This document shows positions 1 to 64,000 of a stretch of 64,000 nt of DNA, in pieces. Position 1 is the stretch's first letter. Each line of letters starts with the position of its first letter. A model generated the notes under the pieces. The model searched no databases. It had not been told where the DNA came from and worked only from the letters and a program-made list of their open reading frames with translations. Made by a program: the position numbers and the translations under genes. The stretch is from a virus, in IMG/VR virus record IMGVR_UViG_3300037961_005793, positions 1 to 64,000 of that record; one strand, given 5' to 3'.

Positions 1-2213
1 ATCCACATAGCTGGGGGGACATTAAGTCCATGACCAACTGAATAATTAGAGCTAGTTTGTGCAGGAGTCGTCGCAGTCAGTACAGAAAATCCAGCAGACG
101 CATTGGCGCGGACACTAGAAGTGATGCTGCCGTCAGTGTTGCTAACCGTTGACGTTCCAGCGTCCCAGGTCCACGCAACCCAGGTTCCAGATCCATTTGC
201 ACCTGTATCAGTACCTAAGCTGAAACCGTCGCTATTAAATGCAGTAACACCAGAGACTGTTTGTTCAGCAGAAGTACTATTACTGCTTAAGTAATTATTG
301 GCACCTCTAATAATGTCAAACAATCCGTGACTTGAAGCTGCGCTGCGGTGTTTGTACCACACAAAATCAGGGCTGTGGTTGATGCCAGAAATGGTTTGAG
401 CGGTTCCGCCATTTCCGTTGTACAAAGTTACACCCATCGCCGTCGAGCCGTCGGCAATCGTTGGGTCGGCGAGATTCTGTGAGCAGGGTGACAAATGGTC
501 TGTTGGTGGTGTAAAGGCAAACTGGTGTTGGCCGAAGTTAGCCACAAACACTGTTGTGTTAACGCTACTGCCAGCCGAAACTGCAGGATGCCATGGTCCA
601 AGCGTTGGGTCAGGATTAAATGCAACGCCTTGACTGACTCCGTTCTTGTAAAAAGTAATAGTTTTGGTTGCTGAATCTAAATCAAGAGCAACACCAATAA
701 TATCTCTGTATGTATAAGTTGCGCCGTAAGGACTGTCTACGCCAGAGGTATTGCCACCCTGTTTGTAACCAGTAACGCTGTAGTAAGCCATAGCACCAGC
801 GCCGTTCAAGTTGTCGGTTTTTGCTTTGGTGTTTAAAGCAATGCCAATCATCCCAGGCGTAGTACCGGGTGCTGGATATACTTCCCAATACCACTTACCA
901 GAAGTAAAACCAAACGTAGCTTGGTAGTGTTTATTTCCAGCATTAGTCTCAAGCTCTAGATTGCCTTCGGAAAAAGTACCGTCGCTTTGGTATAGAGGGT
1001 TCCAAGTGCAATAGTTACCGCCGTTATTACCGGAGTCTGCTTCGTAATTTGTCGGTGTATCGATCAGGCTGTCAATTGTTACAGGCTCTAATTCTGTATA
1101 CCCGGTTTGAACCACACCGTTGACTTCAATTGCATAAAGACGTACCACACCATTACCAGGTTGAGAAATACCGATAATGTTATATACGTCTATTGCAGAG
1201 CCAGAATACACACTCTTCCACTCTGCGGTGGTTGAACCAGATCCTATACTCGTGTTGTTATATCCATAATTAGAGGTCCCGTACCAATACAACCGAAGAC
1301 TGGTTACGCCAGTTATAGGTGGATTGAAATGGATTTTGCTTGTAGTTCCGTTGTTATATGTGCCGTCAGCGTATGTACCTGTGTTTCCGTCGAACGCATT
1401 TGCGATGCTACCCCAACCGGTGTTGTCAGGTTTTTTATCTAAAAAAGTTTTAGTGGAAGGGCCGTAAGTAATATTATTACTCGTCCAATTATTTCCATTA
1501 CCCGAAGAATCGGTTCCCAGTGCAGAGTTGCTGCTGTTGTCTGCAAACTTCAGATGAAAACCATTAGTTCCAAATGTTAAACCAGATGTATCTTTCGGGT
1601 TCCAGTTGTCATCGGAGTCGTATGCACCGAAGTCAGATGCTGCAAGTGCTTGACCATCGATAAAATTTACTTCGGCTAGGTAAAAATTACTTTTAGCGTC
1701 TGCGTTTTCAGAAATAGCGCCAATAGTGTGACGAACCCCTTGGTTGATCCCGTAATCTCCATTTTGCGATAAAGCGTTTTCTGTTGCCTTAGTTAATTGC
1801 TGTCCATTGACATACATCTTAATTTGATCACCTGCACTTGACTGCGTGGAATCAAAAGAAATAACTACGTGGTACCAAGCCGAATAATCTCTGAAAACCC
1901 CACTACTTTTCGCCCAAAGAGTATTCCAACCAGTGACTCTTAAAGAATCATCGCTTTCAAATTCAATAGACGTAAATCCAGTGTCAGACTGAGATGTCCC
2001 GCCGCCAAACAGGACACCGCGTGAAGACTTAAATTTTTTTACCCACCCGCTCCAAGTCCACGTCTTGCGATTACTTGCAGACGACGGAGTTCTATCAAAA
2101 TGTGTACTGTCAGAAGTGTTAAACCGCAAGCTACGAGTAACTTGAAGGGGTGTAGCCCCACCAGATTGAGCAGCGGCTGCTTCAAAAAACTGTTGAGCCT
2201 GACCAGGAATCAT
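1..2213 (-). CDS. Tail fibre / receptor-binding protein with lectin-like domains (partial, C-terminus off window)
   Basis: The frame opens at the ATG complementary to 2211-2213 and stays open to position 1, so the C-terminus is missing. Residues about 35-160 read as a concanavalin A-like LamG sandwich (AWYHVVISFDS, IKMYVNGQQLT) and about 440-560 as a SPRY-like sandwich (GKWYWEVYP, GMIGIALN). The stretch between them is rich in Asn, Gly, Thr and Tyr, typical of fibre shafts. These folds commonly bind glycans, so host-surface recognition is the inferred role. The start codon overlaps the stop of the upstream gene (ATGA), suggesting coupled translation within the fibre operon. Confidence 0.75.
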   Translation of the reverse strand, partial: MIPGQAQQFFEAAAAQSGGATPLQVTRSLRFNTSDSTHFDRTPSSASNRKTWTWSGWVKKFKSSRGVLFGGGTSQSDTGFTSIEFESDDSLRVTGWNTLWAKSSGVFRDYSAWYHVVISFDSTQSSAGDQIKMYVNGQQLTKATENALSQNGDYGINQGVRHTIGAISENADAKSNFYLAEVNFIDGQALAASDFGAYDSDDNWNPKDTSGLTFGTNGFHLKFADNSSNSALGTDSSGNGNNWTSNNITYGPSTKTFLDKKPDNTGWGSIANAFDGNTGTYADGTYNNGTTSKIHFNPPITGVTSLRLYWYGTSNYGYNNTSIGSGSTTAEWKSVYSGSAIDVYNIIGISQPGNGVVRLYAIEVNGVVQTGYTELEPVTIDSLIDTPTNYEADSGNNGGNYCTWNPLYQSDGTFSEGNLELETNAGNKHYQATFGFTSGKWYWEVYPAPGTTPGMIGIALNTKAKTDNLNGAGAMAYYSVTGYKQGGNTSGVDSPYGATYTYRDIIGVALDLDSATKTITFYKNGVSQGVAFNPDPTLGPWHPAVSAGSSVNTTVFVANFGQHQFAFTPPTDHLSPCSQNLADPTIADGSTAMGVTLYNGNGGTAQTISGINHSPDFVWYKHRSAASSHGLFDIIRGANNYLSSNSTSAEQTVSGVTAFNSDGFSLGTDTGANGSGTWVAWTWDAGTSTVSNTDGSITSSVRANASAGFSVLTATTPAQTSSNYSVGHGLNVPPAMW

Positions 2214-2986
2214 GACAGATTTAAGACAGCAACGCTTTGAATTTCAGTCGGGGACGAAACATAAAACGAGATTACGTCAACCCCGCTCGCAGCCGTAGTG
2301 AGAGTCGGTGCGGTGCCTCCGGCAAAACCAAAAACAGCGTTATACGATATGGTTCTCGAACCAGTGCCATCCTGGCGAATCGTAATAGCGCCACACTGGC
2401 CGCCGCTTGCGTTAGTTGGCGCACCTAAAGTGCCGTTTCCGTCGAGAGTAAATTCAAAATTATTTGCTGACCCAAAATCTAAAGTGATGGTGCCGTTTCG
2501 AACGCCCTGATTACCAACTTCACCAATCGATTGATCCTTGATGGTTACGGTTCCTGTAATAGGTCCACCCGTCTTGTCGTATTTACCTGAGACGTCAGTA
2601 AGTGCTGCGTTACCTGAAGCAAGGGCAGCTGACGCATCAACAATCGCAGCATTACCTGAAGCAAGTGCTGCAGCAGCGTCAACAAGAGCGGCATTGCCAG
2701 AAGCCTGAGCAGCGTTACCTGAAGCAATTGCAAGAGAAATACCTGCGTTACCTGAGGCGAGTGCTTCTAAAGAATCAGTTAAAGCAGCATTGCCGGAAGC
2801 TAGTGCTTCCACAGCGATTTCAAGTGCTGCTCCGCCAGAAGCAGATGGGTGATATCTATTATCTAATACGTCAATTCCGATTCGTTTGTTATCGAAAGTT
2901 GCGCCCGAAACAGTAACAAGCGCCAGGATATCGCCCGACGCAACGGTCGTTTGAGCTGGGAATTGGGATATCTTCTGGCTAGGCAT
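2210..2986 (-). CDS. Fibre protein with ASGNAAL heptad repeats
   Basis: 258 residues. The N-terminus (MPSQKISQFPAQTTVASGD) resembles the attachment peptides of phage fibre proteins. Residues about 55-125 are tandem heptads on the theme ASGNAAL/VDAAAAL, which predicts a trimeric coiled-coil shaft. The C-terminal 110 residues are beta-rich with Gly, Thr and Asn, resembling a small receptor-binding or chaperone-like cap. It lies between a small beta-protein gene and the lectin-like fibre gene, with which it overlaps by 4 nt. Function is inferred from repeat architecture and context. Confidence 0.7.
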   Translation of the reverse strand: MPSQKISQFPAQTTVASGDILALVTVSGATFDNKRIGIDVLDNRYHPSASGGAALEIAVEALASGNAALTDSLEALASGNAGISLAIASGNAAQASGNAALVDAAAALASGNAAIVDASAALASGNAALTDVSGKYDKTGGPITGTVTIKDQSIGEVGNQGVRNGTITLDFGSANNFEFTLDGNGTLGAPTNASGGQCGAITIRQDGTGSRTISYNAVFGFAGGTAPTLTTAASGVDVISFYVSSPTEIQSVAVLNLS

Positions 2987-2988
2987 AA

Positions 2989-3477
2989 TTAGAGAGCACC
3001 TTCTGTGTCAATTCTAAAGCCATCTTCATCTAGGATAGCATCAACAACCAGACCAGATGCGCTCTCCATAAGAATAATCGAAGTGGTGTTATTAATAAAA
3101 ATTGGACGTTTAAGTTCAACAGCAACACGATCTGCAGTTAAAGCTGTTCCGATTCGAGTTAAATAAAGACCAACAGCAGAAGTATTCTCAACACCAGAAG
3201 CAAAAACAGAGTACTCAGCTAACTCACCATCATCAGATGGGTGTAAAAACAGTGCTGTGCCTGGGGTAAAAGTTGCACTAGGAATAACTGAAACGGAGTC
3301 AACATTACATCTAAAACTCTGACCTTCAGTAACTGTATCTTGAGCAACACCAGCGACTGCAGCTAGTTGTAAATCGCCACCGTCAGCTTGAGCTGGTAAA
3401 GCCAGACCAGAAGTGTTGATATAAACTGCCTGACCAGCAGTAATAGTCCCACCTGCAACAAGACTGACGATCGCCAT
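2989..3477 (-). CDS. Small beta-rich virion protein
   Basis: 162 residues. The opening pattern AGGTITAGQAVYIN followed by VAGVAQDTVTEGQSF resembles small beta-barrel capsid- or fibre-decoration proteins (DUF2190-like pattern), but I cannot confirm the family. There are no cysteine clusters, membrane segments or catalytic motifs. It ends 3 nt before the heptad-repeat fibre gene, in the same minus-strand operon, so a structural role is likely. Confidence 0.6.
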   Translation of the reverse strand: MAIVSLVAGGTITAGQAVYINTSGLALPAQADGGDLQLAAVAGVAQDTVTEGQSFRCNVDSVSVIPSATFTPGTALFLHPSDDGELAEYSVFASGVENTSAVGLYLTRIGTALTADRVAVELKRPIFINNTTSIILMESASGLVVDAILDEDGFRIDTEGAL

Positions 3478-3501
3478 TTTTATTTACTATTTACCATCAC
3501 T

Positions 3502-3621
3502 TTAGCGTCCCTGACCCCGCAATTTTTTCTTACCTTTACGCTTAGGACGAGAGTTAGTTCCTTGCCCTTGGCAAGTCGTTTTCGGACGTGAAGCGATGTA
3601 GTTGCCGTTTTTGGATGCCAT
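3502..3621 (-). CDS. Very small basic protein (39 aa)
   Basis: A short frame from the ATG complementary to 3619-3621 to a TAA at 3502-3504. The product starts MASKNGNYIASRPKTTCQGQ and ends in KKKLRGQGR, so it is strongly basic. It fills the gap between two structural genes in the same direction. The RPKTT..GQG..SRPK pattern looks conserved rather than random and may bind nucleic acid or act as a packaged peptide; this is inference. A longer competing frame over the same bases has an unlikely composition. Confidence 0.6.
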   Translation of the reverse strand: MASKNGNYIASRPKTTCQGQGTNSRPKRKGKKKLRGQGR

Positions 3622-3645
3622 GAGTTTGGAACGAGCGCCCTGATA

Positions 3646-4452
3646 TTAGGTGCTAATCCAGGAAGTGCCATTCCAAACTTTAAGTGCTGAATCAATCGTG
3701 TCGTACCAACCAGCACCTGCGACGGGAGGACTCGGAGGAGCTGCACCGTACGCAACACTGCGCTGAGGTCCAGTCTCATACCAACCACTTGTAGTCTCGT
3801 CGTAAACAAACAGAGAGCCCACAAGCTGGTTAAACCAGATGTTTCCGTGACGAGGAGGTGCGTTGAGGTTATCTCCCGAGGGAGGAATATCGCTCATAAG
3901 AGCAATACCTTCTGCGTTGGTTTGATACCAAGCACCTGAAGCACCTGCAACTCCAGACACAAACACAAACAAGCGACCTTGGTTTGTATCGAACCAAGCG
4001 TCCCCGTTATTGTGTGCTCCGTCTCCTGGTGAGCCGGAAGCAACGATGGTTCCTCCAGTTGAGGCAGAACCACTGATGACTGCAGTATTTCCGTCGTAGT
4101 TAAGGGAAACAGATCCCTCAGCCCGAGCATCTAAATTAAATAAGACAAGATCACCGCTGATCGAAGCATATAAACCAGAACCAGGAGCAACGCCTGAAGT
4201 GACAATAGGGCTTCCTCCGCCGCCCTGAATACCACTAGCAGTAAGGTTCAAATCTTCTAAAGCCCTTACTATGCCTTCGAAGTTATAGGGATATCCGTAA
4301 GGACAGCGAGAAAAAGAGGTAGTGCCCACGCCAGAAATCGTGTCGATTATTTCCTCGATAACGGTGACGATACCGAAAAAATTGTGCGGATGTAACGCCC
4401 TAGGAGGTGCCCCATGTAAAGGACACGGAGGCGAATTTACTTCTTCGGGCAT
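3646..4452 (-). CDS. Tail/fibre structural protein with W-D-x-G repeat blocks
   Basis: 268 residues. After an N-terminal region with Cys and His (CPLHGAPP) it has three similar blocks of about 35-40 residues of the form GDAWFD...GRLFVFV..W, GNIWFN...GSLFVYD..W and GAGWYDT...ALKVWNGTSW. Such repeats are common in phage fibres and baseplate appendages. A strong Shine-Dalgarno (AAGGAGGT on the coding strand) lies about 10 nt before the ATG, supporting this start. It is the second gene of the minus-strand fibre operon. Confidence 0.7.
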   Translation of the reverse strand: MPEEVNSPPCPLHGAPPRALHPHNFFGIVTVIEEIIDTISGVGTTSFSRCPYGYPYNFEGIVRALEDLNLTASGIQGGGGSPIVTSGVAPGSGLYASISGDLVLFNLDARAEGSVSLNYDGNTAVISGSASTGGTIVASGSPGDGAHNNGDAWFDTNQGRLFVFVSGVAGASGAWYQTNAEGIALMSDIPPSGDNLNAPPRHGNIWFNQLVGSLFVYDETTSGWYETGPQRSVAYGAAPPSPPVAGAGWYDTIDSALKVWNGTSWIST

Positions 4453-4478
4453 TCAATACTCAACCTCCTTATGGAATT

Positions 4479-4628
4479 CTACCTCTTGATTACATGTTTT
4501 TTATTGTCTTCTTGATGAAAAGCATACTCCTCAGCCAATTTCCATGCAGGAATGCCTAAAGTAGATGCCCGCTCTTTCAGTAACTGCCAGGACAAATCAG
4601 AACCTAGCTTGACATCTGAATCAGACAT
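4479..4628 (-). CDS. Small hypothetical protein (49 aa)
   Basis: Frame from the ATG complementary to 4626-4628 to a TAG at 4479-4481. The product begins MSDSDVKLGSDLSWQLLKER and has a helical WKLAEEYAFHQED core with a basic end. It is the first gene of the fibre operon, 26 nt before the next start. No family recognised. The predicted helices and operon position make it more likely real than chance. Confidence 0.55.
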   Translation of the reverse strand: MSDSDVKLGSDLSWQLLKERASTLGIPAWKLAEEYAFHQEDNKKHVIKR

Positions 4629-4972
4629 GGTGTTCAGTGTATTTCTTGAATCTTAAACTAATTGGTACAAGACTGCTGGCCCACAAAGCTCGCGTCAGAG
4701 TCCTTGCACAAAAACTTTCTCTGTGAGCCGTAGATTTACCCTTAATTGTCGCTAAATTCGTGTATTTATATACGTATAAAATAATCGTATAGGAAAAAAA
4801 AGCGGTTTTTTGTCAAGTGACGCTTGTAGTCAGGTTTTAAAAAACTGAATTCAGCGCCAAACGCAGGCAAAACCCTCTTCTTATAAAAAGTCTTTTATCT
4901 ATGGCTTTTTGAGGATACCTACCCTTCTATGCGCTGTATGCGCTTCTTGCGTCGGTGTGCTAGCTTTAGATC
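4629..4972. other. Divergent intergenic region, 344 nt
   Basis: AT-rich space between the minus-strand fibre operon and the plus-strand regulator operon. It must hold divergent promoters: the TATATACGTATAAAATAAT area near 4768-4787 is the best AT-rich candidate, but no clean -35/-10 pair stands out. A small imperfect hairpin (TCAG-G-TTT, loop TAAA, AAA-CTGA) lies at 4830-4848. The 15-mer TGCGCTGTATGCGCT at 4930-4944 recurs with one change at 44853-44867. No gene is supported here. Confidence 0.5.
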
Positions 4973-5650
4973 ATGAACACCAACATCGATTTCAAAACAA
5001 GGGATGTGAGAGCGGCTCAGCTCTTCCGTCTACTTTCTCCTCCTCCGCCTCCACAGCCGTCCGGTGTCCCCAACGACACAGAGGTCGTCGGTAACTGGAA
5101 AGTGGAGCACTACGACGAAGCAGTCAGATGGACCTGTCTTTGCAGGCGTTCTGAGCCTTTCCTCATGCGCCCTAAAGACGTCCCTAAGGTCAAACTCCCC
5201 TTAGGTGTTGCAGCCTGCGAGGTTTGTCGTGCAGAACTTTCTTCAGCTAACTCACGTTGGAAAAGGATCGACGCTTGGCTTGAACGCTGTCGCTTCACAC
5301 TCGAAGAAGGCAGATGTCTCGAAAGAGACGACACGCCCAAACCCAACCCAAGACTCTTAAGACGCGTATATGAACGCTTTTGGAAAAAATCTGTGGGGTC
5401 TGCGGACTGTGTGAAGTCTGTGTGCTCTAATCCAAATTGTATCAATCCCTACCATCTATGTCTCGTAAAAACACCAGCAAGTCGTCTAACCAAGGAATCA
5501 GAAGAGTTTCTCAAACAGATCCTCCTTGCGGGGGCGACGACAGATACAGCTCTTCAGCTACTGCGAGAGAAGCACTCTTCCGAGTTGTCCAGGAGATCGA
5601 TTCAAAGAATAAGAAAAGATCTAAACAAGTCCAAAAACTGCGCTGGCTGA
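4973..5650 (+). CDS. Zinc/HNH-like fold fused to HTH, probable DNA-binding regulator
   Basis: 225 residues. Residues 55-85 carry a possible zinc site (CLC ... CEVC). Residues 125-162 keep the HNH_3-type scaffold ending CSNPNCINPYHL (C151, C156, H161), but the positions that are His in active HNH enzymes read LLRRV and VKSVC, so nuclease activity is unlikely. Residues about 174-217 form a helix-turn-helix (LSRRSIQRIRKDL). A second protein with the same order lies at 61271-61846. First gene of a plus-strand regulatory operon; its 3' end overlaps the next frame by 193 nt. A transcription regulator derived from a homing-type endonuclease is inferred. Confidence 0.7.
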   Translation: MNTNIDFKTRDVRAAQLFRLLSPPPPPQPSGVPNDTEVVGNWKVEHYDEAVRWTCLCRRSEPFLMRPKDVPKVKLPLGVAACEVCRAELSSANSRWKRIDAWLERCRFTLEEGRCLERDDTPKPNPRLLRRVYERFWKKSVGSADCVKSVCSNPNCINPYHLCLVKTPASRLTKESEEFLKQILLAGATTDTALQLLREKHSSELSRRSIQRIRKDLNKSKNCAG

Positions 5651-5865
5651 TTTATGAGCTACAGTCGCTACAACCTACGGACGTCCTGACACTTTCTTCT
5701 TCTTTAGGTCAGTGTGAAAACACGACAAGATCCCAGCTTAAAAAGCTTGAGAAACTAGATCTTGTAATTTCAACTCGATTTGAGTTCCACAATCTCTACT
5801 GCATCAATGGCGACTTCAACCAATTCATCCAGGATATTCTCAAACATTTCTTCAGCGGAACCTAA
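5458..5865 (+). CDS. Winged-helix-like small regulator, start uncertain
   Basis: Frame open from a TTG at 5437; the first ATG is at 5458. The C-terminal 85 residues (KLRWLIYELQSL, LTLSSSLGQCENTTRSQLKK, LEKLDLVIST) look like a genuine winged helix with a recognition helix and a beta-wing. The N-terminal 50 residues are Ser/Arg-rich and overlap the previous gene by 193 nt, so part of that overlap may be an annotation artefact; a non-ATG start nearer 5600 is possible. It also overlaps the following gene by 59 nt. DNA binding is inferred. Confidence 0.55.
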   Translation: MSRKNTSKSSNQGIRRVSQTDPPCGGDDRYSSSATAREALFRVVQEIDSKNKKRSKQVQKLRWLIYELQSLQPTDVLTLSSSLGQCENTTRSQLKKLEKLDLVISTRFEFHNLYCINGDFNQFIQDILKHFFSGT

Positions 5866-6268
5866 ACCACGCCGCGAGTCTCTCTGGCCTGAGAAGTACA
5901 TCATCGATAACCTTCCTCCTTGGATTTACTCCGACAACCAACCGCCTTCAACAAAAGCTGAGTGTGCTGCAAAGATTTCTTCTATCGAGTACACCATTGC
6001 AGATATCGACATCCAGATGGAGATTCGTCAGTCTGAGATGTCGATCGGTAAAAGTCGGTATGACAACACATATGACTTTGAAAAGTGGAGGTTAGGTGCG
6101 CTCAAAGCAAAACAAAGTCAGTACTACTTACTTAATGCCTATCGTTACTGGCAGGTACTTAATGACAACAAGTACGATGAAGAAGACACCAAGCTAAATA
6201 AACTTATCAAGCTTCTTATCGAAGATCCTAAGGATTTTGTTCAGTTAGCTGAACGATTACTAGACTGA
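5807..6268 (+). CDS. Hypothetical helical protein
   Basis: 153 residues from the ATG at 5807 (MATSTNSSRIF). The N-terminus is Ser/Asn-rich, followed by an aromatic stretch (WPEKYIIDNLPPWIYSD) and long amphipathic helices (AKISSIEYTIADIDIQMEIR) that may form a coiled coil. No family recognised. It overlaps the preceding winged-helix gene by 59 nt in another frame, implying coupled translation. Confidence 0.6.
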   Translation: MATSTNSSRIFSNISSAEPKPRRESLWPEKYIIDNLPPWIYSDNQPPSTKAECAAKISSIEYTIADIDIQMEIRQSEMSIGKSRYDNTYDFEKWRLGALKAKQSQYYLLNAYRYWQVLNDNKYDEEDTKLNKLIKLLIEDPKDFVQLAERLLD

Positions 6269-6390
6269 TTGCGATCGTTTCGTAAGAACCGGCTTAACGA
6301 TCAAAGAGGGTTGGGGTAGCATTTTTCCGGTTTCTGCCCCCACGCAAGTCGCTCTGGTTGCCTGGTATCGGGTGATCGAGAGGAGCCCTC
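6269..6390 (+). ncRNA. Structured leader with two hairpins and complementary loops (candidate)
   Basis: Hairpin 1: GATCGTT at 6273-6279 pairs with AACGATC at 6296-6302. Hairpin 2: GGGGTAG at 6313-6319 pairs with CTGCCCC at 6334-6340 (one G-U pair). Loop 1 contains AACCGG (6287-6292) and loop 2 contains its exact complement CCGGTT (6327-6332), so the loops could kiss. A Shine-Dalgarno (GAGAGGAG) follows near 6379, just before the ATG at 6391. This looks like a cis-regulatory 5' leader of the next gene; the ligand or partner is unknown. Confidence 0.45.
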
Positions 6391-6771
6391 ATGCACTTGC
6401 ACGTTCTAAAAACCCTGCTAACGTGCTGGTGCGTGATAAATCACATGGACAACCCTCAACTCACAAAAGCTTTCAAAGAAATTTCAATTGCCTTAACAAA
6501 CATTGACATCTCTCTTCAGCTTCTCAGCGCAGACAAACAACGGCGTACTACAGCTTTCGTAAACAAAAAAGCAGTCGCTCAAAGACTCGGGGTTCCTTCA
6601 GTCACAGTCGACAAATTAATTTATCAAGGCATATCCTCCGGAGGTAACTCAGGACTCGTGGAGGGTAAGCACTACACAAAACTGGATCCAGCTGAGAACA
6701 ACCCTGCGAAGTTTCTGTATGATGTTCATGAAATTCTTCAAGCAGCTTGGAGCAACTTTAAATATGACTGA
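6391..6771 (+). CDS. Excisionase-like HTH protein
   Basis: 126 residues from an ATG 7-8 nt after GAGAGGAG; an in-frame ATG at 6445 (MDNPQLT) would give 108 residues. Residues about 55-85 fit a MerR/excisionase-type HTH (VNKKAVAQRLGVPSVTVDKL) followed by GLVEGKHYTKLDP and a helical end. Probable DNA-binding regulator, preceded by the structured leader and overlapping the next gene by 8 nt. Confidence 0.65.
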   Translation: MHLHVLKTLLTCWCVINHMDNPQLTKAFKEISIALTNIDISLQLLSADKQRRTTAFVNKKAVAQRLGVPSVTVDKLIYQGISSGGNSGLVEGKHYTKLDPAENNPAKFLYDVHEILQAAWSNFKYD

Positions 6772-7180
6772 ATTTAGTAAGAACGCCCAAAAGATCCAAG
6801 CTCTCTTTAAAGGCACAGAGACTGAGAGGATGCTTTCTGCGGGCATTATCCGCACCATCTTGTCAGATATGATCGATATTTACTTTCGAAACAGAAGCGC
6901 TAGAGGTCCTGGATGTCTCGTTTTTAATCCAGAAGATCCCACATCGAGTAAATACGTCACTACATACGACCTTGAGCAAGATTTAGCAATCGCTCAAGAA
7001 GCTATGGACGAAAACTTTAGTGGAATGTTTGAGCAGGTCATTAAGGTTATTGAGAAAGAAGATAACGAGGATGTGGCTATTGTCGCCATGATCCATGACG
7101 ACGGTATGCATATCCATCTTTTGGATGCTATTGAAGCAAACAAAAGAATCGACGAAGCATCCAACGGTCTTATTCTCTGA
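6764..7180 (+). CDS. Hypothetical acidic helical protein
   Basis: 138 residues starting MTEFSKNAQKIQALF; this start overlaps the preceding stop (ATGACTGA), which fits coupled translation. The protein is helix-rich and acidic (IKVIEKEDNEDVAIVAMIHDD). No family recognised. Co-directional with a set of small regulatory genes. Confidence 0.65.
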   Translation: MTEFSKNAQKIQALFKGTETERMLSAGIIRTILSDMIDIYFRNRSARGPGCLVFNPEDPTSSKYVTTYDLEQDLAIAQEAMDENFSGMFEQVIKVIEKEDNEDVAIVAMIHDDGMHIHLLDAIEANKRIDEASNGLIL

Positions 7181-7183
7181 ACC

Positions 7184-7453
7184 ATGCCACACGTTTCCCA
7201 AGGTAGAGCAAAACCCAAGTTCAAAGTGGGCGACAAGGTCAAGGAAAAAAGTCGAATCAACAACGTTTGGGTAACCGCCAACGCTGCTTGTAAATCAAAG
7301 TGGTTCAAAGACAGAACTGTCGGCATCGTTCAAGAGGTCTTTACAAAACCTACGAAGGGTGGTGCCCAGTACTTTTATGTAAAAGTTGCTTGGCTTAATT
7401 CGAATCACGTCAGCACTCACAGTCAAATGAGACTTGAAGCTGTTGAAGATTAA
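7184..7453 (+). CDS. Small SH3/KOW-like domain protein
   Basis: 89 residues. The pattern FKVGDKVKEKSRINN ... DRTVGIVQEVF ... QYFYVKVAWLNS resembles small SH3-like barrels of the KOW type, seen in nucleic-acid-binding or regulatory phage proteins. It starts 4 nt after the previous stop and its TAATG stop shares a base with the next start. Confidence 0.6.
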   Translation: MPHVSQGRAKPKFKVGDKVKEKSRINNVWVTANAACKSKWFKDRTVGIVQEVFTKPTKGGAQYFYVKVAWLNSNHVSTHSQMRLEAVED

Positions 7454-8028
7454 TGCTGGCGTCAAAAGATTTTGTCTCTCCTCCAGAACTTGTTGCTGCT
7501 GCAGCTTCTTTGTTTGGTGGAGAGATAAGTCTTGATCCGGCTAGCAGTAAACACGCTAACGAAGTTGTACAAGCGCAAAGATATTTCAACTGGAAGGACA
7601 ACGGTTTAAAACAAGACTGGAAAAGCAAAAACGTATATCTTTACCCTCCAAGAGATATATCACTCAAAGCTGAGCAACCTAAATCAGACAGGTTATTTAC
7701 AAAAACCTCTTACTTCAAAAAATCAAACCAGAGAGTTTGGCTTGAAGTTGCGTATAAGAAATGGCTCAAACAAGAGTTTGATGAGGCCATAGTTTTTATA
7801 ACCTCATCTGAAGTAGCTCTTATATCCACGCAGAAAACCGGTATCGATTTACCGATGTGTGTTCTTAAAGAACATCCAAGGTTGCTTCACGACAGCGAAA
7901 AACTTGAGCCTTTAAAGCACTCAAAAGTGTTTGGTTTCGTTTTTTATATGCCTTCTACTCAGGACTATCAGAAAAGAATCCATGATTTTCACCAACAATA
8001 TAGTGACCTCGGTCGTGTATTCCTATAA
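7453..8028 (+). CDS. Degenerate Dam-type adenine methyltransferase-like protein
   Basis: 191 residues. The N-terminal half follows the phage Dam family (DNA N6-adenine methyltransferase, PF05869-type): SPPELVAAAASLFG, LDPASSKHANEVVQAQRYF, NGLKQDWK. Where the catalytic tetrad [DN]PPY should follow (VYLYPPRD, residues about 61-68) it reads YPPR. Later strands (EAIVFITSSEVAL, VFGFVFYMPS) fit the Rossmann core. Either activity is lost and the fold only binds DNA or SAM, or the active site has changed. Its 3' end overlaps the convergent minus-strand gene by 74 nt. Confidence 0.6.
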   Translation: MLASKDFVSPPELVAAAASLFGGEISLDPASSKHANEVVQAQRYFNWKDNGLKQDWKSKNVYLYPPRDISLKAEQPKSDRLFTKTSYFKKSNQRVWLEVAYKKWLKQEFDEAIVFITSSEVALISTQKTGIDLPMCVLKEHPRLLHDSEKLEPLKHSKVFGFVFYMPSTQDYQKRIHDFHQQYSDLGRVFL

Positions 8029-8266
8029 GACTTTCTTGCGAACCCCAAGACTCATCCGGTCCATAAGTGTCGTAGGCTCCGAAACCAATCCCCACGGGGC
8101 GTGACTTTTGCATCGATTGACGCTTTTCATTCCTTAAAGCTGCTCGATCTGCTGCTTCAGAGAACAATTTTCCTGCCAATCTGAAAGCAGGATTTCTCCC
8201 TACATGCTCAGAGCGTCTGAATATATTACGCTCTGATCTTTTTTCTACAGCACTTCGAGACAGCAT
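7955..8266 (-). CDS. Small basic protein, virion-module tail end
   Basis: 103 residues, Arg/Ser-rich at the start (MLSRSAVEKRSERNIFRR) and Gly/Tyr-rich towards the end. The start follows the stop of the upstream structural gene by 2 nt, so it belongs to the minus-strand virion operon. Its last 74 nt overlap the convergent methyltransferase-like gene. No family recognised. Confidence 0.55.
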   Translation of the reverse strand: MLSRSAVEKRSERNIFRRSEHVGRNPAFRLAGKLFSEAADRAALRNEKRQSMQKSRPVGIGFGAYDTYGPDESWGSQESLIGIHDRGHYIVGENHGFFSDSPE

Positions 8267-8268
8267 TA

Positions 8269-9123
8269 TCAGGCACCAAAGTCCATTAATCGATCTATTT
8301 CAGGAGAGTCAGCAAAAAATCCAGCCATACGCTGCCTGCCGTAGCGAGAACCAGGGCTACCAGCACCGTAGATAAATTCTTGAGACTGCCCGTCCGAATA
8401 ATCCCTGAGTCTCTTATTTGCTTCATCAAAAAATCGATTAAAGTCTGGCTGTAATTTACTTGTATCTGCCTCTACAACAGGAGGAGCAGTAGCGACATCC
8501 ATGTAATTTTGACGATTAAGGGCACTGTACTTACCCATAGTGTCAAACATTTTATTAGTCGCTTTATCCCCGTAGTCTTCTAAAGAAGTGGGGCCGATCG
8601 CATTTGGATCAAAACCGAAAAGCTGGTTGTATCCTCTTTGAGCTGCGGGTTCAATGTAATCCTTATAACGATTCCTGAATTCTTGAACTGCGTCAGGAAC
8701 AGTATTACCTGTTAAATATGCGATGTCGTTAGCAATACCACCGAGTTGTTCAAGTAATTTTCCATACTCTGTATCTACCTTCGCACGAGCTTCGTCAGCA
8801 TATTTAGGGTCAAATGGATTGCCCAAACCCATATAACCACCGGCTTCCTCGTCGTCTCCACCACGGAAAGTTCGAACAATATCACCGAGTGAACCACCTA
8901 GTGTGCTGATGGAACTCCCAAGATCCCCGAGACCTCCTCCTCCCCCTCCGAAGAAACTTGTTCCCAAAGTTTGGGGTACAGCGCCTGCGGGGATTTGGTA
9001 ATCCAGCCCTCCAAGACCACCGAAATCGAAGTCAAAACCGCCCCCACCCATTTGAAAGGTAGGAGTGCTACCAGGGACGTTATAGCTGAAATTGGAGGGG
9101 AAGTTACCTAAGGAGGGAGACAC
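8269..9123 (-). CDS. Probable virion protein with Gly/Phe-rich N-terminus
   Basis: 284 residues. Residues 20-80 are Gly/Phe-rich and presumably disordered (GGGGFDFDFGGLGG); the rest is helical with many Asp, Arg and Tyr (EYGKLLEQLGGIANDIAYL). Composition matches other internal or tail-tube proteins in this module. It lies directly downstream of the virion lysozyme gene. No specific family recognised. Confidence 0.6.
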   Translation of the reverse strand: MSPSLGNFPSNFSYNVPGSTPTFQMGGGGFDFDFGGLGGLDYQIPAGAVPQTLGTSFFGGGGGGLGDLGSSISTLGGSLGDIVRTFRGGDDEEAGGYMGLGNPFDPKYADEARAKVDTEYGKLLEQLGGIANDIAYLTGNTVPDAVQEFRNRYKDYIEPAAQRGYNQLFGFDPNAIGPTSLEDYGDKATNKMFDTMGKYSALNRQNYMDVATAPPVVEADTSKLQPDFNRFFDEANKRLRDYSDGQSQEFIYGAGSPGSRYGRQRMAGFFADSPEIDRLMDFGA

Positions 9124-9154
9124 TTTGCTAACGCTCTTTTCTTAAATTATACAA

Positions 9155-10075
9155 TCAGATAACTGATTCTCCTGGTCTGAACTTGTCACGTTGGGCTTGC
9201 GCAGCAGCGTTCAAATAAGCCAAGTTAGCTAAAGGATCTAGTTGTTTGCCCATCTGTTCTCTTCTGCGGGCTTTGGCTTCTGCTGCTTTTTCGTTTGCTC
9301 TTGCTTGTTCAGATTCCATGAACATCTGTGTAAGAGCATCGATCTTCCCTGCTTCTTGAGACTTTGCATAACCTTCCTTCATCTTGGTAAGCACTTCATT
9401 TTTAAATTTCTCATCACTTTCTGCTCTTGTTTTTTCTGCTCGTTCGAAGTCTGCAGTCTGTTGATTTAATTTTTGTCTAAGCTCACCAATTAATATCAAA
9501 GCTGCTGCTTCCTCACTACCGATACCAGTGTTTTCTTGGGAAGTTTCAGGTTGTTCTGGCACTACCTGGTTCTGAACAACTTCAGGAGGTTTCTCGGGAG
9601 CAGGTAGTTGTGCTCGGGGTCCTTGCCCTTGAATCGGTGCGTTAAACGCGTCTTTTACGAACTGAAAATTTCTAGCTTTTTGATTTGGGTAGTAACTGCC
9701 TCCTTCAAGCGTGGGAAAAGCGGCCCACTCGGGTGCCAACTTAGCAACGTTCTGGGGTGTAAGCGGGTCCCGATCAGGGTCCACGCCCCGCCTTCTGATT
9801 AATTCAAGAGCAGCTTGGTCCTGGGAAGACGGAGAAAAGTCGGGAAGATTGAGGTCCCTTTTTACTCCGCTATAAGTACCTGGCATGAACTGGTATGCCC
9901 CAGCCGCAGCGCTTTTGAGCCGCCCGCCGTCAATGACAGTATCAGGGTGTTGGTCGTAATTGGGAAACGTGCCTCCCCCAAACATGATGTTATAACCGCG
10001 TCTGCCGTCACGCATCGTGCCTTCTGCAGCACTGATTGAATTTAACCAGCGTTGAGCGTTAGGAGAGATCTCCAT
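9155..10075 (-). CDS. Virion-associated lambda R-type muralytic transglycosylase
   Basis: 306 residues from the ATG complementary to 10073-10075, preceded by GAAGAGG; longer upstream starts give an unlikely hydrophobic extension that overlaps another gene. Residues 8-140 align by eye with phage lambda endolysin R: RWLNSISAAEGT with catalytic Glu18, then GYNIMFGG, HPDTVIDGGRLKSAAAGAYQ, LNLPDFSPSSQDQAALELI. It should cleave peptidoglycan. The C-terminal 160 residues are Pro/Gln linker and long charged helices, absent from free endolysins, which suggests a particle-borne enzyme used at entry. Confidence 0.8.
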   Translation of the reverse strand: MEISPNAQRWLNSISAAEGTMRDGRRGYNIMFGGGTFPNYDQHPDTVIDGGRLKSAAAGAYQFMPGTYSGVKRDLNLPDFSPSSQDQAALELIRRRGVDPDRDPLTPQNVAKLAPEWAAFPTLEGGSYYPNQKARNFQFVKDAFNAPIQGQGPRAQLPAPEKPPEVVQNQVVPEQPETSQENTGIGSEEAAALILIGELRQKLNQQTADFERAEKTRAESDEKFKNEVLTKMKEGYAKSQEAGKIDALTQMFMESEQARANEKAAEAKARRREQMGKQLDPLANLAYLNAAAQAQRDKFRPGESVI

Positions 10076-10301
10076 CCTCTTCGAGATCGTCGAATACTCC
10101 AATATTAGGATCGACCACGACTCCAAGCTCGTCAGCGACGAACTTGTAAGCGCGTTCGCGACAAACAAAACGCACAATACGATCCCAGAGATACTGATCC
10201 CTTTCTTTACCCCTGAGTTCTTTAGCGCCGTTCTTGATGCGAGTGAGTGTGAATTCGTCTTCAAGCGTAAGACTTACGCTGACGTGACCGGTGTCGTCCA
10301 T
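10059..10301 (-). CDS. NblA-like small protein (candidate phycobilisome-degradation adaptor)
   Basis: 80 residues. VSLTLEDEFTLTRIKNGAKE followed by LWDRIVRFVCRERAYKFVADEL matches the spacing of the NblA family (LxLEQxF...V...REATYxxLL), which directs phycobilisome breakdown in cyanobacteria and has been reported in cyanophages. NblA proteins are about 55-65 residues; the extra here is a short N-terminus and an acidic tail (DDLEEDGD). The match is by eye. The 3' end overlaps the lysozyme start by 17 nt. The 10-mer ATATACTGAC lies 52 nt upstream of the start. Confidence 0.45.
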   Translation of the reverse strand: MDDTGHVSVSLTLEDEFTLTRIKNGAKELRGKERDQYLWDRIVRFVCRERAYKFVADELGVVVDPNIGVFDDLEEDGDLS

Positions 10302-10352
10302 ATTCAGATACCGATATCTATAAGTCTAGGTCAGCTTTTTCACACAAATAAT

Positions 10353-10362
10353 GTCAGTATAT
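10353..10362 (-). promoter_or_regulatory. ATATACTGAC box, candidate -10 region
   Basis: The same 10-mer, with a TATACT core, occurs 52 nt upstream of this gene's start and 51 nt upstream of the major capsid gene start (20571-20580). Equal spacing suggests a shared late promoter element; no clear -35 is visible. Confidence 0.35.
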
Positions 10363-10364
10363 GC

Positions 10365-10616
10365 TCACCATGCTTTACATGACCAGTAACCAGCGGTCAG
10401 TTTCGACTTTTTCTCGTCGCATTTGTGTCTCGCTCTAAAGCTCTTGCGCCGCTCAGGGTCGTTTTTCTTGATGGTCATATTCGCGTCTCCGAAGCGGACC
10501 AGACGCACCGTGTCGCCCTCCTTGGCCGCCACAGCGAACTTCTTGCCTCCTTGCTTGTCCCGCTTGGGTTTGTTGTACCCGCTGAAGCGCTCACCAGCGA
10601 TCCGTATGCCTGCCAT
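10365..10616 (-). CDS. Conserved small basic phage protein
   Basis: 83 residues. FSGYNKPKRDKQGGKKFAVA, AKEGDTVRLVRFGD, RRKSFRARHKC and SKLTAGYWSCKAW form the signature of a small family I recall from many phage structural modules (usually HAVLAKEGDKVKLIRFGQ...RRKSFKARH...SAAYWA). Its biochemical role is unknown to me. It starts divergently from the HTH gene at 10745. Confidence 0.75.
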   Translation of the reverse strand: MAGIRIAGERFSGYNKPKRDKQGGKKFAVAAKEGDTVRLVRFGDANMTIKKNDPERRKSFRARHKCDEKKSKLTAGYWSCKAW

Positions 10617-10744
10617 GCTTTCAGCCGTTCTGCAACAATTCTAAGTCAAACCCATAAAAAAATTATTAATGATTTTTGCTGGGTGACTTTCACGAATCCA
10701 CTGCTAATCTTCTTGCGTTGCGATCATTCAACAGTCTCGTAAAC

Positions 10745-10987
10745 ATGGAATCCAAGAAGCTGCTCACAATCGCTCAAACAGCAGAGCTGTTGAACTGCTC
10801 TACTGGTTTTGTTCGTAAGCGTATTGCACTTACTGAATCACACCAGGATGGTGGTTGGCCTAAAAGCACTTACGTAAACCTGCAACCTAAAGGTGCTAAA
10901 TCCCTGTTCCGCATCAACAAAGATGCTCTCGAAGAGTACCTGAAAGGTCAGGAAGAGCAGGCTACAGTAGTGTGTCCGATGAAATGA
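10745..10987 (+). CDS. HTH_17-type small regulator
   Basis: 80 residues from the ATG at 10745 (MESKKLLTIAQTAELLNCST). The sequence LLTIAQTAELLNCSTGFVRK with a C-terminal FRINKDALEEYLKGQ helix is the excisionase/HTH_17 layout, which binds DNA. The upstream extension in the same frame lacks coding character. It stands before the Dps-like gene, with only 8 nt between them, so joint transcription is likely. Confidence 0.65.
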   Translation: MESKKLLTIAQTAELLNCSTGFVRKRIALTESHQDGGWPKSTYVNLQPKGAKSLFRINKDALEEYLKGQEEQATVVCPMK

Positions 10988-10995
10988 TTAGGTAG

Positions 10996-11553
10996 ATGAC
11001 CTCCTCTTTTATGGATGGAATGCTTCAGAAGCGGCCCACAGCTCCAACCGAGGAGGTTGTAAAAGAGGAGGTCATCGTAGTAAAAGAGGCCAGCACCGAT
11101 AATCTGATTTTTCAGATGGTCGAATTGGCCTCTTATTTATATCATCTAAACCTTCAAGCACATTTAATTCACCTCAACCTAGAAGCACCTTACTTCTTGG
11201 CTGTTCATAAATTTTTGAAAAAACAATACCAACAACACACTGACGATTTTGACACCCTTGCAGAGTTAGTCCGCAGCATGGATTATCTAATGCCCATGTG
11301 TCAAAAAGGACTGTTAGGGCAGTATAAAAACTTCAAAATGACTAAGACTTACGACGCTGACGAAAGTTTAGTTCTATACGTCAAGAACTTAGAGAGCGGT
11401 GGCTTTATGGCTAAAGATGTTTATGAAGCTGCTCAAAAAGTTGGCGCACCTGACGTGGAGAATCATCTAGCTGATATCGTCGGCAACTTATTTAAGGGAG
11501 CGTGGATGCTTAAAAGCACCTTACGCGGCGGGAACCCAACCGCCTCCAAATGA
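10996..11553 (+). CDS. dps: Dps/ferritin-like protein
   Basis: 185 residues. Residues 45-100 match the Dps ferroxidase helices. Aligned by eye to E. coli Dps, H51, H63, D78 and E82 correspond to H59, H71, D86 and E90 here, with exact spacing (HLNLEAPYFLAVH, then DTLAE); D67 is replaced by Lys75. The last helix ends LADIVGNLFKGAWMLKS, like the Dps terminal AWMLRS motif. Dps dodecamers oxidise iron with peroxide and protect DNA. An acidic 30-residue N-terminal extension (EEVVKEEVIVVKE) differs from the usual basic DNA-binding tail. The 3' end overlaps the convergent fibre gene by 33 nt. Confidence 0.75.
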   Translation: MTSSFMDGMLQKRPTAPTEEVVKEEVIVVKEASTDNLIFQMVELASYLYHLNLQAHLIHLNLEAPYFLAVHKFLKKQYQQHTDDFDTLAELVRSMDYLMPMCQKGLLGQYKNFKMTKTYDADESLVLYVKNLESGGFMAKDVYEAAQKVGAPDVENHLADIVGNLFKGAWMLKSTLRGGNPTASK

Positions 11554-12117
11554 TACGTAAAGTCCGCTCGGCGGATCTACCCGATAGCCAAAGACCCCTG
11601 ATGCAGGGACTGCAGGAAACGCTCCGCTAATTACAGCTATATCTAATCCCGAAGCCACCAAAGCGCCTAAAGCTCCAGACGCAGAAACTGCTCCTAAAGC
11701 TCCAGAAGCGGTGACTGCTCCAAAAGCACCGGAAGCGACCACAGCGCTGTTGGCGACGAGAGCGCCGGATGCAATAGTGACAGTTGCAGAAGCAGCGACG
11801 TCTGCAAAAGCGGCACCCACTTTCTGCCAAGAGCTACCATTCCAAACTGATAAGTAATAAGCGGATGAGGATGAGTCTACCCACGTCTCACCTGTAGAGT
11901 TACCTGTTTCACCAGCTGGCGAGGAATTAGGAGCATTATTTCCGTAATGTGTTCCAGTTACTTTCCGGATGTCGCCTGCTGAATCTTTGAAATAGAGTCC
12001 GTTCTCAGCCGCACCAAAATTGATTGCAAGTTCACCAGCCTGAACTGTTGTATCTAAAGGTCGGTCTGATGCGTTACCGGACCTTTTGGAAAGGAGAGTA
12101 ACCGGAGTGGTTGTCAT
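11521..12117 (-). CDS. Fibre-like structural protein with ASGALGA repeats
   Basis: 198 residues. The N-terminus (RPLDTTVQAGELAINFGAAE, NGLYFKDSAGDIRKV) is the common phage fibre head motif. Residues about 80-100 carry a GETWVDSSSSAYYLSVWNG block and 125-170 are repeats of VASGALGAV/SASGALGAL, a probable beta-helix or coiled shaft. The gene abuts the next upstream gene (stop and start within 12117-12119). Confidence 0.7.
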   Translation of the reverse strand: MTTTPVTLLSKRSGNASDRPLDTTVQAGELAINFGAAENGLYFKDSAGDIRKVTGTHYGNNAPNSSPAGETGNSTGETWVDSSSSAYYLSVWNGSSWQKVGAAFADVAASATVTIASGALVANSAVVASGAFGAVTASGALGAVSASGALGALVASGLDIAVISGAFPAVPASGVFGYRVDPPSGLYVSFGGGWVPAA

Positions 12118-13685
12118 TAGTAAGTTCCTCCATTAATGGCTGGTCTGAACAAAGGAGGTAATCCTGATCCGCTCAGATACTCGCCACCATCATAAATAAT
12201 TGATGGTGCAGTACCACTTGTAATTCCATCGATGTATATTCCACCGTCAATGACTGGTCTCTCGTCAGGAGGTACTGGCTGCAGAGGGTTGAATTCATCT
12301 ATATCAAACATGATGAAACCACTCGGAACTAACCGTGTAGTTACACCTGAGGCCAACGTGTCAAAGTTCATGACCTTGACCATTGTCGGGTTCATGTCCG
12401 AATAGAGGACGTGATTAGGAACGGTACTCTTGGCAGGTGAATAAGTTTCCCACCACTGCAGTGCTTCTGTCGACTGGAGGAACGCAGTCTGTTTTGCAAG
12501 CTGGCGATCAAAATATTCTCTGTATCGATCATCTAAGGGTTCGTCTGACGGTTGTGCTAGGAACGGTGCAAGGTATTTGTAGTTGGGGAATCTGTTCTGC
12601 ATATCCCACCACGATGCGTAAATGTGTTTACAAAACCGTGGCTGAAAAAACAAAACATTTGGATCTGAGTAAGAAGAACCAGCGTTGTCTTTGTAATTAG
12701 TTATGTCTAAAAGTTGCTTTGTATATATGAAACCAAAATCTCTCGCAAAACCTGGAAAGTCTCTCGTGTTTACTGGTCGTTCTCCCCCGTAAGTCTCATT
12801 ACCTGGGTCATAGATACCAGGTTTTAAATCTTGCGTGGGCGTAAAGGGATAGTTTCTTTTCTGAGCGTATTTGTATAAGTTAAAATCTTCTCTTCCTAGG
12901 TAGTCTGGGCAGTTGCATCCAAACCTCATAGCAGAAGAAAGAAATTCTCCGACTACCGGGACTGAGTTAGCAGGAACAATAAAACTCTCGTCTTCAATCG
13001 TCGTCCAACTGGTGTCCGCAGTCATAGACAAAAACAGTGTGTCCTGAGTCGCAGCTTCCTGGGGTATAGCGGGTCCTCCGGCTTTAGTTCCGACTGCTAC
13101 GACTGTATAGTTGCTGTATGTAGTTTTAGGTGTGCCGTCTGCCTGAAAACGGTCAGAGACTACTTCTCCCGTCATCAAAGAAACGGGTGCTCCAAAATTA
13201 CTTGTGAGTTCTACACCGATAATTTTGTTAGCAACGTCATAATCAAAAACACTTTTGACAGCTAGACCTAAGTCAAGAAGGTTAATGCTGTCACGAGGTT
13301 TAATTACTGTCATACGCATACCCATGTCCTGTTCGGACGATGGATACATGTACATCAGACCTGGGATCTCTGTACCGCCAGAACCTGCTTGCCCGTTCAT
13401 TGCGTATCTGAACGTGTAGTTCAGACCCACAAGGGCTTGGTTCGTGTACATATAAAGTTCATATCCCCTTCGCCATCTCGACCACATCGACGAGTAGCTG
13501 TAATCGAAGAGGAGACTGAAATCTTTTAGCTGTTGGTCAGGTCTAAATTTTTGATGCCAAGGCATCGACCTGTTTAAAGCTGATGCCGAAGTAGCTCCAG
13601 GAACTTTATCGAAGGAAAAACTAGATTTTTTTGGCGAGTGGTTGTCCCACCCGAAGTAATCAGAACCCTTTTTCCTTTTAGACAC
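12117..13685 (-). CDS. Large virion protein with a SWIM-like CxC...CxH motif
   Basis: 522 residues. The middle contains FGCNCPDYLGRE (C257, C259) and, 93 residues later, FCKHIYASWW (C352, H354), the order and spacing style of a SWIM zinc finger. The rest is aromatic and beta-rich, and the C-terminus is fibre-like with repeated IYIDG and IYDGG pieces. It sits among structural genes, so a connector, baseplate or fibre-base role is plausible. I do not recognise the whole-protein family. Confidence 0.65.
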   Translation of the reverse strand: MSKRKKGSDYFGWDNHSPKKSSFSFDKVPGATSASALNRSMPWHQKFRPDQQLKDFSLLFDYSYSSMWSRWRRGYELYMYTNQALVGLNYTFRYAMNGQAGSGGTEIPGLMYMYPSSEQDMGMRMTVIKPRDSINLLDLGLAVKSVFDYDVANKIIGVELTSNFGAPVSLMTGEVVSDRFQADGTPKTTYSNYTVVAVGTKAGGPAIPQEAATQDTLFLSMTADTSWTTIEDESFIVPANSVPVVGEFLSSAMRFGCNCPDYLGREDFNLYKYAQKRNYPFTPTQDLKPGIYDPGNETYGGERPVNTRDFPGFARDFGFIYTKQLLDITNYKDNAGSSYSDPNVLFFQPRFCKHIYASWWDMQNRFPNYKYLAPFLAQPSDEPLDDRYREYFDRQLAKQTAFLQSTEALQWWETYSPAKSTVPNHVLYSDMNPTMVKVMNFDTLASGVTTRLVPSGFIMFDIDEFNPLQPVPPDERPVIDGGIYIDGITSGTAPSIIYDGGEYLSGSGLPPLFRPAINGGTY

Positions 13686-13688
13686 GAA

Positions 13689-14243
13689 TCAATAGAAGCC
13701 GCCTTGCGCGAAAATATCAATACCTGATGCGCTCATTCCGCCAGAAACAGCGATGCCTGGTGCAGGAATCTGACCGACGCAGAGGATATAACCTTTCTCA
13801 AGGTAAAGTGCTTCCGAAGCACCAAGTTCAATAGGACGTGTCTGGTTCGTAAAACCAACACCAGGAGTCGGCGCAATGACTTTAGGAAGTTCGATTCGTT
13901 GGATTAAACCAAATGTGCTACCTGAGAGACCCACAGTGAATGCAGCGATCTGAAGAGGAACTGCCGTTGAGGGAGCTGACTGGTTAGGTGCATAGACATA
14001 AACACCGAACGAAGCAGCACGAGTACCGCTGTCGTCAGGATAAGCCTCTTTAGAAGTAACAAAAAGATCTTCAATTACCGCTCCGTCTTCAGACGGGAGG
14101 TCGCCCACACGGACGAGTTGTACAAGGTTGGAAAAATTAGGATTAACTACGTCGACAACAGGTGTCGTGCTGTTAAGTCGAGCACCCCGAAAAAAGGGGC
14201 GATCAACCATCATGGGCTGTTTATTGGTGGATGTACTAGCCAA
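13689..14243 (-). CDS. Beta-rich structural protein
   Basis: 184 residues, beta-rich (PVVDVVNPNFSNLVQLVRVG, FGVYVYAPNQSAP, EALYLEKGYILCVGQ), with a Gly/Ser-rich end. Pattern and position fit a capsid-decoration or tail-connector protein. No family recognised. It lies 3 nt upstream of the SWIM-like gene. Confidence 0.65.
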   Translation of the reverse strand: MASTSTNKQPMMVDRPFFRGARLNSTTPVVDVVNPNFSNLVQLVRVGDLPSEDGAVIEDLFVTSKEAYPDDSGTRAASFGVYVYAPNQSAPSTAVPLQIAAFTVGLSGSTFGLIQRIELPKVIAPTPGVGFTNQTRPIELGASEALYLEKGYILCVGQIPAPGIAVSGGMSASGIDIFAQGGFY

Positions 14244-14308
14244 AGCCCTTAGCTCACGATCACTGAGTTAATCTTAGCAGTCAATCTTTATCGAGTTTAT
14301 TCTTTAAC

Positions 14309-14665
14309 TTACTGGCGATAAAAATCTTCCCTTCGAATCGGTCGAACTGCATCCATGTACGAAGCAATAGCGTCAAGGTTCAGTTCTGGGTCATCTTGAA
14401 CAGCCTTTCCGATCATTTTTTCCTCTAATTTTTCTTGAGGAGTTTTGCCATCAGCATCCTGCTCCTCTGCTGGATCTAGAGTGTATCCAGCTTGTCTGAG
14501 AAGGTTTTCGAGAGAGTTTGGATCCTCGTAACGTGTTGGACCTGTAAGCTGATTTTGGAAAGAACGTCTGCGTGGTTTGTCCTGGAAAGCTCGGACTACG
14601 TCGTCCACACCTGAAATTACATTCGATGCCAAGTTTATGTACTTGGTGATTTCTTCGATACCCAT
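14309..14665 (-). CDS. Small helical virion-module protein
   Basis: 118 residues, helical and charged (IGVDDVVRAFQDK-like N-terminus, EEKMIGKAVQDDPELNLDAI). Its start shares bases with the stop of the 580-residue upstream gene, indicating coupled translation. No family recognised. Confidence 0.6.
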   Translation of the reverse strand: MGIEEITKYINLASNVISGVDDVVRAFQDKPRRRSFQNQLTGPTRYEDPNSLENLLRQAGYTLDPAEEQDADGKTPQEKLEEKMIGKAVQDDPELNLDAIASYMDAVRPIRREDFYRQ

Positions 14666-16407
14666 CAGCTCATACCTCCCATACGTCCGGCCATGCGCAT
14701 TGCCATCTGTTGACCGAGGAACTGGTCAGGACGCTGAAGGTTGCCGTACTCAATCGGAGCTGCTGCTGCAATCAGTTCGTTGTTTTTCTGAATCGCAGCG
14801 GCTGCTTCCAGATCATTATTGAAATCCCCCGTGTACATCTGAGACGCAGCTGCATTGGCTTGACCTAATGCATTTGCTTCGTTGTTTGTACCCAGAGAAG
14901 ATCCGTAAGTCTGGCTTGTGACTGACTGGCTCTGCTGATTCATTTCAGGTGAAACCAACTGACCTTCACGGTTAATCAGACCCTGACGAAGCATATTTTC
15001 GTAAGCCATTTGAGGGTTGGCTCTAGCAAATGCTGCTAAATTTGCAGCCATTTCTTCATTCGCCGCTGTTGTTTTGATTGAGTCCACAACAGTTTGGAAC
15101 GCACTACCCTCTTCTCTTGGTTGAAGGGATTGAACGAAGCGGGCTCGATCAGCGTAGTAATCACCGATGTTGGCGTACTGTTCCGGTGATTTAGGAGCCA
15201 TAGCACGCACAACCTGAGCAGAAACAGGATCTGATTGTTGAATGGCCGTGATCTTATTCTCGATGTCAGTGGCGAGGGCACCTGACTCTTCAGGGGTCAG
15301 TGCTGGAACAGGGGTCGGTGCTGGAACAGGTGGTCCGTACATTTCCCCCGTCGGAGGCATTGCACCTTCAGGAGCAAAAACGTTATCTAATTTATTACCA
15401 AGTTGTTCTCCAAGGGCACCTAAAGCAACAGCTCCACCAAGCACCCCGGCACCTCGCAATGCCATATCAACTTGCGGCGGGATATTAGGACCCCGTTTGG
15501 GATCAACACTTGGTGTCCTAGGCATACGTGTATTTCCATAAAGTTCATCTAAATCGATCACTTGAACACCTATGGGACGCATTGGATCTTGTTCCATTCG
15601 CATGCGGGCGATGTCATTAGTAGTCAATCGTCCGCCGGGTGATCTTACTAATGCACTAGGGTCAAACTCCGTAATAATGCCTTCTGCAGGTCTTCGACCA
15701 CCCATACCAGGAGCGGTCATAGGGTCAAACTCGCTCATAACTTCACGATTTGACCGGAAATCGAGAGGGAGTTCTCCTTGACCAGGAGAAACTTCAACTT
15801 CGGTTTCACGAACAACTGCCCGACGAGGAGTACTCGGATAAGAACCTTCCATCATCCGGCCACCGATTTTTGTACCAGGTTCGGTGACTCTTCCGGTTTG
15901 AGAAAACATCGTGCCGGGAGCTACTGAACCCTGTGGGTTCCGCATACCACGGATTGCTGGTTGGAAGATGTAATCAGCAGAAGTTGACTCACGCGGTCCT
16001 TGCATCGGACCAATCTCACGGCGGAGTTGCTGAAGTCGACGAATTTCAGGGGAACCCGCAGGCACAGGGAACTCGGGCTCGGGTGCAGCGCCTAGATCTG
16101 CACGGGTCGGAACTGAGCGCTGACCCATTGTGATGCCGCCTGCATCACGAACTTGTTCACCGATTCGAGTGGGTTGAGCTGCACGCTGAGCAGCACGTAG
16201 TTTTTGTGCTGCTTCAGGGCCACCAACACCGAAATTAACCAGAGTATCTCCAAGTTCCCTTGCGCCTGGAAGATTACTATTCCTGAGCATCTCTCCGACA
16301 GAGGTGACCATTTCTGGTCCCCCTTTCTGCATACGCCGGAATAATTCCAAAGCGTCACCGTAACCTTGAGAGCCAGGCGTTCTTAAGCGCTTAGGATTAA
16401 TACTCAC
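14665..16407 (-). CDS. Large internal virion-type protein
   Basis: 580 residues. The first 330 are Arg/Pro/Gly-rich and low in hydrophobics. Then comes a hydrophobic alanine/glycine stretch (AGVLGGAVALGALGEQL, about 340-360), and the last 200 residues are Ala/Gln/Asn-rich helices (ANEEMAANLAAFARANP). This pattern resembles ejected internal proteins of short-tailed phages, but no sequence family is recognised. Confidence 0.65.
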   Translation of the reverse strand: MSINPKRLRTPGSQGYGDALELFRRMQKGGPEMVTSVGEMLRNSNLPGARELGDTLVNFGVGGPEAAQKLRAAQRAAQPTRIGEQVRDAGGITMGQRSVPTRADLGAAPEPEFPVPAGSPEIRRLQQLRREIGPMQGPRESTSADYIFQPAIRGMRNPQGSVAPGTMFSQTGRVTEPGTKIGGRMMEGSYPSTPRRAVVRETEVEVSPGQGELPLDFRSNREVMSEFDPMTAPGMGGRRPAEGIITEFDPSALVRSPGGRLTTNDIARMRMEQDPMRPIGVQVIDLDELYGNTRMPRTPSVDPKRGPNIPPQVDMALRGAGVLGGAVALGALGEQLGNKLDNVFAPEGAMPPTGEMYGPPVPAPTPVPALTPEESGALATDIENKITAIQQSDPVSAQVVRAMAPKSPEQYANIGDYYADRARFVQSLQPREEGSAFQTVVDSIKTTAANEEMAANLAAFARANPQMAYENMLRQGLINREGQLVSPEMNQQSQSVTSQTYGSSLGTNNEANALGQANAAASQMYTGDFNNDLEAAAAIQKNNELIAAAAPIEYGNLQRPDQFLGQQMAMRMAGRMGGMS

Positions 16408-16437
16408 GAGGCCAAGCCGATAACTTATAAGGTAAGT

Positions 16438-17058
16438 TTAGCGCCAATTATCTCTAAAATAAATTCTGTCAGAGCGTGATACATCAGGAGGACCAGGAAT
16501 AGCCTGGATAAACTCACCGCCTGAACGCTCAAAGCGATAACGAGAGGCAACGGGGTCTCGATAGTTAGGAACGTAAAGCATATGTGCTAAACGATCGCAT
16601 TCATATAAGTAGTTCTCGCGCCACACGCGAGCGGTTTCACGTTTGTCCTGAATGTTGATCGAACGCGAAACGTCACCAAGGATCGTTTCCTGACGGCTTG
16701 TGGCTTTACCTGTCGCTAACTCGGTAAGACGCTCAGCTTCTTCACAACGTTCGATCTGTTGTACGATCTTGTCGTTGTAGTATTCACTTGGAATGCTGTT
16801 ACACGCTTCTACAAGTCTCGCGTAATCACCCGCAGGTACAGTAGCGATGTTATAAGCAAGGTGATAAGCAACACGACTGAAATTGTAGTCATCTAGTTTG
16901 TAACCAAATACTTGAGCTGGGTTACGTGTGATCTGGTTGATCGCAGCGTAAATAACCTCACGCTTTGAAGCGTCGGTCGTCGTGGCGTTGAAAGTTACAC
17001 CCTGCTGAGCCAGATAACTCTGGATCTGCTCTAGTTCGTTTTGGGTTAACTGCGCCAC
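16438..17058 (-). CDS. Hypothetical virion-module protein
   Basis: 206 residues, helical N-terminus (LTQNELEQIQSYLAQQG) and an aromatic/Arg-rich C-terminus (RYRFERSGGEFIQAIPG). Its place between capsid-side and internal proteins suggests a head-completion or connector role, but this is only context. No catalytic motif. Confidence 0.65.
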   Translation of the reverse strand: MAQLTQNELEQIQSYLAQQGVTFNATTTDASKREVIYAAINQITRNPAQVFGYKLDDYNFSRVAYHLAYNIATVPAGDYARLVEACNSIPSEYYNDKIVQQIERCEEAERLTELATGKATSRQETILGDVSRSINIQDKRETARVWRENYLYECDRLAHMLYVPNYRDPVASRYRFERSGGEFIQAIPGPPDVSRSDRIYFRDNWR

Positions 17059-17080
17059 GGTTTATAAAACATATATGTTT

Positions 17081-17542
17081 TTATTCTACAAACACATCTC
17101 CAGTAGCAAAAACTTCATCCCAATCAATCCGCTTTACGGCTTTAAGTTGATCCAGTTTGGTGAATTTTTCACCTGGAAGACCTTGTTTAAGGTCAATAAT
17201 TTCTTTTGCAGTTTTAATACCAACGCCTGGAAGCACCTGAGTTAACCCCTCAGCAGTCAAGGTGTTGAGGTTGATCCGGTTGTCAGTAGGGACCTGGGGT
17301 TTGACAACGACCTTCTTCTCAGACTTCGGTTGAGAAACTTTTCTGCGTCCACGGCGTGAAAGCCCTTGATTGACGCCCTCGTCATAACCTTTATCTTCTT
17401 CGGGAGGGTCGTTGACTTGATCTTTATGTGCAAAAAACACTTTCCCTGATGTGTCAGAGCGAACCATGTAGTACTCACCGTCGTCATGAATTGACAGGAC
17501 TGTGATTTTAATACCACTGGGTGTGTAGATTTTGCTGGTCAT
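17081..17542 (-). CDS. SH3-like plus ComEA-type helix-hairpin-helix protein
   Basis: 153 residues from the ATG complementary to 17540-17542; a GTG three codons upstream is possible. Residues 1-45 look like a small beta-barrel. A basic linker (SRRGRRKVSQPKSEKK) leads to residues 90-145, a ComEA-like double helix-hairpin-helix (INLNTLTAEGLTQVLPGVGI, KTAKEIIDLKQG) that binds DNA backbone without sequence specificity. A DNA-binding protein here could act at the portal or on packaged DNA; this is inferred. Confidence 0.65.
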   Translation of the reverse strand: MTSKIYTPSGIKITVLSIHDDGEYYMVRSDTSGKVFFAHKDQVNDPPEEDKGYDEGVNQGLSRRGRRKVSQPKSEKKVVVKPQVPTDNRINLNTLTAEGLTQVLPGVGIKTAKEIIDLKQGLPGEKFTKLDQLKAVKRIDWDEVFATGDVFVE

Positions 17543-17609
17543 AACAATCACTATACGAGCAGTAGCTTATATCAGGATGCATTAAAATGGTGAGAGATTT
17601 TAAACTGTA

Positions 17610-18098
17610 ATGCCTGTTCAAGAATCTTTTGGATCTAGAACCAGGCGTTTAGCTGGAAAGGCTTTACCAGGGATACTCGATTCCCTTGGACCCGCTGTAG
17701 AACTCTTTGCTAACCCAAGAGAACCTGACCCGAATCAAAGAGCTTTGAATTCATTGATCGTTGGCGGAGGTGATTTAGCGACATCTGTACTTACCGGCGG
17801 TCTCGACATTCCCGCTCAATTACTTCAAGCTTCAAGATTTTTATATAACGCAGCCGAACGAGACCCAGACTCAGCTTTGGGAAGGCTTCAAAGAGGAGCA
17901 GAAGTTTTTGATCCAGCTAATTATCTGAGATATGCCTCTCAGGCTATTGGTCAAGGGACATTTGACCCACAAGGTGAAGATGTTGAATATGCAAAAGAGG
18001 CTGTAAAAGATGGAATAAAAGCGTTAAACATGGATACACCAAAATATGTACCCATGGCACCTTCCATCGGGGGTCCGATGTTTATGCCTCGTTTTTAA
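17610..18098 (+). CDS. Lone plus-strand hypothetical protein
   Basis: 162 residues. Ala/Leu-rich with a hydrophobic middle (SLIVGGGDLATSVLTGGLDI) and a Pro/Met-rich end (PMAPSIGGPMFMPRF). Composition is like neighbouring virion proteins although the strand is opposite. It ends tail-to-tail with the zinc protein gene, the two stop codons overlapping. No family recognised. Confidence 0.6.
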   Translation: MPVQESFGSRTRRLAGKALPGILDSLGPAVELFANPREPDPNQRALNSLIVGGGDLATSVLTGGLDIPAQLLQASRFLYNAAERDPDSALGRLQRGAEVFDPANYLRYASQAIGQGTFDPQGEDVEYAKEAVKDGIKALNMDTPKYVPMAPSIGGPMFMPRF

Positions 18099-18385
18099 TT
18101 ATCTTCGCCTGAGATACCTGCGTCCCACATGGGTCCGAAGCGTTGCTCTTTAACCTTCTCAAGATTCTCTAAAAATTTCATTCGCTTCTCCCAAGTGTCT
18201 CCTCCTTCAGAACCTTTCTGAGGGTTTATGCATTTGGGGTCGTTAGCCTTATTGCAAACTAAACCGGCTAAGTCTTTCTCGTTCCCTTTTGCCCCCGTGG
18301 CCCAGTAGTGCTGTCCGTTTAACCAACAAGCACCGCACTTTTCACACTCTTTTCTTTCAAGTGAAAGACTTGAAACCTCATCCAT
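18095..18385 (-). CDS. Small cyanophage-type zinc protein
   Basis: 96 residues. CEKCGACWLNGQHYWATGAK, then GLVCNKANDPKCINPQ, gives a four-cysteine zinc site plus the motif GQHYWATG. I recall near-identical small proteins in T4-like cyanophages, function unknown. Its stop overlaps the stop of the convergent gene, and it lies downstream of the terminator at 18467-18488, so it needs its own promoter. Confidence 0.7.
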   Translation of the reverse strand: MDEVSSLSLERKECEKCGACWLNGQHYWATGAKGNEKDLAGLVCNKANDPKCINPQKGSEGGDTWEKRMKFLENLEKVKEQRFGPMWDAGISGEDN

Positions 18386-18457
18386 AGTGTTTAAAACTAT
18401 GCCTGATGTAGGCTAGAACACCTATAAATATTTAACAGTGCTGATTATTAAATAAAC

Positions 18458-18490
18458 ACAAAAAAAGACCCCTCCCGAAGGAGAGGTCTG
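18458..18490 (-). terminator. Intrinsic terminator of the capsid operon
   Basis: On the minus strand GACCTCTCC, loop TTCG, GGAGGGGTC (one G-U pair), followed by seven T. A UUCG-capped 9-bp stem directly after the structural gene ending at 18512. Confidence 0.9.
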
Positions 18491-18511
18491 TTCTCGTCCG
18501 TCCTAAGAGTA

Positions 18512-19390
18512 TCAGGAAGGGGAGGTGCTGGTGTAGGTCGAAGACTCAACCAGACCGTCGGGTTGCAGAGCAACGTCCTGACGCTCGGGGGGTTCATCGG
18601 GGATGATCCAGCAGACTTCGCAGATTGCGAGAGCCTTGTCGTCACCAGACAGCTTGTTGGCTGCAGCGCGGGGATCATAGATACCAGAGCCTTGAGCCAG
18701 ACCGGAACCGGCAACGCCGCCCAGGTCGGTCGTGGTGAACAGCTTCCACTGAGTTTCAGAACCCAGAGCAGCCAGGCTGCTGGAGTCAATGATGTTGGTG
18801 GAAGCAGTGCTGCCGTTAGCGATAGCGCTGTTGGAGCCGGTGAGGGTGACACCGAACTGACCAGAAACGACAGTGCCGTCGTCTTTCAGACCTTCGCCCA
18901 CAGCGGGAACGAGGGTCAGCTCAGGGGTGGCGTCAGTACCGGCAACACCGGAGCTAACGAGGTCACCGCCGCTGAGACGCAGGGATGCGCGATAGACGTA
19001 AGCAGTAGCCGGAACCTTGATGCCATCGGTGATGTCAGCCCGGACATCCTTATGGAAGTCGGGAGAAGGAACGATGACGTCAGCGTTCAGGAAAGGCTGC
19101 TCAGCGCTGTTCTGACCAGAGCCATAAGGCTTGGTGTAGTAGCTCATCTGGTTAGACGTGCCCAGAGCCTGGTAGCTCATGTCCACGTAACCAACGGCCT
19201 GTTGTGCGATCCAGCCAGGCTGGAAAACAACACCGACAGGGCCGCCGACGGGCTGGTTGGTCAGATTAGTATCGACGCCATTGGCGTTTTGATACTGAAT
19301 CGTCTTTTCTTCGTGCCAGTAACGAAGAACGTTGGTGTAGTTGCCAGGATAGATCTTGGCAACGTGAAGCTGGTTAGAGTTGATTGCCAT
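18512..19390 (-). CDS. Abundant-type structural protein next to the capsid gene
   Basis: 292 residues, beta-rich with many Gly, Ser, Thr and Ala and few charged residues. Codon choice is G/C-biased compared with neighbours, as in the adjacent capsid gene, suggesting high expression. It is 14 nt downstream of the capsid gene with a GGAGGT signal and ends at a strong terminator. A capsid cement or major tail-tube-like protein is the best guess. Confidence 0.7.
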   Translation of the reverse strand: MAINSNQLHVAKIYPGNYTNVLRYWHEEKTIQYQNANGVDTNLTNQPVGGPVGVVFQPGWIAQQAVGYVDMSYQALGTSNQMSYYTKPYGSGQNSAEQPFLNADVIVPSPDFHKDVRADITDGIKVPATAYVYRASLRLSGGDLVSSGVAGTDATPELTLVPAVGEGLKDDGTVVSGQFGVTLTGSNSAIANGSTASTNIIDSSSLAALGSETQWKLFTTTDLGGVAGSGLAQGSGIYDPRAAANKLSGDDKALAICEVCWIIPDEPPERQDVALQPDGLVESSTYTSTSPS

Positions 19391-19404
19391 TGTTAGTTAC
19401 CTCC

Positions 19405-20520
19405 TCAAGCGTCGAAAGAGTAACCAACGGTCACGAAGTCTGCGTTAAGCAGTTCGAAACCTGCATACAGCGACCAGATCATCTGAATGAAACGACTGAA
19501 ATCGTCGTTGTTGTTCAGAAGCACCTGAGCGTTGTTGCCACCGATGCCGACGCCGACAGATTGCGGGCCGAAGAAGATACCGATCGCAGCGTTGTAATCT
19601 GCGGCGGCACCAGCGATGGTAGCGTTTTGAGTCTGGGAAGGCATGTTGGTGGATTCGAAGAATCGCACGCCCTCGAAGACAAATCCCGTAGGCATAATAG
19701 GCTCACCAGCCACGAAGCTGGCTTGGCCGAAGCCCTGACCCATGTAGATAGCAGCGTTAGGCTGCATAGCTGACATGAGGGGATTGATTTGACCGTTACC
19801 GGGGTAGCGGGCCACCTCACGGAAGTCACTGTTCTGACGCAAGTGCATCAAGAAAGTGGGGTCACAAACGCAACGATAGAAGCCGTCCTGGTAGGTCGGG
19901 GTGTTGCGCTTACGCAGGGACTTGACCACACGGAGGAGGTCGTCCTTAACGTCAAATTTGGCTTGCTCAGCGTTGGTGTAGGTCAGAGCGCCGGTAGCCA
20001 GGTCGCCAGGGAAGTAGTAACCACCCTGTGAGTCAGAAGCCTGACCCTTGGAAACAGCTTTCAGGAGTTCGTTAATAAACACCCGATCTCGCCACCTTCT
20101 ATAGTCGTCCAGCAGGGTCAGGCTGCCGATTGACTGGTGGAAGGTGGTCAGGTTGCCTGTATCGAGCAGCAGACGCTGCGCGGTGATCAGGGTTTCCCGA
20201 GCAATCTTGAAAGTAGAAGGCTGGGTGGGATCGTTCGGGTCTGCAGGTCCGGTGTACTCACGAAGAGTCACCAAAACTTTGTCTTTGACAATGTTCCGGC
20301 TGTTGGCCGTACCGATCGTCTGCTCAGCAGTCCGCTCGCGGGACTCCTTAGAGCCGGGGTTTCCGAAGAACCGGTAACGGTCAAGCTGAACCGTCTGACC
20401 AGGCTGTTTAGAGAAGTCATGGACAACGACGGGCTCAGCCGCCATTTCCACGATGTAAGCCGGGTGAGGCCGATATAACTCGGCACCGAGAATCTTCGGA
20501 AAATCATTATCGATGAACAT
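19405..20520 (-). CDS. Major capsid protein (putative)
   Basis: 371 residues beginning MFIDNDFPKILGAELYRPHP. Position after portal and scaffold, strong codon bias, an aromatic/Gly-rich body and an HK97-like layout (N-arm, long helix region LRVVKSLRKRNTP, C-terminal beta strands) make it the main head protein. It is followed by another highly biased gene and the UUCG terminator. The ATATACTGAC box lies 51 nt upstream. The assignment rests on context rather than a recognised family. Confidence 0.75.
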   Translation of the reverse strand: MFIDNDFPKILGAELYRPHPAYIVEMAAEPVVVHDFSKQPGQTVQLDRYRFFGNPGSKESRERTAEQTIGTANSRNIVKDKVLVTLREYTGPADPNDPTQPSTFKIARETLITAQRLLLDTGNLTTFHQSIGSLTLLDDYRRWRDRVFINELLKAVSKGQASDSQGGYYFPGDLATGALTYTNAEQAKFDVKDDLLRVVKSLRKRNTPTYQDGFYRCVCDPTFLMHLRQNSDFREVARYPGNGQINPLMSAMQPNAAIYMGQGFGQASFVAGEPIMPTGFVFEGVRFFESTNMPSQTQNATIAGAAADYNAAIGIFFGPQSVGVGIGGNNAQVLLNNNDDFSRFIQMIWSLYAGFELLNADFVTVGYSFDA

Positions 20521-20570
20521 CGATAAGTTCCGTAGAAACTACTTTGTAATCATAAAGGAGATTTGTAAAA

Positions 20571-20580
20571 GTCAGTATAT
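20571..20580 (-). promoter_or_regulatory. ATATACTGAC box upstream of the capsid gene
   Basis: Identical 10-mer to 10353-10362, at nearly the same distance (51 nt) from the start codon. TATACT could be a -10 hexamer; the -35 region is poor. Confidence 0.4.
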
Positions 20581-20599
20581 AAGTGTTGCGTTTTTAGCG

Positions 20600-21808
20600 T
20601 TAAATACCTTTCTGATTCGAGCTATTGACGCTTGAGCTGAATGTTCGAACCATGCCTCGTACACCTTCTCCAAGAACACCATAAGCAGCACCGTAATTAG
20701 GAACGTATGTAGATGCTCTACCTCGGTACATTCCCCTGATTACGTCGTTCATTGTTCCTGGAACATTTGATCTCTCGGCTGATGCAAAAGTCTGACAATA
20801 TACCGGCGGCGCATACTCCCAGCTGGCTCTGCTTTGCCCTGATACGGCGGTGTTGTACAGCATCGGATAACCCCCACGGGGGTACGTACCTGCGCCTCCT
20901 GTAGATCCGCCATTAAAAGCGTCCTGACCAAAAGGAGTATTAAAGGGGTCGTAACCCTGTGAGGAAGGGTGTGCTCCATTCCAATACGTATAAGCTCCGA
21001 TACTTTTCACTCCAGGAATCGGGCCAAACGCTGTTTGAACTGTCGCGTTCGCAGTGCTAATCATCGCCTGACGGCGATAACCGTTGTAAACCGTCAGTAC
21101 ACCAGAAGCGTGCTGCTCGTAGTTGTCATAATTAGTCCAATAACCGCTGATCGTCGGAGGAACAGCTCGCCATTCTGTGCTCTGGTAAATGGGTAAGTTA
21201 TATGGAGGCGCATTAAACGAATAAACAGCCGATCCACCCATCCCTGAGTGAACAGTGCAATAAGGGTAAACAGCTCCTTGTTGCCCCTCAGGAACAACGA
21301 TCTGTAAATACGCGCCTGGGTTACCTTGAACTCCAGAAGTCGTTACTCCGTTTGTAAATTCAACACCACTTGCCCAAATGCCGTAGTCAGTTTCACTTAA
21401 ACGAAATGGATGACTGCTTGTGCTTGTATCTGATAAATCGAAAATGTACGTGCTTCCCTGAATCAGAGTAAGACTTTTTTGAGACACACCGTCAATAGCA
21501 AACTTATTTCCACCGTCGCTTACAACTGTGACTTCTAAAGTTTTTGTTTCTGGGTAAGAAGTAGTTTCGATTCCTAAATCAGCGGGAAAAGCCTGAGGCG
21601 GTCCAGGAGTTACAACACCAAAATTTGCACCTGGTTCAGTCAACGCTACATAAGTCTGTTGTTCTCCGGATGCATAAACATACCCACTCGAAGTCAAAAC
21701 ATAAGTGTCGGTAAGATCTAAATCGTTAGAAGTTCTTTGAGGACCGGACTGGATCTGATGGTAAATATTTTTGTCGTAACGCCAGTTTGTTAAAGCAGCG
21801 TAAGTCAT
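20600..21808 (-). CDS. Virion protein with an inserted cupredoxin-like domain
   Basis: 402 residues. Residues about 88-198 form a plastocyanin-type sandwich with potential copper ligands H133 (SSHPFRLSE), C184, H187 and M190 (YPYCTVHSGMGG). The CxxHxxM spacing resembles cupredoxins with a shortened ligand loop. The flanks are Tyr/Ser/Gly-rich structural sequence. The gene is just upstream of the capsid gene. Copper binding or a purely structural use of the fold are both possible. A TTATAAATGA stretch lies upstream as an AT-rich promoter candidate. Confidence 0.7.
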   Translation of the reverse strand: MTYAALTNWRYDKNIYHQIQSGPQRTSNDLDLTDTYVLTSSGYVYASGEQQTYVALTEPGANFGVVTPGPPQAFPADLGIETTSYPETKTLEVTVVSDGGNKFAIDGVSQKSLTLIQGSTYIFDLSDTSTSSHPFRLSETDYGIWASGVEFTNGVTTSGVQGNPGAYLQIVVPEGQQGAVYPYCTVHSGMGGSAVYSFNAPPYNLPIYQSTEWRAVPPTISGYWTNYDNYEQHASGVLTVYNGYRRQAMISTANATVQTAFGPIPGVKSIGAYTYWNGAHPSSQGYDPFNTPFGQDAFNGGSTGGAGTYPRGGYPMLYNTAVSGQSRASWEYAPPVYCQTFASAERSNVPGTMNDVIRGMYRGRASTYVPNYGAAYGVLGEGVRGMVRTFSSSVNSSNQKGI

Positions 21809-21869
21809 ACTGTTTAGTCATTTCTTTCACTCTAAATCGGTTTATCATTTATAAAGACAGAGAGGATGA

Positions 21870-22178
21870 ATGCTTGATAAGATCCTCGACGTCATTGTGA
21901 TTGACTGTGACATCGCAGGAGGATCTGTGGCAGGCTCCGTCAGCGAATCCATCGTTCACCCAAAAAAAGGTAAAGACATAGTTTTTCATTTTGCAAGAGC
22001 ACTTTGCGTAGGTTGGGCTCTTGCTGTTTTTGTGTCTCCTGCAGTGTCAGAAAGATTCAAGCTAAGCAAATCCGAGTCGGTAGCAATCGCTTTTATCGGT
22101 GGTTACTGCGGTATAAGACTAATGAGCACTGCTGAAAAAGTTCTCCATAAAAAACTCTCTAAAGAAATTAAAGAGTAA
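21870..22178 (+). CDS. Small membrane protein, candidate holin
   Basis: 102 residues with two hydrophobic segments (ALCVGWALAVFVSPAV about 46-62, SVAIAFIGGYCGIRLM about 72-88), a glycine-rich segment before them and a Lys-rich C-terminus. Size and layout fit a class II-like holin that would release endolysin. A good GAGAGGATGA ribosome site precedes the ATG. Its 3' end overlaps a convergent small gene by 11 nt. Confidence 0.5.
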   Translation: MLDKILDVIVIDCDIAGGSVAGSVSESIVHPKKGKDIVFHFARALCVGWALAVFVSPAVSERFKLSKSESVAIAFIGGYCGIRLMSTAEKVLHKKLSKEIKE

Positions 22179-22332
22179 TATTTTCATCAAACGACTCTGG
22201 TGCTTCCACGAGCTGCTGCTCTTCTACAGGTTCACGCACAGTTGCCCAAGCCGACTGCCTGACATGAGAAGATTTGCGTCGACCATCGTGACGACGACCA
22301 TCTCTACGACGTGGCTCTCTGCGACGGTTCAT
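22168..22332 (-). CDS. Small Arg-rich protein (54 aa)
   Basis: Frame from the ATG complementary to 22330-22332 to TAA at 22168-22170. N-terminal half is Arg/His-rich (MNRRREPRRRDGRRHDGRRK), C-terminal half acidic (EEQQLVEAPESFDEN). This bipolar charge suggests nucleic-acid binding, for example with packaged DNA. It lies after the scaffold terminator and overlaps the holin-like gene by 11 nt. Confidence 0.55.
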   Translation of the reverse strand: MNRRREPRRRDGRRHDGRRKSSHVRQSAWATVREPVEEQQLVEAPESFDENITL

Positions 22333-22360
22333 AACTAAGGTCTTTTCCTAAGTGTAGGCA

Positions 22361-22397
22361 AAAAAAGACCCTGTCAGATGGCGTGACTGACAGGGTT
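22361..22397 (-). terminator. Intrinsic terminator after the scaffold gene
   Basis: On the minus strand ACCCTGTCAG, 9-nt loop, CTGACAGGGT, then C and seven T. A perfect 10-bp stem. Confidence 0.92.
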
Positions 22398-22421
22398 GGT
22401 TCTCTTCCTTTTTAAAGGTAA

Positions 22422-23336
22422 TCAGGAAGGTTCCATGAACAGGAGTTTGCTCCGTAAAGCTTCAGGTTGCATCTGGCTCAGGACGCGCCAAGCGTTCTCA
22501 GGAGAACGGCTCATCACTTCACCAAACTGCTCCCAGGACTGACCATTGGGAACGCCGCCTTGACCAGCTGCGCCTACAGGAGGAGCAGGCATGTCGTACT
22601 GCTGTTGGTAAGCAGCAGCGTTGGGGTCGTACTCCATCTCGTAGTCATCCCCGATATCAACAGGGACCACTTCGGTAAAGTAACGATCGGTGTAGTCGGC
22701 CAGGTGGTCGGGATCTGTCAGGATCTCTTCCATACTGGCGGCGACGTCGAGCACCGTGTCGGTCTTCTGAGCTTGCTCAACGAGCATGTCCTCGAGGGCA
22801 CACGCGTAAGCATTCAAAATTCCAGGGGCCTCGATTCCGAAGTTACGAACGACCTCGGCGCTTGCCTCGCTTAGGCTCTGGTCCGTAGAATCCTGATAAG
22901 AAATCGGGGTCTGTGAGACGCTGGTAGGCGAGGTCTGCTGAACCGGCTGCTGGTAAGCCCAAGGCTGGACCTGCGAAGGCTGACTGATCTGTGTTGTAGC
23001 CTGCTGTGGTGCCTGGGTCTGATACTGTGCTGCCTGGCTGAGGGATGGTGACTGGGAGGTTAGCACCCGCTCCAGGGAACCCATCGCTGCTTCCCAAGGG
23101 TTGCTCGGGGAGGAGTTGTACGTTGACGGGTTGTACTGGGGATTGATAGAAGGATCCGAAGCCGGTGCCACCTGGGACGGCGGTTGGGCTGTAGGAACCG
23201 AAGCTACCGCCGGGGTAGCTCCTTGGACCACCCACTGCTGCGGAGAGACGGTTGTCGAGCCCTGGTCGCTGATTACCGCCGGGGCTGCCGCCGGGGAGAC
23301 CGGGCTCGGGGTTGAAGCTTGGATCTGCTGGCTCAT
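22422..23336 (-). CDS. Putative scaffolding protein, overlaps portal by 494 nt
   Basis: 304 residues. The first 165 are Gln/Ser/Pro/Ala low-complexity; residues 165-215 are acidic helix (EDMLVEQAQKTDTVLDVAAS) and the C-terminus (RSPENAWRVLSQMQPEALRS) is a helical hook typical of scaffold-capsid contacts. Position between portal and capsid and this composition point to a scaffold. The N-terminal 164 codons share DNA with the portal gene in another frame. No strong Shine-Dalgarno precedes the ATG at 23336; a later ATG at 23081 would shorten but not remove the overlap. Confidence 0.7.
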   Translation of the reverse strand: MSQQIQASTPSPVSPAAAPAVISDQGSTTVSPQQWVVQGATPAVASVPTAQPPSQVAPASDPSINPQYNPSTYNSSPSNPWEAAMGSLERVLTSQSPSLSQAAQYQTQAPQQATTQISQPSQVQPWAYQQPVQQTSPTSVSQTPISYQDSTDQSLSEASAEVVRNFGIEAPGILNAYACALEDMLVEQAQKTDTVLDVAASMEEILTDPDHLADYTDRYFTEVVPVDIGDDYEMEYDPNAAAYQQQYDMPAPPVGAAGQGGVPNGQSWEQFGEVMSRSPENAWRVLSQMQPEALRSKLLFMEPS

Positions 23337-25062
23337 AGCTACCCGAGTAAGTTAGTTCTTCCGCAAGGTGATCGAATGTCCTGTAAAGGAGCGGAGTGAT
23401 ATTCAGTCTAGGATCAGCCGCTAAAGGTTGATCAGGCGCAAGAGGATGCGGAGACTGCAACATCTGGTTTAATAATACCAGGAACTGCTGCATTGACGAC
23501 TGAACTTGTCCGACCATTCTGAAAGGAAATCCTTTCAACATTTCGGCACGTTCAGACTCATTTTTATCAGGGAAAAGGTATTTAAGAGCTTCTACACTCT
23601 CAACACCCAATTCCTGCATGTTGCGGACGACCATTGACTTTTGTAGGACGTCATAAGCAGTGTCTTCGTAGACATCACCCTGGTATCTGTAGCTGACATT
23701 ACGGTCACCATCTTCTGGTAAACCAATAACACCACGAGGCACTTTATTTTCAGTAAGTGCCTTCTTCATCTCTTGATTCAGCTTGGTTTCGAATCGAATC
23801 TGGGCCTTGCGGAACCTTTCAACCGATTCTTCAGTAACTTCTTGAGGTTCTTTAGGTTCTTTTAAGTTAAGAGCCGCGATAAATGACTCACGGAAAACTG
23901 TTTCTTGGTGATAAAGCATCATCTCCAAGAGAGAACAGAAACCGTAGGTCAAAAAGCTCTTATTCTTCCTTGTAGCAGTCGCTTGAGCGCGACCCATCAA
24001 GCCTTTGATCTCCGTAGCAGTAGCGCCTGCCGAAATAGAGATTTCATCGACTCCGCCGAGCGCTGTACGAATTTCTTCGCGTAAAAGAAGCGCGTAACGG
24101 TTCATATCACCACTGATCGGGTCCGGAGTCATGTAACCGACTCGATCAGAAGGCTCAACGTTGGCAATAATGCGTGGAACACGCAGACCACCACCCATAG
24201 CAGAGCCAAAAGGCTCCGCAACCCGTGTTGAAGGCGTATTTTGACCCGCAAAACCAGACTGAGAGCTGATTGTGGGTCTAAAAGTGCTTCCAGAGTCCGA
24301 AGCTTCGACTAAATCGGAGCGCGGACGGCTTGAAATCAGAGTTGGGTTACCAAAAAACTCAATATTTTTCGAAATATTCTTAATCATTTGGTCATGAAGC
24401 ACAATCTGCTCCATGAAGGGGTCAAAATCACCCTCTCCTTCTGTACCACTGGCGTTGGGCTTGTTTAAAACCTCAACAGCAGGGACAAATCCAAGTTGAT
24501 TAGGTCTTTTTCGATCTGCAGTAAGCACTCCACCAGGCTCAAGCTCAAAACTAAGCTCAGTGTCGGACTCGTTTTCAGTAATCTCATTAGCGGTGATGCT
24601 TAGACGAACGTAACGTTTGTTCTGACCGTAAACATCACTGGGTAGACCCAAGTTATTGTTCTTTACCTTGTAATCGTAAAGAATAACAACTTCGTCAATT
24701 TGACCATTAGCATCGTGATACACACGATATTGTTTCTTGTTGAAGAAATAAATCTGATACTTTAGTTTTGGATCTGGGCGAAAGTAAAAAAGACCGCACC
24801 CATCAATCAAAAAGTTTCTAATAATTGCAGGGAATCTTATATCAAGACGGTTTAACTCAATAACGTCGTGGATAAACTTGGTTCTGCTTTTATAAGTATC
24901 TTGATCACAATAAAAAGACAGACCCTTCTTGATCATCAAGAGGGTCATTTGTTGAAGGTGGCTTAAGACCACCATCGTGGCAGCTTGATTCGAACGATCT
25001 TGAGTTCGAGCGGCCTCAAGAATCTCTTCAAACTGATTACGGACGTCAACAGAGGCTGTCAT
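22843..25062 (-). CDS. Portal protein
   Basis: 739 residues. N-terminal helices, then a beta core with YFRPDPKLKYQIYFFNKKQY and FVPAVEVLNKPNASG, a clip-like region, and the long stem helix with EIRTALGGVDEISISAGATA and RAQATATRKNKSFL. This matches tailed-phage portals, which form the dodecameric ring for DNA passage and dock terminase. The last 160 residues are Gly/Pro/Ser-rich and overlap the scaffold frame, ending in a basic KRGKRRGRS tail. It lies downstream of terminase in the same direction. Confidence 0.82.
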   Translation of the reverse strand: MTASVDVRNQFEEILEAARTQDRSNQAATMVVLSHLQQMTLLMIKKGLSFYCDQDTYKSRTKFIHDVIELNRLDIRFPAIIRNFLIDGCGLFYFRPDPKLKYQIYFFNKKQYRVYHDANGQIDEVVILYDYKVKNNNLGLPSDVYGQNKRYVRLSITANEITENESDTELSFELEPGGVLTADRKRPNQLGFVPAVEVLNKPNASGTEGEGDFDPFMEQIVLHDQMIKNISKNIEFFGNPTLISSRPRSDLVEASDSGSTFRPTISSQSGFAGQNTPSTRVAEPFGSAMGGGLRVPRIIANVEPSDRVGYMTPDPISGDMNRYALLLREEIRTALGGVDEISISAGATATEIKGLMGRAQATATRKNKSFLTYGFCSLLEMMLYHQETVFRESFIAALNLKEPKEPQEVTEESVERFRKAQIRFETKLNQEMKKALTENKVPRGVIGLPEDGDRNVSYRYQGDVYEDTAYDVLQKSMVVRNMQELGVESVEALKYLFPDKNESERAEMLKGFPFRMVGQVQSSMQQFLVLLNQMLQSPHPLAPDQPLAADPRLNITPLLYRTFDHLAEELTYSGSYEPADPSFNPEPGLPGGSPGGNQRPGLDNRLSAAVGGPRSYPGGSFGSYSPTAVPGGTGFGSFYQSPVQPVNVQLLPEQPLGSSDGFPGAGANLPVTIPQPGSTVSDPGTTAGYNTDQSAFAGPALGLPAAGSADLAYQRLTDPDFLSGFYGPEPKRGKRRGRS

Positions 25063-25068
25063 TATTTA

Positions 25069-25890
25069 TTAGACCTCTTGACCGTCAGGTAAGAGGTAGT
25101 TCCGTACTCGCTCTATTCTAAGGGCTGCCTCTGGAAGTTTTGAAACTGGATAAGACGTAATTAAGTGATCCTCACGTCCTAGCATGTCTGTGTTACCTTC
25201 TTTTGGCACAAAATCATCACATAGTTTCTGAACTTCTGGTTTATCCCAAATGTAATACTCCGCGATATTACGAAGCTTTGTTTTACGACGATCGCTGTCG
25301 CCCATCCAGCTCAAGTGCCAACCTGCATCTCGGTCGCCTACATACCAGTTATTCGTAGTAGCCCTCAACGATGAAAGAGTTCCAAAATCTCTTAGTTGAC
25401 CGACAGTCGCCGCAGTGCCGCACCGCCAATCGAACTTTTCTCCTTCAGGCGAGACGAGCTGGCGGTCGGCTCTTCCGTAATGCATAGACATAGATAATCT
25501 GACAGTCTTATCACAGTGAGTATCAACTGCTTCCTTAATCTCCTTCAGTTTTTCTGGGTTTGCGATCTCATCACAGTCACTACATATGAAATAAGCGTCA
25601 TCGGGCAACATGAATAAACCCACACTCAGAGCATCTCGCTGTCCTCGCTCTCGTACCCATGGGTCAGGAGCTTCTTCGTAAGAAGGTAGTTCTACGTGCA
25701 GAACTTGAATCTTTTCTTCAGGCAGACCCAGTTCCTTAATGGTTTCTACGCAAGTGAATTCTTTAGGATCACCTCTGTGTGTGCGGTTTGCGTCTGTAAT
25801 TAAAAAACCATCTACATGGTCTTTAAGGGTTTCTACGCGAAGCTCAAGAATCTCTCTTTCGTTGAAGTAAGGAAAGCAATCGATCAGCAC
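25069..25890 (-). CDS. GT17-type glycosyltransferase
   Basis: 273 residues from a GTG. DCFPYFNEREILELRVETLK, FLITDANRTHRGDPK, RERGQRDAL and FICSDCDEIANPEKL are hallmarks of glycosyltransferase family 17 (beta-1,4-N-acetylglucosaminyltransferase type), with the DCDE acid cluster as probable metal/nucleotide site. It would transfer a sugar, perhaps onto virion or host surface glycans. It lies between the portal gene and a small gene, in a set of sugar enzymes. Confidence 0.8.
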   Translation of the reverse strand: MLIDCFPYFNEREILELRVETLKDHVDGFLITDANRTHRGDPKEFTCVETIKELGLPEEKIQVLHVELPSYEEAPDPWVRERGQRDALSVGLFMLPDDAYFICSDCDEIANPEKLKEIKEAVDTHCDKTVRLSMSMHYGRADRQLVSPEGEKFDWRCGTAATVGQLRDFGTLSSLRATTNNWYVGDRDAGWHLSWMGDSDRRKTKLRNIAEYYIWDKPEVQKLCDDFVPKEGNTDMLGREDHLITSYPVSKLPEAALRIERVRNYLLPDGQEV

Positions 25891-25920
25891 TGCGCCAAAG
25901 CTTAGTAGCAGTATGTTACC

Positions 25921-26226
25921 TCAATTTTGCTCTGCATCACCCATGGCAAAACGTTTTTTACTTCTTTCAAGAAGTAAGTTTTTCATATCTTCTGTGTCCT
26001 GATCTTCTGGAGGAATGGATTCTGTTTGAAATTGTGCAGCTCCGTCGTTAGTCGAAGGCATTTCCGGAGGTGTGGGACCACCCACCTCTTGGTTAAAACT
26101 ACTTTGTTCGTAAGACTCAAAGTCTTCAGTTACAGGTTGCTCTTGTGCTCTCTGTTTATTTGCAGCACCGACCGCCTGGGCGTACCTCTTGGCGAGAATA
26201 TTACCGAACTCTTGAAAATCGCTCAT
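25921..26226 (-). CDS. Hypothetical acidic, disordered small protein
   Basis: 101 residues. Gln/Glu/Ser/Pro-rich middle with short helices at both ends (ILAKRYAQAVGAANKQRAQE, NLLLERSKKRFAMG). Its start overlaps the preceding stop. Possibly a small head-assembly or terminase partner by position; no family recognised. Confidence 0.55.
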   Translation of the reverse strand: MSDFQEFGNILAKRYAQAVGAANKQRAQEQPVTEDFESYEQSSFNQEVGGPTPPEMPSTNDGAAQFQTESIPPEDQDTEDMKNLLLERSKKRFAMGDAEQN

Positions 26227-26513
26227 TAGTAAAGAACGACAACGCCGTTAACAGATCCGCCACTTAATGTTACGGCACCCCACTCCAGCTGCATGTCACC
26301 AGCAACATTTTCTACGTGGAGGTACTCGTTAACAGCCATGTCGTTTAAGCGAACATAAAAGTCATCAGTTCCGGGGGTGCTTTTTGATTCAACAAAAAGT
26401 GCCCTACAAGTACCAAAAGTCGTCTCACCGTCAGCAGGCGTCCAAACAAACCCACTACACATCGGCAGTCGAGAAGTCTGTCCGTATACCGTCCCAAAAG
26501 CGCGGATGTCCAT
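26226..26513 (-). CDS. Small beta-rich structural protein
   Basis: 95 residues, almost all beta strand (FYVRLNDMAVNEYLHVEN, LSGGSVNGVVVLY). Resembles small decoration or fibre-tip proteins. ATGA overlap with the downstream gene. No family recognised. Confidence 0.6.
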   Translation of the reverse strand: MDIRAFGTVYGQTSRLPMCSGFVWTPADGETTFGTCRALFVESKSTPGTDDFYVRLNDMAVNEYLHVENVAGDMQLEWGAVTLSGGSVNGVVVLY

Positions 26514-26530
26514 GAAGGATTATTTTTTTA

Positions 26531-26746
26531 TCAGTCTAACGTGCTTATTTCGATAAGTTTACTCAAGTACCACTGAGCTTTTTTCAGGTCCTCTACTCCG
26601 TTCTTGTGTTGAAACCGCCAGAGGTATTTAAAGCAAGAGAGGTGGCAAAAAGACTTGACCCCTTCAACACCTGCTGCTGACATCATCGCGTCTATGCACT
26701 CGATGTCACCTTGTGAGTAGTGTGCGGGATGGTTTACTGCTTCCAT
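26531..26746 (-). CDS. DUF3310 protein
   Basis: 71 residues. VNHPAHYSQGDIECIDAMMS, then FKYLWRFQHKNG and DLKKAQWYLSKLI, is the full DUF3310 pattern, a small phage family sometimes labelled nucleotide-kinase-like without proof. It overlaps the glycosyltransferase-like gene upstream by one base. Confidence 0.85.
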   Translation of the reverse strand: MEAVNHPAHYSQGDIECIDAMMSAAGVEGVKSFCHLSCFKYLWRFQHKNGVEDLKKAQWYLSKLIEISTLD

Positions 26747-27618
26747 TACGTCAAAAACATGTTTTCGGTATGAATGGTATCTGATCCTTCGTATAAAGCA
26801 GGGGAGTATTTAACATCAAGATGTCTAACCAAACCGCACGGGTGAATCTGAACTGAATCACCGCATTTAATTAACGGCACAACTCGACGGTGCTCTTGGT
26901 TCGGTTTCAAACCCTCAAAAGCTAAACCCATAGAACTTCGGTCAGCGATCGGCCAGTTACGTTTGCCGACCACACGGTGACTCAGTTGAGGATGACAGCT
27001 TTCACTTTTTATATATTTCTCAGCATCTTCCTGGTCGAGAATCATCAAACCTGCGTAAGGGTTGCCTAGAGATGTGAAGCCAATAAAGTTCTTGTCGTTT
27101 GGCGTCAGTATCGTCCCGCATTCGTAAGGGATATCACCCCACACATCGGGGGTAAGTCCATAAAGGTCCCACTTTTTGTAATTATCAAAAGGTATATCTA
27201 GATCTCTGTACTCTTCATATCGGCAAAAACCAGGCTCAAGATTTAAAGGTTTGAGCACATCTTTGTAATCACGCCAGTAGACGAACTGTTTAGAGCCAAA
27301 GAGCATATCATTTTCTGAATACATATAAAAGTCATATTTTTTATCTCTTACTGCTTTTACAAAACTGGGTTTGTGAGCCCAACAAAGTGCGAAGCCTGCG
27401 TAGGACTCATCTGCGACTGTGAAGCTAACCCTGTCGAGGTGAACATGACTTCCAACAATTAAAGAGAATTCGTCAAGATCATACGAGTGCTCGTGATCGA
27501 TGAAAAACTCTACATAAACCCTCAGAGGTAGAGTTTCGTAAGCTCGTAGGGCAGCAAGTGTCTTCTCGATACGAGCAAGGGGGTTGTGGGCAGTGACGGC
27601 TATATAAATAGATTGCAT
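26746..27618 (-). CDS. GT-A-like glycosyltransferase
   Basis: 290 residues. N-terminal IYIAVTAHNPLARIEKTLAA and YVEFFIDHEH fit the nucleotide-sugar half of a GT-A fold; FYMYSENDMLF looks like the acidic metal-binding strand (END in place of DxD). The C-terminal half is Tyr/Trp/Gly-rich (PYAGLMILDQEDAEKYI). The exact family is not recognised. It overlaps the terminase stop. Confidence 0.6.
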   Translation of the reverse strand: MQSIYIAVTAHNPLARIEKTLAALRAYETLPLRVYVEFFIDHEHSYDLDEFSLIVGSHVHLDRVSFTVADESYAGFALCWAHKPSFVKAVRDKKYDFYMYSENDMLFGSKQFVYWRDYKDVLKPLNLEPGFCRYEEYRDLDIPFDNYKKWDLYGLTPDVWGDIPYECGTILTPNDKNFIGFTSLGNPYAGLMILDQEDAEKYIKSESCHPQLSHRVVGKRNWPIADRSSMGLAFEGLKPNQEHRRVVPLIKCGDSVQIHPCGLVRHLDVKYSPALYEGSDTIHTENMFLT

Positions 27619-29138
27619 CAGTACTCGACGTTGTAGTTGCCTCGTCTTTGGAGGTAGTTAATCAGATGCGTGTAAGCATCGAGCAAGTCATCGTGAGATG
27701 TTGCACCGACGTTCACGATCTGATCCATTAAAGCATCGAACTTACGGTATTTATTAAAGGTAACTTTTTTGTTTTCTAAAATTCCAAGGGTGCCTCTGAA
27801 CCTGGCGATCTTGTCGCCCCTAAACCCTTTAACTTCGTGGATATTTAAGTTGCTTAACCCTCGCTCAACAAGAAGCACACGTTTTAAATCCGCCGCAAGT
27901 GACGCCTGATATGCAACTGCTTCAACTACAAGTGTGATTGTTGAGTAAGTCGGAAAATACTGATCACCTTGTAGCTCTAGGATTCCCCATTCCACAAGCA
28001 TGTCGCACAGCAAATCGATTTTTTCTAAGTTTCCAATCGACCTGACCTGATGAGAGTCGATAATGAAATATTTATCCTTTAGTCGTCCTCCTAGAACAAA
28101 AGCTGTGTAGTCAGAAGTCTCATTCTTACTAGCTGACAAGTCGATACCGACTGCAAGGGTGTCGAACTCAGTTTCAACTTCGCCTTTAACAAGAAGATCA
28201 GGTGAAAGAACAAGATCAGATGTCATCACCGGCTGTTGCTGATACTGGTAAGCAAACGCAACAGGATCTAATTCTTTTTGACCCATAAGGTAACTAACAG
28301 ACCATTGCTCAGGCCAATAACTGACAGGTTCACCTTGTTTGTCGTACGTAAGGGCCTCCTGAGCCACCTGTTTCCAGCCTTTTTTAGGGATAAACATGGT
28401 CTTGTGGATATCCAAAGGATGGAATCTCGTGCCTAGACAAATCGAACGGCCACCCTCAAAAACAATCGGAGCGATAACTGACGACCAGTTGTTATTCATC
28501 TCTTCCCGTACAGCGGGGTTTTTGATGTCAGAGCTTGATTTAATGGGGTCATCCACGATCACGAGGTGTGCCCTTTTCGAGGTAATAGATCCTCGAAGAC
28601 CTGCTGCACGAAGTGTGAATTCTTCATCACCGATCCTGTCGATTCCGGCGTAGTCAAAGTCGATTGACCAACCGATGTCGCTCTGCATACCTGCTTTGAG
28701 CTTTACCTTTGGAAATATTTTTTTAAACGTGGATGAGTCGATGATCTGCTTGATGATTCGACTCTTGGGGATAGCAGTAGCGATGTTGTAAGAACAATAG
28801 ATAATCTGCAGAGGACGTTGTGCAGTTGTGTGCTTACCGATAACCCAAGCTGTAAATAGGTTAAGGACAGTCGATTTAGCCGAACCTCGGGGGCTCAGAA
28901 TATCAAGATTTGGCCCTGCGATATCTATTAGATATTTATTGCTGTCTCCTGTAATCAGTTCCTGATGCCACTCCAGCATATGCTTCGCTGGAGGTTTATC
29001 AAGAAGTGTACAGAATGTCAAAAAGTCATCCTGAGCACGATGAAAAACACTATCTATCGCAGAGTCATTACTATCGATAGCCCTTTGTGCTCGTGCTTTA
29101 AGAGCACGTCGATATGCGTAAGTTTCTCTACTAGGCAT
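27618..29138 (-). CDS. terL: Large terminase subunit
   Basis: 506 residues. Walker A SPRGSAKST (82-90), Walker B LVIVDD (192-197), coupling motif SICLGTR (232-238), and RNase H-like nuclease acids D333 (GIDLSASK), E406 (VVEAVAYQ) and D483/D487 (SHDDLLDAY). This motor cuts and packages DNA through the portal. The gene starts 45 nt from a divergent glycosyltransferase gene. Typical length. Confidence 0.93.
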   Translation of the reverse strand: MPSRETYAYRRALKARAQRAIDSNDSAIDSVFHRAQDDFLTFCTLLDKPPAKHMLEWHQELITGDSNKYLIDIAGPNLDILSPRGSAKSTVLNLFTAWVIGKHTTAQRPLQIIYCSYNIATAIPKSRIIKQIIDSSTFKKIFPKVKLKAGMQSDIGWSIDFDYAGIDRIGDEEFTLRAAGLRGSITSKRAHLVIVDDPIKSSSDIKNPAVREEMNNNWSSVIAPIVFEGGRSICLGTRFHPLDIHKTMFIPKKGWKQVAQEALTYDKQGEPVSYWPEQWSVSYLMGQKELDPVAFAYQYQQQPVMTSDLVLSPDLLVKGEVETEFDTLAVGIDLSASKNETSDYTAFVLGGRLKDKYFIIDSHQVRSIGNLEKIDLLCDMLVEWGILELQGDQYFPTYSTITLVVEAVAYQASLAADLKRVLLVERGLSNLNIHEVKGFRGDKIARFRGTLGILENKKVTFNKYRKFDALMDQIVNVGATSHDDLLDAYTHLINYLQRRGNYNVEY

Positions 29139-29183
29139 TTTCTTAAGACTGCTCGTATACTGTTAGCGAAATTCTAACTCTGT

Positions 29184-30350
29184 ATGGCAAAGATACTCTG
29201 GTACGGTGATGCTGTTTCTAATACTGGCTTCGCTCGTGTAACCCATAGCGTTCTGAACCATTTAAAGAAAGATAATGAAGTCGTGGTGTATGGAATTAAC
29301 TACCAAGGAGATCCTCACGACTATCCATTCAAAATTTACCCTGCATCAGCCCACAACCCTGGAGATCGCTTCGGGGTGGGACGCATTCAGCAAATTGTTG
29401 AAAAAGAAAAACCTGACTTCTTTATCTGTTTAAACGACATCTGGATCTGTAACCAGATCTGGGAACGCATTCACTTTCTCAAGGCTCAGTTCGACTTTAA
29501 ATTTATTGCATACTTCCCTACCGATTCTGAGTGGTATCCGATGCCTATGCTTCGGTACATCAAAGACTGGGATTTTGCGATCACCTTTACCATTGAGCAA
29601 GCTCAACGCTTGATGGCCCACGGAGTTCAACCCAAGAAAATGGGAGTGGTTCCCCATGGGCTAGACCGTGACAAGTTCTTTGAGATCGATCAAACCGAAG
29701 CTCGCAAACGTCTCGGATTACCTCAAGACAAATTCATTGTCTTCAACGGCAACCGTAATCAGCCACGTAAATGTATCGACCAGACAATTAAGGCGTTTGC
29801 TGAGTTCTGTGTAGATAAAGAAGATGCTCTTCTCTACCTAAACATGGCTGAGAAAGACCTTGGCTGGCACATTAAAGAACTGCTTGAAACAGAGCTTCGT
29901 AGACGAGGGGTAGACCCGACTCAACGAGTGGCTTTGACTCCAAATATGAATTATCACGCTGCTCCACCAGACGAAGCACTTAATCTCATCTACAACGCTT
30001 GCGACGTTGGTATTAACACCGCAAACGGTGAAGGCTGGGGTTTAGTTCCTTTCGAACACGCGATGTGTCGTAAAGCGCAAGTAGTGCCTAACCATACTTC
30101 CTGTAAGGACATCTGGAACGGAAGCGCATTACTTATTGATATCGGAGCCTGGGTAAACGACAAAGATCTAAACGTTGAGCGCGGCATTATCGACTACAAG
30201 CATGCCGCAAAACTACTGACAGATCTTTACGAGGACGAAACCTATCGCCAAAAAGTTGCAGACGATTGTTACAGAGTGACCCAAAACCCCCAGTACCGCT
30301 GGGAAGCTGTTGCTGAAGGTTTTGCCAAAGCTATGGAGGTGCTCAAGTGA
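29184..30350 (+). CDS. GT4-family glycosyltransferase
   Basis: 388 residues. ILWYGDAVSNTGFARVTHSV is the N-terminal Rossmann loop; VVPHGLDRDKF and FNGNRNQPRKCIDQTIKAF mark the C-terminal donor domain; GEGWGLVPFEHAM contains the Glu-x7-Glu pair of GT4 enzymes. It should be a retaining transferase using a nucleotide sugar. A TATACT lies at 29156-29161 as a possible -10. Coupled to the next gene (GTG overlapping its stop). Confidence 0.85.
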   Translation: MAKILWYGDAVSNTGFARVTHSVLNHLKKDNEVVVYGINYQGDPHDYPFKIYPASAHNPGDRFGVGRIQQIVEKEKPDFFICLNDIWICNQIWERIHFLKAQFDFKFIAYFPTDSEWYPMPMLRYIKDWDFAITFTIEQAQRLMAHGVQPKKMGVVPHGLDRDKFFEIDQTEARKRLGLPQDKFIVFNGNRNQPRKCIDQTIKAFAEFCVDKEDALLYLNMAEKDLGWHIKELLETELRRRGVDPTQRVALTPNMNYHAAPPDEALNLIYNACDVGINTANGEGWGLVPFEHAMCRKAQVVPNHTSCKDIWNGSALLIDIGAWVNDKDLNVERGIIDYKHAAKLLTDLYEDETYRQKVADDCYRVTQNPQYRWEAVAEGFAKAMEVLK

Positions 30351-31459
30351 CTCAGCAAGCACGTTACGAGACTATGCTCAGCTACGTCGAGCACCCGGTC
30401 GACATTCGTTCAGGGTCAGGGTATCCCACGGTTTATCAGCAAGCGTCGGACATCGGAGGTACGTTCACACGTATCAAATACGGTCTGCCTGATCAATCAG
30501 TAGCAAACTTCAGTCCCTGTTTAATTTCTCACAAGGGTCATCGCTTGATCACCTGGAGAAACCAACCAGAGGCTTTCACATTTAGGCACGACAGCAAATA
30601 TTTTTACTACAACAACACTCCTACTGAGGTTTATGTTGGTGAGTTGATCGGGGACGAAACAATTATCGGAGCGAAGAAAATTCGCGAAAATCCTCATCGG
30701 CTTAGCTACGAGGATCCACGTCTCTTTATCGCTCCTGACGACAATCTCTACTTGCAGTTCATCACGAGTTCCTACGCAAGCAAGTACGACTCATCAAAGC
30801 ACAAAATGGTGAATCAACCAAAAGTGTGTGTAGGGCGTGTGGACGACTTCGGTAAAGTCGTTGACTGTGTTTACCCACCAGCAGGAGATAACCTTACTGA
30901 AGGTAAACCTGAGAAGAACTGGTGTTTTTTCAGCGAAGATCAAAATCTTCGTCTGCTTTATTCGACGATCCCTCTAACGATCAAAACCCCTGGACAACCC
31001 GACAAAACTATCGATTCAAGTAGCCTTAAAAAGGTTACTGGAGAGTATCCAACTTTTAATTCTACATCACCCATCAAAATCGGCAACGAATGGCTCGTAT
31101 TTTTTCACTGGAAATATATGGCCTTCGACAGCAAACATCAGATTACATACCTTCTGTACCACTTAGGAGCGTATACGCTTGACGAAAACTTTACCAAAAT
31201 TACTCGTCAATGCACTGAAGCCCTATTTAGCGGTTCTACAAACGACCGTTTGACCTGGTGGACAGACGTTACAGGGCGTCCAATCTCTAAACAACCCGCT
31301 TGTGTGCTGCCTTTTGGAGGTATTTATAACGAAGAAGACGACGAGATTGAACTAGCTCTTGGGGTCAACGACTCCTTCATGGGTATCTTCAAGTGCCCCC
31401 TCGTCAACATTCTCGCTCTCCTGGAGCCCACGGAAGTAGGCACAAATGAGATCTCTTAG
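30347..31459 (+). CDS. Five-bladed beta-propeller glycosidase/phosphorylase-like protein
   Basis: 370 residues from a GTG preceded by GGAGGT. VANFSPCLISHKGHRLITWR, YEDPRLFIAPDDNLYLQF, NWCFFSEDQNLRLLYS and YPTFNSTSPIKIGNEWLVFF follow the blade pattern of the GH130/GH43-like propellers; EDPRLF is a usual active-site strand. It may process or bind mannosides made by the neighbouring transferases. Specificity cannot be told. The last 108 nt overlap a convergent gene. Confidence 0.6.
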   Translation: MTQQARYETMLSYVEHPVDIRSGSGYPTVYQQASDIGGTFTRIKYGLPDQSVANFSPCLISHKGHRLITWRNQPEAFTFRHDSKYFYYNNTPTEVYVGELIGDETIIGAKKIRENPHRLSYEDPRLFIAPDDNLYLQFITSSYASKYDSSKHKMVNQPKVCVGRVDDFGKVVDCVYPPAGDNLTEGKPEKNWCFFSEDQNLRLLYSTIPLTIKTPGQPDKTIDSSSLKKVTGEYPTFNSTSPIKIGNEWLVFFHWKYMAFDSKHQITYLLYHLGAYTLDENFTKITRQCTEALFSGSTNDRLTWWTDVTGRPISKQPACVLPFGGIYNEEDDEIELALGVNDSFMGIFKCPLVNILALLEPTEVGTNEIS

Positions 31460-31567
31460 CTCGTTATAGCGTAAGTACCAGTCAGGTATGAGACCATAGT
31501 GGGGTAGACACTCTCTATCCCACTCTGTGTTCTCGATGTAATCGATAATTTCTTGACGACTGCTCAA
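31352..31567 (-). CDS. Small hypothetical protein
   Basis: 71 residues, helical start (SSRQEIIDYIENTEWDREC) with aromatic middle. ATGA overlap with the stop of the upstream gene supports it, despite the 108-nt overlap with the convergent propeller gene. No family recognised. Confidence 0.55.
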   Translation of the reverse strand: MSSRQEIIDYIENTEWDRECLPHYGLIPDWYLRYNELRDLICAYFRGLQESENVDEGALEDTHEGVVDPKS

Positions 31568-32088
31568 GACTTCTCTTCACGCTCGATAGTCGACCAAACC
31601 ACTAACGAGGCGTCCTCTAACAGGGATGCCACGGTTGGGGCGTCTTCGAAACTATTCAGAAGCTCACGTAAACAACGATCCGCACCAGCAAGCAAAAGAC
31701 CGCGACGATCAAGACCGTCAGTGAGCTGTCGTACGGCCTGAATATGTGATCTGAGTTCTTTTTGAAGTACGCTGATTTTCGTCGCTGCTGTGGCATGGTC
31801 GAGCATCCCTGTAAGGGTCATCTGCCTTACGTTATCGATATCGGTTTTCAAGGAATCGATCTCGATTAACAAGACCTTGCGTAAATCCTGCTTTGGGTAC
31901 TTCTCTTGAATCCAAGCAGTGATATCTGCAATCGAGCCCTCGTACGAAGGGCGCATGAAACGAGCATACAAATAAGACTCAATATCACTCGTCGCGTTCT
32001 TTGCGTAGTGAAGAAAAGAGTCTTTTTGGGTTTTGTCGAGCGACTGCAGCCAGTCAGCCACAGTGGCTTGAACTTCAGTATCGATCAT
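31564..32088 (-). CDS. Helical protein, possible small terminase
   Basis: 174 residues with an N-terminal helical bundle (ATVADWLQSLDKTQKDSFLH), a possible HTH (GSIADITAWIQEKYPKQD) and a long coiled coil (RKVLLIEIDSLKTDIDNVRQ). Size and HTH-plus-coiled-coil order fit small terminases, and no other candidate is seen, but the large subunit is 2.4 kb away. The assignment is tentative. Confidence 0.5.
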   Translation of the reverse strand: MIDTEVQATVADWLQSLDKTQKDSFLHYAKNATSDIESYLYARFMRPSYEGSIADITAWIQEKYPKQDLRKVLLIEIDSLKTDIDNVRQMTLTGMLDHATAATKISVLQKELRSHIQAVRQLTDGLDRRGLLLAGADRCLRELLNSFEDAPTVASLLEDASLVVWSTIEREEKS

Positions 32089-32903
32089 GCAAAGAAGTTG
32101 TGACCCGACATTGCCCTAGCCTGAGCATCTCTACGAAGATTAATAGTGGCGGCAGTGTTTCCCCTAATCAAAGCAAGTTTACCTTTGACGTTTGCTTGGT
32201 TACGCGTCAGATCACTAACGGTTTGGGCGTCGTTAAGAGCAAGGGCACCTGCAATACGTTGTGCGCCTGTCGCCAGATTACCTTCTGTAACTGCCCTGGT
32301 GCCCATCGCATAGTTCAAAGCATCAGCATATTTCTGGGCAATGTTGAGCTTGGCTCCTTCTTGTGCAGCTTTAATGCCTAAGTTGGTGCCTCCGAGAGCT
32401 TCGGCTAAACGATTATCTGCATTGAGAGAATCCGAAGCTGCTCTCGAAGCAAACGTTGGATTAAGCATCTCAGATGCCGTCTTCATCTGGCCGACTTCTG
32501 TCGCCAATGAACGACCAGCATCCAACATGCCCATAACTTCTCGCATCTGCCCTTGACGAGCAGCTTGAGAATCCGTGGCAGCATCTTTGAGAATGGTCTT
32601 TTGACCAGAACTCAAACCTTCAAAATAAGTGCCTAAGGCACCCATGTTTGCACCTTGTTGCTGTGCAAAACGTTGAGCTGCAAGAGTGAGCGGTACGTTA
32701 GCTGCTGCAGCTTGAGCACCATAGAGTGTAAAGTATTCACCAGGAATAGCGGCTTGAGCACCACCTCCTCCTCCACCGCTAGGAGAACTACCGCCGCCCC
32801 CACCGAGACCGCCGCTAAGTGCGCCTACTACAGCTCCGCCAGGGCCACCTGAAAGAAACCCGGTAGCACCACCGAAAAGTGCGCCAGGAAGATTGAAACC
32901 CAT
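32085..32903 (-). CDS. Internal virion-type protein
   Basis: 272 residues. A Gly-rich hydrophobic N-terminus (FGGATGFLSGGPGGAVVGAL) could insert in membrane; the rest is Ala/Gln-rich helix (AAQRFAQQQGANMGALGTYF). This is the pattern of ejection proteins that leave the particle with DNA. Starts 2 nt after the preceding gene ends. No family recognised. Confidence 0.6.
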   Translation of the reverse strand: MGFNLPGALFGGATGFLSGGPGGAVVGALSGGLGGGGGSSPSGGGGGGAQAAIPGEYFTLYGAQAAAANVPLTLAAQRFAQQQGANMGALGTYFEGLSSGQKTILKDAATDSQAARQGQMREVMGMLDAGRSLATEVGQMKTASEMLNPTFASRAASDSLNADNRLAEALGGTNLGIKAAQEGAKLNIAQKYADALNYAMGTRAVTEGNLATGAQRIAGALALNDAQTVSDLTRNQANVKGKLALIRGNTAATINLRRDAQARAMSGHNFFA

Positions 32904-32905
32904 GA

Positions 32906-33613
32906 TTAGTTAACCGCTTGACCAGGTTGGAAAGCACGCATCGCAGAGTCAGATGCGACGTTTAATGCACTTAAAACGTTAGCGTTAGGAGTCGCAGCGA
33001 GATAAGCGGTGTTCATCATGGCTGTTGCCATGACGGTGTTGGCGCGAATCTTCTCTTGCTGGATCTTGCGCCACCCGTCGATCACATCACGACGAGTCTT
33101 CTCCCTCATCTGACCCATCTGGGCCTTTGAAAGAAGATCGGTGGCGTACGCTAATTCCTGTTGCCTACGACGCATTGCGTCGTCTAGGTATTCAGGAGAA
33201 GTAATTCGGTCTTGTCGTTGACCTCTTTGTCGTATTTCTTCTCGAAGAACATCAACTAAACCACCCAACCCATTGGTTGTGGGTTGCGGCTGATCACCCG
33301 GTAATCTTGTTGTCCGTTGTGGTTCAATCTTTGAGGAGCCTGTATAAGGATCTACCGGTAATGTTTGTGCAGGAGCAGGAATTAACTCACCTTTTTCTAA
33401 ACGCTCTAGCTTACCGCGTACACTTTCAGCTCCTCCAGGGAGAAAACCGCCAAAAACATTTTTATCTAATTGACCGTAACCACGTTCGATAGCCCGCTCA
33501 ACCCCCTCGGGCAAAAATTTGAAGCCGTAGCGAGTAGGATCGAGCGGGTTATCTCCCATAGCCTCAGCCACGGAAGCAGCAAAAACTTGAGGGAGTCCTT
33601 CGTAAGTTGCCAT
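32906..33613 (-). CDS. Hypothetical virion-module protein
   Basis: 235 residues with a Pro/Arg-rich disordered middle and a long basic helix (MRRRQQELAYATDLLSKAQ). Similar in style to the neighbouring internal proteins. No family recognised. Confidence 0.6.
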   Translation of the reverse strand: MATYEGLPQVFAASVAEAMGDNPLDPTRYGFKFLPEGVERAIERGYGQLDKNVFGGFLPGGAESVRGKLERLEKGELIPAPAQTLPVDPYTGSSKIEPQRTTRLPGDQPQPTTNGLGGLVDVLREEIRQRGQRQDRITSPEYLDDAMRRRQQELAYATDLLSKAQMGQMREKTRRDVIDGWRKIQQEKIRANTVMATAMMNTAYLAATPNANVLSALNVASDSAMRAFQPGQAVN

Positions 33614-33618
33614 AATAT

Positions 33619-34140
33619 TCAGAAACCTCTGCTTAAGTTTGCAAGTGCCTGATTAGATCCTACTGGATCTTGAGCTAAAACTTTATTAATTGCAGTTTGA
33701 AGAGTTCTTTCTCCTTCTTGGCCCAAGTTTCCGAGAGTAGCAATGCCTTGACCGATATTCAGCTGTTCACCTTTAACGCGGGCGAGGTAGGCTTCTCGAC
33801 GCGCAGCTTCTTCAAGAGCAGCGTTATTACGCGCAATAGTTGTATCTAAGATCTGGTCAGCATCCAAGTATTCATAATTTGCTCCCATAGCATTGGCTGC
33901 TGCCCGAAGTTTATTTTGTTTTTCAACAAACTGGTATAAACCCAAAACATCAGACTGTGGAATAGTAAACTTACTTGCCGTACCTACTTGTGCCGGGGTG
34001 GAACGTAAAGCGCCTCCCTGACCAAAAAGCCCTTGGATTAAAGCTGCAGCCAGTGTGCTTCCACCTAAGGAATTTAAAAGACCAGCTTTAGTTAAGCCAG
34101 CAGCAGGAAGAGCAGGAAGGGCAGCAGCAGGACCAGGCAT
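33619..34140 (-). CDS. Ala/Gly-rich internal virion-type protein
   Basis: 173 residues; a hydrophobic Ala/Pro/Leu N-terminus (AALPALPAAGLTKAGLLNSL) is followed by charged helices (NNAALEEAARREAYLARVK). Probably an ejected or head-internal protein. One-base stop/start overlap with the upstream gene. Confidence 0.6.
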   Translation of the reverse strand: MPGPAAALPALPAAGLTKAGLLNSLGGSTLAAALIQGLFGQGGALRSTPAQVGTASKFTIPQSDVLGLYQFVEKQNKLRAAANAMGANYEYLDADQILDTTIARNNAALEEAARREAYLARVKGEQLNIGQGIATLGNLGQEGERTLQTAINKVLAQDPVGSNQALANLSRGF

Positions 34141-34376
34141 TAGTTCACTCCAGGTTTGTCGTACTGTGTTCCGCTAAGCGGTTTCTTTATCGATTTTAAG
34201 TCATTTTCACCAGGAAGCATCGGCGCAACTTGGGATTCCCTCTGCTGTCTAGAAGCAATAGCAGCTGTTTGTGGGAAGTTAGAAGCTAGATAACGACGTA
34301 AGAAGTCACCAGCATCCACACCGGGAACGTTGTTTCGAATGTCCCGTTCGCGTAGTTGTTGTTCGCGGTGGTTCAT
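34140..34376 (-). CDS. Small basic protein of the virion module
   Basis: 78 residues, charged N-terminus (NHREQQLRERDIRNNVPG) and Pro/Gln-rich end. One-base overlaps on both sides indicate coupled translation. No family recognised. Confidence 0.55.
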   Translation of the reverse strand: MNHREQQLRERDIRNNVPGVDAGDFLRRYLASNFPQTAAIASRQQRESQVAPMLPGENDLKSIKKPLSGTQYDKPGVN

Positions 34377-34882
34377 CAGCTCAGTTGTTGATACTGAATA
34401 GAGGGAGGAATGTTATTACTCGAAGGAGCATTCAGCATCGAATAGTTATCACCCATGTTGGGCGTGTCGTACTCTGCAGGGCGTTGAGAAGAAAGTTCGT
34501 CCATGTGCCTGTCGCTCTGCTGCTCAAGCATGTCCAGGAACATCAACATCTCATCCATGAGATCGGGACGCTGACAGACTCGTTCGAGAAGCTCGACGAG
34601 AACAGGGTCCATCGAAGGAGGCTCAACCTCTTCAACACGCAGTCGTGCAGCTAATTGGTTGCGACCCATGGGGTCATCAACATCTGGGTAAGAATTGATC
34701 GACCGTGTGGCTCCGGTATACATGCCACCGGGCTCTCCTTCTAGATTCGGAGCCCGTCCTTGTGCGTACTTACGCAAGACCTCAGCCACGACGGGGGCTG
34801 CAGCAGCTTGCTCGTCCGGAGTAACCGGCGTCGGAAGACCGAGTAAACGAGCCGCAAAAGCGTAATCTTCCCTAGAAAACAC
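34376..34882 (-). CDS. Hypothetical protein of the virion module
   Basis: 168 residues: helix (REDYAFAARLLGLPTPVTPD), disordered middle, acidic helix (VLVELLERVCQRPDLMDEML), then an Asn/Ser/Gln tail. Overlaps the HTH gene by 11 nt. No family recognised. Confidence 0.6.
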   Translation of the reverse strand: MFSREDYAFAARLLGLPTPVTPDEQAAAAPVVAEVLRKYAQGRAPNLEGEPGGMYTGATRSINSYPDVDDPMGRNQLAARLRVEEVEPPSMDPVLVELLERVCQRPDLMDEMLMFLDMLEQQSDRHMDELSSQRPAEYDTPNMGDNYSMLNAPSSNNIPPSIQYQQLS

Positions 34883-35147
34883 CGGAACCTACAGCAACAG
34901 ATAACCCCATTGTACTCTGTATTGCTAAAACGTCGCCGGGAGAAACATCCAACGTCAAACAGATCTTCTCCAACACATCCGGAGACGGGATATAACGTTC
35001 ATCAGTACATATTTTTCTGGTCGTTGTCGGCGAAAGACTTGCCTGTTTACTCAACGCAAAAGAAGAAATATCCTTTTGCAGGAGTAAGTCTTTGAGGTTA
35101 TTAATTAAATAACCACTAGCTGTATGTGCGGAGTAAAAAGGCATCAC
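34872..35147 (-). CDS. Cro/CI-type HTH protein
   Basis: 91 residues. LKDLLLQKDISSFALSKQAS, LSPTTTRKICTDERYIP and DVLEKICLTLDVSPGDVL form a five-helix XRE domain of the HTH_26 type. A sequence-specific regulator, perhaps of this late region. It overlaps its neighbours by 4 and 11 nt. Confidence 0.7.
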   Translation of the reverse strand: MMPFYSAHTASGYLINNLKDLLLQKDISSFALSKQASLSPTTTRKICTDERYIPSPDVLEKICLTLDVSPGDVLAIQSTMGLSVAVGSGVF

Positions 35148-35824
35148 CCAAGCTTTAGACCTTCAGAAATGTCAACTAAACCTGTACCGCTGAAATGACC
35201 AAATGAAGTGAGATCAACCTTCGGTGAAGATATAAGTCTCCACAACGGTTGTTCAGTAATCCACTTAATGTCATCCAGGAGCAGCCAACGTGGTTTAGTG
35301 GGAAACTTTAACGTTGAAAGTTTACTCAAAAAAGTTCTCTCAAAGATACCGTCCTTTGGCCCATCACACATAATAAAGTCAGCCTCAGTAAGAAGCTTTG
35401 CTCGTCTTATAAAAACATCATGCTCTTTAAGATCTTCTACTCGTTGAGTGAGTTTTGAAGAAAAGTCTTCTTCAGTGAGGTATGTTTGAGTTGGTGAGGT
35501 GTATGGAACTACATCGAACGTGGTGACCCGATCCTTTTGATCGGAAAAGTCCAGCATCACCCGAGCAGAAGTTCCGTAGTGTGTTCCAATGTCGACCATA
35601 CTGACTGGTCCATTAGAACGATCCAGGTTGAAGATAAGACCAGCAAGAAGCTTATAATGATCACCAGGGAAACAATTAACAAAAGTTCCGTCACAATCAA
35701 TATGACACTGAGTAGCGGTCTTAATACTTCTGAGAACATAATCCCATCCTTGAAAAGTTTGGGCAGCCTGGTCGTCATCAACAGACCAACATTCGCTCGG
35801 GATACGGTGACGTACGTTTTTCAT
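35144..35824 (-). CDS. Class I SAM methyltransferase (Methyltransf_24-like)
   Basis: 226 residues. SMVDIGTHYGTSARVMLDF is the SAM-binding motif I, FDVVPYT motif II, ADFIMCDGPKDG motif IV and RWLLLDDIKWI the metal-type aspartates near motif V/VI. The family often methylates sugars or cephalosporin-like small molecules. Next to a GT2-like gene, so sugar methylation is plausible. Confidence 0.65.
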   Translation of the reverse strand: MKNVRHRIPSECWSVDDDQAAQTFQGWDYVLRSIKTATQCHIDCDGTFVNCFPGDHYKLLAGLIFNLDRSNGPVSMVDIGTHYGTSARVMLDFSDQKDRVTTFDVVPYTSPTQTYLTEEDFSSKLTQRVEDLKEHDVFIRRAKLLTEADFIMCDGPKDGIFERTFLSKLSTLKFPTKPRWLLLDDIKWITEQPLWRLISSPKVDLTSFGHFSGTGLVDISEGLKLG

Positions 35825-35826
35825 GA

Positions 35827-36597
35827 TCAGAACCCGAGATGCTTGCGGCGGACAAAGCTTAAATCGAATGTCGTGAAACTCGGTGGCATTTCCTCAAGAT
35901 TGAATGGTGTTTTATAAGTTTCCCCCTCAACGTGAGACTGCCAGGACTCATTCCACTTCAGATGAAGATATCGCTTGTTCAGCTCGTGGGCTACGTGAAT
36001 ACCTTGAGCAATCGCTGGTTCGGATCGCCAAGTCTGTGAGCCATCGGAATAATCGTTCTTTTTAGAACCGTGGTAGTAATCAGCTTCAAGATCAAGTATT
36101 CGTTTAACGTCGTCATGGATAAACCTCATGCCGTAGTCCATGTCTTCGCAATAACCGGGATATAGATTTTCATCAAAAAGACCGTACTTCTGAACCATCC
36201 AATCTTTTAACAAGAAAATATCCCAACCACCGCCTGAACCATGGACAATACCGACTTCCTGGTCTTGAGCTTTCTCATTCATTTCTTTGAGAAAACCTGG
36301 CTCAAACCTCACATCGTGGTTTGAAATAACCCAGTAAGGGGCTTTCATAAAACATTTAATAATTAAGTTCCAAGCGCCACTACAACCAACATTTGCAGGG
36401 AGGTGGCAAATATGTACGTTCTTTACGTGACTATTAGGTATCTCTTTTAGGAGATCGACTTCATGATTAATTTGACCGCGACCGTTGTTATTAAAAACGA
36501 CAAAGTTTTCAACTGGATAATCGATACTCATGTACAGACGATGCAGCCAGTAAGGAGTATTAACGATCGCAGTACCTAGAACAGGAATGCTATTCAT
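35827..36597 (-). CDS. GT2-like glycosyltransferase
   Basis: 256 residues. IPVLGTAIVNTPYWLHRLYM and NFVVFNNNGRG fit a GT-A N-terminus; WVISNHDVRFEPGF corresponds to the metal strand (NHDVR in place of DxD); CEDMDYGMRF resembles the ED catalytic pair of GT2 enzymes. It would add a sugar to a virion or cell-surface acceptor. Confidence 0.65.
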   Translation of the reverse strand: MNSIPVLGTAIVNTPYWLHRLYMSIDYPVENFVVFNNNGRGQINHEVDLLKEIPNSHVKNVHICHLPANVGCSGAWNLIIKCFMKAPYWVISNHDVRFEPGFLKEMNEKAQDQEVGIVHGSGGGWDIFLLKDWMVQKYGLFDENLYPGYCEDMDYGMRFIHDDVKRILDLEADYYHGSKKNDYSDGSQTWRSEPAIAQGIHVAHELNKRYLHLKWNESWQSHVEGETYKTPFNLEEMPPSFTTFDLSFVRRKHLGF

Positions 36598-36620
36598 GAA
36601 GCATCAGCAGTAGCAGCATG

Positions 36621-36809
36621 CTAACACAAATTGAAGTTATCGCCATCTGAATCAATTTGATTCTGAAGATGTCTGTAGAAAGCACCTCGCCTCGGTCTGA
36701 ACTTGCGTGCGGGCTTTTTACTTTGGTTTCTTTTGTATACTTTGACACCTAGTTCATTAATGTAATATTCACCGCCTCTAGCTCCCTTAATCCACTTTTT
36801 CTCTTCCAC
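36621..36809 (-). CDS. Small basic GGEYYIN-type protein
   Basis: 62 residues. WIKGARGGEYYINELGVKVY is a short beta motif (WVxGxRGGxYYI...G.KVY) present in many phage and bacterial proteins; the rest is Lys/Arg-rich. Role unknown. Confidence 0.6.
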   Translation of the reverse strand: MEEKKWIKGARGGEYYINELGVKVYKRNQSKKPARKFRPRRGAFYRHLQNQIDSDGDNFNLC

Positions 36810-36854
36810 GGAGAAACAAGCAACTTTAAAAATATTAACCTGCGTCAGAGGCGG

Positions 36855-37349
36855 TCAAGACCGCTTCTTAAACAAGTTGCAATCTTGTGAGTCAGGAGTC
36901 ATGTACTCAGGAGTCTCAAAATCACAGCACATCTTCTCTCGATCGTTGTGCATACACATTTGACAAATGAGTGAACTTTTGTCCACAAGCGTATGAGCTT
37001 CTGTCTCAGGCAACTCCACCGTGGTTAGACGGTAATTACAGTTAAGACAGTGTTTCTTGCGACGTCGATGACCTTGCTTGTTAAGCCTGGTCTCTACAAC
37101 AGCTAAAAACCTTTCACCGCAGTTAGGACACTTCTCTCTTAGTCCAGCACGAGCCGCCTTTATCCGTTCTGGTTCTGTCTTGCGTTCGTAAAACTTAGGC
37201 GGCGTCTTGCCAGCACATACAGCAGAACAAAAAGTTTTGGTACGTCCTTTCTTTTGATTTGAACGATGTTCTGAAGCTCTGCGTTTGAATTTGACTCCAC
37301 AGCAATCGCAAGTCAGTTCAACCCAAGAAGTAGAAGTTCGGAGTGCCAT
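36855..37349 (-). CDS. Protein with three zinc modules, one NrdR-like
   Basis: 164 residues. Module 1: CDCC ... FCSAVC (14-45). Module 2: CPNCGERF ... HCLNCNYRLTTVE (74-110), the spacing of the NrdR zinc ribbon, but the ATP-cone is absent. Module 3: CQMCMHNDREKMCCDF and a final DCNLF (129-158), the small cysteine domain found in many phage proteins. Nucleic-acid binding is likely. The start is only 11 nt after the tRNA 3' end. Confidence 0.65.
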   Translation of the reverse strand: MALRTSTSWVELTCDCCGVKFKRRASEHRSNQKKGRTKTFCSAVCAGKTPPKFYERKTEPERIKAARAGLREKCPNCGERFLAVVETRLNKQGHRRRKKHCLNCNYRLTTVELPETEAHTLVDKSSLICQMCMHNDREKMCCDFETPEYMTPDSQDCNLFKKRS

Positions 37350-37360
37350 AAAAAATGAAA

Positions 37361-37446
37361 TGCCTGAGGCGAGACTTGAACTCGCATGACCTTTGCAGGT
37401 CGAGGGATTTTAAGTCCCTTGTGTCTACCGATTCCACCACTCAGGC
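37361..37446 (-). tRNA. trnL-UAA: tRNA-Leu (anticodon UAA)
   Basis: Class II cloverleaf: acceptor GCCTGAG / CTCAGGC with discriminator A at 37361, anticodon stem AGGGA/TCCCT with loop CTTAAAA (anticodon at 37410-37412), long variable arm GACCT-GCAA-AGGTC, T-arm GCGAG-TTCAAGT-CTCGC. No encoded CCA. It decodes UUA, a codon likely rarer in the host. Confidence 0.96.
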
Positions 37447-37550
37447 TATAGCTGATGTGCCAGCACCGGCTGACGTGCGAAATATACCCCAAAAAATCCG
37501 TTGCTCAACCGTTTGTGACTGTTACCATGCTGATGTTTACAAGATGACAA

Positions 37551-38267
37551 GTGACTGCATCCTCTTTCCAAGACCTGATGGGTCAGCTTAAAGAAAATAC
37601 CAGCGTTAAAATCGAAACCAAGAGCAAAAAACAACTGAGTGACCGTTATACCTTCACCGAAGGGTGGTACGACGCCCTGCTAAACAGTGAACATGTAATA
37701 CAAAACAACAACACCGACAAAAAAATCGAATTAGATGCTACAAAGAGGCTCCAAATCGTTGAAATCGGCGTTTATGAAGGTGCTTCGAGCTGTTTTTGGT
37801 CGGATTTTTATCTCAATCATCCTGATTCTCGTCTTATTTCTATTGACCCCTTTACAGGTAGCGAAGAACATCTACGTGAGCCCGAGAAGTACCCCGGATT
37901 ATCTCAGCTCGAAGTAACTGCGCGGGATAACATCGCCAAATCTGATAACGCAGGCAAAGTTGAGATTATCAAAGGTTACTCACACTTAATTTACCCACAT
38001 CTACACCACCGTTACGGTGAAGAACCGTGGATCGATATCCTTTATATCGATGGAGCACATGATTCGACTTCAGTTGCTCGTGACGTTACTTTATACGTGC
38101 CTATGGTTAAGCCTGGCGGGGTGGTCTTTTTCGACGATTACGCGCATCCTGACGTTAAAAGGGCAGTTGATATGTCTCTGAACGCTTTCGCTTCGTTTGA
38201 CATTGCCATGTTCACTGGATGGCAGCTCGTAGGAAAAGTAGCTGACTATAAAAAATCACACGGATGA
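37551..38267 (+). CDS. Class I SAM methyltransferase (Methyltransf_24)
   Basis: 238 residues from a GTG. LQIVEIGVYEGASSCFWSDF is motif I, RLISIDPFTGSEEHL motif II, WIDILYIDGAHDSTSVARDV motif IV, and VKPGGVVFFDDY the following strand with the double aspartate. Close to the first Methyltransf_24 protein in type but not in sequence. Likely small-molecule or sugar methylation. It starts a plus-strand group after the tRNA. Confidence 0.78.
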   Translation: MTASSFQDLMGQLKENTSVKIETKSKKQLSDRYTFTEGWYDALLNSEHVIQNNNTDKKIELDATKRLQIVEIGVYEGASSCFWSDFYLNHPDSRLISIDPFTGSEEHLREPEKYPGLSQLEVTARDNIAKSDNAGKVEIIKGYSHLIYPHLHHRYGEEPWIDILYIDGAHDSTSVARDVTLYVPMVKPGGVVFFDDYAHPDVKRAVDMSLNAFASFDIAMFTGWQLVGKVADYKKSHG

Positions 38268-38359
38268 CACTAAGTGAATTAGGGACATTAATTCTTTTAT
38301 TAAGTCCTTTAATGCTCCCTAGCATTCTTCTACTATTTACATTAGTAGCGGGAGGTTAG
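38264..38359 (+). CDS. 31-aa single-pass membrane peptide
   Basis: ATG at 38264 overlaps the methyltransferase stop (ATGA). The product begins MTLSELGTLILLLSPLML and is nearly all hydrophobic, one transmembrane helix ending VAGG. Immediately followed by a GTG-start gene with GGAGGT inside this gene's last codons. It recalls tiny photosystem or regulatory membrane peptides, but no family is recognised. Confidence 0.5.
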   Translation: MTLSELGTLILLLSPLMLPSILLLFTLVAGG

Positions 38360-38360
38360 G

Positions 38361-38561
38361 GTGCATCTTTTTGCTCTCTTAGGTGCGGTTGTAATTATCA
38401 ACCACACGCCTTCTCACTGGTATATGTCCTGTGCAAGATGGCGAGAGCAAGCATCAAAAATACTCGTTGATCAAAGACTTCCAGAAGAAGCAAGAGTCAA
38501 ATTGGTTTTATATCTTCGCGGCAAAGTCAAAGGCAAGTGCGACTTAATTGTCGGTAAATAA
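38361..38561 (+). CDS. Small protein with hydrophobic N-terminus
   Basis: 66 residues from a GTG at 38361 with GGAGGT 5 nt ahead. The N-terminus (MHLFALLGAVVIINHTP) could be a membrane anchor or signal; the rest is a basic helix (EEARVKLVLYLRGKVKG). No family recognised. Confidence 0.5.
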   Translation: MHLFALLGAVVIINHTPSHWYMSCARWREQASKILVDQRLPEEARVKLVLYLRGKVKGKCDLIVGK

Positions 38562-38885
38562 CGCTTCAAGGCCGCCGTACACGAGAGCGGCCCATCCACG
38601 GAAACTGACACTGTCTTGTGTTACAGCACATCACAGTGTGGGGGATCCAGTTTCAAACAGATGATACCGCTTCATACTCTTGGTGCAAGGCTGCGCCCAC
38701 AGAATATTTTGCACTAGCCAGCCAGGTACGTCGTTTTTTTTTAAAACCCCTTGCACATCCCTTTACCTCTTGCTGCTTGCGCTCTCCCCGTTTTTATTGC
38801 AGCTTGCACTACACAAGTAAATACACCGTAGCCCCTACTGCCACGCTCGTTAAAACTACGACTTAACTTGTAACTTACGAATAAA
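38562..38885 (+). ncRNA. Intergenic region with a structured RNA candidate (about 38570-38745)
   Basis: No gene is supported in these 324 nt. Hairpin A: GGCCGC 38570-38575 with GCGGCC 38587-38592. Hairpin B: GAAACTG (38601-38607) and ACACTGT (38608-38614) pair with CAGTTTC (38648-38654) and ACAGTGT (38633-38639) across an 8-nt GGGGGATC bulge; TGTG/CACA caps it. Hairpin C: GGTGC 38682-38686 with GCGCC 38693-38697. A run of T follows near 38729-38740. These helices are too regular to be chance. Could be a small RNA or the 3' processing region of the preceding operon. Confidence 0.45.
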
Positions 38886-39623
38886 TTAAACGATTAACCC
38901 AGCAGCACCTAATGCTCGTGATGCAAATTGATTTGCAATAGCAGGTAAGCCCGCAGCCATCTGCTTAGACACACGGTCTTCTTCAGTTTCATACCCTTTA
39001 TCTTCTTCCTCACCATCTACCGCACCGTAACCAAAGGTTTCAAGGTAAGCAGGGTTTTGAGTAGCCTGCATGAAACTTGGCATATCATCTGGCACAACAC
39101 CAGCGGGACTGCCGTCCTCAATTAAGAATTTCTCATCCCCGAAGTATCGCGTGGCACCTCCCCTGTCCGGATCACCCATGTAGTAGTCCGCAGGATTGCT
39201 AGGATCACCACCAACGAAATCAAAATAAGATCCTCGGAAAGGAGCATAAGTTGCTTCCTCTTCTCGGACTGGGAAAGGAACCGGAATACCATCATCTGCA
39301 GGAATCGGGTCAACACTTACGGGTTGATCTGAATCCTCGTCTTTCAAATAACCACGAAGCTTATCCAAAGCAGCTTCCGTGGCCCCACCCTGTCTTGAAT
39401 AGGGTTCAACTTCTTCTGCGTAGTCAATAACATATCGAGCAACATCCGACTTCGAGCCGCCAAGATCCCGACCCTTGTCGAACATCTTACGAACATCTAA
39501 ACCACTAAAACGATCTGTAGGTGGTTTCTTATCAGAACCTGCACCAAAAGCTGTACGGTCATAGTCCCGCATATACTTTTCAAACTTCCGGATATCAAAC
39601 TTTTCACCAGCTTGACGTGCCAT
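38886..39623 (-). CDS. Virion-type protein with N-terminal DRTAxGAGS domain
   Basis: 245 residues. Residues 12-92 (YMRDYDRTAFGAGSDKKP, TDRFSGLDVRKMFDKGRDLG, GSKSDVARYVIDYAEE, ALDKLRGYL) are clearly related to the C-terminal region of the protein at 59320-61149. The remainder is acidic, Pro/Gly-rich, ending in a hydrophobic Ala/Leu helix. Function unknown; probably a particle protein. Confidence 0.65.
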   Translation of the reverse strand: MARQAGEKFDIRKFEKYMRDYDRTAFGAGSDKKPPTDRFSGLDVRKMFDKGRDLGGSKSDVARYVIDYAEEVEPYSRQGGATEAALDKLRGYLKDEDSDQPVSVDPIPADDGIPVPFPVREEEATYAPFRGSYFDFVGGDPSNPADYYMGDPDRGGATRYFGDEKFLIEDGSPAGVVPDDMPSFMQATQNPAYLETFGYGAVDGEEEDKGYETEEDRVSKQMAAGLPAIANQFASRALGAAGLIV

Positions 39624-39664
39624 ATTTCTACTGAGCAGATATCTTCTACTTTAGCTTAATCACC

Positions 39665-40528
39665 CTAAACAAATCCAGGTAATTGCGGACCTGCGTTACG
39701 AGGTACAGGTGGTGTCATAGGGACAAAACCACGTTTAATACGTTCATCCATAAAAGGTGAATCAAAATTAGGTGGAGGAGATCCAAATACACCGCCCGGT
39801 CTATAACTACCGCGAATGTAACGAGGCATCTCAGCCATCAAATCACCGTCCATCGAACTAGCGCGTCCACGGTTGTATTTCTGCCTTTCCAGATCCCGAA
39901 TAGCTTTTTGAATGTTCGGATCAGTTAAAGGACCGATCTCGCCCTTACGTAAGGAACGGAGAAGCAATTCACCTGTGGGATCCAACTGCGCCATTTCGTC
40001 GTTGTTAAGCGTACCATCATCAGGATTAGCATAACGACCAAACATTTGAGTCTTAGGACCCATCACTTCTTTGTTTTGCTCAAGGTACTGATACAAGTAA
40101 TCGCGCTTACCAGTCTCTGGAGTCAAAGGCTGAACTTCAACCTTATCTTCAGGACGGTAAACAGGCTTTCTTATATCAAAGTTATCTGTGGGGCGAAACA
40201 GTAAATCCTTTAATGCGTCTTGCTTACCACGCGGATCTAACATTTCATAAATACGCATGAAGCTATTTACTTCATCAAGACCTTTTTTAAATTCATCTAG
40301 ACCGCGCATTTCCGTTGATACACCCATCGGGTTAGAGCCCGGTGTAATTGATGGACCGCGTGGATCAACTCCGCGTCCATAACCACGAGGCTCTGGCTCC
40401 ACACCGTACGGATTTGGGTCCGGAGTAAATTGACGAGTATCTGGCCCATGAACAGGTCCTCCAAAACGGGGGCGGCTGTAGATCTGCCCGTTTCTAAAAA
40501 TACGTTCACGGGTGTCTTGAATACTCAC
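39665..40528 (-). CDS. Hypothetical Arg/Pro-rich virion-type protein
   Basis: 287 residues, Arg/Pro/Gly/Asp-rich and mostly disordered by composition (RGYGRGVDPRGPSITPGSNP), with some helix (GLDEFKKGLDEVNSFMRIYE). Same style as other proteins of this minus-strand block. No family recognised. Confidence 0.6.
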   Translation of the reverse strand: MSIQDTRERIFRNGQIYSRPRFGGPVHGPDTRQFTPDPNPYGVEPEPRGYGRGVDPRGPSITPGSNPMGVSTEMRGLDEFKKGLDEVNSFMRIYEMLDPRGKQDALKDLLFRPTDNFDIRKPVYRPEDKVEVQPLTPETGKRDYLYQYLEQNKEVMGPKTQMFGRYANPDDGTLNNDEMAQLDPTGELLLRSLRKGEIGPLTDPNIQKAIRDLERQKYNRGRASSMDGDLMAEMPRYIRGSYRPGGVFGSPPPNFDSPFMDERIKRGFVPMTPPVPRNAGPQLPGFV

Positions 40529-40557
40529 AACACTCTGACAAAAACAATAAATTTAGT

Positions 40558-40734
40558 TTAGTCGATACGAAGGTTGCCATCTTCGTCCCAAGTTAAATGA
40601 GCCATTAATTGGTAGTTCACCCGGCACCCGCGTTCATCACAACAAATCAAAGATTTGCATTCACCGTGGTTAACTAGCGGAAACAGCTTGGACAGCGGTT
40701 CCCACACAGAAGAACCCAAAAGCTTGTCAAGCAC
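40558..40734 (-). CDS. Small zinc-type protein (58 aa)
   Basis: GTG start complementary to 40732-40734, stop at 40558-40560. The product has LFPLVNHGECKSLICCDERG with H-x2-C ... CC ... C spacing, a possible zinc site, and a charged C-terminus (LTWDEDGNLRID). No ATG is available, so the start is uncertain. Confidence 0.45.
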   Translation of the reverse strand: MLDKLLGSSVWEPLSKLFPLVNHGECKSLICCDERGCRVNYQLMAHLTWDEDGNLRID

Positions 40735-40782
40735 TGCGTTTTTTGTCGCTGATTTAGTCTATGTGCCCTAGTGTACGCTCGT

Positions 40783-41109
40783 CTAATCTCTAAACCCTTC
40801 GTCATCTACGAACCACTTGCGCTTAGACGTAAACCACTCAGCAATAGAAGTTGGATCTTGCGGGCCAACTAAGTGATCTGTGGGGTCAGGATCGCCGATA
40901 TCCATATCATCAAGAAATTGATCTAACCCTCCGGCAGCTTGGTCACCTCTGAGAGCTTCTCTCCTGGCCCTACGAAGCATCGAATCGACACTGTGGTTGC
41001 TTTTCGCCCATTTTTGTATCCAAATCATGTCTGAAACTTGTACTTCCGCCCCGTTTGCTATTCGATTACAAATATATTCCGCCTTTTTCCGTACTTCAGT
41101 CGAAAGCAT
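40783..41109 (-). CDS. Hypothetical small helical protein
   Basis: 108 residues, basic helical N-terminus (EVRKKAEYICNRIANGAEVQ) and acidic/Trp-rich C-terminus (TSIAEWFTSKRKWFVDDEGF). No family recognised; coding composition is convincing. Confidence 0.6.
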   Translation of the reverse strand: MLSTEVRKKAEYICNRIANGAEVQVSDMIWIQKWAKSNHSVDSMLRRARREALRGDQAAGGLDQFLDDMDIGDPDPTDHLVGPQDPTSIAEWFTSKRKWFVDDEGFRD

Positions 41110-41144
41110 CCAACTATCCCTTTGTTACCAGTCTAGTTAAGCTT

Positions 41145-41324
41145 TTATTCGTCTAGAAGCAACTCTAAAAGAGCTTTATCTAACTCAGTACGCATCGCGA
41201 CAAGCGAAACTTGCTCCTGCGGATCACCGCCAGGCCACCTTTCTAAGAAATACGCGACAGACTTCCTCAGTAAACGCAGTGAGGCCACGTCGGCTGAGAA
41301 CTCAACGCGTGATCTGTCGTCCAT
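41145..41324 (-). CDS. Small helical protein (59 aa)
   Basis: ATG complementary to 41322-41324, sharing a base with the upstream stop (TAATG). The product begins MDDRSRVEFSADVASLRLLR and is amphipathic helix throughout (RTELDKALLELLLDE). Coupled translation with the 740-residue gene supports it. No family recognised. Confidence 0.6.
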   Translation of the reverse strand: MDDRSRVEFSADVASLRLLRKSVAYFLERWPGGDPQEQVSLVAMRTELDKALLELLLDE

Positions 41325-43546
41325 TAGCGTCCAAAGATGAGTTCACTAAGACCAAACTCACCGCGCCGTGGATTAAACCGTTCTCCAGCTAAATCAGTCC
41401 TGAACTGAATCTCATCCCTGAACTTCTGAAGACCACTCCGAGGCTCAGCAATACCCAGAGTTGGGATGGGTTCTGGCTTTGTAGGAATCTCGTAAGGTTT
41501 ATCTGCTAAACCAGTCCTCTGTCGAGTCCCTAAAAATTGACGCAACTTAGGAGCAATGCCTTCACCCGTCTCTTGGCGCACCGCTTCATCCGCTGCTTCC
41601 ACAGCTGCAGAACCAATTAAACCTAAACCAACACCAGGAGCCAAAGGAGCAACTGCAGGATTAGCTAAAACTGGTGTTAGTGCGGCAGAAACAGGTAAAC
41701 CAGCAACAAAATCCTGTGCCATTTGTTTACCCATTGCTTCAGGTCCCTGCTCATAACCTGCGCGAACAGCTTCAGCACTAGGAATCAGATCAGCAACACC
41801 AGGCGCAAGAGAAGAAGGTGTGCGTCGAATGTCCTTAGCTAAGTTAGCTAAGTTATCGGGCGTTACACCAGGAACTAAGGTTGAATAAAATCTTGGCTGA
41901 GAACTATAAGGAGCCGCAGGTCTAGAAAAAGCTCCTTGCTCATCGACAAGAACACGACCAACTAACGGACTTTCAGGAGGTTCCATTTGAAGAGGAACCG
42001 CGTTGCCTTCTATATCGATGTATGTAAGCTGATCACCTTGTCTAGAAACAGGACCGTAACCAGCCAAAGTGTATGCCTTCCCTCTAATAGAAGGAGCAAA
42101 AACATTCTTAGCTTCAAACGGTGCAGCTGATCTTAAGTAACTACTTGTCTTTTCATCTAAACCCTGCTCCCTAGCTCTCTCAAGTAAGTCTGTGTTATCC
42201 ATCGGATGGTTATAAAGCATCGATCCTGCTCGTCTATCAGCCATCGATGCTTCTTGCACGTAACGCATAATCGGACGCTTCATATTCTCAGGCAAATCTT
42301 CTAGGGTCGTATAAGACATCTCCTCCCCAGGAGTTCCAATTTTGAACAACACATCTTGTGCTACATAACCGGGGTTATCTTTCAAGAACCTAACTACGTT
42401 TCTTGATACTGGATAATCCTCAGGTATTGATTCAAGATCTTCGAGACGATTTCGATTAACCCCCCTACCCACGCTGACTTTGTAGCCGTCTGCGTCGAAC
42501 TCATCGATTTCATCAATAAACTCTGTGGGAGAATAAAAAGTTCTTTCTGTATCTGTGTAATATTCAGGTCGATTTATTCCTGGAAACTCTCTTTCAAGCA
42601 AGTCCCCAGTTCTAAAATCCATATTCCTCAAAAATTCATCTACGTCCGAAGCCCTCTGTCTGATGTATTTAATGTCATCACTTTCTTTAGGTGTTGTATA
42701 CCCACCGCCGCCGATGATTGGTTTTCTTTCCTGAAAAGCAGGTTTTTCGATTAGAGCAATATCAACTCCAAGATCCATCATCTTCTCACGACCAGCCTGC
42801 TGTAACTTGGGGTCTCCTGATGTATACAGCTGCTCTGCTTCCGCTAGTTCTGGGGTGGCATCATAACCATCGTCACCTAAAGACTTAATAACACGGCTAT
42901 AAAGATTTTGACGAGCTGTGGGATCAGAGTATTTTTGTTCTAAATCTGTGTACTGCTTATACTTTTCAAACGACTTAGGGTCAATACGCGAAGCTACTTT
43001 GCCGAAATTTTCTACAGGCAGACGATAAAACGCATCTAATTCAGGATATTTTTGAAGTAAATTACGAAAGCTTTGAACTCCTTGTTGAGTTCTTATATTT
43101 CTTATTTTCTCATTCGAATCAACAATTTGGCTAGATAAACCAGGAATTATTTCTTGATAAACATCTCCTCCTACAAATTCTGAGGTGAAAGGCACCCGAG
43201 TCTCCTGTGGACGCACCCTTTCTTCGTAATCGATTAAGGGTTGACGCCTGTCTGCACGACGAGCATCTGCTCTGCGTCGACCACGGATTTCATTGATAAC
43301 ATCATCACGCCCTTGTTCACCAAGTGCCTCGAACACCTGAGGCAACATAGAACCTCTTATAAAATCTGCCTCATCGAAATATTGCATAGACGAAGAAGCC
43401 TCTGGACTCAGAGGAAACTGCCTTTGCATCTGCTGTGGGCCTTGACGCGGCGAACTCGCCGGACGATACAAACCCTCTGATTGAGATTCACGACCTCGGT
43501 TTAACTCACGATCAAGAAATTTATATCCGTACTCAGGAGCAGGCAC
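41324..43546 (-). CDS. Very large virion/ejection-type protein
   Basis: 740 residues, the longest complete protein here. Acidic/Arg-rich helices and Tyr/Pro-rich segments run through the first 550. Residues about 625-665 are hydrophobic (AGLPVSAALTPVLANPAVAP, LAPGVGLGLIGSAAVEAADE) and could insert in the membrane. Length, position at the head of a minus-strand block and the hydrophobic patch suggest an internal protein delivered with DNA. No catalytic motif. Confidence 0.6.
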   Translation of the reverse strand: MPAPEYGYKFLDRELNRGRESQSEGLYRPASSPRQGPQQMQRQFPLSPEASSSMQYFDEADFIRGSMLPQVFEALGEQGRDDVINEIRGRRRADARRADRRQPLIDYEERVRPQETRVPFTSEFVGGDVYQEIIPGLSSQIVDSNEKIRNIRTQQGVQSFRNLLQKYPELDAFYRLPVENFGKVASRIDPKSFEKYKQYTDLEQKYSDPTARQNLYSRVIKSLGDDGYDATPELAEAEQLYTSGDPKLQQAGREKMMDLGVDIALIEKPAFQERKPIIGGGGYTTPKESDDIKYIRQRASDVDEFLRNMDFRTGDLLEREFPGINRPEYYTDTERTFYSPTEFIDEIDEFDADGYKVSVGRGVNRNRLEDLESIPEDYPVSRNVVRFLKDNPGYVAQDVLFKIGTPGEEMSYTTLEDLPENMKRPIMRYVQEASMADRRAGSMLYNHPMDNTDLLERAREQGLDEKTSSYLRSAAPFEAKNVFAPSIRGKAYTLAGYGPVSRQGDQLTYIDIEGNAVPLQMEPPESPLVGRVLVDEQGAFSRPAAPYSSQPRFYSTLVPGVTPDNLANLAKDIRRTPSSLAPGVADLIPSAEAVRAGYEQGPEAMGKQMAQDFVAGLPVSAALTPVLANPAVAPLAPGVGLGLIGSAAVEAADEAVRQETGEGIAPKLRQFLGTRQRTGLADKPYEIPTKPEPIPTLGIAEPRSGLQKFRDEIQFRTDLAGERFNPRRGEFGLSELIFGR

Positions 43547-43607
43547 TTTACTTACCGCACTTTTATCTATTTTAAACCGTATTTATAAACTACCTGCCTC
43601 CACGGGG

Positions 43608-43616
43608 TGCTATATT
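43608..43616 (+). promoter_or_regulatory. Extended -10 candidate (TGCTATATT)
   Basis: TGnTATATT at 43608-43616, about 41 nt before the ATG at 43657, in the divergent gap of 110 nt. No good -35. Confidence 0.35.
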
Positions 43617-43656
43617 TGCGGCTTGCACAGCGCACCGTTTTTTCTTGAACAACTCC

Positions 43657-43980
43657 ATGATGATTATCGAGATCTACAGGCACCATGGCACATGGGCTTT
43701 CACTGATCCCTACAAAGGACTTGAAAACGAACCGTTTGTGGCGGGCATACCGGAAATCATCGACGAATTCATCGAAAAATTCAGTGACAAGACCCAAGAG
43801 ACGCACCGAATCACCTTTTCTTCGTCTGATTTCCCTGGTTCACACGGGAAACTAACCAAAACAAACCCCGAACAAGGAGGTGCTTGGTACAAATACGGCA
43901 AAAAAGAAGGTTGGTTGTGTCCGGCCACGCTGCACTACTTCCCAGAACACCCTGAGGAGCTTTTCGTACGGTTTAGCTAG
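43657..43980 (+). CDS. DUF6717-like conserved protein
   Basis: 107 residues from ATG 43657. IYRHHGTWAFTDPYKGLENE, FVAGIPEIIDEFI, FSSSDFPGSHGKLT and GAWYKYGKKEGWLCPATLHY match, from memory, a small widespread family of unknown role (DUF6717 type). It is the last gene before the 1.1 kb gene-poor region. Confidence 0.65.
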   Translation: MMIIEIYRHHGTWAFTDPYKGLENEPFVAGIPEIIDEFIEKFSDKTQETHRITFSSSDFPGSHGKLTKTNPEQGGAWYKYGKKEGWLCPATLHYFPEHPEELFVRFS

Positions 43981-44234
43981 CCTGATTTTTTTTCAGGCCG
44001 CTGTTATTATATTGCTACCCTAGAACTTTTACCCCCAAAATACCTAGAAGATACCCAGACCCTTCTCGCCCACGCCGTCGTATATGTCAAATAAGTAAAA
44101 AAAGGCAACATTGCGGGGTGCCGGGGAGGGGGGATAAGTATACCTTATGGATAAATGTAGTAAGGGGTAGTGTGACTTGGTGGGGGAGTCTCCTCCTATC
44201 ATTGTTTCAATTGGTGAACCACGGTGGGGTGGTG

Positions 44235-44243
44235 TGATACAAT
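44235..44243 (+). promoter_or_regulatory. Extended -10 promoter of the structured RNA
   Basis: TGATACAAT fits TGnTACAAT. No clear -35, which extended -10 promoters can lack. Transcription would start near 44250. Confidence 0.45.
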
Positions 44244-44288
44244 CGCGCACGCGCACGCAGTTCCTCTTAGTTACAAGGAGCGAACACA

Positions 44289-44351
44289 ATGTGCCAATCA
44301 CATCTCCGCACACCATTCTCACCAACGTCACCGGATCCGTGGTCTACTTAA
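44289..44351 (+). CDS. Tiny leader frame (20 aa), doubtful
   Basis: ATG 44289 has AAGGAG eight bases ahead (44275-44280). The product is MCQSHLRTPFSPTSPDPWST, without recognisable features. The good ribosome site argues for translation; the surrounding RNA structure argues against. Stop and next ATG share a base (TAATG). Confidence 0.3.
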   Translation: MCQSHLRTPFSPTSPDPWST

Positions 44352-44470
44352 TGGTGTCGAAGGGAGAGCGAGGCATGAGACCTCAGCACCGGAGACAATC
44401 TTCGAACTGTCACCAGTTCTTGCCGAGTTCGGCACAATCCCGTAACTTGGTTCACAAGTCAGGCAACTGA
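44351..44470 (+). CDS. Tiny basic frame (39 aa), doubtful
   Basis: Starts at the TAATG junction with the preceding tiny frame, begins MVSKGERGMRPQHRRQSSNC. Basic and low in hydrophobics. Its codons overlap three strong hairpins, so it may be chance. Confidence 0.2.
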   Translation: MVSKGERGMRPQHRRQSSNCHQFLPSSAQSRNLVHKSGN

Positions 44471-44852
44471 CCCACAATCCAACCAGCTTTGTTCAGTCCT
44501 TCGGGACATGTAACTAAGGCAGAACCTCGACAATCGAATCAGGATTAGCTAAGGGCAAAGGAGTTCCTCCTCCCTGGTGTGGCAATTGCCTCGCTTTAGT
44601 TATCTCCTGCTCTTCTTAATAGTTATGTGCCAGGTGTGTAGGGATAGCCTGCACTGCCACACGTCCGGCGTTCCGGTGTGGAGGGTGAACAGTAATGTTC
44701 TGATCGGCGGAATCGTCCGAGCCCAGCAGCACAGTTTTTAGTTACCTTCCCCATACAGGCGTGGTGTCTCTGTACATCAGGCCCCAGGGGGAAAGCTTCC
44801 TATCCTCATTTTGCTTCAGACCATACAATTTAATACTTTTGACATCATTTTG

Positions 44853-44880
44853 TGCGCTTTATGCGCTCTTTTTTGTTTTT
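44853..44880 (+). terminator. Weak GCGC hairpin followed by T-tract
   Basis: GCGC-TTTAT-GCGC at 44854-44866, then CTCTTTTTTGTTTTT. Short stem; the same 15-mer occurs with one change at 4930-4944, so a protein site is the alternative. Confidence 0.4.
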
Positions 44881-44977
44881 GCTGGGTAGGGTTGACTTAT
44901 GTCTAAGGGTTTGCAGTCTTGTAGTACCCATAGATACAGCAGCTCTACCTCAGTTTATGTTGTGATCATCCGTGATC

Positions 44978-45040
44978 ATGACCTTTTCTGGAGTTTATGA
45001 ATCCTCCCATGAGCCTTTTCGGTTCATTGAAGGACTCTAA
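44978..45040 (+). CDS. 20-aa leader frame before the minigene array
   Basis: ATG within TGATCATG (44973-44980), the same junction motif used by the following genes; product MTFSGVYESSHEPFRFIEGL. Could be a leader peptide or a remnant. Confidence 0.3.
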   Translation: MTFSGVYESSHEPFRFIEGL

Positions 45041-45073
45041 TCCTTCACCAATTGTTCTACGTTCATTCCAAAC

Positions 45074-45409
45074 ATGCGTAAGATCGAAACTCTCATGAAC
45101 AAAGCCCTCATTAACAGCAAGAACTGGAAACTTGCAAACACTGAGGTTACTTTCGACCAAGAATCTGGTCACTCTCGTGTATATCTACATGGCAACCACA
45201 TTGCCACCCTTGGTGAAACCTTCCTCACAATTACAGACGCTGGGTATCAAACAAGGACCACAAAGTCACGACTAAATGCAATCATCCGCACATTTTGTTT
45301 CGAGGGTGAGAGTATTTATCAGAAACGTGGCGAGTGGTTTGTGAAGAAGCAAACAGTAGATGGTAAAGACTTTGAGAACATTCCTTTTTACGGTACTTAC
45401 ACTTTCTGA
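45074..45409 (+). CDS. Conserved marine-phage-type small protein
   Basis: 111 residues. SRVYLHGNHIATLGETFLTI, DAGYQTRTTKSRLNAIIRTF and YQKRGEWFVKKQ match a pattern I recall in many marine phage genomes; function unknown. First full gene of the small-gene array. Confidence 0.7.
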   Translation: MRKIETLMNKALINSKNWKLANTEVTFDQESGHSRVYLHGNHIATLGETFLTITDAGYQTRTTKSRLNAIIRTFCFEGESIYQKRGEWFVKKQTVDGKDFENIPFYGTYTF

Positions 45410-45414
45410 TAATC

Positions 45415-45744
45415 ATGTCATCTCTCACAATCAAGACAAACAATCATCCACGCCAGCTTATGTCTGGTCTCACGCTAGATCTGCATGTGGGTGAGAAGAA
45501 GGCTGTTGAGATTCGTCAGCAGTTTGATTACCTGAACGACGAAGAATTTGAGAACGAAGACTTCATAACTTACAAAGGTTATACATATGCTATGTGTGAC
45601 TTTATGCGAAACAATGATCATCCTGACAGCGAGTTTGCAAAGTGGGATGGGTATCACGCTGACTCTTATTTCAGCGGAGTTCTTCTCAAATATGTAGAAG
45701 ATTCTGACTACAACGAAGTTATTCTTGCCACCTATTTTTCTTGA
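45415..45744 (+). CDS. Hypothetical acidic protein
   Basis: 109 residues. Hydrophobic strand LTLDLHVGEKKAVEI followed by acidic, aromatic sequence (FENEDFITYKGYTYAMCDFM). Junction TAATCATG with the previous gene. No family recognised. Confidence 0.6.
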   Translation: MSSLTIKTNNHPRQLMSGLTLDLHVGEKKAVEIRQQFDYLNDEEFENEDFITYKGYTYAMCDFMRNNDHPDSEFAKWDGYHADSYFSGVLLKYVEDSDYNEVILATYFS

Positions 45745-45746
45745 TC

Positions 45747-45929
45747 ATGGCTTCAACTTACATCACCAAAGCCCAGCGCAAAATCTTGATCGACTCTTAT
45801 ATAGAGTGCGCTGACGAGATGGGTCTTGATGACCTGGATGAAACTCAAGCAAGACTTGAGAAGCTAAGCAACACAAAGCTCATCGCAGAATGTGTTGCAT
45901 TTGTGCCTGATTGCATGGAGGAAATTTGA
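45747..45929 (+). CDS. Small acidic helical protein (60 aa)
   Basis: ATG in TGATCATG; product begins MASTYITKAQRKILIDSYIE and is acidic helix. No family recognised. Possible host-targeting early protein by size and setting. Confidence 0.6.
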   Translation: MASTYITKAQRKILIDSYIECADEMGLDDLDETQARLEKLSNTKLIAECVAFVPDCMEEI

Positions 45930-45931
45930 TC

Positions 45932-46081
45932 ATGATTATTGAATTAAACAACGACGAGATCGAACTTCTTTATTACTGTCTGGAACAACAGGAGTATGAA
46001 TTCAACTTTGACGAACAAACATTGTGTAATCAAATGATTTGTAAGTTTCAAACTGCTCAAGCAAACTCGACTGAATCATGA
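45932..46081 (+). CDS. Small acidic protein (49 aa)
   Basis: ATG in TGATCATG at 45927-45934, with GGAGG about 12 nt ahead. Product starts MIIELNNDEIELLYYCLEQQ, a helical acidic peptide. Stop overlaps the next ATG (46078). Confidence 0.6.
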   Translation: MIIELNNDEIELLYYCLEQQEYEFNFDEQTLCNQMICKFQTAQANSTES

Positions 46082-46290
46082 ACATCCAACTGAACTACGA
46101 TCAGATTCTGACTGTTACTCTTCCTGATGGTCAGACTGTCGAGATTGACGCTCGATCCCGTGCCGAAACTGACATTTATGTCAACAATCCGCATGGTGAT
46201 TGCTATGAGTCACTAAGCTTTGCAGAGTGGCAAGACGATCAACCTGATCCCTCTCTGTCTGCCACTGAACGTAACCCTAACCTCCGCTGA
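46078..46290 (+). CDS. Small beta-type protein (70 aa)
   Basis: LNYDQILTVTLPDGQTVEID resembles a short beta sheet; the rest is acidic with CYESLSFAEWQDDQP. No family recognised. Overlaps its upstream neighbour by 4 nt. Confidence 0.55.
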   Translation: MNIQLNYDQILTVTLPDGQTVEIDARSRAETDIYVNNPHGDCYESLSFAEWQDDQPDPSLSATERNPNLR

Positions 46291-46292
46291 TC

Positions 46293-46577
46293 ATGACTCC
46301 TGAACAACGCAACCAGCTGATCAAGGACTACTGCTATGCAGCTGTGATGGATTTATCTGTCAACGAACTGTGCGAATTTGTCGTTGAGCTGATGATTGAT
46401 GGCTTTGCTGAAACCTCAGATGCAGATCTGATCAAGCAAGTGAAAGCAAACTATCCCGAAGTTTTCGAGGACAATGATGATGACGATGCTGATGTTGGCT
46501 CTGTTGTAATTAAATCTAAGCCTGCACCTGTTTCAAAATCTGCACCACCTTGGGCACCTAAAGGATTCAAGAATTGA
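46293..46577 (+). CDS. Small acidic protein with Asp-rich middle
   Basis: 94 residues: a helical half (NELCEFVVELMIDGFAETSD) then DNDDDDADVG and a Pro/Lys end APPWAPKGFKN. ATG in TGATCATG (46288-46295). No family recognised. Confidence 0.6.
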   Translation: MTPEQRNQLIKDYCYAAVMDLSVNELCEFVVELMIDGFAETSDADLIKQVKANYPEVFEDNDDDDADVGSVVIKSKPAPVSKSAPPWAPKGFKN

Positions 46578-46579
46578 CC

Positions 46580-46837
46580 ATGGATTTACAACAACGTTAC
46601 CAAGAGTATTTAAGTGACTTTGATCCCACGCCTCAGTATCTCTACGACGAACCTTATTCGCCGCTTGAGTATGAAGAATGGGTCGAAGAATCACACCCTG
46701 AGATGCTCACACAGTTGACTTATTCGCAACTGAATGATGCACACCATCAAACGTTAGTTGCTGATGCACACACTCCCATGTGGTGCAGATACTTCTACGC
46801 TTACCTGGAATTTATCACGGACAATGATCATGACTGA
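46580..46837 (+). CDS. Small acidic Tyr-rich protein (85 aa)
   Basis: ATG after TGACC (TGACCATG). Product starts MDLQQRYQEYLSDFDPTPQY; acidic and aromatic. Its last codons contain the TGATCATG that starts the next gene. Confidence 0.55.
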   Translation: MDLQQRYQEYLSDFDPTPQYLYDEPYSPLEYEEWVEESHPEMLTQLTYSQLNDAHHQTLVADAHTPMWCRYFYAYLEFITDNDHD

Positions 46838-47054
46838 CAAGAATTCTCCGCTGACTGTGGATGAGATCAGCAAAGCTGCTGATGAATTCTTTCCTCTCTT
46901 CAATGAGATTCTGACTCGTATGCCAGACGGTTCAAAGATCGAAGACACTCTCAAAGTTATGGAGAATGTCGCTCGTGTTGCACAGCGCAATCGTGCTGAG
47001 GAACGTGAGAAGTTTGGCTTTAACAAACTGAACGGAGGTAATGCTGATGGCTAA
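46830..47054 (+). CDS. Small helical protein (74 aa)
   Basis: Starts MTDKNSPLTVDEISKAADEF at the ATG of TGATCATG, 8 nt inside the previous gene. Amphipathic helices to NRAEEREKFGF. No family recognised. Confidence 0.6.
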   Translation: MTDKNSPLTVDEISKAADEFFPLFNEILTRMPDGSKIEDTLKVMENVARVAQRNRAEEREKFGFNKLNGGNADG

Positions 47055-47235
47055 GAGAATCAAACGCATCATTATCACTCGCACGATTGTTTACGACCGT
47101 GTTGTATTTGATCAGAAGCAAGGTATCACCGACGACGAACAGTTTGTTCGATGGGTGAACGACGTTGCTGATGATGATTTCAAGTATCCATCTAATTTCA
47201 CAGAAGACTTTTCACTTCAACAATCAAATGGCTAA
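47047..47235 (+). CDS. Small protein (62 aa)
   Basis: ATG 47047 (an ATG 6 nt earlier is in frame), inside ATGCTGATGGCTAA, overlapping the previous stop. Basic beta start (MAKRIKRIIITRTIVYDRVV), acidic end. No family recognised. Confidence 0.55.
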   Translation: MAKRIKRIIITRTIVYDRVVFDQKQGITDDEQFVRWVNDVADDDFKYPSNFTEDFSLQQSNG

Positions 47236-47920
47236 ACCAAACGGCTACGTTCTTCAGCGTGGTTTCTCTCCTATTGACGGGAAACCTTTCGTGGTGATCA
47301 TGACCATGAACAGCAACAATCGCAAGACCGGGAAGATGCTTCAGGTCTGGATTCTTAACGAGAGTGTGAATCCTGTGGAAGCTATCGCAACAGGAGCAGA
47401 CTACACAATCTGCGGAGATTGCCCACACCGCAAGCAATCTGACGGTTCACGCTCTTGTTATGTAAATGTGGGTCAGGCCCCAAACAGTATCTGGAAAGCT
47501 TACAAACGTGGTAGCTACGGCAACTTGTCCGACCTTGATCTGGCTGACATCAAAGGCAAGCGCATCAGGTGGGGAGCTTACGGCGATCCATCCATCATCG
47601 ATCGCTACTTAGTTAAAGCACTCAATAAACATGCTGCTGGTCACACTGGTTACACACATCAGTGGAGACAACCATGGGCACAATGGTGCAAAGGTTTGTT
47701 TCAAGCATCGTGTGATGGCATGGCTGACTACTTAGATGCAACAGCTCACGGCTGGAAAACATTTGCTGTGATCCCGCAAGGTGGTGAGGCATACAGTGGT
47801 AAACTCTGCCCTGCCACGGCTGACAACAGTCAGGCAACTTGTGCGACATGTAAGCTCTGCGATGGTGCCAAGACTGACATCTTCGTAGAGGCTCACGGGA
47901 CTGGCGCTAAGTACGTCTAA
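47228..47920 (+). CDS. Conserved cysteine-rich phage protein
   Basis: 230 residues from MAKPNGYVLQRG. TICGDCPHRKQ..SCYV and CATCKLCDG give two cysteine pairs plus a single site; RWGAYGDPSIIDRYLVKAL and HTGYTHQWRQPWAQW are conserved-looking blocks. I recall this family (DUF7227-like) in phages and plasmids; no activity known. A metal or Fe-S site is possible. Confidence 0.7.
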   Translation: MAKPNGYVLQRGFSPIDGKPFVVIMTMNSNNRKTGKMLQVWILNESVNPVEAIATGADYTICGDCPHRKQSDGSRSCYVNVGQAPNSIWKAYKRGSYGNLSDLDLADIKGKRIRWGAYGDPSIIDRYLVKALNKHAAGHTGYTHQWRQPWAQWCKGLFQASCDGMADYLDATAHGWKTFAVIPQGGEAYSGKLCPATADNSQATCATCKLCDGAKTDIFVEAHGTGAKYV

Positions 47921-47968
47921 CCGTAGATCTCATTACTCTCTTCTCTCTAGTATTAACTTGGTTCAATT

Positions 47969-48163
47969 ATGGGAATGATCATGGATCTTTCTACAACAGA
48001 AGCTAACTTTCTTGCACATGCTGTTGAAGTTTGGTCGGGTGTCCAGCCAGGAGAGAAGGACGGCAAGCTAACCTACATCGACACGAAGGACGAGAAGATC
48101 TTGCTCACCAGTGACGAGATCGAATCCCTTTACAAACGACTCGAATTCAGGAGCTGCACTTGA
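47969..48163 (+). CDS. Small protein (64 aa, start uncertain)
   Basis: Three in-frame ATGs (47969, 47975, 47981); the last lies in TGATCATG and would give MDLSTTEANFLAHAVEVW. Acidic with KILLTSDEIESLYKRL helix. No family recognised. Confidence 0.5.
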   Translation: MGMIMDLSTTEANFLAHAVEVWSGVQPGEKDGKLTYIDTKDEKILLTSDEIESLYKRLEFRSCT

Positions 48164-48372
48164 AACGCAACCACAGAGCTAAGACGGTTCTTTATATCCA
48201 GAAGCGCAGTTTTAACTCAGCAGGCAGGGTTCAAATTGAAACTGTCGCTGAGTGCAAAACTAACAAGGAGGCCATCAAACTTATCAACAAATTCTCCTCT
48301 GAGGATCCCAACGCAAAGTATTACACAATGCACCGTCCTTGTGACGCGTACATAAATCAAACCAACACCTAA
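48160..48372 (+). CDS. Small basic protein with TTG start
   Basis: 70 residues. AGGAG lies 7 nt before the TTG at 48160. RAKTVLYIQKRSFNSAGRVQ is basic beta, followed by AECKTNKEAIKLINKFSSED. Overlaps the previous stop. No family recognised. Confidence 0.5.
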   Translation: MKRNHRAKTVLYIQKRSFNSAGRVQIETVAECKTNKEAIKLINKFSSEDPNAKYYTMHRPCDAYINQTNT

Positions 48373-48378
48373 TTTCAA

Positions 48379-48657
48379 ATGGCTAAAACTTACAAACTTC
48401 CGATGTCTCGTGAAGACTGGCAGTGTTACTTAGACACACCGCAAGAAGTTGTTGATCTGATCAACACCAGCTGCCAGCGAGCACTCAAAGCATCACAAGA
48501 TCCGCACACAGGTCTACGCCGTGTTTACATGGTTCTGAATGACTTCGTGGAGTTCGGTCTGCGAGACACAGAGTGTGACCACGTTGCTGTTGCTGTGGTT
48601 AACGCACACTTCAAAGATCAACCTGACGTCAACAGGTATTCAGTTGGTTTCGTTTGA
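48379..48657 (+). CDS. Hypothetical small protein (92 aa)
   Basis: Begins MAKTYKLPMSREDWQCYLDT; helical centre and valine-rich strand HVAVAVVNAHFKDQP. Last gene before the strong promoter at 48668. No family recognised. Confidence 0.55.
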   Translation: MAKTYKLPMSREDWQCYLDTPQEVVDLINTSCQRALKASQDPHTGLRRVYMVLNDFVEFGLRDTECDHVAVAVVNAHFKDQPDVNRYSVGFV

Positions 48658-48667
48658 ACATCATCAC

Positions 48668-48697
48668 TTGACACCATCTGCATTTTGCTTTTATATT
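48668..48697 (+). promoter_or_regulatory. Sigma-70-like promoter
   Basis: TTGACA (48668-48673), 18-nt spacer, TATATT (48692-48697), 32 nt before the ATG at 48729. It shares the core CTTGACACCA with 51066-51075. Confidence 0.8.
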
Positions 48698-48728
48698 GCC
48701 AACGTTGGCACAATCCCATCAAAACAAC

Positions 48729-48845
48729 ATGACCTTACGCTCCTGGCGCATCAGTGAGAACAACTTCGTGACGACTGACATCTACAAGTCACCACGCTTG
48801 CGTCACACTCTCGCTCGTTTCATTGCACGTTTGCTCCGTATCTAA
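48729..48845 (+). CDS. Small basic peptide (38 aa)
   Basis: First frame after the promoter; product begins MTLRSWRISENNFVTTDIYK and is rich in Arg and His (LRHTLARFIARLLRI), an amphipathic basic helix. Junction TAATCATG with the next gene. Confidence 0.55.
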   Translation: MTLRSWRISENNFVTTDIYKSPRLRHTLARFIARLLRI

Positions 48846-48847
48846 TC

Positions 48848-49024
48848 ATGAAACTAACTAAGTACGACATCAACTTGCTCATTCAGAAACTTGATGATGA
48901 TCTTGATGAACTGAGGAAAGGTAACTGGTGGTCAGTTGCTGCTGCTCAGGCACAGATCGTTGAGATTCAAAGCAAGTTGTACAACCATCTCGTGGAAGTT
49001 TTGGAGGAGGATCCAGGCGAATGA
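48848..49024 (+). CDS. Small helical protein (58 aa)
   Basis: Product begins MKLTKYDINLLIQKLDDDLD with GNWWSVAAAQAQIVEIQSKL, an antiparallel helical hairpin. Overlaps the next ATG by 4 nt. No family recognised. Confidence 0.6.
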   Translation: MKLTKYDINLLIQKLDDDLDELRKGNWWSVAAAQAQIVEIQSKLYNHLVEVLEEDPGE

Positions 49025-49431
49025 CAACTAAGATCGACGAGAAACTCTCAAATGCAATTCTCACAGGGTGTGATCTCAAGGCCAGCAAGTACCGAGTGGA
49101 TCACTTTAAGTTCCCTTGGCTACCTGAGACTGAGATACAATCTCGCATCGACATCTACTTCCAAGACAAACGCATCGTTGAGATAACTGACGAACACGTC
49201 AGGATGAATCACCAGGGCTTTAACACTCAAGCTTTTGCATCTCGCTTGCGGTGCATTTTCAAAACGGCTTGTGACAATCTCCACGACATCCAATATGGAA
49301 ACGGGAGGATCTATGTTAGAACACCGAGTGATGTAGAAGGTATTCAATACAACTTCTACTTACTTGATCAAGATCCAAACTGGGTCACAGTCAGACGCCC
49401 TTCACACAAAGAATCTAATGTCAACGACTGA
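49021..49431 (+). CDS. Hypothetical protein (136 aa)
   Basis: Mixed alpha/beta with VDHFKFPWLPETEIQSRIDI and FASRLRCIFKTACDNLHDI. No family recognised. The stop overlaps the next start region by 14 nt. Confidence 0.6.
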   Translation: MTTKIDEKLSNAILTGCDLKASKYRVDHFKFPWLPETEIQSRIDIYFQDKRIVEITDEHVRMNHQGFNTQAFASRLRCIFKTACDNLHDIQYGNGRIYVRTPSDVEGIQYNFYLLDQDPNWVTVRRPSHKESNVND

Positions 49432-49621
49432 TGAGGTTTACACAGAGGCAATTCTGTTCATGCTCGATAGCATCGCGCCTACCGAACGCTTGAACATCAA
49501 GAATGATCTGAAGCTTAAGCTCGAACGAGCATACGAACTACAGCCTTCAACCCTTGCTGGACTGAAGGCTCTAGAACGTATTCTTTTGGCGTCAGACTTC
49601 TCACGCCAGCTCAGTGGTTAA
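49418..49621 (+). CDS. Small helical protein (67 aa)
   Basis: ATG 49418 (MSTTDEVYTEAILFMLDSIA). Helical with NIKNDLKLKLERAYEL. Its last 21 nt overlap a convergent minus-strand gene. No family recognised. Confidence 0.55.
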   Translation: MSTTDEVYTEAILFMLDSIAPTERLNIKNDLKLKLERAYELQPSTLAGLKALERILLASDFSRQLSG

Positions 49622-49768
49622 CTTCACGTAAGGGACACCGCGATAGACGAGAACTTGTTCTTTGACCACAGCGTTCTCCATCATCATGCGGTCGAGTTGG
49701 TTTTTCACTTCAGCGCGATGGGCACGAGCCTTGTTGCGGTTGAGGTGAAGCAGGAAAGCAGCGTTCAT
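49601..49768 (-). CDS. Small protein with YRGVPY end (55 aa)
   Basis: Lone minus-strand gene inside the plus array: ATG complementary to 49766-49768, stop at 49601-49603. Product starts MNAAFLLHLNRNKARAHRAE and ends VLVYRGVPYVKLTTELA. YRGVxY is the core of the short DUF4278-type motif common in cyanobacteria, which supports a cyanobacterial host. Function unknown. Confidence 0.6.
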   Translation of the reverse strand: MNAAFLLHLNRNKARAHRAEVKNQLDRMMMENAVVKEQVLVYRGVPYVKLTTELA

Positions 49769-49840
49769 GACGTTTGCAAACTGTAGTAATTGCTACTTTA
49801 ACACTGCACATTCTTCTTTGTAGTTCACTCTGTAACACAA

Positions 49841-50059
49841 ATGAACAACCAAAACCTATCACCATTTTTCACGTTTGGTCTCGCGGGACTGGCAGGATTT
49901 GTCCTTTGCATGGCAACCACGCGGATCATGGTTGAAGTAGCAAACTCGAAAGCTCGACAAGAATGTCGGGTCAACCATCATCGCAGATACATTTACATGC
50001 ACACTGTCGTCGGTGACACCTGGCACTGCGTACCTGCTCACTTCTTCCATCAAGAATGA
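49841..50059 (+). CDS. Small membrane protein (72 aa)
   Basis: Hydrophobic helix FFTFGLAGLAGFVLCMATTR near the N-terminus, then a His/Cys-bearing tail (RVNHHRRYIYMHTV, WHCVPAHFFHQ) that could bind metal. Overlaps the next start by 4 nt. Confidence 0.55.
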   Translation: MNNQNLSPFFTFGLAGLAGFVLCMATTRIMVEVANSKARQECRVNHHRRYIYMHTVVGDTWHCVPAHFFHQE

Positions 50060-50385
50060 TGAAATTGTCTCAACTCATGCGAATTGTTGACGAGCACAAA
50101 CTTACACCGTCTGCGATGCGTTTGTTCTTTCTTGTCTGTGAAGAATATCCTGTGGGTGTTGACCAGTCTCAAGTTGCTAAATACCCTCCCACGCTCGGTA
50201 TGTCTGCATCTTCAATTGGACGACACCTTCGCAAGTTCGAAGAGCTGGGTTGGCTGAAACGGTCTCTCGTAGATAAGAAATCATTTCAAATTGATCTAAC
50301 TCATCGAGGTTTAACTCTGTGGCATCAATTCTCAGACTATAGTGTTCCCGAGATCACCCACGCTCACATAAATGATCCTGCCTGA
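50056..50385 (+). CDS. Winged-helix (MarR-like) regulator
   Basis: 109 residues. KLTPSAMRLFFLVCEEYPVG, LGMSASSIGRHLRKFEELGW and LKRSLVDKKSFQIDLTHRG give helix, recognition helix and wing in the order of MarR-type domains. Probably controls phage or host genes. The last 14 nt overlap the dCTP deaminase-like gene. Confidence 0.65.
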   Translation: MMKLSQLMRIVDEHKLTPSAMRLFFLVCEEYPVGVDQSQVAKYPPTLGMSASSIGRHLRKFEELGWLKRSLVDKKSFQIDLTHRGLTLWHQFSDYSVPEITHAHINDPA

Positions 50386-50890
50386 TTTCGAAATTGCTCG
50401 TATGTGTTTGGGCGGATTAGTAACTCCTTTTGACTCGACACTAATCAACCCGGCATCACTCGATGTTCGTCTGGGCGACAAGGTTTTACTCGAAGTCGAA
50501 GATCAAAGAAACTTCAGAGCATTTGATATCTCTATTTACAACCGAGACACACCCTTTTTACTTGATCCAGGAGAGTTTATTTTGGCTCACACTCTTGAAA
50601 CTTTTAACGTCCCTGATGACGTAGCGGGTCAGTTTGCACTCAAAAGCTCAGTTGCGAGGAGCGGAATCGAACATTTGATGGCCGGTTATATAGATCCTGG
50701 ATTTAACAATAGTGTTCTTACGCTTGAGTTAAAGAACGCAAGAAGAAGTCATCCAGTGTTCTTGTGGCCTGGGATGCGGATTGGTCAAATCATTTGGCAA
50801 AGAATGGCAGCGACACCGACAACAAGTTACCGAGAGTCAGGTAGGTACAACGGAGACAAGTCAGTCACAGCATCAAAAGGACTTCTATAG
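50372..50890 (+). CDS. dcd: dCTP deaminase / dUTPase-family protein
   Basis: 172 residues. INPASLDVRLGD, FALKSSVARSGIE (S92-R96), AGYIDPGFNNS (D108) and LTLELKN (E119, equivalent to the Dcd catalytic Glu138) match the family; GQIIWQRM and YNGD follow. It should convert dCTP to dUTP, or dUTP to dUMP, lowering dUTP and supplying dTTP. Length is slightly below the roughly 190 usual for Dcd. Confidence 0.82.
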   Translation: MILPDFEIARMCLGGLVTPFDSTLINPASLDVRLGDKVLLEVEDQRNFRAFDISIYNRDTPFLLDPGEFILAHTLETFNVPDDVAGQFALKSSVARSGIEHLMAGYIDPGFNNSVLTLELKNARRSHPVFLWPGMRIGQIIWQRMAATPTTSYRESGRYNGDKSVTASKGLL

Positions 50891-50916
50891 GAGTCTCGTG
50901 CGAACGACGGACGGTC

Positions 50917-50939
50917 TTGAGGTATTTAATAGACCTCAG
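50917..50939 (+). terminator. Weak hairpin after dcd
   Basis: TTGAGGT, loop ATTTAATAG, ACCTCAG (one G-U), followed by CTTATTTAAC rather than a T-run. May be a weak terminator or an RNA end signal. The rest of 50891-51145 holds only the promoter at 51067. Confidence 0.35.
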
Positions 50940-51066
50940 CTTATTTAACTAACGTAAACAAACGTCAATCGATGGTAAACAATCTCTTGTATAGAAAAGT
51001 TTTTTTATTAACACTTTTGAGTTTGGTATCTCATCACGGTATCCGTAGTTACATCCTGTAAAATGC

Positions 51067-51095
51067 TTGACACCAGCTAACTCCTGGCATACACT
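51067..51095 (+). promoter_or_regulatory. Sigma-70-like promoter of the MoxR operon
   Basis: TTGACA (51067-51072), 17-nt spacer, TACACT (51090-51095), 51 nt before the ATG at 51146. Confidence 0.8.
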
Positions 51096-51145
51096 GCTCT
51101 CAGTGACAAACCAAGTCACTCAAATGTACATCAACAGTCTTTTGT

Positions 51146-51559
51146 ATGAAACTCTCTGAACTCATCAACCGAGGTCACGACACTGCTCTTAAGTGGAGCG
51201 AGTGCGACGAAGCATTGGTGGCCGTAAACGAAACTTTCGGTGAGCCCTACGAGTCAGCTCGCAAAGCTCTTCACAACGATCTTTTGGTTGCCACGTCGCG
51301 TGAGATTCCTCTCGATACTTTCAAAGGAGATAACAATCCGCTTCGCTTTGAAGACCTCAAAGTGCTTGTGGTTGTAAAACCTTCGCTCGTACCCGCACCA
51401 GATAAGAAACTCGAAAACATCGACACAAGAATCGAAAGGCTCGAACAAGAGTTGAAACTCGCTCGAACCGAGCGCAAGTCGATCATCGAGAAGCTCAAGA
51501 TCAAAGATCATGAGTTTGTTATCAGTCAAATCAGCACACAATTCCGCCACATCAAATGA
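51146..51559 (+). CDS. Coiled-coil protein of the MoxR operon
   Basis: 137 residues; the C-terminal 55 are a coiled coil (DKKLENIDTRIERLEQELKL, ARTERKSIIEKLKI). Overlaps the next start by 4 nt. First gene after the promoter; a partner or adaptor of the ATPase is inferred. No family recognised. Confidence 0.65.
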   Translation: MKLSELINRGHDTALKWSECDEALVAVNETFGEPYESARKALHNDLLVATSREIPLDTFKGDNNPLRFEDLKVLVVVKPSLVPAPDKKLENIDTRIERLEQELKLARTERKSIIEKLKIKDHEFVISQISTQFRHIK

Positions 51560-52764
51560 ACCAAGATCAAGTTTTCATTCTTCACTGCTCGATCAGCGCA
51601 AGTGTTCGGCAGAGTGTACAGATTGCTTTCGAAGACTACAAACTTCCTCAGGATGTTGTAGAGACACTTCGGGAAGCTAACTCAATCTCGATTCGACCCA
51701 ACCTTTCTCAAGCACTTAAGAAATCACTTGATGAGCTTCGGCTCATGCAAAGATATCTTTACGACCGATGCACTATTCACCACGGTGATGTTCACTTTCT
51801 CCACGCTGATTATTTCGACGAAGCAAAGCAACGCATCGAAGAAATCAAGGAGCATGCATCAACTTCTAATGCCAAACTTCGTGAAGCGTGGGCTGAAGAA
51901 CTAGAGAAGTGGAAACAAACAGTTGATAACTTCTTCTCTCCTTTATTTACAGACGAAGAACAGTTAGCGTTGGTAAGAGAAGCGTATCTACGCATCTTCC
52001 CGACACAGAAAGAATACAGTAATCCTATTTCTGTAAACGTCGTTGGTCCTTACCCAGCTGTTATTGAACGTTGTGATGACCCGCAAGATGTTCAACAGAT
52101 TATCGCCAACGAAGCTTCGATAAATACTGAGCAGGTTCTCAAAGCCGCCCGAGAGGGAGCAGTTGATTCGAGTCTGGGTAAAATCGCAGAGCTTCTGGAC
52201 GATTTGGATGCACGCCCTGCAAACAAAGTAGGAGAGCGAGTGCTTAGCGATAACCCTAAGAAGCGGGGTACGTGGCAAATAATCGCACAAGAGATATCTC
52301 TTGCTGCTAAACACAATCCAATGCTCGTGGACATGGCGAAGCTTTGTGAAGACCTTCTCAAAGTTGGAGAACTTATGCGCGATCCGTCGTCTGGTTCAGT
52401 CAGAGCTGCTGCGTTTCAACGTTATACAGATGTCAGGCAAGACATCGCAGATGAAGCTAAGAACCTTATGCTCAAGGCTTCGTCATCTAAGGGTCTTGAA
52501 CAACTTCAAAAATCCGTTGCTTTGACTGGAACTTACCAGTCACTGATTGGAGACCTCGCTGGTTGTCAGACAGAAGAAGAGTTAACTCTTCTGAAAGATA
52601 AGATTGACACAGAAACATCTATCTACAAACACCGTGCGAAACATCTTTCGAGGCTTCTTCAGAAGGTTGAGGAACGAATGGCTTTATCTGACGCTATCGC
52701 CGACGCTACTGTTTCTCTACAGGAAGCCATCGACGAAAACAAATCGTTCGAGGTAGATTTCTGA
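51556..52764 (+). CDS. Large helical protein of the MoxR operon
   Basis: 402 residues, almost wholly alpha-helical with coiled coils (EEIKEHASTSNAKLREAWAE, LSRLLQKVEERMALSDAI). No family recognised. Its stop codon abuts a perfect 22-bp palindrome. It may be the substrate-specific factor of the ATPase pair, by gene order. Confidence 0.65.
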   Translation: MNQDQVFILHCSISASVRQSVQIAFEDYKLPQDVVETLREANSISIRPNLSQALKKSLDELRLMQRYLYDRCTIHHGDVHFLHADYFDEAKQRIEEIKEHASTSNAKLREAWAEELEKWKQTVDNFFSPLFTDEEQLALVREAYLRIFPTQKEYSNPISVNVVGPYPAVIERCDDPQDVQQIIANEASINTEQVLKAAREGAVDSSLGKIAELLDDLDARPANKVGERVLSDNPKKRGTWQIIAQEISLAAKHNPMLVDMAKLCEDLLKVGELMRDPSSGSVRAAAFQRYTDVRQDIADEAKNLMLKASSSKGLEQLQKSVALTGTYQSLIGDLAGCQTEEELTLLKDKIDTETSIYKHRAKHLSRLLQKVEERMALSDAIADATVSLQEAIDENKSFEVDF

Positions 52765-52785
52765 GTCGACTTAGCTAAGTCGACT
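52764..52785. promoter_or_regulatory. Perfect 22-bp palindrome before moxR-like gene
   Basis: Half-site AGTCGACTTAG followed directly by its complement CTAAGTCGACT, beginning on the last base of the upstream stop codon and 36 nt before the ATPase start. No T-tract follows, so it is not an ordinary terminator. Fits an operator or a dimer-binding site. A further partial copy (AAGTCGACTAAGCT) extends it rightwards. Confidence 0.6.
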
Positions 52786-52821
52786 AAGCTCACCTGAAAC
52801 TAATCACCCTTCATCAATCAA

Positions 52822-54027
52822 ATGAACAACACTTTGTTTACCAACTTCCAGAGCTTTCGTGCCTCACTGAACGGATCGTTCCTTGACAGATCAGATGTTA
52901 TCGACGGTCTACTGACAAGCCTCATAACTAAACAGAATGCATTTTTGTTTGGTCCGCCAGGAACAGGTAAGTCTGAGCTGGTTCGTGCAATTACTGGTGG
53001 CTTCGACGGATCAAAGTATTTCGGGTATTTGCTGAGCCCAACCACAGATCCATCAGAACTGTATGGTCCTGTCGCTGTCAGCAAACTTCTCAAAGACGAG
53101 TACACCCGCGATGTTTCTGGTTATCTGCCAGATTGCAACGTTGCTTTTCTTGATGAGTTGTTCAGAGGTTCTTCAGCTGTCTTAAATTCCCTGCTGCAGA
53201 TCCTGAACGAAAGAACATTTAATAACGGCAAGCAAGCTATCGACACTGAGATACAGTCGATCGTCGCTGCGACTAACTCGTTCCCAACTGAAGAAGCACT
53301 TCAGGCATTTTGTGATCGCTTCTTGTTTCGTCCAACAATTACTGGGTTGAAATCACCTACACATAAACGAACGCTCATGCGTTGGGCGGTGGCTCAGGAC
53401 AACGAAAATAGTCGCCCTGAAGTTCAGTCAACTTTGACTTACAAAGATCTGGTTGAGCTTCAGAAACAAGCTGCGAAAACAACTGTGCCTGATGCTTTCA
53501 TCGATCAGTTTGCAGAAATCCTCGACATGTTGGAGTCACGAGGTATCTCAGTGTCTGATCGTCGACGAGTTCAAATTCTTTCTTTTATGAAAGGTTGGGC
53601 TGTCGTTCAGGGTGAGACAGAGGTCCACGCTGCCATGCTTCATCAGACCTTAAAACATATTATTTACACCAACCCTGACGAAATTGAAGACATCAATGAG
53701 GTCGTTAAACAAGTTGTTCCAACTGCGGAAGAGTTTATGGCTGGTGTTAAAAGAGCAGCTCAAAATACCATGCGTAGATTCGAATCGACTAAACAATCGA
53801 TCAACGACAGAACTGCCAGTGTCGGTGATTTAAACCGAGCAGTCACAGAGTTCGGAGACATGCTTCGCGAGTTAAAGTTACTGAACCAAAAAGCAGAAGA
53901 AGAGTTAGATAACGGCAACCTTAAATTCACCGCAGCTGCACGCCTTAAGTTCACCAAAATTATTCGTGAACTTGACGTCAATATCAGCACCATCACCACC
54001 ACCATCTCACGTTTCAAAAACGATTGA
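52822..54027 (+). CDS. MoxR-type AAA+ ATPase
   Basis: 401 residues. Walker A GPPGTGKS (44-51), Walker B VAFLDELFR (107-115, D111/E112), then SSAVLNSLLQILNERTFNNG as in MoxR/RavA proteins, sensor 1 Asn at AATNSFP, and FCDRFLFRP. C-terminal coiled coils. MoxR ATPases act with VWA proteins as chaperone-like complexes inserting metals or remodelling assemblies. The VWA partner follows directly. Confidence 0.9.
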   Translation: MNNTLFTNFQSFRASLNGSFLDRSDVIDGLLTSLITKQNAFLFGPPGTGKSELVRAITGGFDGSKYFGYLLSPTTDPSELYGPVAVSKLLKDEYTRDVSGYLPDCNVAFLDELFRGSSAVLNSLLQILNERTFNNGKQAIDTEIQSIVAATNSFPTEEALQAFCDRFLFRPTITGLKSPTHKRTLMRWAVAQDNENSRPEVQSTLTYKDLVELQKQAAKTTVPDAFIDQFAEILDMLESRGISVSDRRRVQILSFMKGWAVVQGETEVHAAMLHQTLKHIIYTNPDEIEDINEVVKQVVPTAEEFMAGVKRAAQNTMRRFESTKQSINDRTASVGDLNRAVTEFGDMLRELKLLNQKAEEELDNGNLKFTAAARLKFTKIIRELDVNISTITTTISRFKND

Positions 54028-54029
54028 AC

Positions 54030-55565
54030 ATGCAAAACGAAACTATTCGCCTCAACACTGAGCCTCCTCTTGTTCTGAAAGTCGGGGCCATGACTGATTT
54101 TCTTTGGCCCTCTTTTGTTCGTGAGATGAAACCTCGCGTTCAATATCTGGCTGATCGGTTTGACATCAAACGTCTCTCACGTTTTGGAAAAGAACTGTTC
54201 GAGTTCCTCTACATGGGTGGAGACGTTGATCCTGTAGTGAGTCTCGACGCGGTAGAAGAATATTTTCGGGCTAAACAAGATGGACAAAGCGTTGAGTACC
54301 CACGCGGGTACAAACCTGAAAATGCACTGTGGCATTTGATTCTGGAGGATGTAATGAACAGTCCTGTGTATCACACAATGCAACGACACTGCCTTGGTGA
54401 TCACTTCAACTCAGGTAACAACGCAGTCAATATATTGAATGAGCTTGGTCAAGTAGTAGAAAATATGCTTGGCGAAGACACGGTTCTTACAGATGCTTTG
54501 GCTGAAAAAGGAGAGCAGCTGGAGCAGATTCGCTCTCAGTTCGTTGACGCTATGCAACAGGGTGACAGCAAGTCTGCTGCAGAGTTGAGAGCAAAAGGCA
54601 AGCAAATCGGTGAAGAAATGGAGGAGATTCTCAACGCTCTTCACAAAGGCAAGCAGGCAAGTATCCAGAAGGGTATCGAGAAAGCTCACGAGGATGCTGT
54701 TGACCAGCAAAACGCAATGTCGAAGCTGGCAGGCAATGGTGATGGTTTTGGTCATAAGCTCGACAACATCGATGACAAGATAAAACTTGCCAAGAAACTT
54801 CAAAGCAGCCGATTCTTACAGCTGTTTATCGATCGTCTTGGCGCTTTTAAAGCTGCTTGGACTCAACGCAAAAGGGAAAGAACAGTCAAATCTAATTATT
54901 CAAATATTGTTGGGGCTGAACTTTCCAACAACATCACTAAAACATTTCCGTCTGAGCTTGCGTTAGCAGCCACGGATGAAGGTAAGGCTCTTTTCGCCCT
55001 GAAGTATGCACAGAAAACAATGCTGTGCAAAGACTTCGAAGCGAAGAGTAAAAATGTCCAGCAAGGTCCTGTCGTTATGTACGTTGACGTAAGTGGATCT
55101 ATGCACGGTGATGACGAACTGTGGTCTAAAGCTCTCACTTACTGCGTGGTTGAAGAATGCACTAACAACAATCGTCCAATTTACGTGCGTCTTTTCAACA
55201 GTACTATTGCAGACTCAATCGATATCAAACCAAATACAAAAGACAGCGACGACCTTTTGAAATTTATTATGAAATGGGGCACATCAGGTGGCACTTCTTT
55301 CAATCGAGTGATGGTAGACGCTCGACAACTGAAACCAGAGATGACCAAAGCCGACATTCTCATCATTACCGATGGGGAGTGCGAGGTCGAAGACAGACAT
55401 GTGCGAGAGTTCAACAAATTTGTGGACTCTCATAAAATCGATGTGCGTGGTTTTTGTATTGGTAAGAAGTCAGAGTCGATGGAAAAGTTCTGTGATGAAG
55501 TCGTTCTTGTAAACACTTCTAACGACACAGAGATGTCTGAGATATTTCAGAAGGCAATCGGATAA
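54030..55565 (+). CDS. VWA-domain protein, ViaA-like partner of MoxR
   Basis: 511 residues from ATG 54030, in TGAACATG. N-terminal helical region, a long coiled coil (DALAEKGEQLEQIRSQFVDA), and a C-terminal VWA domain with full MIDAS: D353-S355-S357 (DVSGS), T422 (TSGGTSF), D448 (IITDGE). Layout resembles ViaA of the RavA-ViaA pair. It should bind Mg2+ and recruit substrates to the ATPase. Confidence 0.88.
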   Translation: MQNETIRLNTEPPLVLKVGAMTDFLWPSFVREMKPRVQYLADRFDIKRLSRFGKELFEFLYMGGDVDPVVSLDAVEEYFRAKQDGQSVEYPRGYKPENALWHLILEDVMNSPVYHTMQRHCLGDHFNSGNNAVNILNELGQVVENMLGEDTVLTDALAEKGEQLEQIRSQFVDAMQQGDSKSAAELRAKGKQIGEEMEEILNALHKGKQASIQKGIEKAHEDAVDQQNAMSKLAGNGDGFGHKLDNIDDKIKLAKKLQSSRFLQLFIDRLGAFKAAWTQRKRERTVKSNYSNIVGAELSNNITKTFPSELALAATDEGKALFALKYAQKTMLCKDFEAKSKNVQQGPVVMYVDVSGSMHGDDELWSKALTYCVVEECTNNNRPIYVRLFNSTIADSIDIKPNTKDSDDLLKFIMKWGTSGGTSFNRVMVDARQLKPEMTKADILIITDGECEVEDRHVREFNKFVDSHKIDVRGFCIGKKSESMEKFCDEVVLVNTSNDTEMSEIFQKAIG

Positions 55566-55569
55566 AACG

Positions 55570-56013
55570 ATGTATGCTTTAAATAGTTCTCACTTTCTAA
55601 AAGTGAACAGTCTCACAAAAAATTACCAGTGGATAAACGAGCTTGGTAATAAGTATGGAGACTATGCGTGTGACAGTGAACTAAAAGGTTGGCTAACAAT
55701 CTGTTTGCTGAGCGATGAATTTGATGTGATGAGTATGTCCTTCGAGAGTTTCATCGTCACTTATGTTTCATCGTCTGAGTTGTTTAATGTGATAAACCTT
55801 ACTACAGAGGACATTACAGATAAGGAGAAGACAGTACTGATTGATAAACACATCATTAAAAATTTCGGAGTGTCTAACCTCAAGGAGTTACGTAAAAGCA
55901 CTCTGTGCTCTACATGCGATATATGCACATTAATAGACGATATTGAGAGTGACATACGAGGTTGCTTTGTAGTTGACGGAATGTTCAAGAACCGTAAGCT
56001 GACTGGCAGTTGA
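55570..56013 (+). CDS. Hypothetical acidic protein of the MoxR operon
   Basis: 147 residues, four nt after the VWA gene. Contains CSTCDICTLIDDIESDIRGC, a cysteine cluster, and many Ser/Leu helices. More AT-rich than its neighbours. No family recognised. Confidence 0.55.
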   Translation: MYALNSSHFLKVNSLTKNYQWINELGNKYGDYACDSELKGWLTICLLSDEFDVMSMSFESFIVTYVSSSELFNVINLTTEDITDKEKTVLIDKHIIKNFGVSNLKELRKSTLCSTCDICTLIDDIESDIRGCFVVDGMFKNRKLTGS

Positions 56014-56024
56014 ACTTTTTTTCA

Positions 56025-56813
56025 ATGAATGTCCAATTCAATCTGAATGGAATCAGTTTGAAACAATCTGAAGCTGAGACACTGCTTGCCACAGCAGGTA
56101 CTCCTTCAATCCAGCTTGACATCGGCAAGTACTTGAGCAAAGGGCAAGTAAGCGTTAAGAAGCTATTCGATCTAAGCATTGAAAAGCAACGTCCTGAACT
56201 CGCTGCTCTTGCGGCCAAGCTTGCGATCCAAGCTCCCGCACATCAGCAAGACTTTCCAGAACCTAAAGCACGTCAGCGCAGAAAAGGAATTCGACGTCTT
56301 CATGAAATTGAGGCTACGGATGCTCCGGCGATCGAGTGTCTTGACTATCTCCTAACTCATAAGAAGCTTGGCTCGATCGGAGCGGCGATGATTATTGAGG
56401 CTGTAGGGAGCGGACGACCAACAACTCTGCGCGACATTGCGGTCATGCAAGTAAACAAAGCGTGGAACAAAGGAATTACTGAGCACTCCACGATCTTTAG
56501 AGGCTTCGAGGACGACGGTAAATCTTTTGTCCCGATTGTGACCCGTGCAGAAAAGGGAGGTACTACTTTTCACGCCTCTCCGTTGTACAACGCTTTGCGA
56601 GAAGGGTTGAAGTACCTAGTGAAGAATGGCCTCGCTGAGGCGACGGCAAAAACGAGCTGGGGCTCTGACGACAAGGAGCTTACCGAGAACGAGAAACAGC
56701 TTTGTAGAACCGTCTACGAAGTCAACCTCAGCAGCAAAGGAAAGGAGCTTAATGAGATCTGGGGAGACGCTGAGAAGTTTATTTACTCTTATTGGGAAGA
56801 GCGAGTGGTCTGA
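56025..56813 (+). CDS. Hypothetical protein with probable DNA-binding C-terminus
   Basis: 262 residues from ATG 56025. A basic linker (PEPKARQRRKGIRRLHEIE) precedes helices resembling a winged domain (ALREGLKYLVKNGLAEATAK). Gene context suggests replication or regulation. Terminated by the hairpin at 56835-56862. Confidence 0.55.
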   Translation: MNVQFNLNGISLKQSEAETLLATAGTPSIQLDIGKYLSKGQVSVKKLFDLSIEKQRPELAALAAKLAIQAPAHQQDFPEPKARQRRKGIRRLHEIEATDAPAIECLDYLLTHKKLGSIGAAMIIEAVGSGRPTTLRDIAVMQVNKAWNKGITEHSTIFRGFEDDGKSFVPIVTRAEKGGTTFHASPLYNALREGLKYLVKNGLAEATAKTSWGSDDKELTENEKQLCRTVYEVNLSSKGKELNEIWGDAEKFIYSYWEERVV

Positions 56814-56834
56814 CAAAAGCGGACTAACATTCAG

Positions 56835-56862
56835 GGGCTGCGACGGAAGCAGCCCTTTTTTA
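56835..56862 (+). terminator. Intrinsic terminator just before polA
   Basis: GGGCTGC, loop GACGGAA, GCAGCCC, then seven T ending 6 nt before the polymerase ATG at 56868. Confidence 0.85.
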
Positions 56863-56867
56863 ATGCC

Positions 56868-58763
56868 ATGCAACTTCGCTACATAACCACGCGGGACCAG
56901 CTCGAACAAGCCTTCACAGAGTTGTGGACAATCCCCAAGCTTTGCTTAGACACGGAAACTACAGGACTAGACGCAAGAGTTTGTGACGTTCGTCTTCTTC
57001 AACTTTGTACGACCCAGGCAGATGTAGAAGACCGTGTGGTTTATGTTATTGATTTATTCAAATGCAAAGACATCGATGGTTTGAAAGCGTTGATCGAATC
57101 ACGCGAAATGATTCTGGGACACAACCTGAACTTTGATCTCCAGTTCTTACTTCAATTAGGTATCGACTTTAAACACAAAATATTTGACACATTTATAGCC
57201 GAACGTTGTTTAGTAGCTGGTTCCAAAGAAAAGAAAGTGTCTCCGAAAACTGAGAAGGTTTTCTTCGGGGAAATCAGCTGTTCCCTCAAGGCAGTTGTTG
57301 ATAGGAGATTGAATTTAGAAATCTCAAAAGAACAACAAGTTTCGGACTGGAGCAAGCTTGACTTAGATATCGAACAGATCGAATACGCAGCAAAGGACGT
57401 AGATATCCTCCCACAGGTTGCGAAGATTCAATTAGCTGAACTGGCTTCTGAAAACCTAGTTGAGGTCTACAGTTTAGAGAGTAAGGTCATACGACCAGTG
57501 GCGTTAATGTGTCACTATGGTTTTGGTGTAGATGTCAGTAAAGTAAGAGAACTAAAAGCCAAGAAGCAGCAAGAACTTGACAGAGCGACTAAATTGTTCT
57601 GTGAGTCTCTTGATGATCGACTTCCTGATGGATTCAAATTACCGAGACAGGATGACGGATCTATCGCCGTGGGAAAGAACGCTAAAAAGGAATTTAATCC
57701 TGGATCAAATATTCAATGCGTCAAATACTTCAACCAAATCGGCACTGCTTTACCAATTGATGATCGAACAGGAAAACAGACACTGTCGCAGGTAGCTCTT
57801 TCAGAGTTTGACAGCGAAGATATTACGCTCAATCTCCTCAGAAAGAGAACAAAAATTGAGACAGCCTTAGCTCACGTTGAAAAAATTCTTGACAACATAA
57901 ACCCCATATCAGACCGAATGCACAGTGGGTACAACACCTACGGAGCAAACAGCGGAAGATTTACAAGCTCAGGATCTAAAAGAGTCACTGGCAAAAAGAA
58001 AAAAGAAACTTGGGGCATCAACATTCAACAAGTTCCAAGAGATAAAGAATTTAGAGAGTGCTTTGTACCGACGCCTGGTTACAAATTTATAATCGCTGAC
58101 TACTCGCAGATCGAATTACGACTGGCAGCAGAGCTTGTAAACATCCCCCAAATGATCAAAGCTTTCAACGAAGGGTTAGATTTACACAGTCTTACAGCGA
58201 GTCTCATTTACCATGTTGAGATTGACAAAGTTGAAAAGCAGCAACGTCAAATGGGCAAGACTTTGAACTTTGCATTGTTGTACGGCATGGGGTTCAGAAA
58301 ATACAAAACATATAGTGCTCAGTCAGGGAATATAATCACCTTGAGTGAAGCGAAGACTGCTCACGCTGGTTTCCACAGGGCGTACCCTCGACTAAGGGAG
58401 TGGCACAGAGAACGGAGTGCCATGGTGGATGACGGTTGGACATATGTAAGGACTCCCATCGGTCGCAGAAGGCTGTTGAGTTACGACGATGCAACAATGA
58501 GTGCGTGTGCAAACACCTTGATACAAGGTGCTGGTGCAGATATTTTAAAGATAGCAATTGCAAATCTAGGTAAGCATGTGAATCAAAAGTTTAGACCTAT
58601 AGCCACAGTTCACGATGAGCTAATCTTCGAGGCACTGGAAGAGAAAGCAGAAGAGTATAAGGTGATACTGGAGACAGAAATGAAAGAGGCTGCTTTGTCG
58701 GTTCTCCGTAAGGTCCCAGTAAAATGCGATGCTAACGTTGCCGAATCCTGGGCCGAAAAGTAA
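56868..58763 (+). CDS. polA: DNA polymerase I family A with 3'-5' exonuclease
   Basis: 631 residues. Exo I LDTETTGL (D28, E30), Exo II NFD (D90), Exo III Y173/D177. Polymerase motif A DYSQIELRLAA (D411), motif B RQMGKTLNFALLYG (R460, K464, F468, Y472), motif C VHDELIFE (H582, D583). No 5' nuclease domain. F468 occupies the E. coli Phe762 position. It replicates the phage genome with the SSB nearby. A terminator sits immediately upstream, so its promoter must be inside or read-through is used. Confidence 0.96.
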   Translation: MQLRYITTRDQLEQAFTELWTIPKLCLDTETTGLDARVCDVRLLQLCTTQADVEDRVVYVIDLFKCKDIDGLKALIESREMILGHNLNFDLQFLLQLGIDFKHKIFDTFIAERCLVAGSKEKKVSPKTEKVFFGEISCSLKAVVDRRLNLEISKEQQVSDWSKLDLDIEQIEYAAKDVDILPQVAKIQLAELASENLVEVYSLESKVIRPVALMCHYGFGVDVSKVRELKAKKQQELDRATKLFCESLDDRLPDGFKLPRQDDGSIAVGKNAKKEFNPGSNIQCVKYFNQIGTALPIDDRTGKQTLSQVALSEFDSEDITLNLLRKRTKIETALAHVEKILDNINPISDRMHSGYNTYGANSGRFTSSGSKRVTGKKKKETWGINIQQVPRDKEFRECFVPTPGYKFIIADYSQIELRLAAELVNIPQMIKAFNEGLDLHSLTASLIYHVEIDKVEKQQRQMGKTLNFALLYGMGFRKYKTYSAQSGNIITLSEAKTAHAGFHRAYPRLREWHRERSAMVDDGWTYVRTPIGRRRLLSYDDATMSACANTLIQGAGADILKIAIANLGKHVNQKFRPIATVHDELIFEALEEKAEEYKVILETEMKEAALSVLRKVPVKCDANVAESWAEK

Positions 58764-59281
58764 TGCTGACTGTATGGCTGCCTGAATCCAAGGGCAAAGA
58801 GGTGTTCACCGCTAAAACAGACAGCGGTTATGTGGGTTGCGTACAAACCAACGAGTGTTTCTTGATGACAACCAAATTTTTTGACAAACCATTAGAAGCA
58901 GCGAATGCTGCACGAAAACTGAAAAAACAAATGAAAGAAAAAGGTTCTTTAACAGCTACAGTACAAGTAAAAACTGTAAAAGATAAGACAAAATTAAAAT
59001 CACATGTAAAGTTAACAGGTCGTTTGTACACCCAGTACGACACAGAAGCTATGCCTTTGCTTAGTTTCCAGGAAATTTGGGTTCTTACGCATCCGAAAGG
59101 ATATGTATACGACTGTCTAAATCAAAAAAAGAAACAACTTGTTGCTTTTACATCTGACAGGGAAAAAGCTAAGCGTTTTAAAAGCCACGAGGAGGCATGT
59201 AGGATCATGCGTACGCTCAAAGGAGTAGTTGGTCCAGGGTTTAACCTCACACGTTTTTATATCAAACTAGATAGTGATTAG
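58763..59281 (+). CDS. Hypothetical Lys-rich protein after polA
   Basis: 172 residues overlapping the polymerase stop by one base. Many Lys residues (AARKLKKQMKEKGSLTATVQ), beta strands and GYVYDCLNQKKKQLVAF. Looks like an RNA- or DNA-binding accessory. No family recognised. Confidence 0.6.
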   Translation: MLTVWLPESKGKEVFTAKTDSGYVGCVQTNECFLMTTKFFDKPLEAANAARKLKKQMKEKGSLTATVQVKTVKDKTKLKSHVKLTGRLYTQYDTEAMPLLSFQEIWVLTHPKGYVYDCLNQKKKQLVAFTSDREKAKRFKSHEEACRIMRTLKGVVGPGFNLTRFYIKLDSD

Positions 59282-59319
59282 AATTATTGGGTATAAAAAG
59301 ACAGCTGGGTTTAGGTTCG

Positions 59320-61149
59320 ATGAAATTTGCGCCAGGTACACCTAGATCTGTAGCCGAAGCTGCGTTAATTAGAGCTGGATATCCTGCGCCAAGAAGACCA
59401 GGACCGAAAAGTTTTGTTATGGACACTAGGGGGGTTGACCCTGGTTCTTATGATGCTTTTCCTCGTGCTACCGACTATGCACCTGGTGTGTCTGCGCCTA
59501 AGACGCCTAAGAAGAACAACTATGGCACGGCGATTGATCTGCCTCCAGGTTCGGCAATAACGCAAGTCTTTTTAGACAGTGATCGAGATGGTGTTGATGA
59601 TCGATTTCAAACTGGTCCTGGTATGCCTGATTCGCGTGGTGTAAAACCACCAGGAAAAACTATAATTGACAAAGGTACGAGTAACAACCGATCCATGTCT
59701 TCCTCATATCGGTCAGTAAAAGATAGTGGGTTTGATCCGGCTGCTTACGGTAATCCCGATATTGGTCTGAAAGATGTCTACGAACTGCGGAAACGCGGTT
59801 TTAATCGGAAAGAAATTCAAGATTACGTTGATTATAAGAAAAAAGGAGGAATGAATATCGGTGCGAGAGTCCAGGGCGGCTTATCGCTGATGGGTACTCA
59901 AGGCGATAAGAAAGGATCGATCGCTGACTCCGGGTACAGTTATAAAGATTTTGGTGACGGCAAGGGCGTTGGCTTCCACGACCTCGTGGAACTCACCGGA
60001 CGAGGCTACGGAAAACAAGCAATCTCAGATTATATTGAGGGGCAGCGAAAACAAGGCACCACTATCGGCGGAGCAGTTTCCGACTTGATGGGTTTGGTGG
60101 GACCAGTCGGAGGGAGAGATAAAAAACCTGAAACTCCTGTTACTCCTACCCCGACTCCGACTAAAGTTGTAAACAAGGAAGTCTCGTCCGGAAATAAAGG
60201 ACAAGGTGCTGGAAGCACAGTTGATAACAGGATCAACATAAAAGCCGCTCCTGCGATGAAAGCACCTGCTGCAGCCCCAATGGCAGGCGCAAAGTTTGGC
60301 TTAGCTCCCACAGAAGTGGTTGAGCAAACTCGCGGTCGTGGCTATGGGTTGACATATAGCCCTCAACAGAGAGACGCACAGACCGTTAAATACGGTGGTG
60401 GTCCTCAGAACGTCATCAACTTCAACCCAAATATGGTCCAACAGGCCAACCCCAACATTAACGTTGCGGGTTCTAAGGCTATCAATAAACCGACCACGAC
60501 AAATACAAACATTACCGAAAGTGGTAAAGGTGGTATTGACTATGCCCCTGGTGGTAGTGGAGGAAGCGGTGGCGGCGGTGGCGGTGGAGGAACCGCACCC
60601 GGAAGCGGTGGCGGCGGTGGCGGTGGAGGAACCGCACCCGGAAGCGGTGGCGGCGGTAACCAACCTGGCGCTGGTGGCGGTAACCAACCTGGCGCTGGTG
60701 GCGGTAACCAACCTGGCGGCGGTGGCGGTAACCAACCTGGCGGCGGTGGCGGTAAAAACTACCGAAAGAAGATGAACCGCTACATGCGGACGTTTGACCG
60801 TACTGCAGAAGGAGCCGGTTCCAAGAAAGGGACTGATCGTTTCAGTGCTAAAGACATCCGCACGATGTTTAAGGCTGGTCGGAAAAGGGGTGGCAGCAAA
60901 AAGCAAGTCGCAAGAGACGTTCTTGCTTATGCACGTCGCAACCGTAAGAAGACCAAAATGGGTGGTAAGGCCAAGGCTCAGCTTGACAAGCTGCAGAGGA
61001 TGCTGGGCGCGAGGAGGAAAGAGGAGAAGAAACGTAAGTCAATGACCGCTAAACAACAGCGGAAATTAGATCGGAAGCAACGCAAGCGGGCGAAGAAGAA
61101 GGTCCGGAAGTACCTGAAGCGTCGTCGCAACAAGCGGAAGAACCGCTGA
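59320..61149 (+). CDS. Gly-rich basic-tailed protein with repeat modules
   Basis: 609 residues from ATG 59320 (TTG 59287 would add 11). A DSDRDGVDD calcium-type loop lies near residue 88. Two similar blocks of about 55 residues follow (DVYELRKRGFNRKEIQDYVD; DLVELTGRGYGKQAISDYIE), then a Gly/Asn/Gln/Pro linker made by DNA repeats, a DRTAEGAGS domain related to 38886-39623, and a very basic tail (QRKLDRKQRKRAKKKVRKYL). A structural or DNA-binding role is inferred. Confidence 0.65.
   Translation: MKFAPGTPRSVAEAALIRAGYPAPRRPGPKSFVMDTRGVDPGSYDAFPRATDYAPGVSAPKTPKKNNYGTAIDLPPGSAITQVFLDSDRDGVDDRFQTGPGMPDSRGVKPPGKTIIDKGTSNNRSMSSSYRSVKDSGFDPAAYGNPDIGLKDVYELRKRGFNRKEIQDYVDYKKKGGMNIGARVQGGLSLMGTQGDKKGSIADSGYSYKDFGDGKGVGFHDLVELTGRGYGKQAISDYIEGQRKQGTTIGGAVSDLMGLVGPVGGRDKKPETPVTPTPTPTKVVNKEVSSGNKGQGAGSTVDNRINIKAAPAMKAPAAAPMAGAKFGLAPTEVVEQTRGRGYGLTYSPQQRDAQTVKYGGGPQNVINFNPNMVQQANPNINVAGSKAINKPTTTNTNITESGKGGIDYAPGGSGGSGGGGGGGGTAPGSGGGGGGGGTAPGSGGGGNQPGAGGGNQPGAGGGNQPGGGGGNQPGGGGGKNYRKKMNRYMRTFDRTAEGAGSKKGTDRFSAKDIRTMFKAGRKRGGSKKQVARDVLAYARRNRKKTKMGGKAKAQLDKLQRMLGARRKEEKKRKSMTAKQQRKLDRKQRKRAKKKVRKYLKRRRNKRKNR
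60562..60639 (+). repeat. Tandem repeat, two 39-bp units
   Basis: Exact units at 60562-60600 and 60601-60639, beginning GGAAGCGGTGGCGGCGGTGG; they encode GSGGGGGGGGTAP. Confidence 0.95.
60652..60747 (+). repeat. Tandem repeat, four 24-bp units
   Basis: Units start at 60652, 60676, 60700 and 60724 (GGCGGTAACCAACCTGGCG...), differing only at the third-from-last codon (Ala or Gly); they encode GGNQPG[AG]G. Confidence 0.95.
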
Positions 61150-61164
61150 ACGAGGTAAAAGATT

Positions 61165-61281
61165 ATGAAAAACTTTCTAACTGAGCTTAAGTTCTGGATT
61201 AATCTTTACCGCGTAGTTAAGCGAATGGATGCTGAGGAGAGAGCGAATCTCCTCAGTTTTCCATCAAACGATGTTTACTGA
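61165..61281 (+). CDS. Small basic helical protein (38 aa)
   Basis: ATG 61165 with GAGGT about 9 nt ahead. Product begins MKNFLTELKFWINLYRVVKR, an amphipathic helix, ending in FPSNDVY. Overlaps the next start by 11 nt. Confidence 0.55.
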   Translation: MKNFLTELKFWINLYRVVKRMDAEERANLLSFPSNDVY

Positions 61282-61846
61282 GAACTATCAAGTCTCATTC
61301 ACTCGTTCAAACAAAACAATAAAGCTTGCTGTCACAGCTCAGGATGTTGCCCACGCGCAGGCGCAAGCTTTAGACATAACCAGGAGTCTCGAAGCTGACA
61401 AGTTCGAGCTGGGTTATGGTGCTTGTAAAAACAGTCAGTTAAGTGACCTATACAAAAAACTAGCGTACAACGACTTTAGTCACGACCATTGTTACGAATG
61501 GGAGAGTTCTTTAACTAATGGTGTGCCTTCTGTATACGCATTTGGAAGAAGGTATTATGTAAGACCTTTGATACTAGGTTATTTAGATATTCAAAAAGAT
61601 CAAATAGTAAAAAACACATGCGGTAATACAAAGTGCATCAACCCATACCATAATCATTACATGCATTTCAAAAACTCAAAACTTGGTGGCGGGGACATGC
61701 AGATCGCCCTAGCATTCCGAAGCCAAGGCGTGTCTGTTCCGCAGATCGCCAAGGTGCTTAAAGTCCACCGCTCAACGATTTACAGAGCCCTAAAAAATGA
61801 ACGTCTTCTTATTGGGGATAAGGGTCACCGACAAGGCGATCCTTGA
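61271..61846 (+). CDS. Second HNH-like/HTH regulator
   Basis: 191 residues from ATG 61271. HDHCYEWESSLTNG, FGRRYYVRPLILGYL and VKNTCGNTKCINPYHN (C117, C122, H127) keep the HNH_3 scaffold, but the two active His positions read V97/R98 and K114/N115 or neighbours, so catalysis is unlikely. Residues 150-175 (VSVPQIAKVLKVHRSTIYRA) form a resolvase-like HTH. Same order as the protein at 4973. Overlaps the SSB gene by 50 nt. Confidence 0.72.
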   Translation: MFTENYQVSFTRSNKTIKLAVTAQDVAHAQAQALDITRSLEADKFELGYGACKNSQLSDLYKKLAYNDFSHDHCYEWESSLTNGVPSVYAFGRRYYVRPLILGYLDIQKDQIVKNTCGNTKCINPYHNHYMHFKNSKLGGGDMQIALAFRSQGVSVPQIAKVLKVHRSTIYRALKNERLLIGDKGHRQGDP

Positions 61847-62444
61847 AGACGGCAAAGCCAACGTCATCGCGGAAGCTCTGCCATCTTCAAACAAACGTGT
61901 CTCAACTAAAGTCCAACTAATCCAAAAAGCTGACCACTACGTAGGAAAGCTCCTTCAAGACCTTCAAGAAAAGCAGGAAGTTCTTGCACTGGGTCCTGTA
62001 AAACCCACGCCGGATGGTGTGTTGGTAATGCAGCCTATGCTTGTTATCAGCAAAGAAAACTTCTCTGACCTTCTCGCCGTCAATGCCTTCATGGCATGCG
62101 GAGGTCTTGGACCAAAGTCTCAAGAAAATGAAGTAGGAGAATCGACCGTCACCAATCGCTCGATTGCGTGGCAGATTCCAGGTGAAACTGAGACGAATTG
62201 GTTCAAGCTCACAGCGTGGAACGAACTATCGACTCAGTTAGCCGAACTTCCCAACGGCACGCCAACTATTGCAGTGGGTCGTGTAAGCACGAGCGAAAAA
62301 GAAAACAAGCAGTACCTGAACTACCAAGCTGACCAAATTCTTTATCTACCTAAGGGCACGAAGTCCGCGCCCAAAAAGGCTGCCGATCCTGAGAAAGGTC
62401 AAGTGGCAGCAGCGGCTCTCGGTTCAATCGACTTTAACCTCTGA
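61797..62444 (+). CDS. ssb: Single-stranded DNA-binding protein
   Basis: 215 residues. OB-fold signature ETNWFKLTAWNELSTQLAEL, PTIAVGRVSTSEKENKQYLN, and a final SIDFNL resembling the acidic/hydrophobic SSB tip. A longer insertion (VLALGPVKPTPDGVLVM) differs from bacterial SSB. It coats ssDNA during replication. Starts inside the preceding gene; junction TGATCATG to the next. Confidence 0.78.
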   Translation: MNVFLLGIRVTDKAILEDGKANVIAEALPSSNKRVSTKVQLIQKADHYVGKLLQDLQEKQEVLALGPVKPTPDGVLVMQPMLVISKENFSDLLAVNAFMACGGLGPKSQENEVGESTVTNRSIAWQIPGETETNWFKLTAWNELSTQLAELPNGTPTIAVGRVSTSEKENKQYLNYQADQILYLPKGTKSAPKKAADPEKGQVAAAALGSIDFNL

Positions 62445-62446
62445 TC

Positions 62447-63256
62447 ATGGTATTTATCGCAGGCAAGTTTGCGGCAGATGAAATTCTCTGCCAAGTCCCT
62501 CCGCACACTCTCCGAATCGATCTGCAGCAACGCAGGTGGAAGAGTGATAACGATCCCGATCAAGCGATCACAGACTCGAACGACAATGGGATCCCTATCG
62601 AGTTTATTCTCCTCGGGTTTACTCCCTTCTACGGAAACCTTGGAATGCGTTCCCACGAGGAGTTCATTCGGATTGCATACATTGGTGTTTCTCCTTCGCA
62701 CCGTCTGCTTCCTCCTCGATGTGTTTCAACTAGCGTTATATCCGGTAAGAGTAGTCAAAAGAATTTCATCTCATATTTCCAGACGCTTTACAACAACCGT
62801 ATCAACGTTGCGGAAGTTGTGACTGCGACTAAATTTGTGCAACGTAGCTTCACTCAAACCGACCCTGTGTCGGGAGCTGACGTCGGTAAGGTCAATTACA
62901 ATGTCCTAGAGTTTTCTGATCGTCCAGTAAACGGCGACGATGAAGAAAACCTGGTTAAAGACATTGCGACTTGGCTTACCGGAGACGGAGGAGAGCTGGT
63001 TTCAGCTTCACTTCGTAGTCATATCTCCGGTGCGAATCTGGTTGAGCTACCTCTCGGAACAGACCACGAGGAGATTAAAAATGCTTTTAACGAAGCTCAT
63101 CCAAAACTGGAGGGTTCTAAGGCGCAAGGTCTTAGCGCTCTTCCTGCTGGAGCGGGCGAACCTAAAGCGGCTCCTCCAGAACCTAAGTCAGACAAACCTA
63201 AGGAATTGACTAAGGAACAAAAGGAGGCGCTCAAAGCAGCCGGTTTAGAAGTATGA
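62447..63256 (+). CDS. Hypothetical SSB-linked protein (DUF5895-like)
   Basis: 269 residues from the ATG in TGATCATG. IPIEFILLGFTPFYGNLGMR and FIRIAYIGVSPSHRLLPPRC are beta-rich; the last 55 residues are a Pro/Lys/Glu linker with a C-terminal helix. I recall similar cyanobacterial/phage proteins of unknown function. Gene order suggests a DNA-binding partner of SSB. Confidence 0.6.
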   Translation: MVFIAGKFAADEILCQVPPHTLRIDLQQRRWKSDNDPDQAITDSNDNGIPIEFILLGFTPFYGNLGMRSHEEFIRIAYIGVSPSHRLLPPRCVSTSVISGKSSQKNFISYFQTLYNNRINVAEVVTATKFVQRSFTQTDPVSGADVGKVNYNVLEFSDRPVNGDDEENLVKDIATWLTGDGGELVSASLRSHISGANLVELPLGTDHEEIKNAFNEAHPKLEGSKAQGLSALPAGAGEPKAAPPEPKSDKPKELTKEQKEALKAAGLEV

Positions 63257-63296
63257 TCTGACCGGGCGTCGAGCCTTCTGATGTTCGGGGTTTTGA

Positions 63297-63324
63297 GACG
63301 GGTGTTTGCAGCACCCGTCTTTTT
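63297..63324 (+). terminator. Intrinsic terminator of the replication operon
   Basis: GACGGGTG, loop TTTGCAG, CACCCGTC, then T5. On the other strand no T-run follows, so it serves the plus strand. Confidence 0.9.
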
Positions 63325-63562
63325 ATTTGCCCAGAAGTTTTGCTATCGACGGAAGGGGATAACCCTCTGAGGCAACGTACCGAGCAAGCTCTTTAAACAG
63401 TTGCTTCTGCACTAAATAATTTGCATGAAGGAGATCTATAATTTCATGTAACTCATCTGCATCTCTCAGCTGTCTCGTTTTATTCATAAATTTATGGTGG
63501 TAGAACTCTGATTCCACAGCCATATAATCCCTTAAGCGACCGACAAGATCTTCAGATTCCAT
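63323..63562 (-). CDS. Small helical protein, minus strand
   Basis: 79 residues (MESEDLVGRLRDYMAVESEF, DELHEIIDLLHANYLVQKQL), fully helical with good composition. Its ATG and that of the plus-strand gene at 63561 share the same CATG. No family recognised. Confidence 0.6.
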   Translation of the reverse strand: MESEDLVGRLRDYMAVESEFYHHKFMNKTRQLRDADELHEIIDLLHANYLVQKQLFKELARYVASEGYPLPSIAKLLGK

Positions 63563-64000
63563 GAGCTTTTATCAGGTCCCTCAACAGATTTTAAACCCGG
63601 TCCTCGATCTCAGGATCTTAAGTGGAAGAATCGTATTACCAACAGACCTCGATAAGGGTCTTGCAAAGCAACTTACGAGTGCGGGATTTGACGATCTTGT
63701 AAGCGCAGACGAGTACTCCAACCACATTGACAGATCTTGGTGGCAAGGTCTACCACCTTTTGACTGGACAATCGCCATTACACAAGGCATGGGTGAATCC
63801 ATCGATTGGATTCTTGAACCAGGGTACGAGCTTTCGAAAAAGGGTCTTATAGTTCTTGACAGGATTACTTTCTTGGAACCAACGAGGAAAAGGTTTAACT
63901 TTCTTCAGAAACGACCTTTAAGCAACCTAGTAATTTTAAACCCAAGACCTGAATTCCGTGCGGATCAGAGAAAGTCAAAAGACTCTGTGACTTCTGCGTG
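63561..64000 (+). CDS. Methyltransferase-fold protein lacking NPPY (partial)
   Basis: About 146 residues before the window ends. FDDLVSADEYSNHI, DWTIAITQGMGESIDWILEP, LSKKGLIVLDRITFLEPTRK and NLVILNPRPEFRADQ follow the C-terminal half of phage N6-adenine methyltransferases (normally DxIVTNPPF...FLEGxxR...VxxxRPxF). The tetrad reads TQGM, so catalysis looks lost. Divergent from the small helical gene. Confidence 0.5.
   Translation, partial: MSFYQVPQQILNPVLDLRILSGRIVLPTDLDKGLAKQLTSAGFDDLVSADEYSNHIDRSWWQGLPPFDWTIAITQGMGESIDWILEPGYELSKKGLIVLDRITFLEPTRKRFNFLQKRPLSNLVILNPRPEFRADQRKSKDSVTSA

Follow-up and report, generated by a model that had tools for sequence, protein, structure and literature searches.

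BoxA elements have been described in rRNA operons, in lambdoid phages and at a few genes, and rRNA-type antitermination in E. coli acts mainly against Rho. GOLLD and ROOL are large structured RNAs encoded by phages, usually near a tRNA island, and form homo-oligomeric nanocages. The 5' region of GOLLD is poorly conserved (PMC12286853). In cyanobacteria, the spacer boxA reads GAACCTTGAAAA followed by CTGCATA (PMC8461337). EAR/epsC and JUMPstart are RNA elements of 5' UTRs with a link to antitermination (PMC2864571).

The locus analysed here lies in the window, a 64,000-nt stretch of an 80,883-base (80.9 kb) cyanophage record. The interval of the original prediction, 44235-44880, falls within a 1.1-kb non-coding junction of this phage. 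Its terminase (27618-29138) shares 45% identity with the counterpart in Synechococcus phage S-EIVl, an isolate of 79 kb that has the same junction; other phages are far more distant. Genes to the left of the gap are mostly on the minus strand, the terminase among them, and those to the right form a rightward plus-strand run that includes DNA polymerase A and a MoxR-VWA pair; the gap is read as a divergent late/early junction. One tRNA (tRNA-Leu) is 7 kb off on the opposite strand. The features of the junction and its borders are as follows.

43645-43980, plus strand: DUF6717 small ORF, the left border of the gap
43985-44200, no strand assigned: conserved non-coding block with the motif CCCCAAAATACC-N3-AAGATACCCAGACCCTTCTC and an A-tract, in about 17 relatives
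44235-44243, plus strand: extended -10 TGATACAAT, kept as TGNTNNAAT in nine homologues and followed by a GC-rich stretch
44250-45073, plus strand: predicted structured untranslated leader RNA of about 820 nt (promoter, conserved plus-strand structure, no conserved ORFs)
44310-44357, plus strand: hairpin H1, ACACCATT/AATGGTGT, kept in 7 relatives, some with G-U pairs; loop side variable
44404-44419, plus strand: hairpin GAACTG-TCAC-CAGTTC, read from the sequence
44421-44434, plus strand: hairpin H2, TGCCG-AGTT-CGGCA, with compensatory changes such as AACC/GGTT in L084 (arms chosen by eye)
44458-44471, plus strand: GNRA hairpin H3, GTCAG-GCAA-CTGAC, loop GCAA or GCGA in some relatives
44496-44507, plus strand: UUCG hairpin H4, GTCC-TTCG-GGAC, with G-U variants in L095 and L097 (arms chosen by eye)
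44520-44535, plus strand: boxA-like element CAGAACCTCGACAATC, 17/18 identical to the Synechococcus rRNA leader boxA
44546-44602, plus strand: exchangeable folded cassette TAGCTAAGGGCAAAGGAG...GCTTTAGTTA, common to L089 and L263 in otherwise different RNAs
44687-44700, plus strand: GNRA hairpin GAACA-GTAA-TGTTC, read from the sequence and not conserved in most relatives
44852-44880, plus strand: terminator-like hairpin GTGCGCTTTATGCGC with T-tract, called in the scan, short-stemmed, kept with changes in relatives
44881-44954, plus strand: large leader stem-loop GCTGGGTAGGGTTG...CAGCTCTACCTCAGT (26 pairs, 4 compensatory, 88% of cells paired)
44959-44982, plus strand: hairpin GTTGTGATCA-TCCG-TGATCATGAC, in nearly all relatives having this zone
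45009-45027, plus strand: hairpin ATGAGCC/GGTTCAT, in 12 relatives, with compensatory TAAGCC/GGTTTA, GTAGCC/GGCTAC and CAAGCC/GGTTTG
45028-45047, plus strand: hairpin TGAAGGA/TCCTTCA, in 14 relatives, A-T changed to G-C in half, also T-A and G-C
45074-45409, plus strand: first early gene, Kyanoviridae gp96-like, 111 aa (PF23790, E 2.6e-40)

About 17 IMG/VR contigs, identical copies apart, supplied homologous junctions; they were found via gp96, conserved DNA patterns and a protein of 108 aa encoded to the left; one pattern used as a query, GTCACAAGNTCTTGCCR, returned mostly unrelated contigs. Three zones can be told apart in the junction: the conserved block at 43985-44200, a hypervariable modular stretch at about 44250-44800, and a conserved 3' zone at 44830-45060. 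Several ORFs of 40-97 aa span the gap, and none is kept in frame: stops and indels of 1, 4, 11 and 28 nt interrupt them in relatives. We therefore rejected a coding explanation, in agreement with the original prediction that the interval holds no supported gene. Its central proposal, a folded non-coding phage RNA outside Rfam, is likewise backed by the homologues, by compensatory changes and by the loss of reading frames; we searched the homologues both for an absence of covariation and for conserved codons, and found neither. Neither the window region nor eight relatives matched any Rfam 15 family at gathering or permissive thresholds, and blastn of the junction against phage records returned nothing. 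Exchange of folded modules is also seen in a cassette of ~140 nt in L102 and L262, where CACAGTG/CACTGTG becomes CGTGGTG/CACCATG (by inspection). As separate observations, the L093 and L090 junctions carry AAGTATA/TAAGTATA direct and inverted repeats throughout, and a junction of this repeat-filled type has a strong fold on either strand (z -5.0 and -6.8), which sets it apart from other relatives. Identities of 14 nt to host 16S in the L262/L263 and L099 junctions (TTAAGTCCCGCAAC and AGAGAGACCGCCGG, both in the same part of 16S) were discarded as a signal, their number being about the chance expectation.

The predicted extended -10 is indeed present at 44235-44243, and homologues carry TGATACAAT, TGGTATAAT, TGATTTAAT or TGGTTTAAT in its place, three of them (L084, L089, L256) with TTGACG/A 17-18 nt upstream. 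A generic promoter scan of the window did not call it. From this sequence we presume that transcription would start near 44250. TTGACA within the boxA was considered as a -35 and rejected, since CTCGACA or CTAGACA stands at this place in the window and in several relatives. The block upstream of the promoter, at 43985-44200, probably acts as DNA in controlling the divergent junction and does not belong to the folded RNA; the S-EIVl junction has a similar ACCCAACCCTTCTC with an A-tract, but gave no profile match. Within 43985-44120 of the window, which is strongly conserved, a TATAAT-like hexamer is kept on the minus strand, and this portion may control the leftward late genes or serve as an origin.

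What points most clearly to a function, and was missed in the original prediction, is the boxA motif of host rRNA. The element lies ~285 nt 3' of the conserved -10, a predicted promoter, and 5' of the first early gene. The string (C)AGAACCTNGACAA is the single sequence that stays constant amid changing surroundings, and relatives carry it in the form AGAACCT(T/A/G)GACAA. In 18 junctions totalling 22.4 kb, the plus strand has 15 copies of ACCTNGACAA and the minus strand none, against a mean of 0.09 and a maximum of 2 in shuffled sequences. Twelve of the 18 junctions have a boxA, and in nearly all of these it is the best match to whole host rRNA operons, reaching 19/19 in L088. Each boxA-bearing RNA holds one to three boxes, usually a single one; L263 has a leader-type box and then a spacer-type box, and L102 has three. 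On the host side, the motif is found in 56/61 genomes of the host order. Prochlorococcus and Synechococcus-like genomes have one box ~355-400 nt upstream of 16S (AGAACCTAGACAA or AGAACCTGGACAA) and a second in the spacer 3' of 16S (AGAACCTTGACAACTGCATA). Some Prochlorococcus and cyanobacterial contigs (L143:1989, L189:6754, L179:1337) contain GAACCTTGAAAACTGAATAG where neither end of a 16S gene was detected in the vicinity; the signal may thus serve picocyanobacteria at non-rRNA loci too.

The junction is non-coding, it has conserved structure on the plus strand and a boxA matching that of the host, and NusB (PF01029) scored above cut-off in 5/5 host-order genomes; NusB was not found in the phage record. 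On this basis we lean towards a modular structured leader RNA that would recruit the host NusB-S10 (rRNA-type) elongation complex for the early operon, in which transcription, NusB-S10 binding and the effect on polymerase are what we infer from sequence. Host RNA polymerase would start near 44250 and proceed rightward from the divergent junction to the start codon at 45074. As the boxA (44520-44535) emerged, host NusB-S10 would bind it as on ribosomal RNA and convert the polymerase into an rRNA-type, pause-resistant elongation complex. This modified complex would then traverse the long stretch of structure, and the hairpin at 44852-44880 as well, before transcribing the early operon, with folded domains exchangeable between phages as cassettes. 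The proposed leader is kept while the first gene 3' of its conserved zone varies (gp96 in the window, a different gene in L084, L255 and L262), which counts in its favour. Several results count against it. With one mismatch allowed, no box was detected in six of the 18 junctions (L085, L091, L093, L096, L100, L255) or in S-EIVl. The variant of the window itself, GAACCTCGACAA, which has C at the free position, did not occur in the host rRNA operons fetched; the host matches examined lie outside rRNA, and two viewed in detail as genes were coding-like or unassigned. Finally, no Rho scored above cut-off in the same five host-order genomes, so that a role directed at Rho, as known from E. coli, is unlikely; pause-resistant elongation or help in co-transcriptional folding would be more plausible.

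We compared the fold of the junction with that of shuffled sequence. The segment 44240-44870 reached z -3.0 (20 shuffles), and a slightly longer stretch -4.4 on the plus strand and -2.15 on the minus strand. The best 200-nt window on either strand of the 64 kb was 44801-45000 on the plus strand (z -5.48; minus strand -1.52), which begins inside the originally predicted interval and extends beyond it; the remaining 200-nt windows of that interval were moderate (z -1.1 to -3.4 on the plus strand). For conservation, RNAalifold consensus energies were set against column-shuffled alignments. The block upstream of the promoter gave z +0.8 (plus) and +0.3 (minus), 44280-44580 gave -6.0 and -3.6, and 44830-45070 gave -8.4 and -8.9, this last zone scoring equally on the minus strand, so that the test alone leaves the strand unfixed, a further point against the leader reading. 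Conserved structure is thus confined to sequence 3' of the -10, where z reaches -6.0 and -8.4 as compared with +0.8 on the 5' side, and this also counts for a leader RNA. In an alignment of six sequences, the 3' zone has 57 predicted pairs, 8 of them with compensatory changes; the share of paired cells is 90.3%, compared with 36-45% in slid controls, and the covariation score was reached by 0/500 shuffles, the six sequences forming two main groups so that independent events are fewer than cells. In the structure-anchored comparison, the hairpin at 45009-45027 changes T-A to G-C and C-G across relatives.

Further upstream, the short hairpins and loops first named (GCAA, GTAA, TTCG, TCAC) all occur at the stems given for them, and taken singly they are not demonstrated beyond chance. 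MAFFT misaligned the third leader hairpin in those relatives whose loops are longer, and arms were therefore compared by structure; the arms used, those of H2-H4 included, were picked by hand from inspection, which is a source of bias. H2 is broken or imperfect in L096, L082 and L255, L097 has AGTCA/TGACT in place of H3, and L082, L084 and L089 have a different stem at the position of H4. The arms of the predicted 10-bp long-range pairing (44511-44520 with 44593-44602) exist, but the minimum-energy fold contains a rival 10-bp pairing, 44507-44516 with 44620-44629. The GC hairpin with T-tract is likewise present at 44852-44880, but its stem is short (4-5 bp). An end of the element at 44880 proved too early: the strongest structure spans 44801-45000 on the plus strand, paired elements reach 45047, and structural conservation does not stop at the terminator but carries on into the first early gene's leader.

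These boundaries bear on the alternative that survives best, a stand-alone large ornate RNA or RNP ending at the T-tract near 44880 and GOLLD/ROOL-like in kind, whose boxA would merely aid its completion and folding by host polymerase, as for rRNA. Such an RNA would account for the separate -10 and the terminator-like hairpin, for the complex-fold cassettes common to relatives, and for the conserved structure in 44280-44580. Yet the best conserved structure lies beyond a terminator whose stem is short, and in the hypervariable middle no common core fold was seen; we consider this explanation unlikely. Less probable again is a DNA-level element, such as an origin of replication or a site for packaging or recombination, with palindromes that fold in silico without serving as RNA. 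The divergent junction, the conserved block without RNA structure at 43985-44200, and relatives that fold well on both strands (e.g. L093) would fit such an element. The sequence data instead favour the plus strand: the strongest window in the single-sequence scan is strand-biased (-5.48 vs -1.52), the G-U variants and the GNRA and UUCG loops point to the plus strand, and the boxA occurs on that strand only.

A scan for the spacer-type box led to T7-like cyanophages. The isolates S-TIP37 (MH540083:459), S-RIP2 (L329:2612) and S-CBP3 (L330:3145) carry GAACCTCGACAA, the window's variant, near the end of the terminase-thyX block and upstream of early genes, in unannotated sequence in S-TIP37 and S-RIP2 and within a small hypothetical ORF annotated on the opposite strand in S-CBP3. 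In S-TIP37 the box runs on as CTGCATAA, like the host spacer, and in S-RIP2 and S-CBP3 a hairpin, CTCGACTCTCCCTG..GAGGAGAGTCTCGA, lies directly 5' of it; the three leaders have little else in common with the window. That an unrelated lineage has the same boxA at the corresponding functional position argues most strongly for action on host polymerase. Host-type boxA (AGAACCTTGACAACTGCATAG or GAACCTCGACAACTKCATAA) was also observed before early genes in T7-like L307:3867 (minus strand), L317, L326 and L306, in addition to the three isolates. Separately, 40 viral stretches (L289-L328) contain ACCTTGACAACTGNATAG, a boxA of spacer type; in many of them it falls in non-coding or short-ORF sequence of seemingly unrelated phages, and boxA may be widespread in phages other than cyanophages.

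More tentatively, we suggest a new class of large modular phage RNAs mimicking the host rRNA operon, with leader- and spacer-type boxA between exchangeable folded domains and early transcription by the rRNA machinery, the signal having been acquired by unrelated cyanophage lineages including T7-like ones. A decoy, in which the RNA would accumulate and sequester NusB-S10 via boxA so that host rRNA synthesis falls during phage takeover, is a shade more doubtful than a DNA-level element: RNAs with up to three boxes, and stable folds that might lengthen RNA life, would suit it, but the box is usually single, and its position in an early-operon leader, in T7-like phages too, better suits a role in cis. 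That the junction is an ordinary intergenic gap with chance hairpins or decayed coding sequence is very improbable and already contradicted, since single hairpins within chance and the ORFs crossing the gap are outweighed by column-shuffle z of -6 to -8, the pair counts, the frameshifts and stops in relatives, and the boxA enrichment. If the proposed leader function is true, abundant marine phages would run their early genes in the host's ribosome-making transcription mode, in hosts seemingly without Rho, and the cultured carriers of the motif (S-TIP37, S-RIP2, S-CBP3) make the proposal testable.

Among described systems, EAR/epsC and JUMPstart belong to host operons rather than phages and have no sequence or Rfam relation to this RNA, and no rRNA-type boxA is described for them in the text consulted (PMC2864571). 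GOLLD and ROOL are likewise large structured phage RNAs of similar length, and poor conservation of one part, seen here, is found in GOLLD too, but the comparison made in the original prediction is not supported: here there is no Rfam match and no tRNA island nearby, the architecture differs, a boxA is present and structure enters a gene leader. Closer is the lambda nut site (boxA, boxB and N protein), which also places a host boxA in a phage early leader with hairpins nearby; here the box follows the host rRNA sequence and the leader is far longer and folded. As for a partner like N, small early ORFs exist here, and N proteins are too short and divergent for exclusion by profile. With the boxA of rRNA operons the locus shares the boxA sequence, its strand and a long structured untranslated RNA, and one junction even has a leader-type and then a spacer-type box; the phage copy, however, precedes early genes and sits among swapped hairpins, and NusB-S10 binding to it is a prediction. 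In the literature, covered in part, we found no paper on boxA in cyanophages or on a long modular boxA leader there. BoxA-type control itself is known; what appears new is a long, modular, boxA-bearing cyanophage leader with swapped folded cassettes, absent from Rfam.
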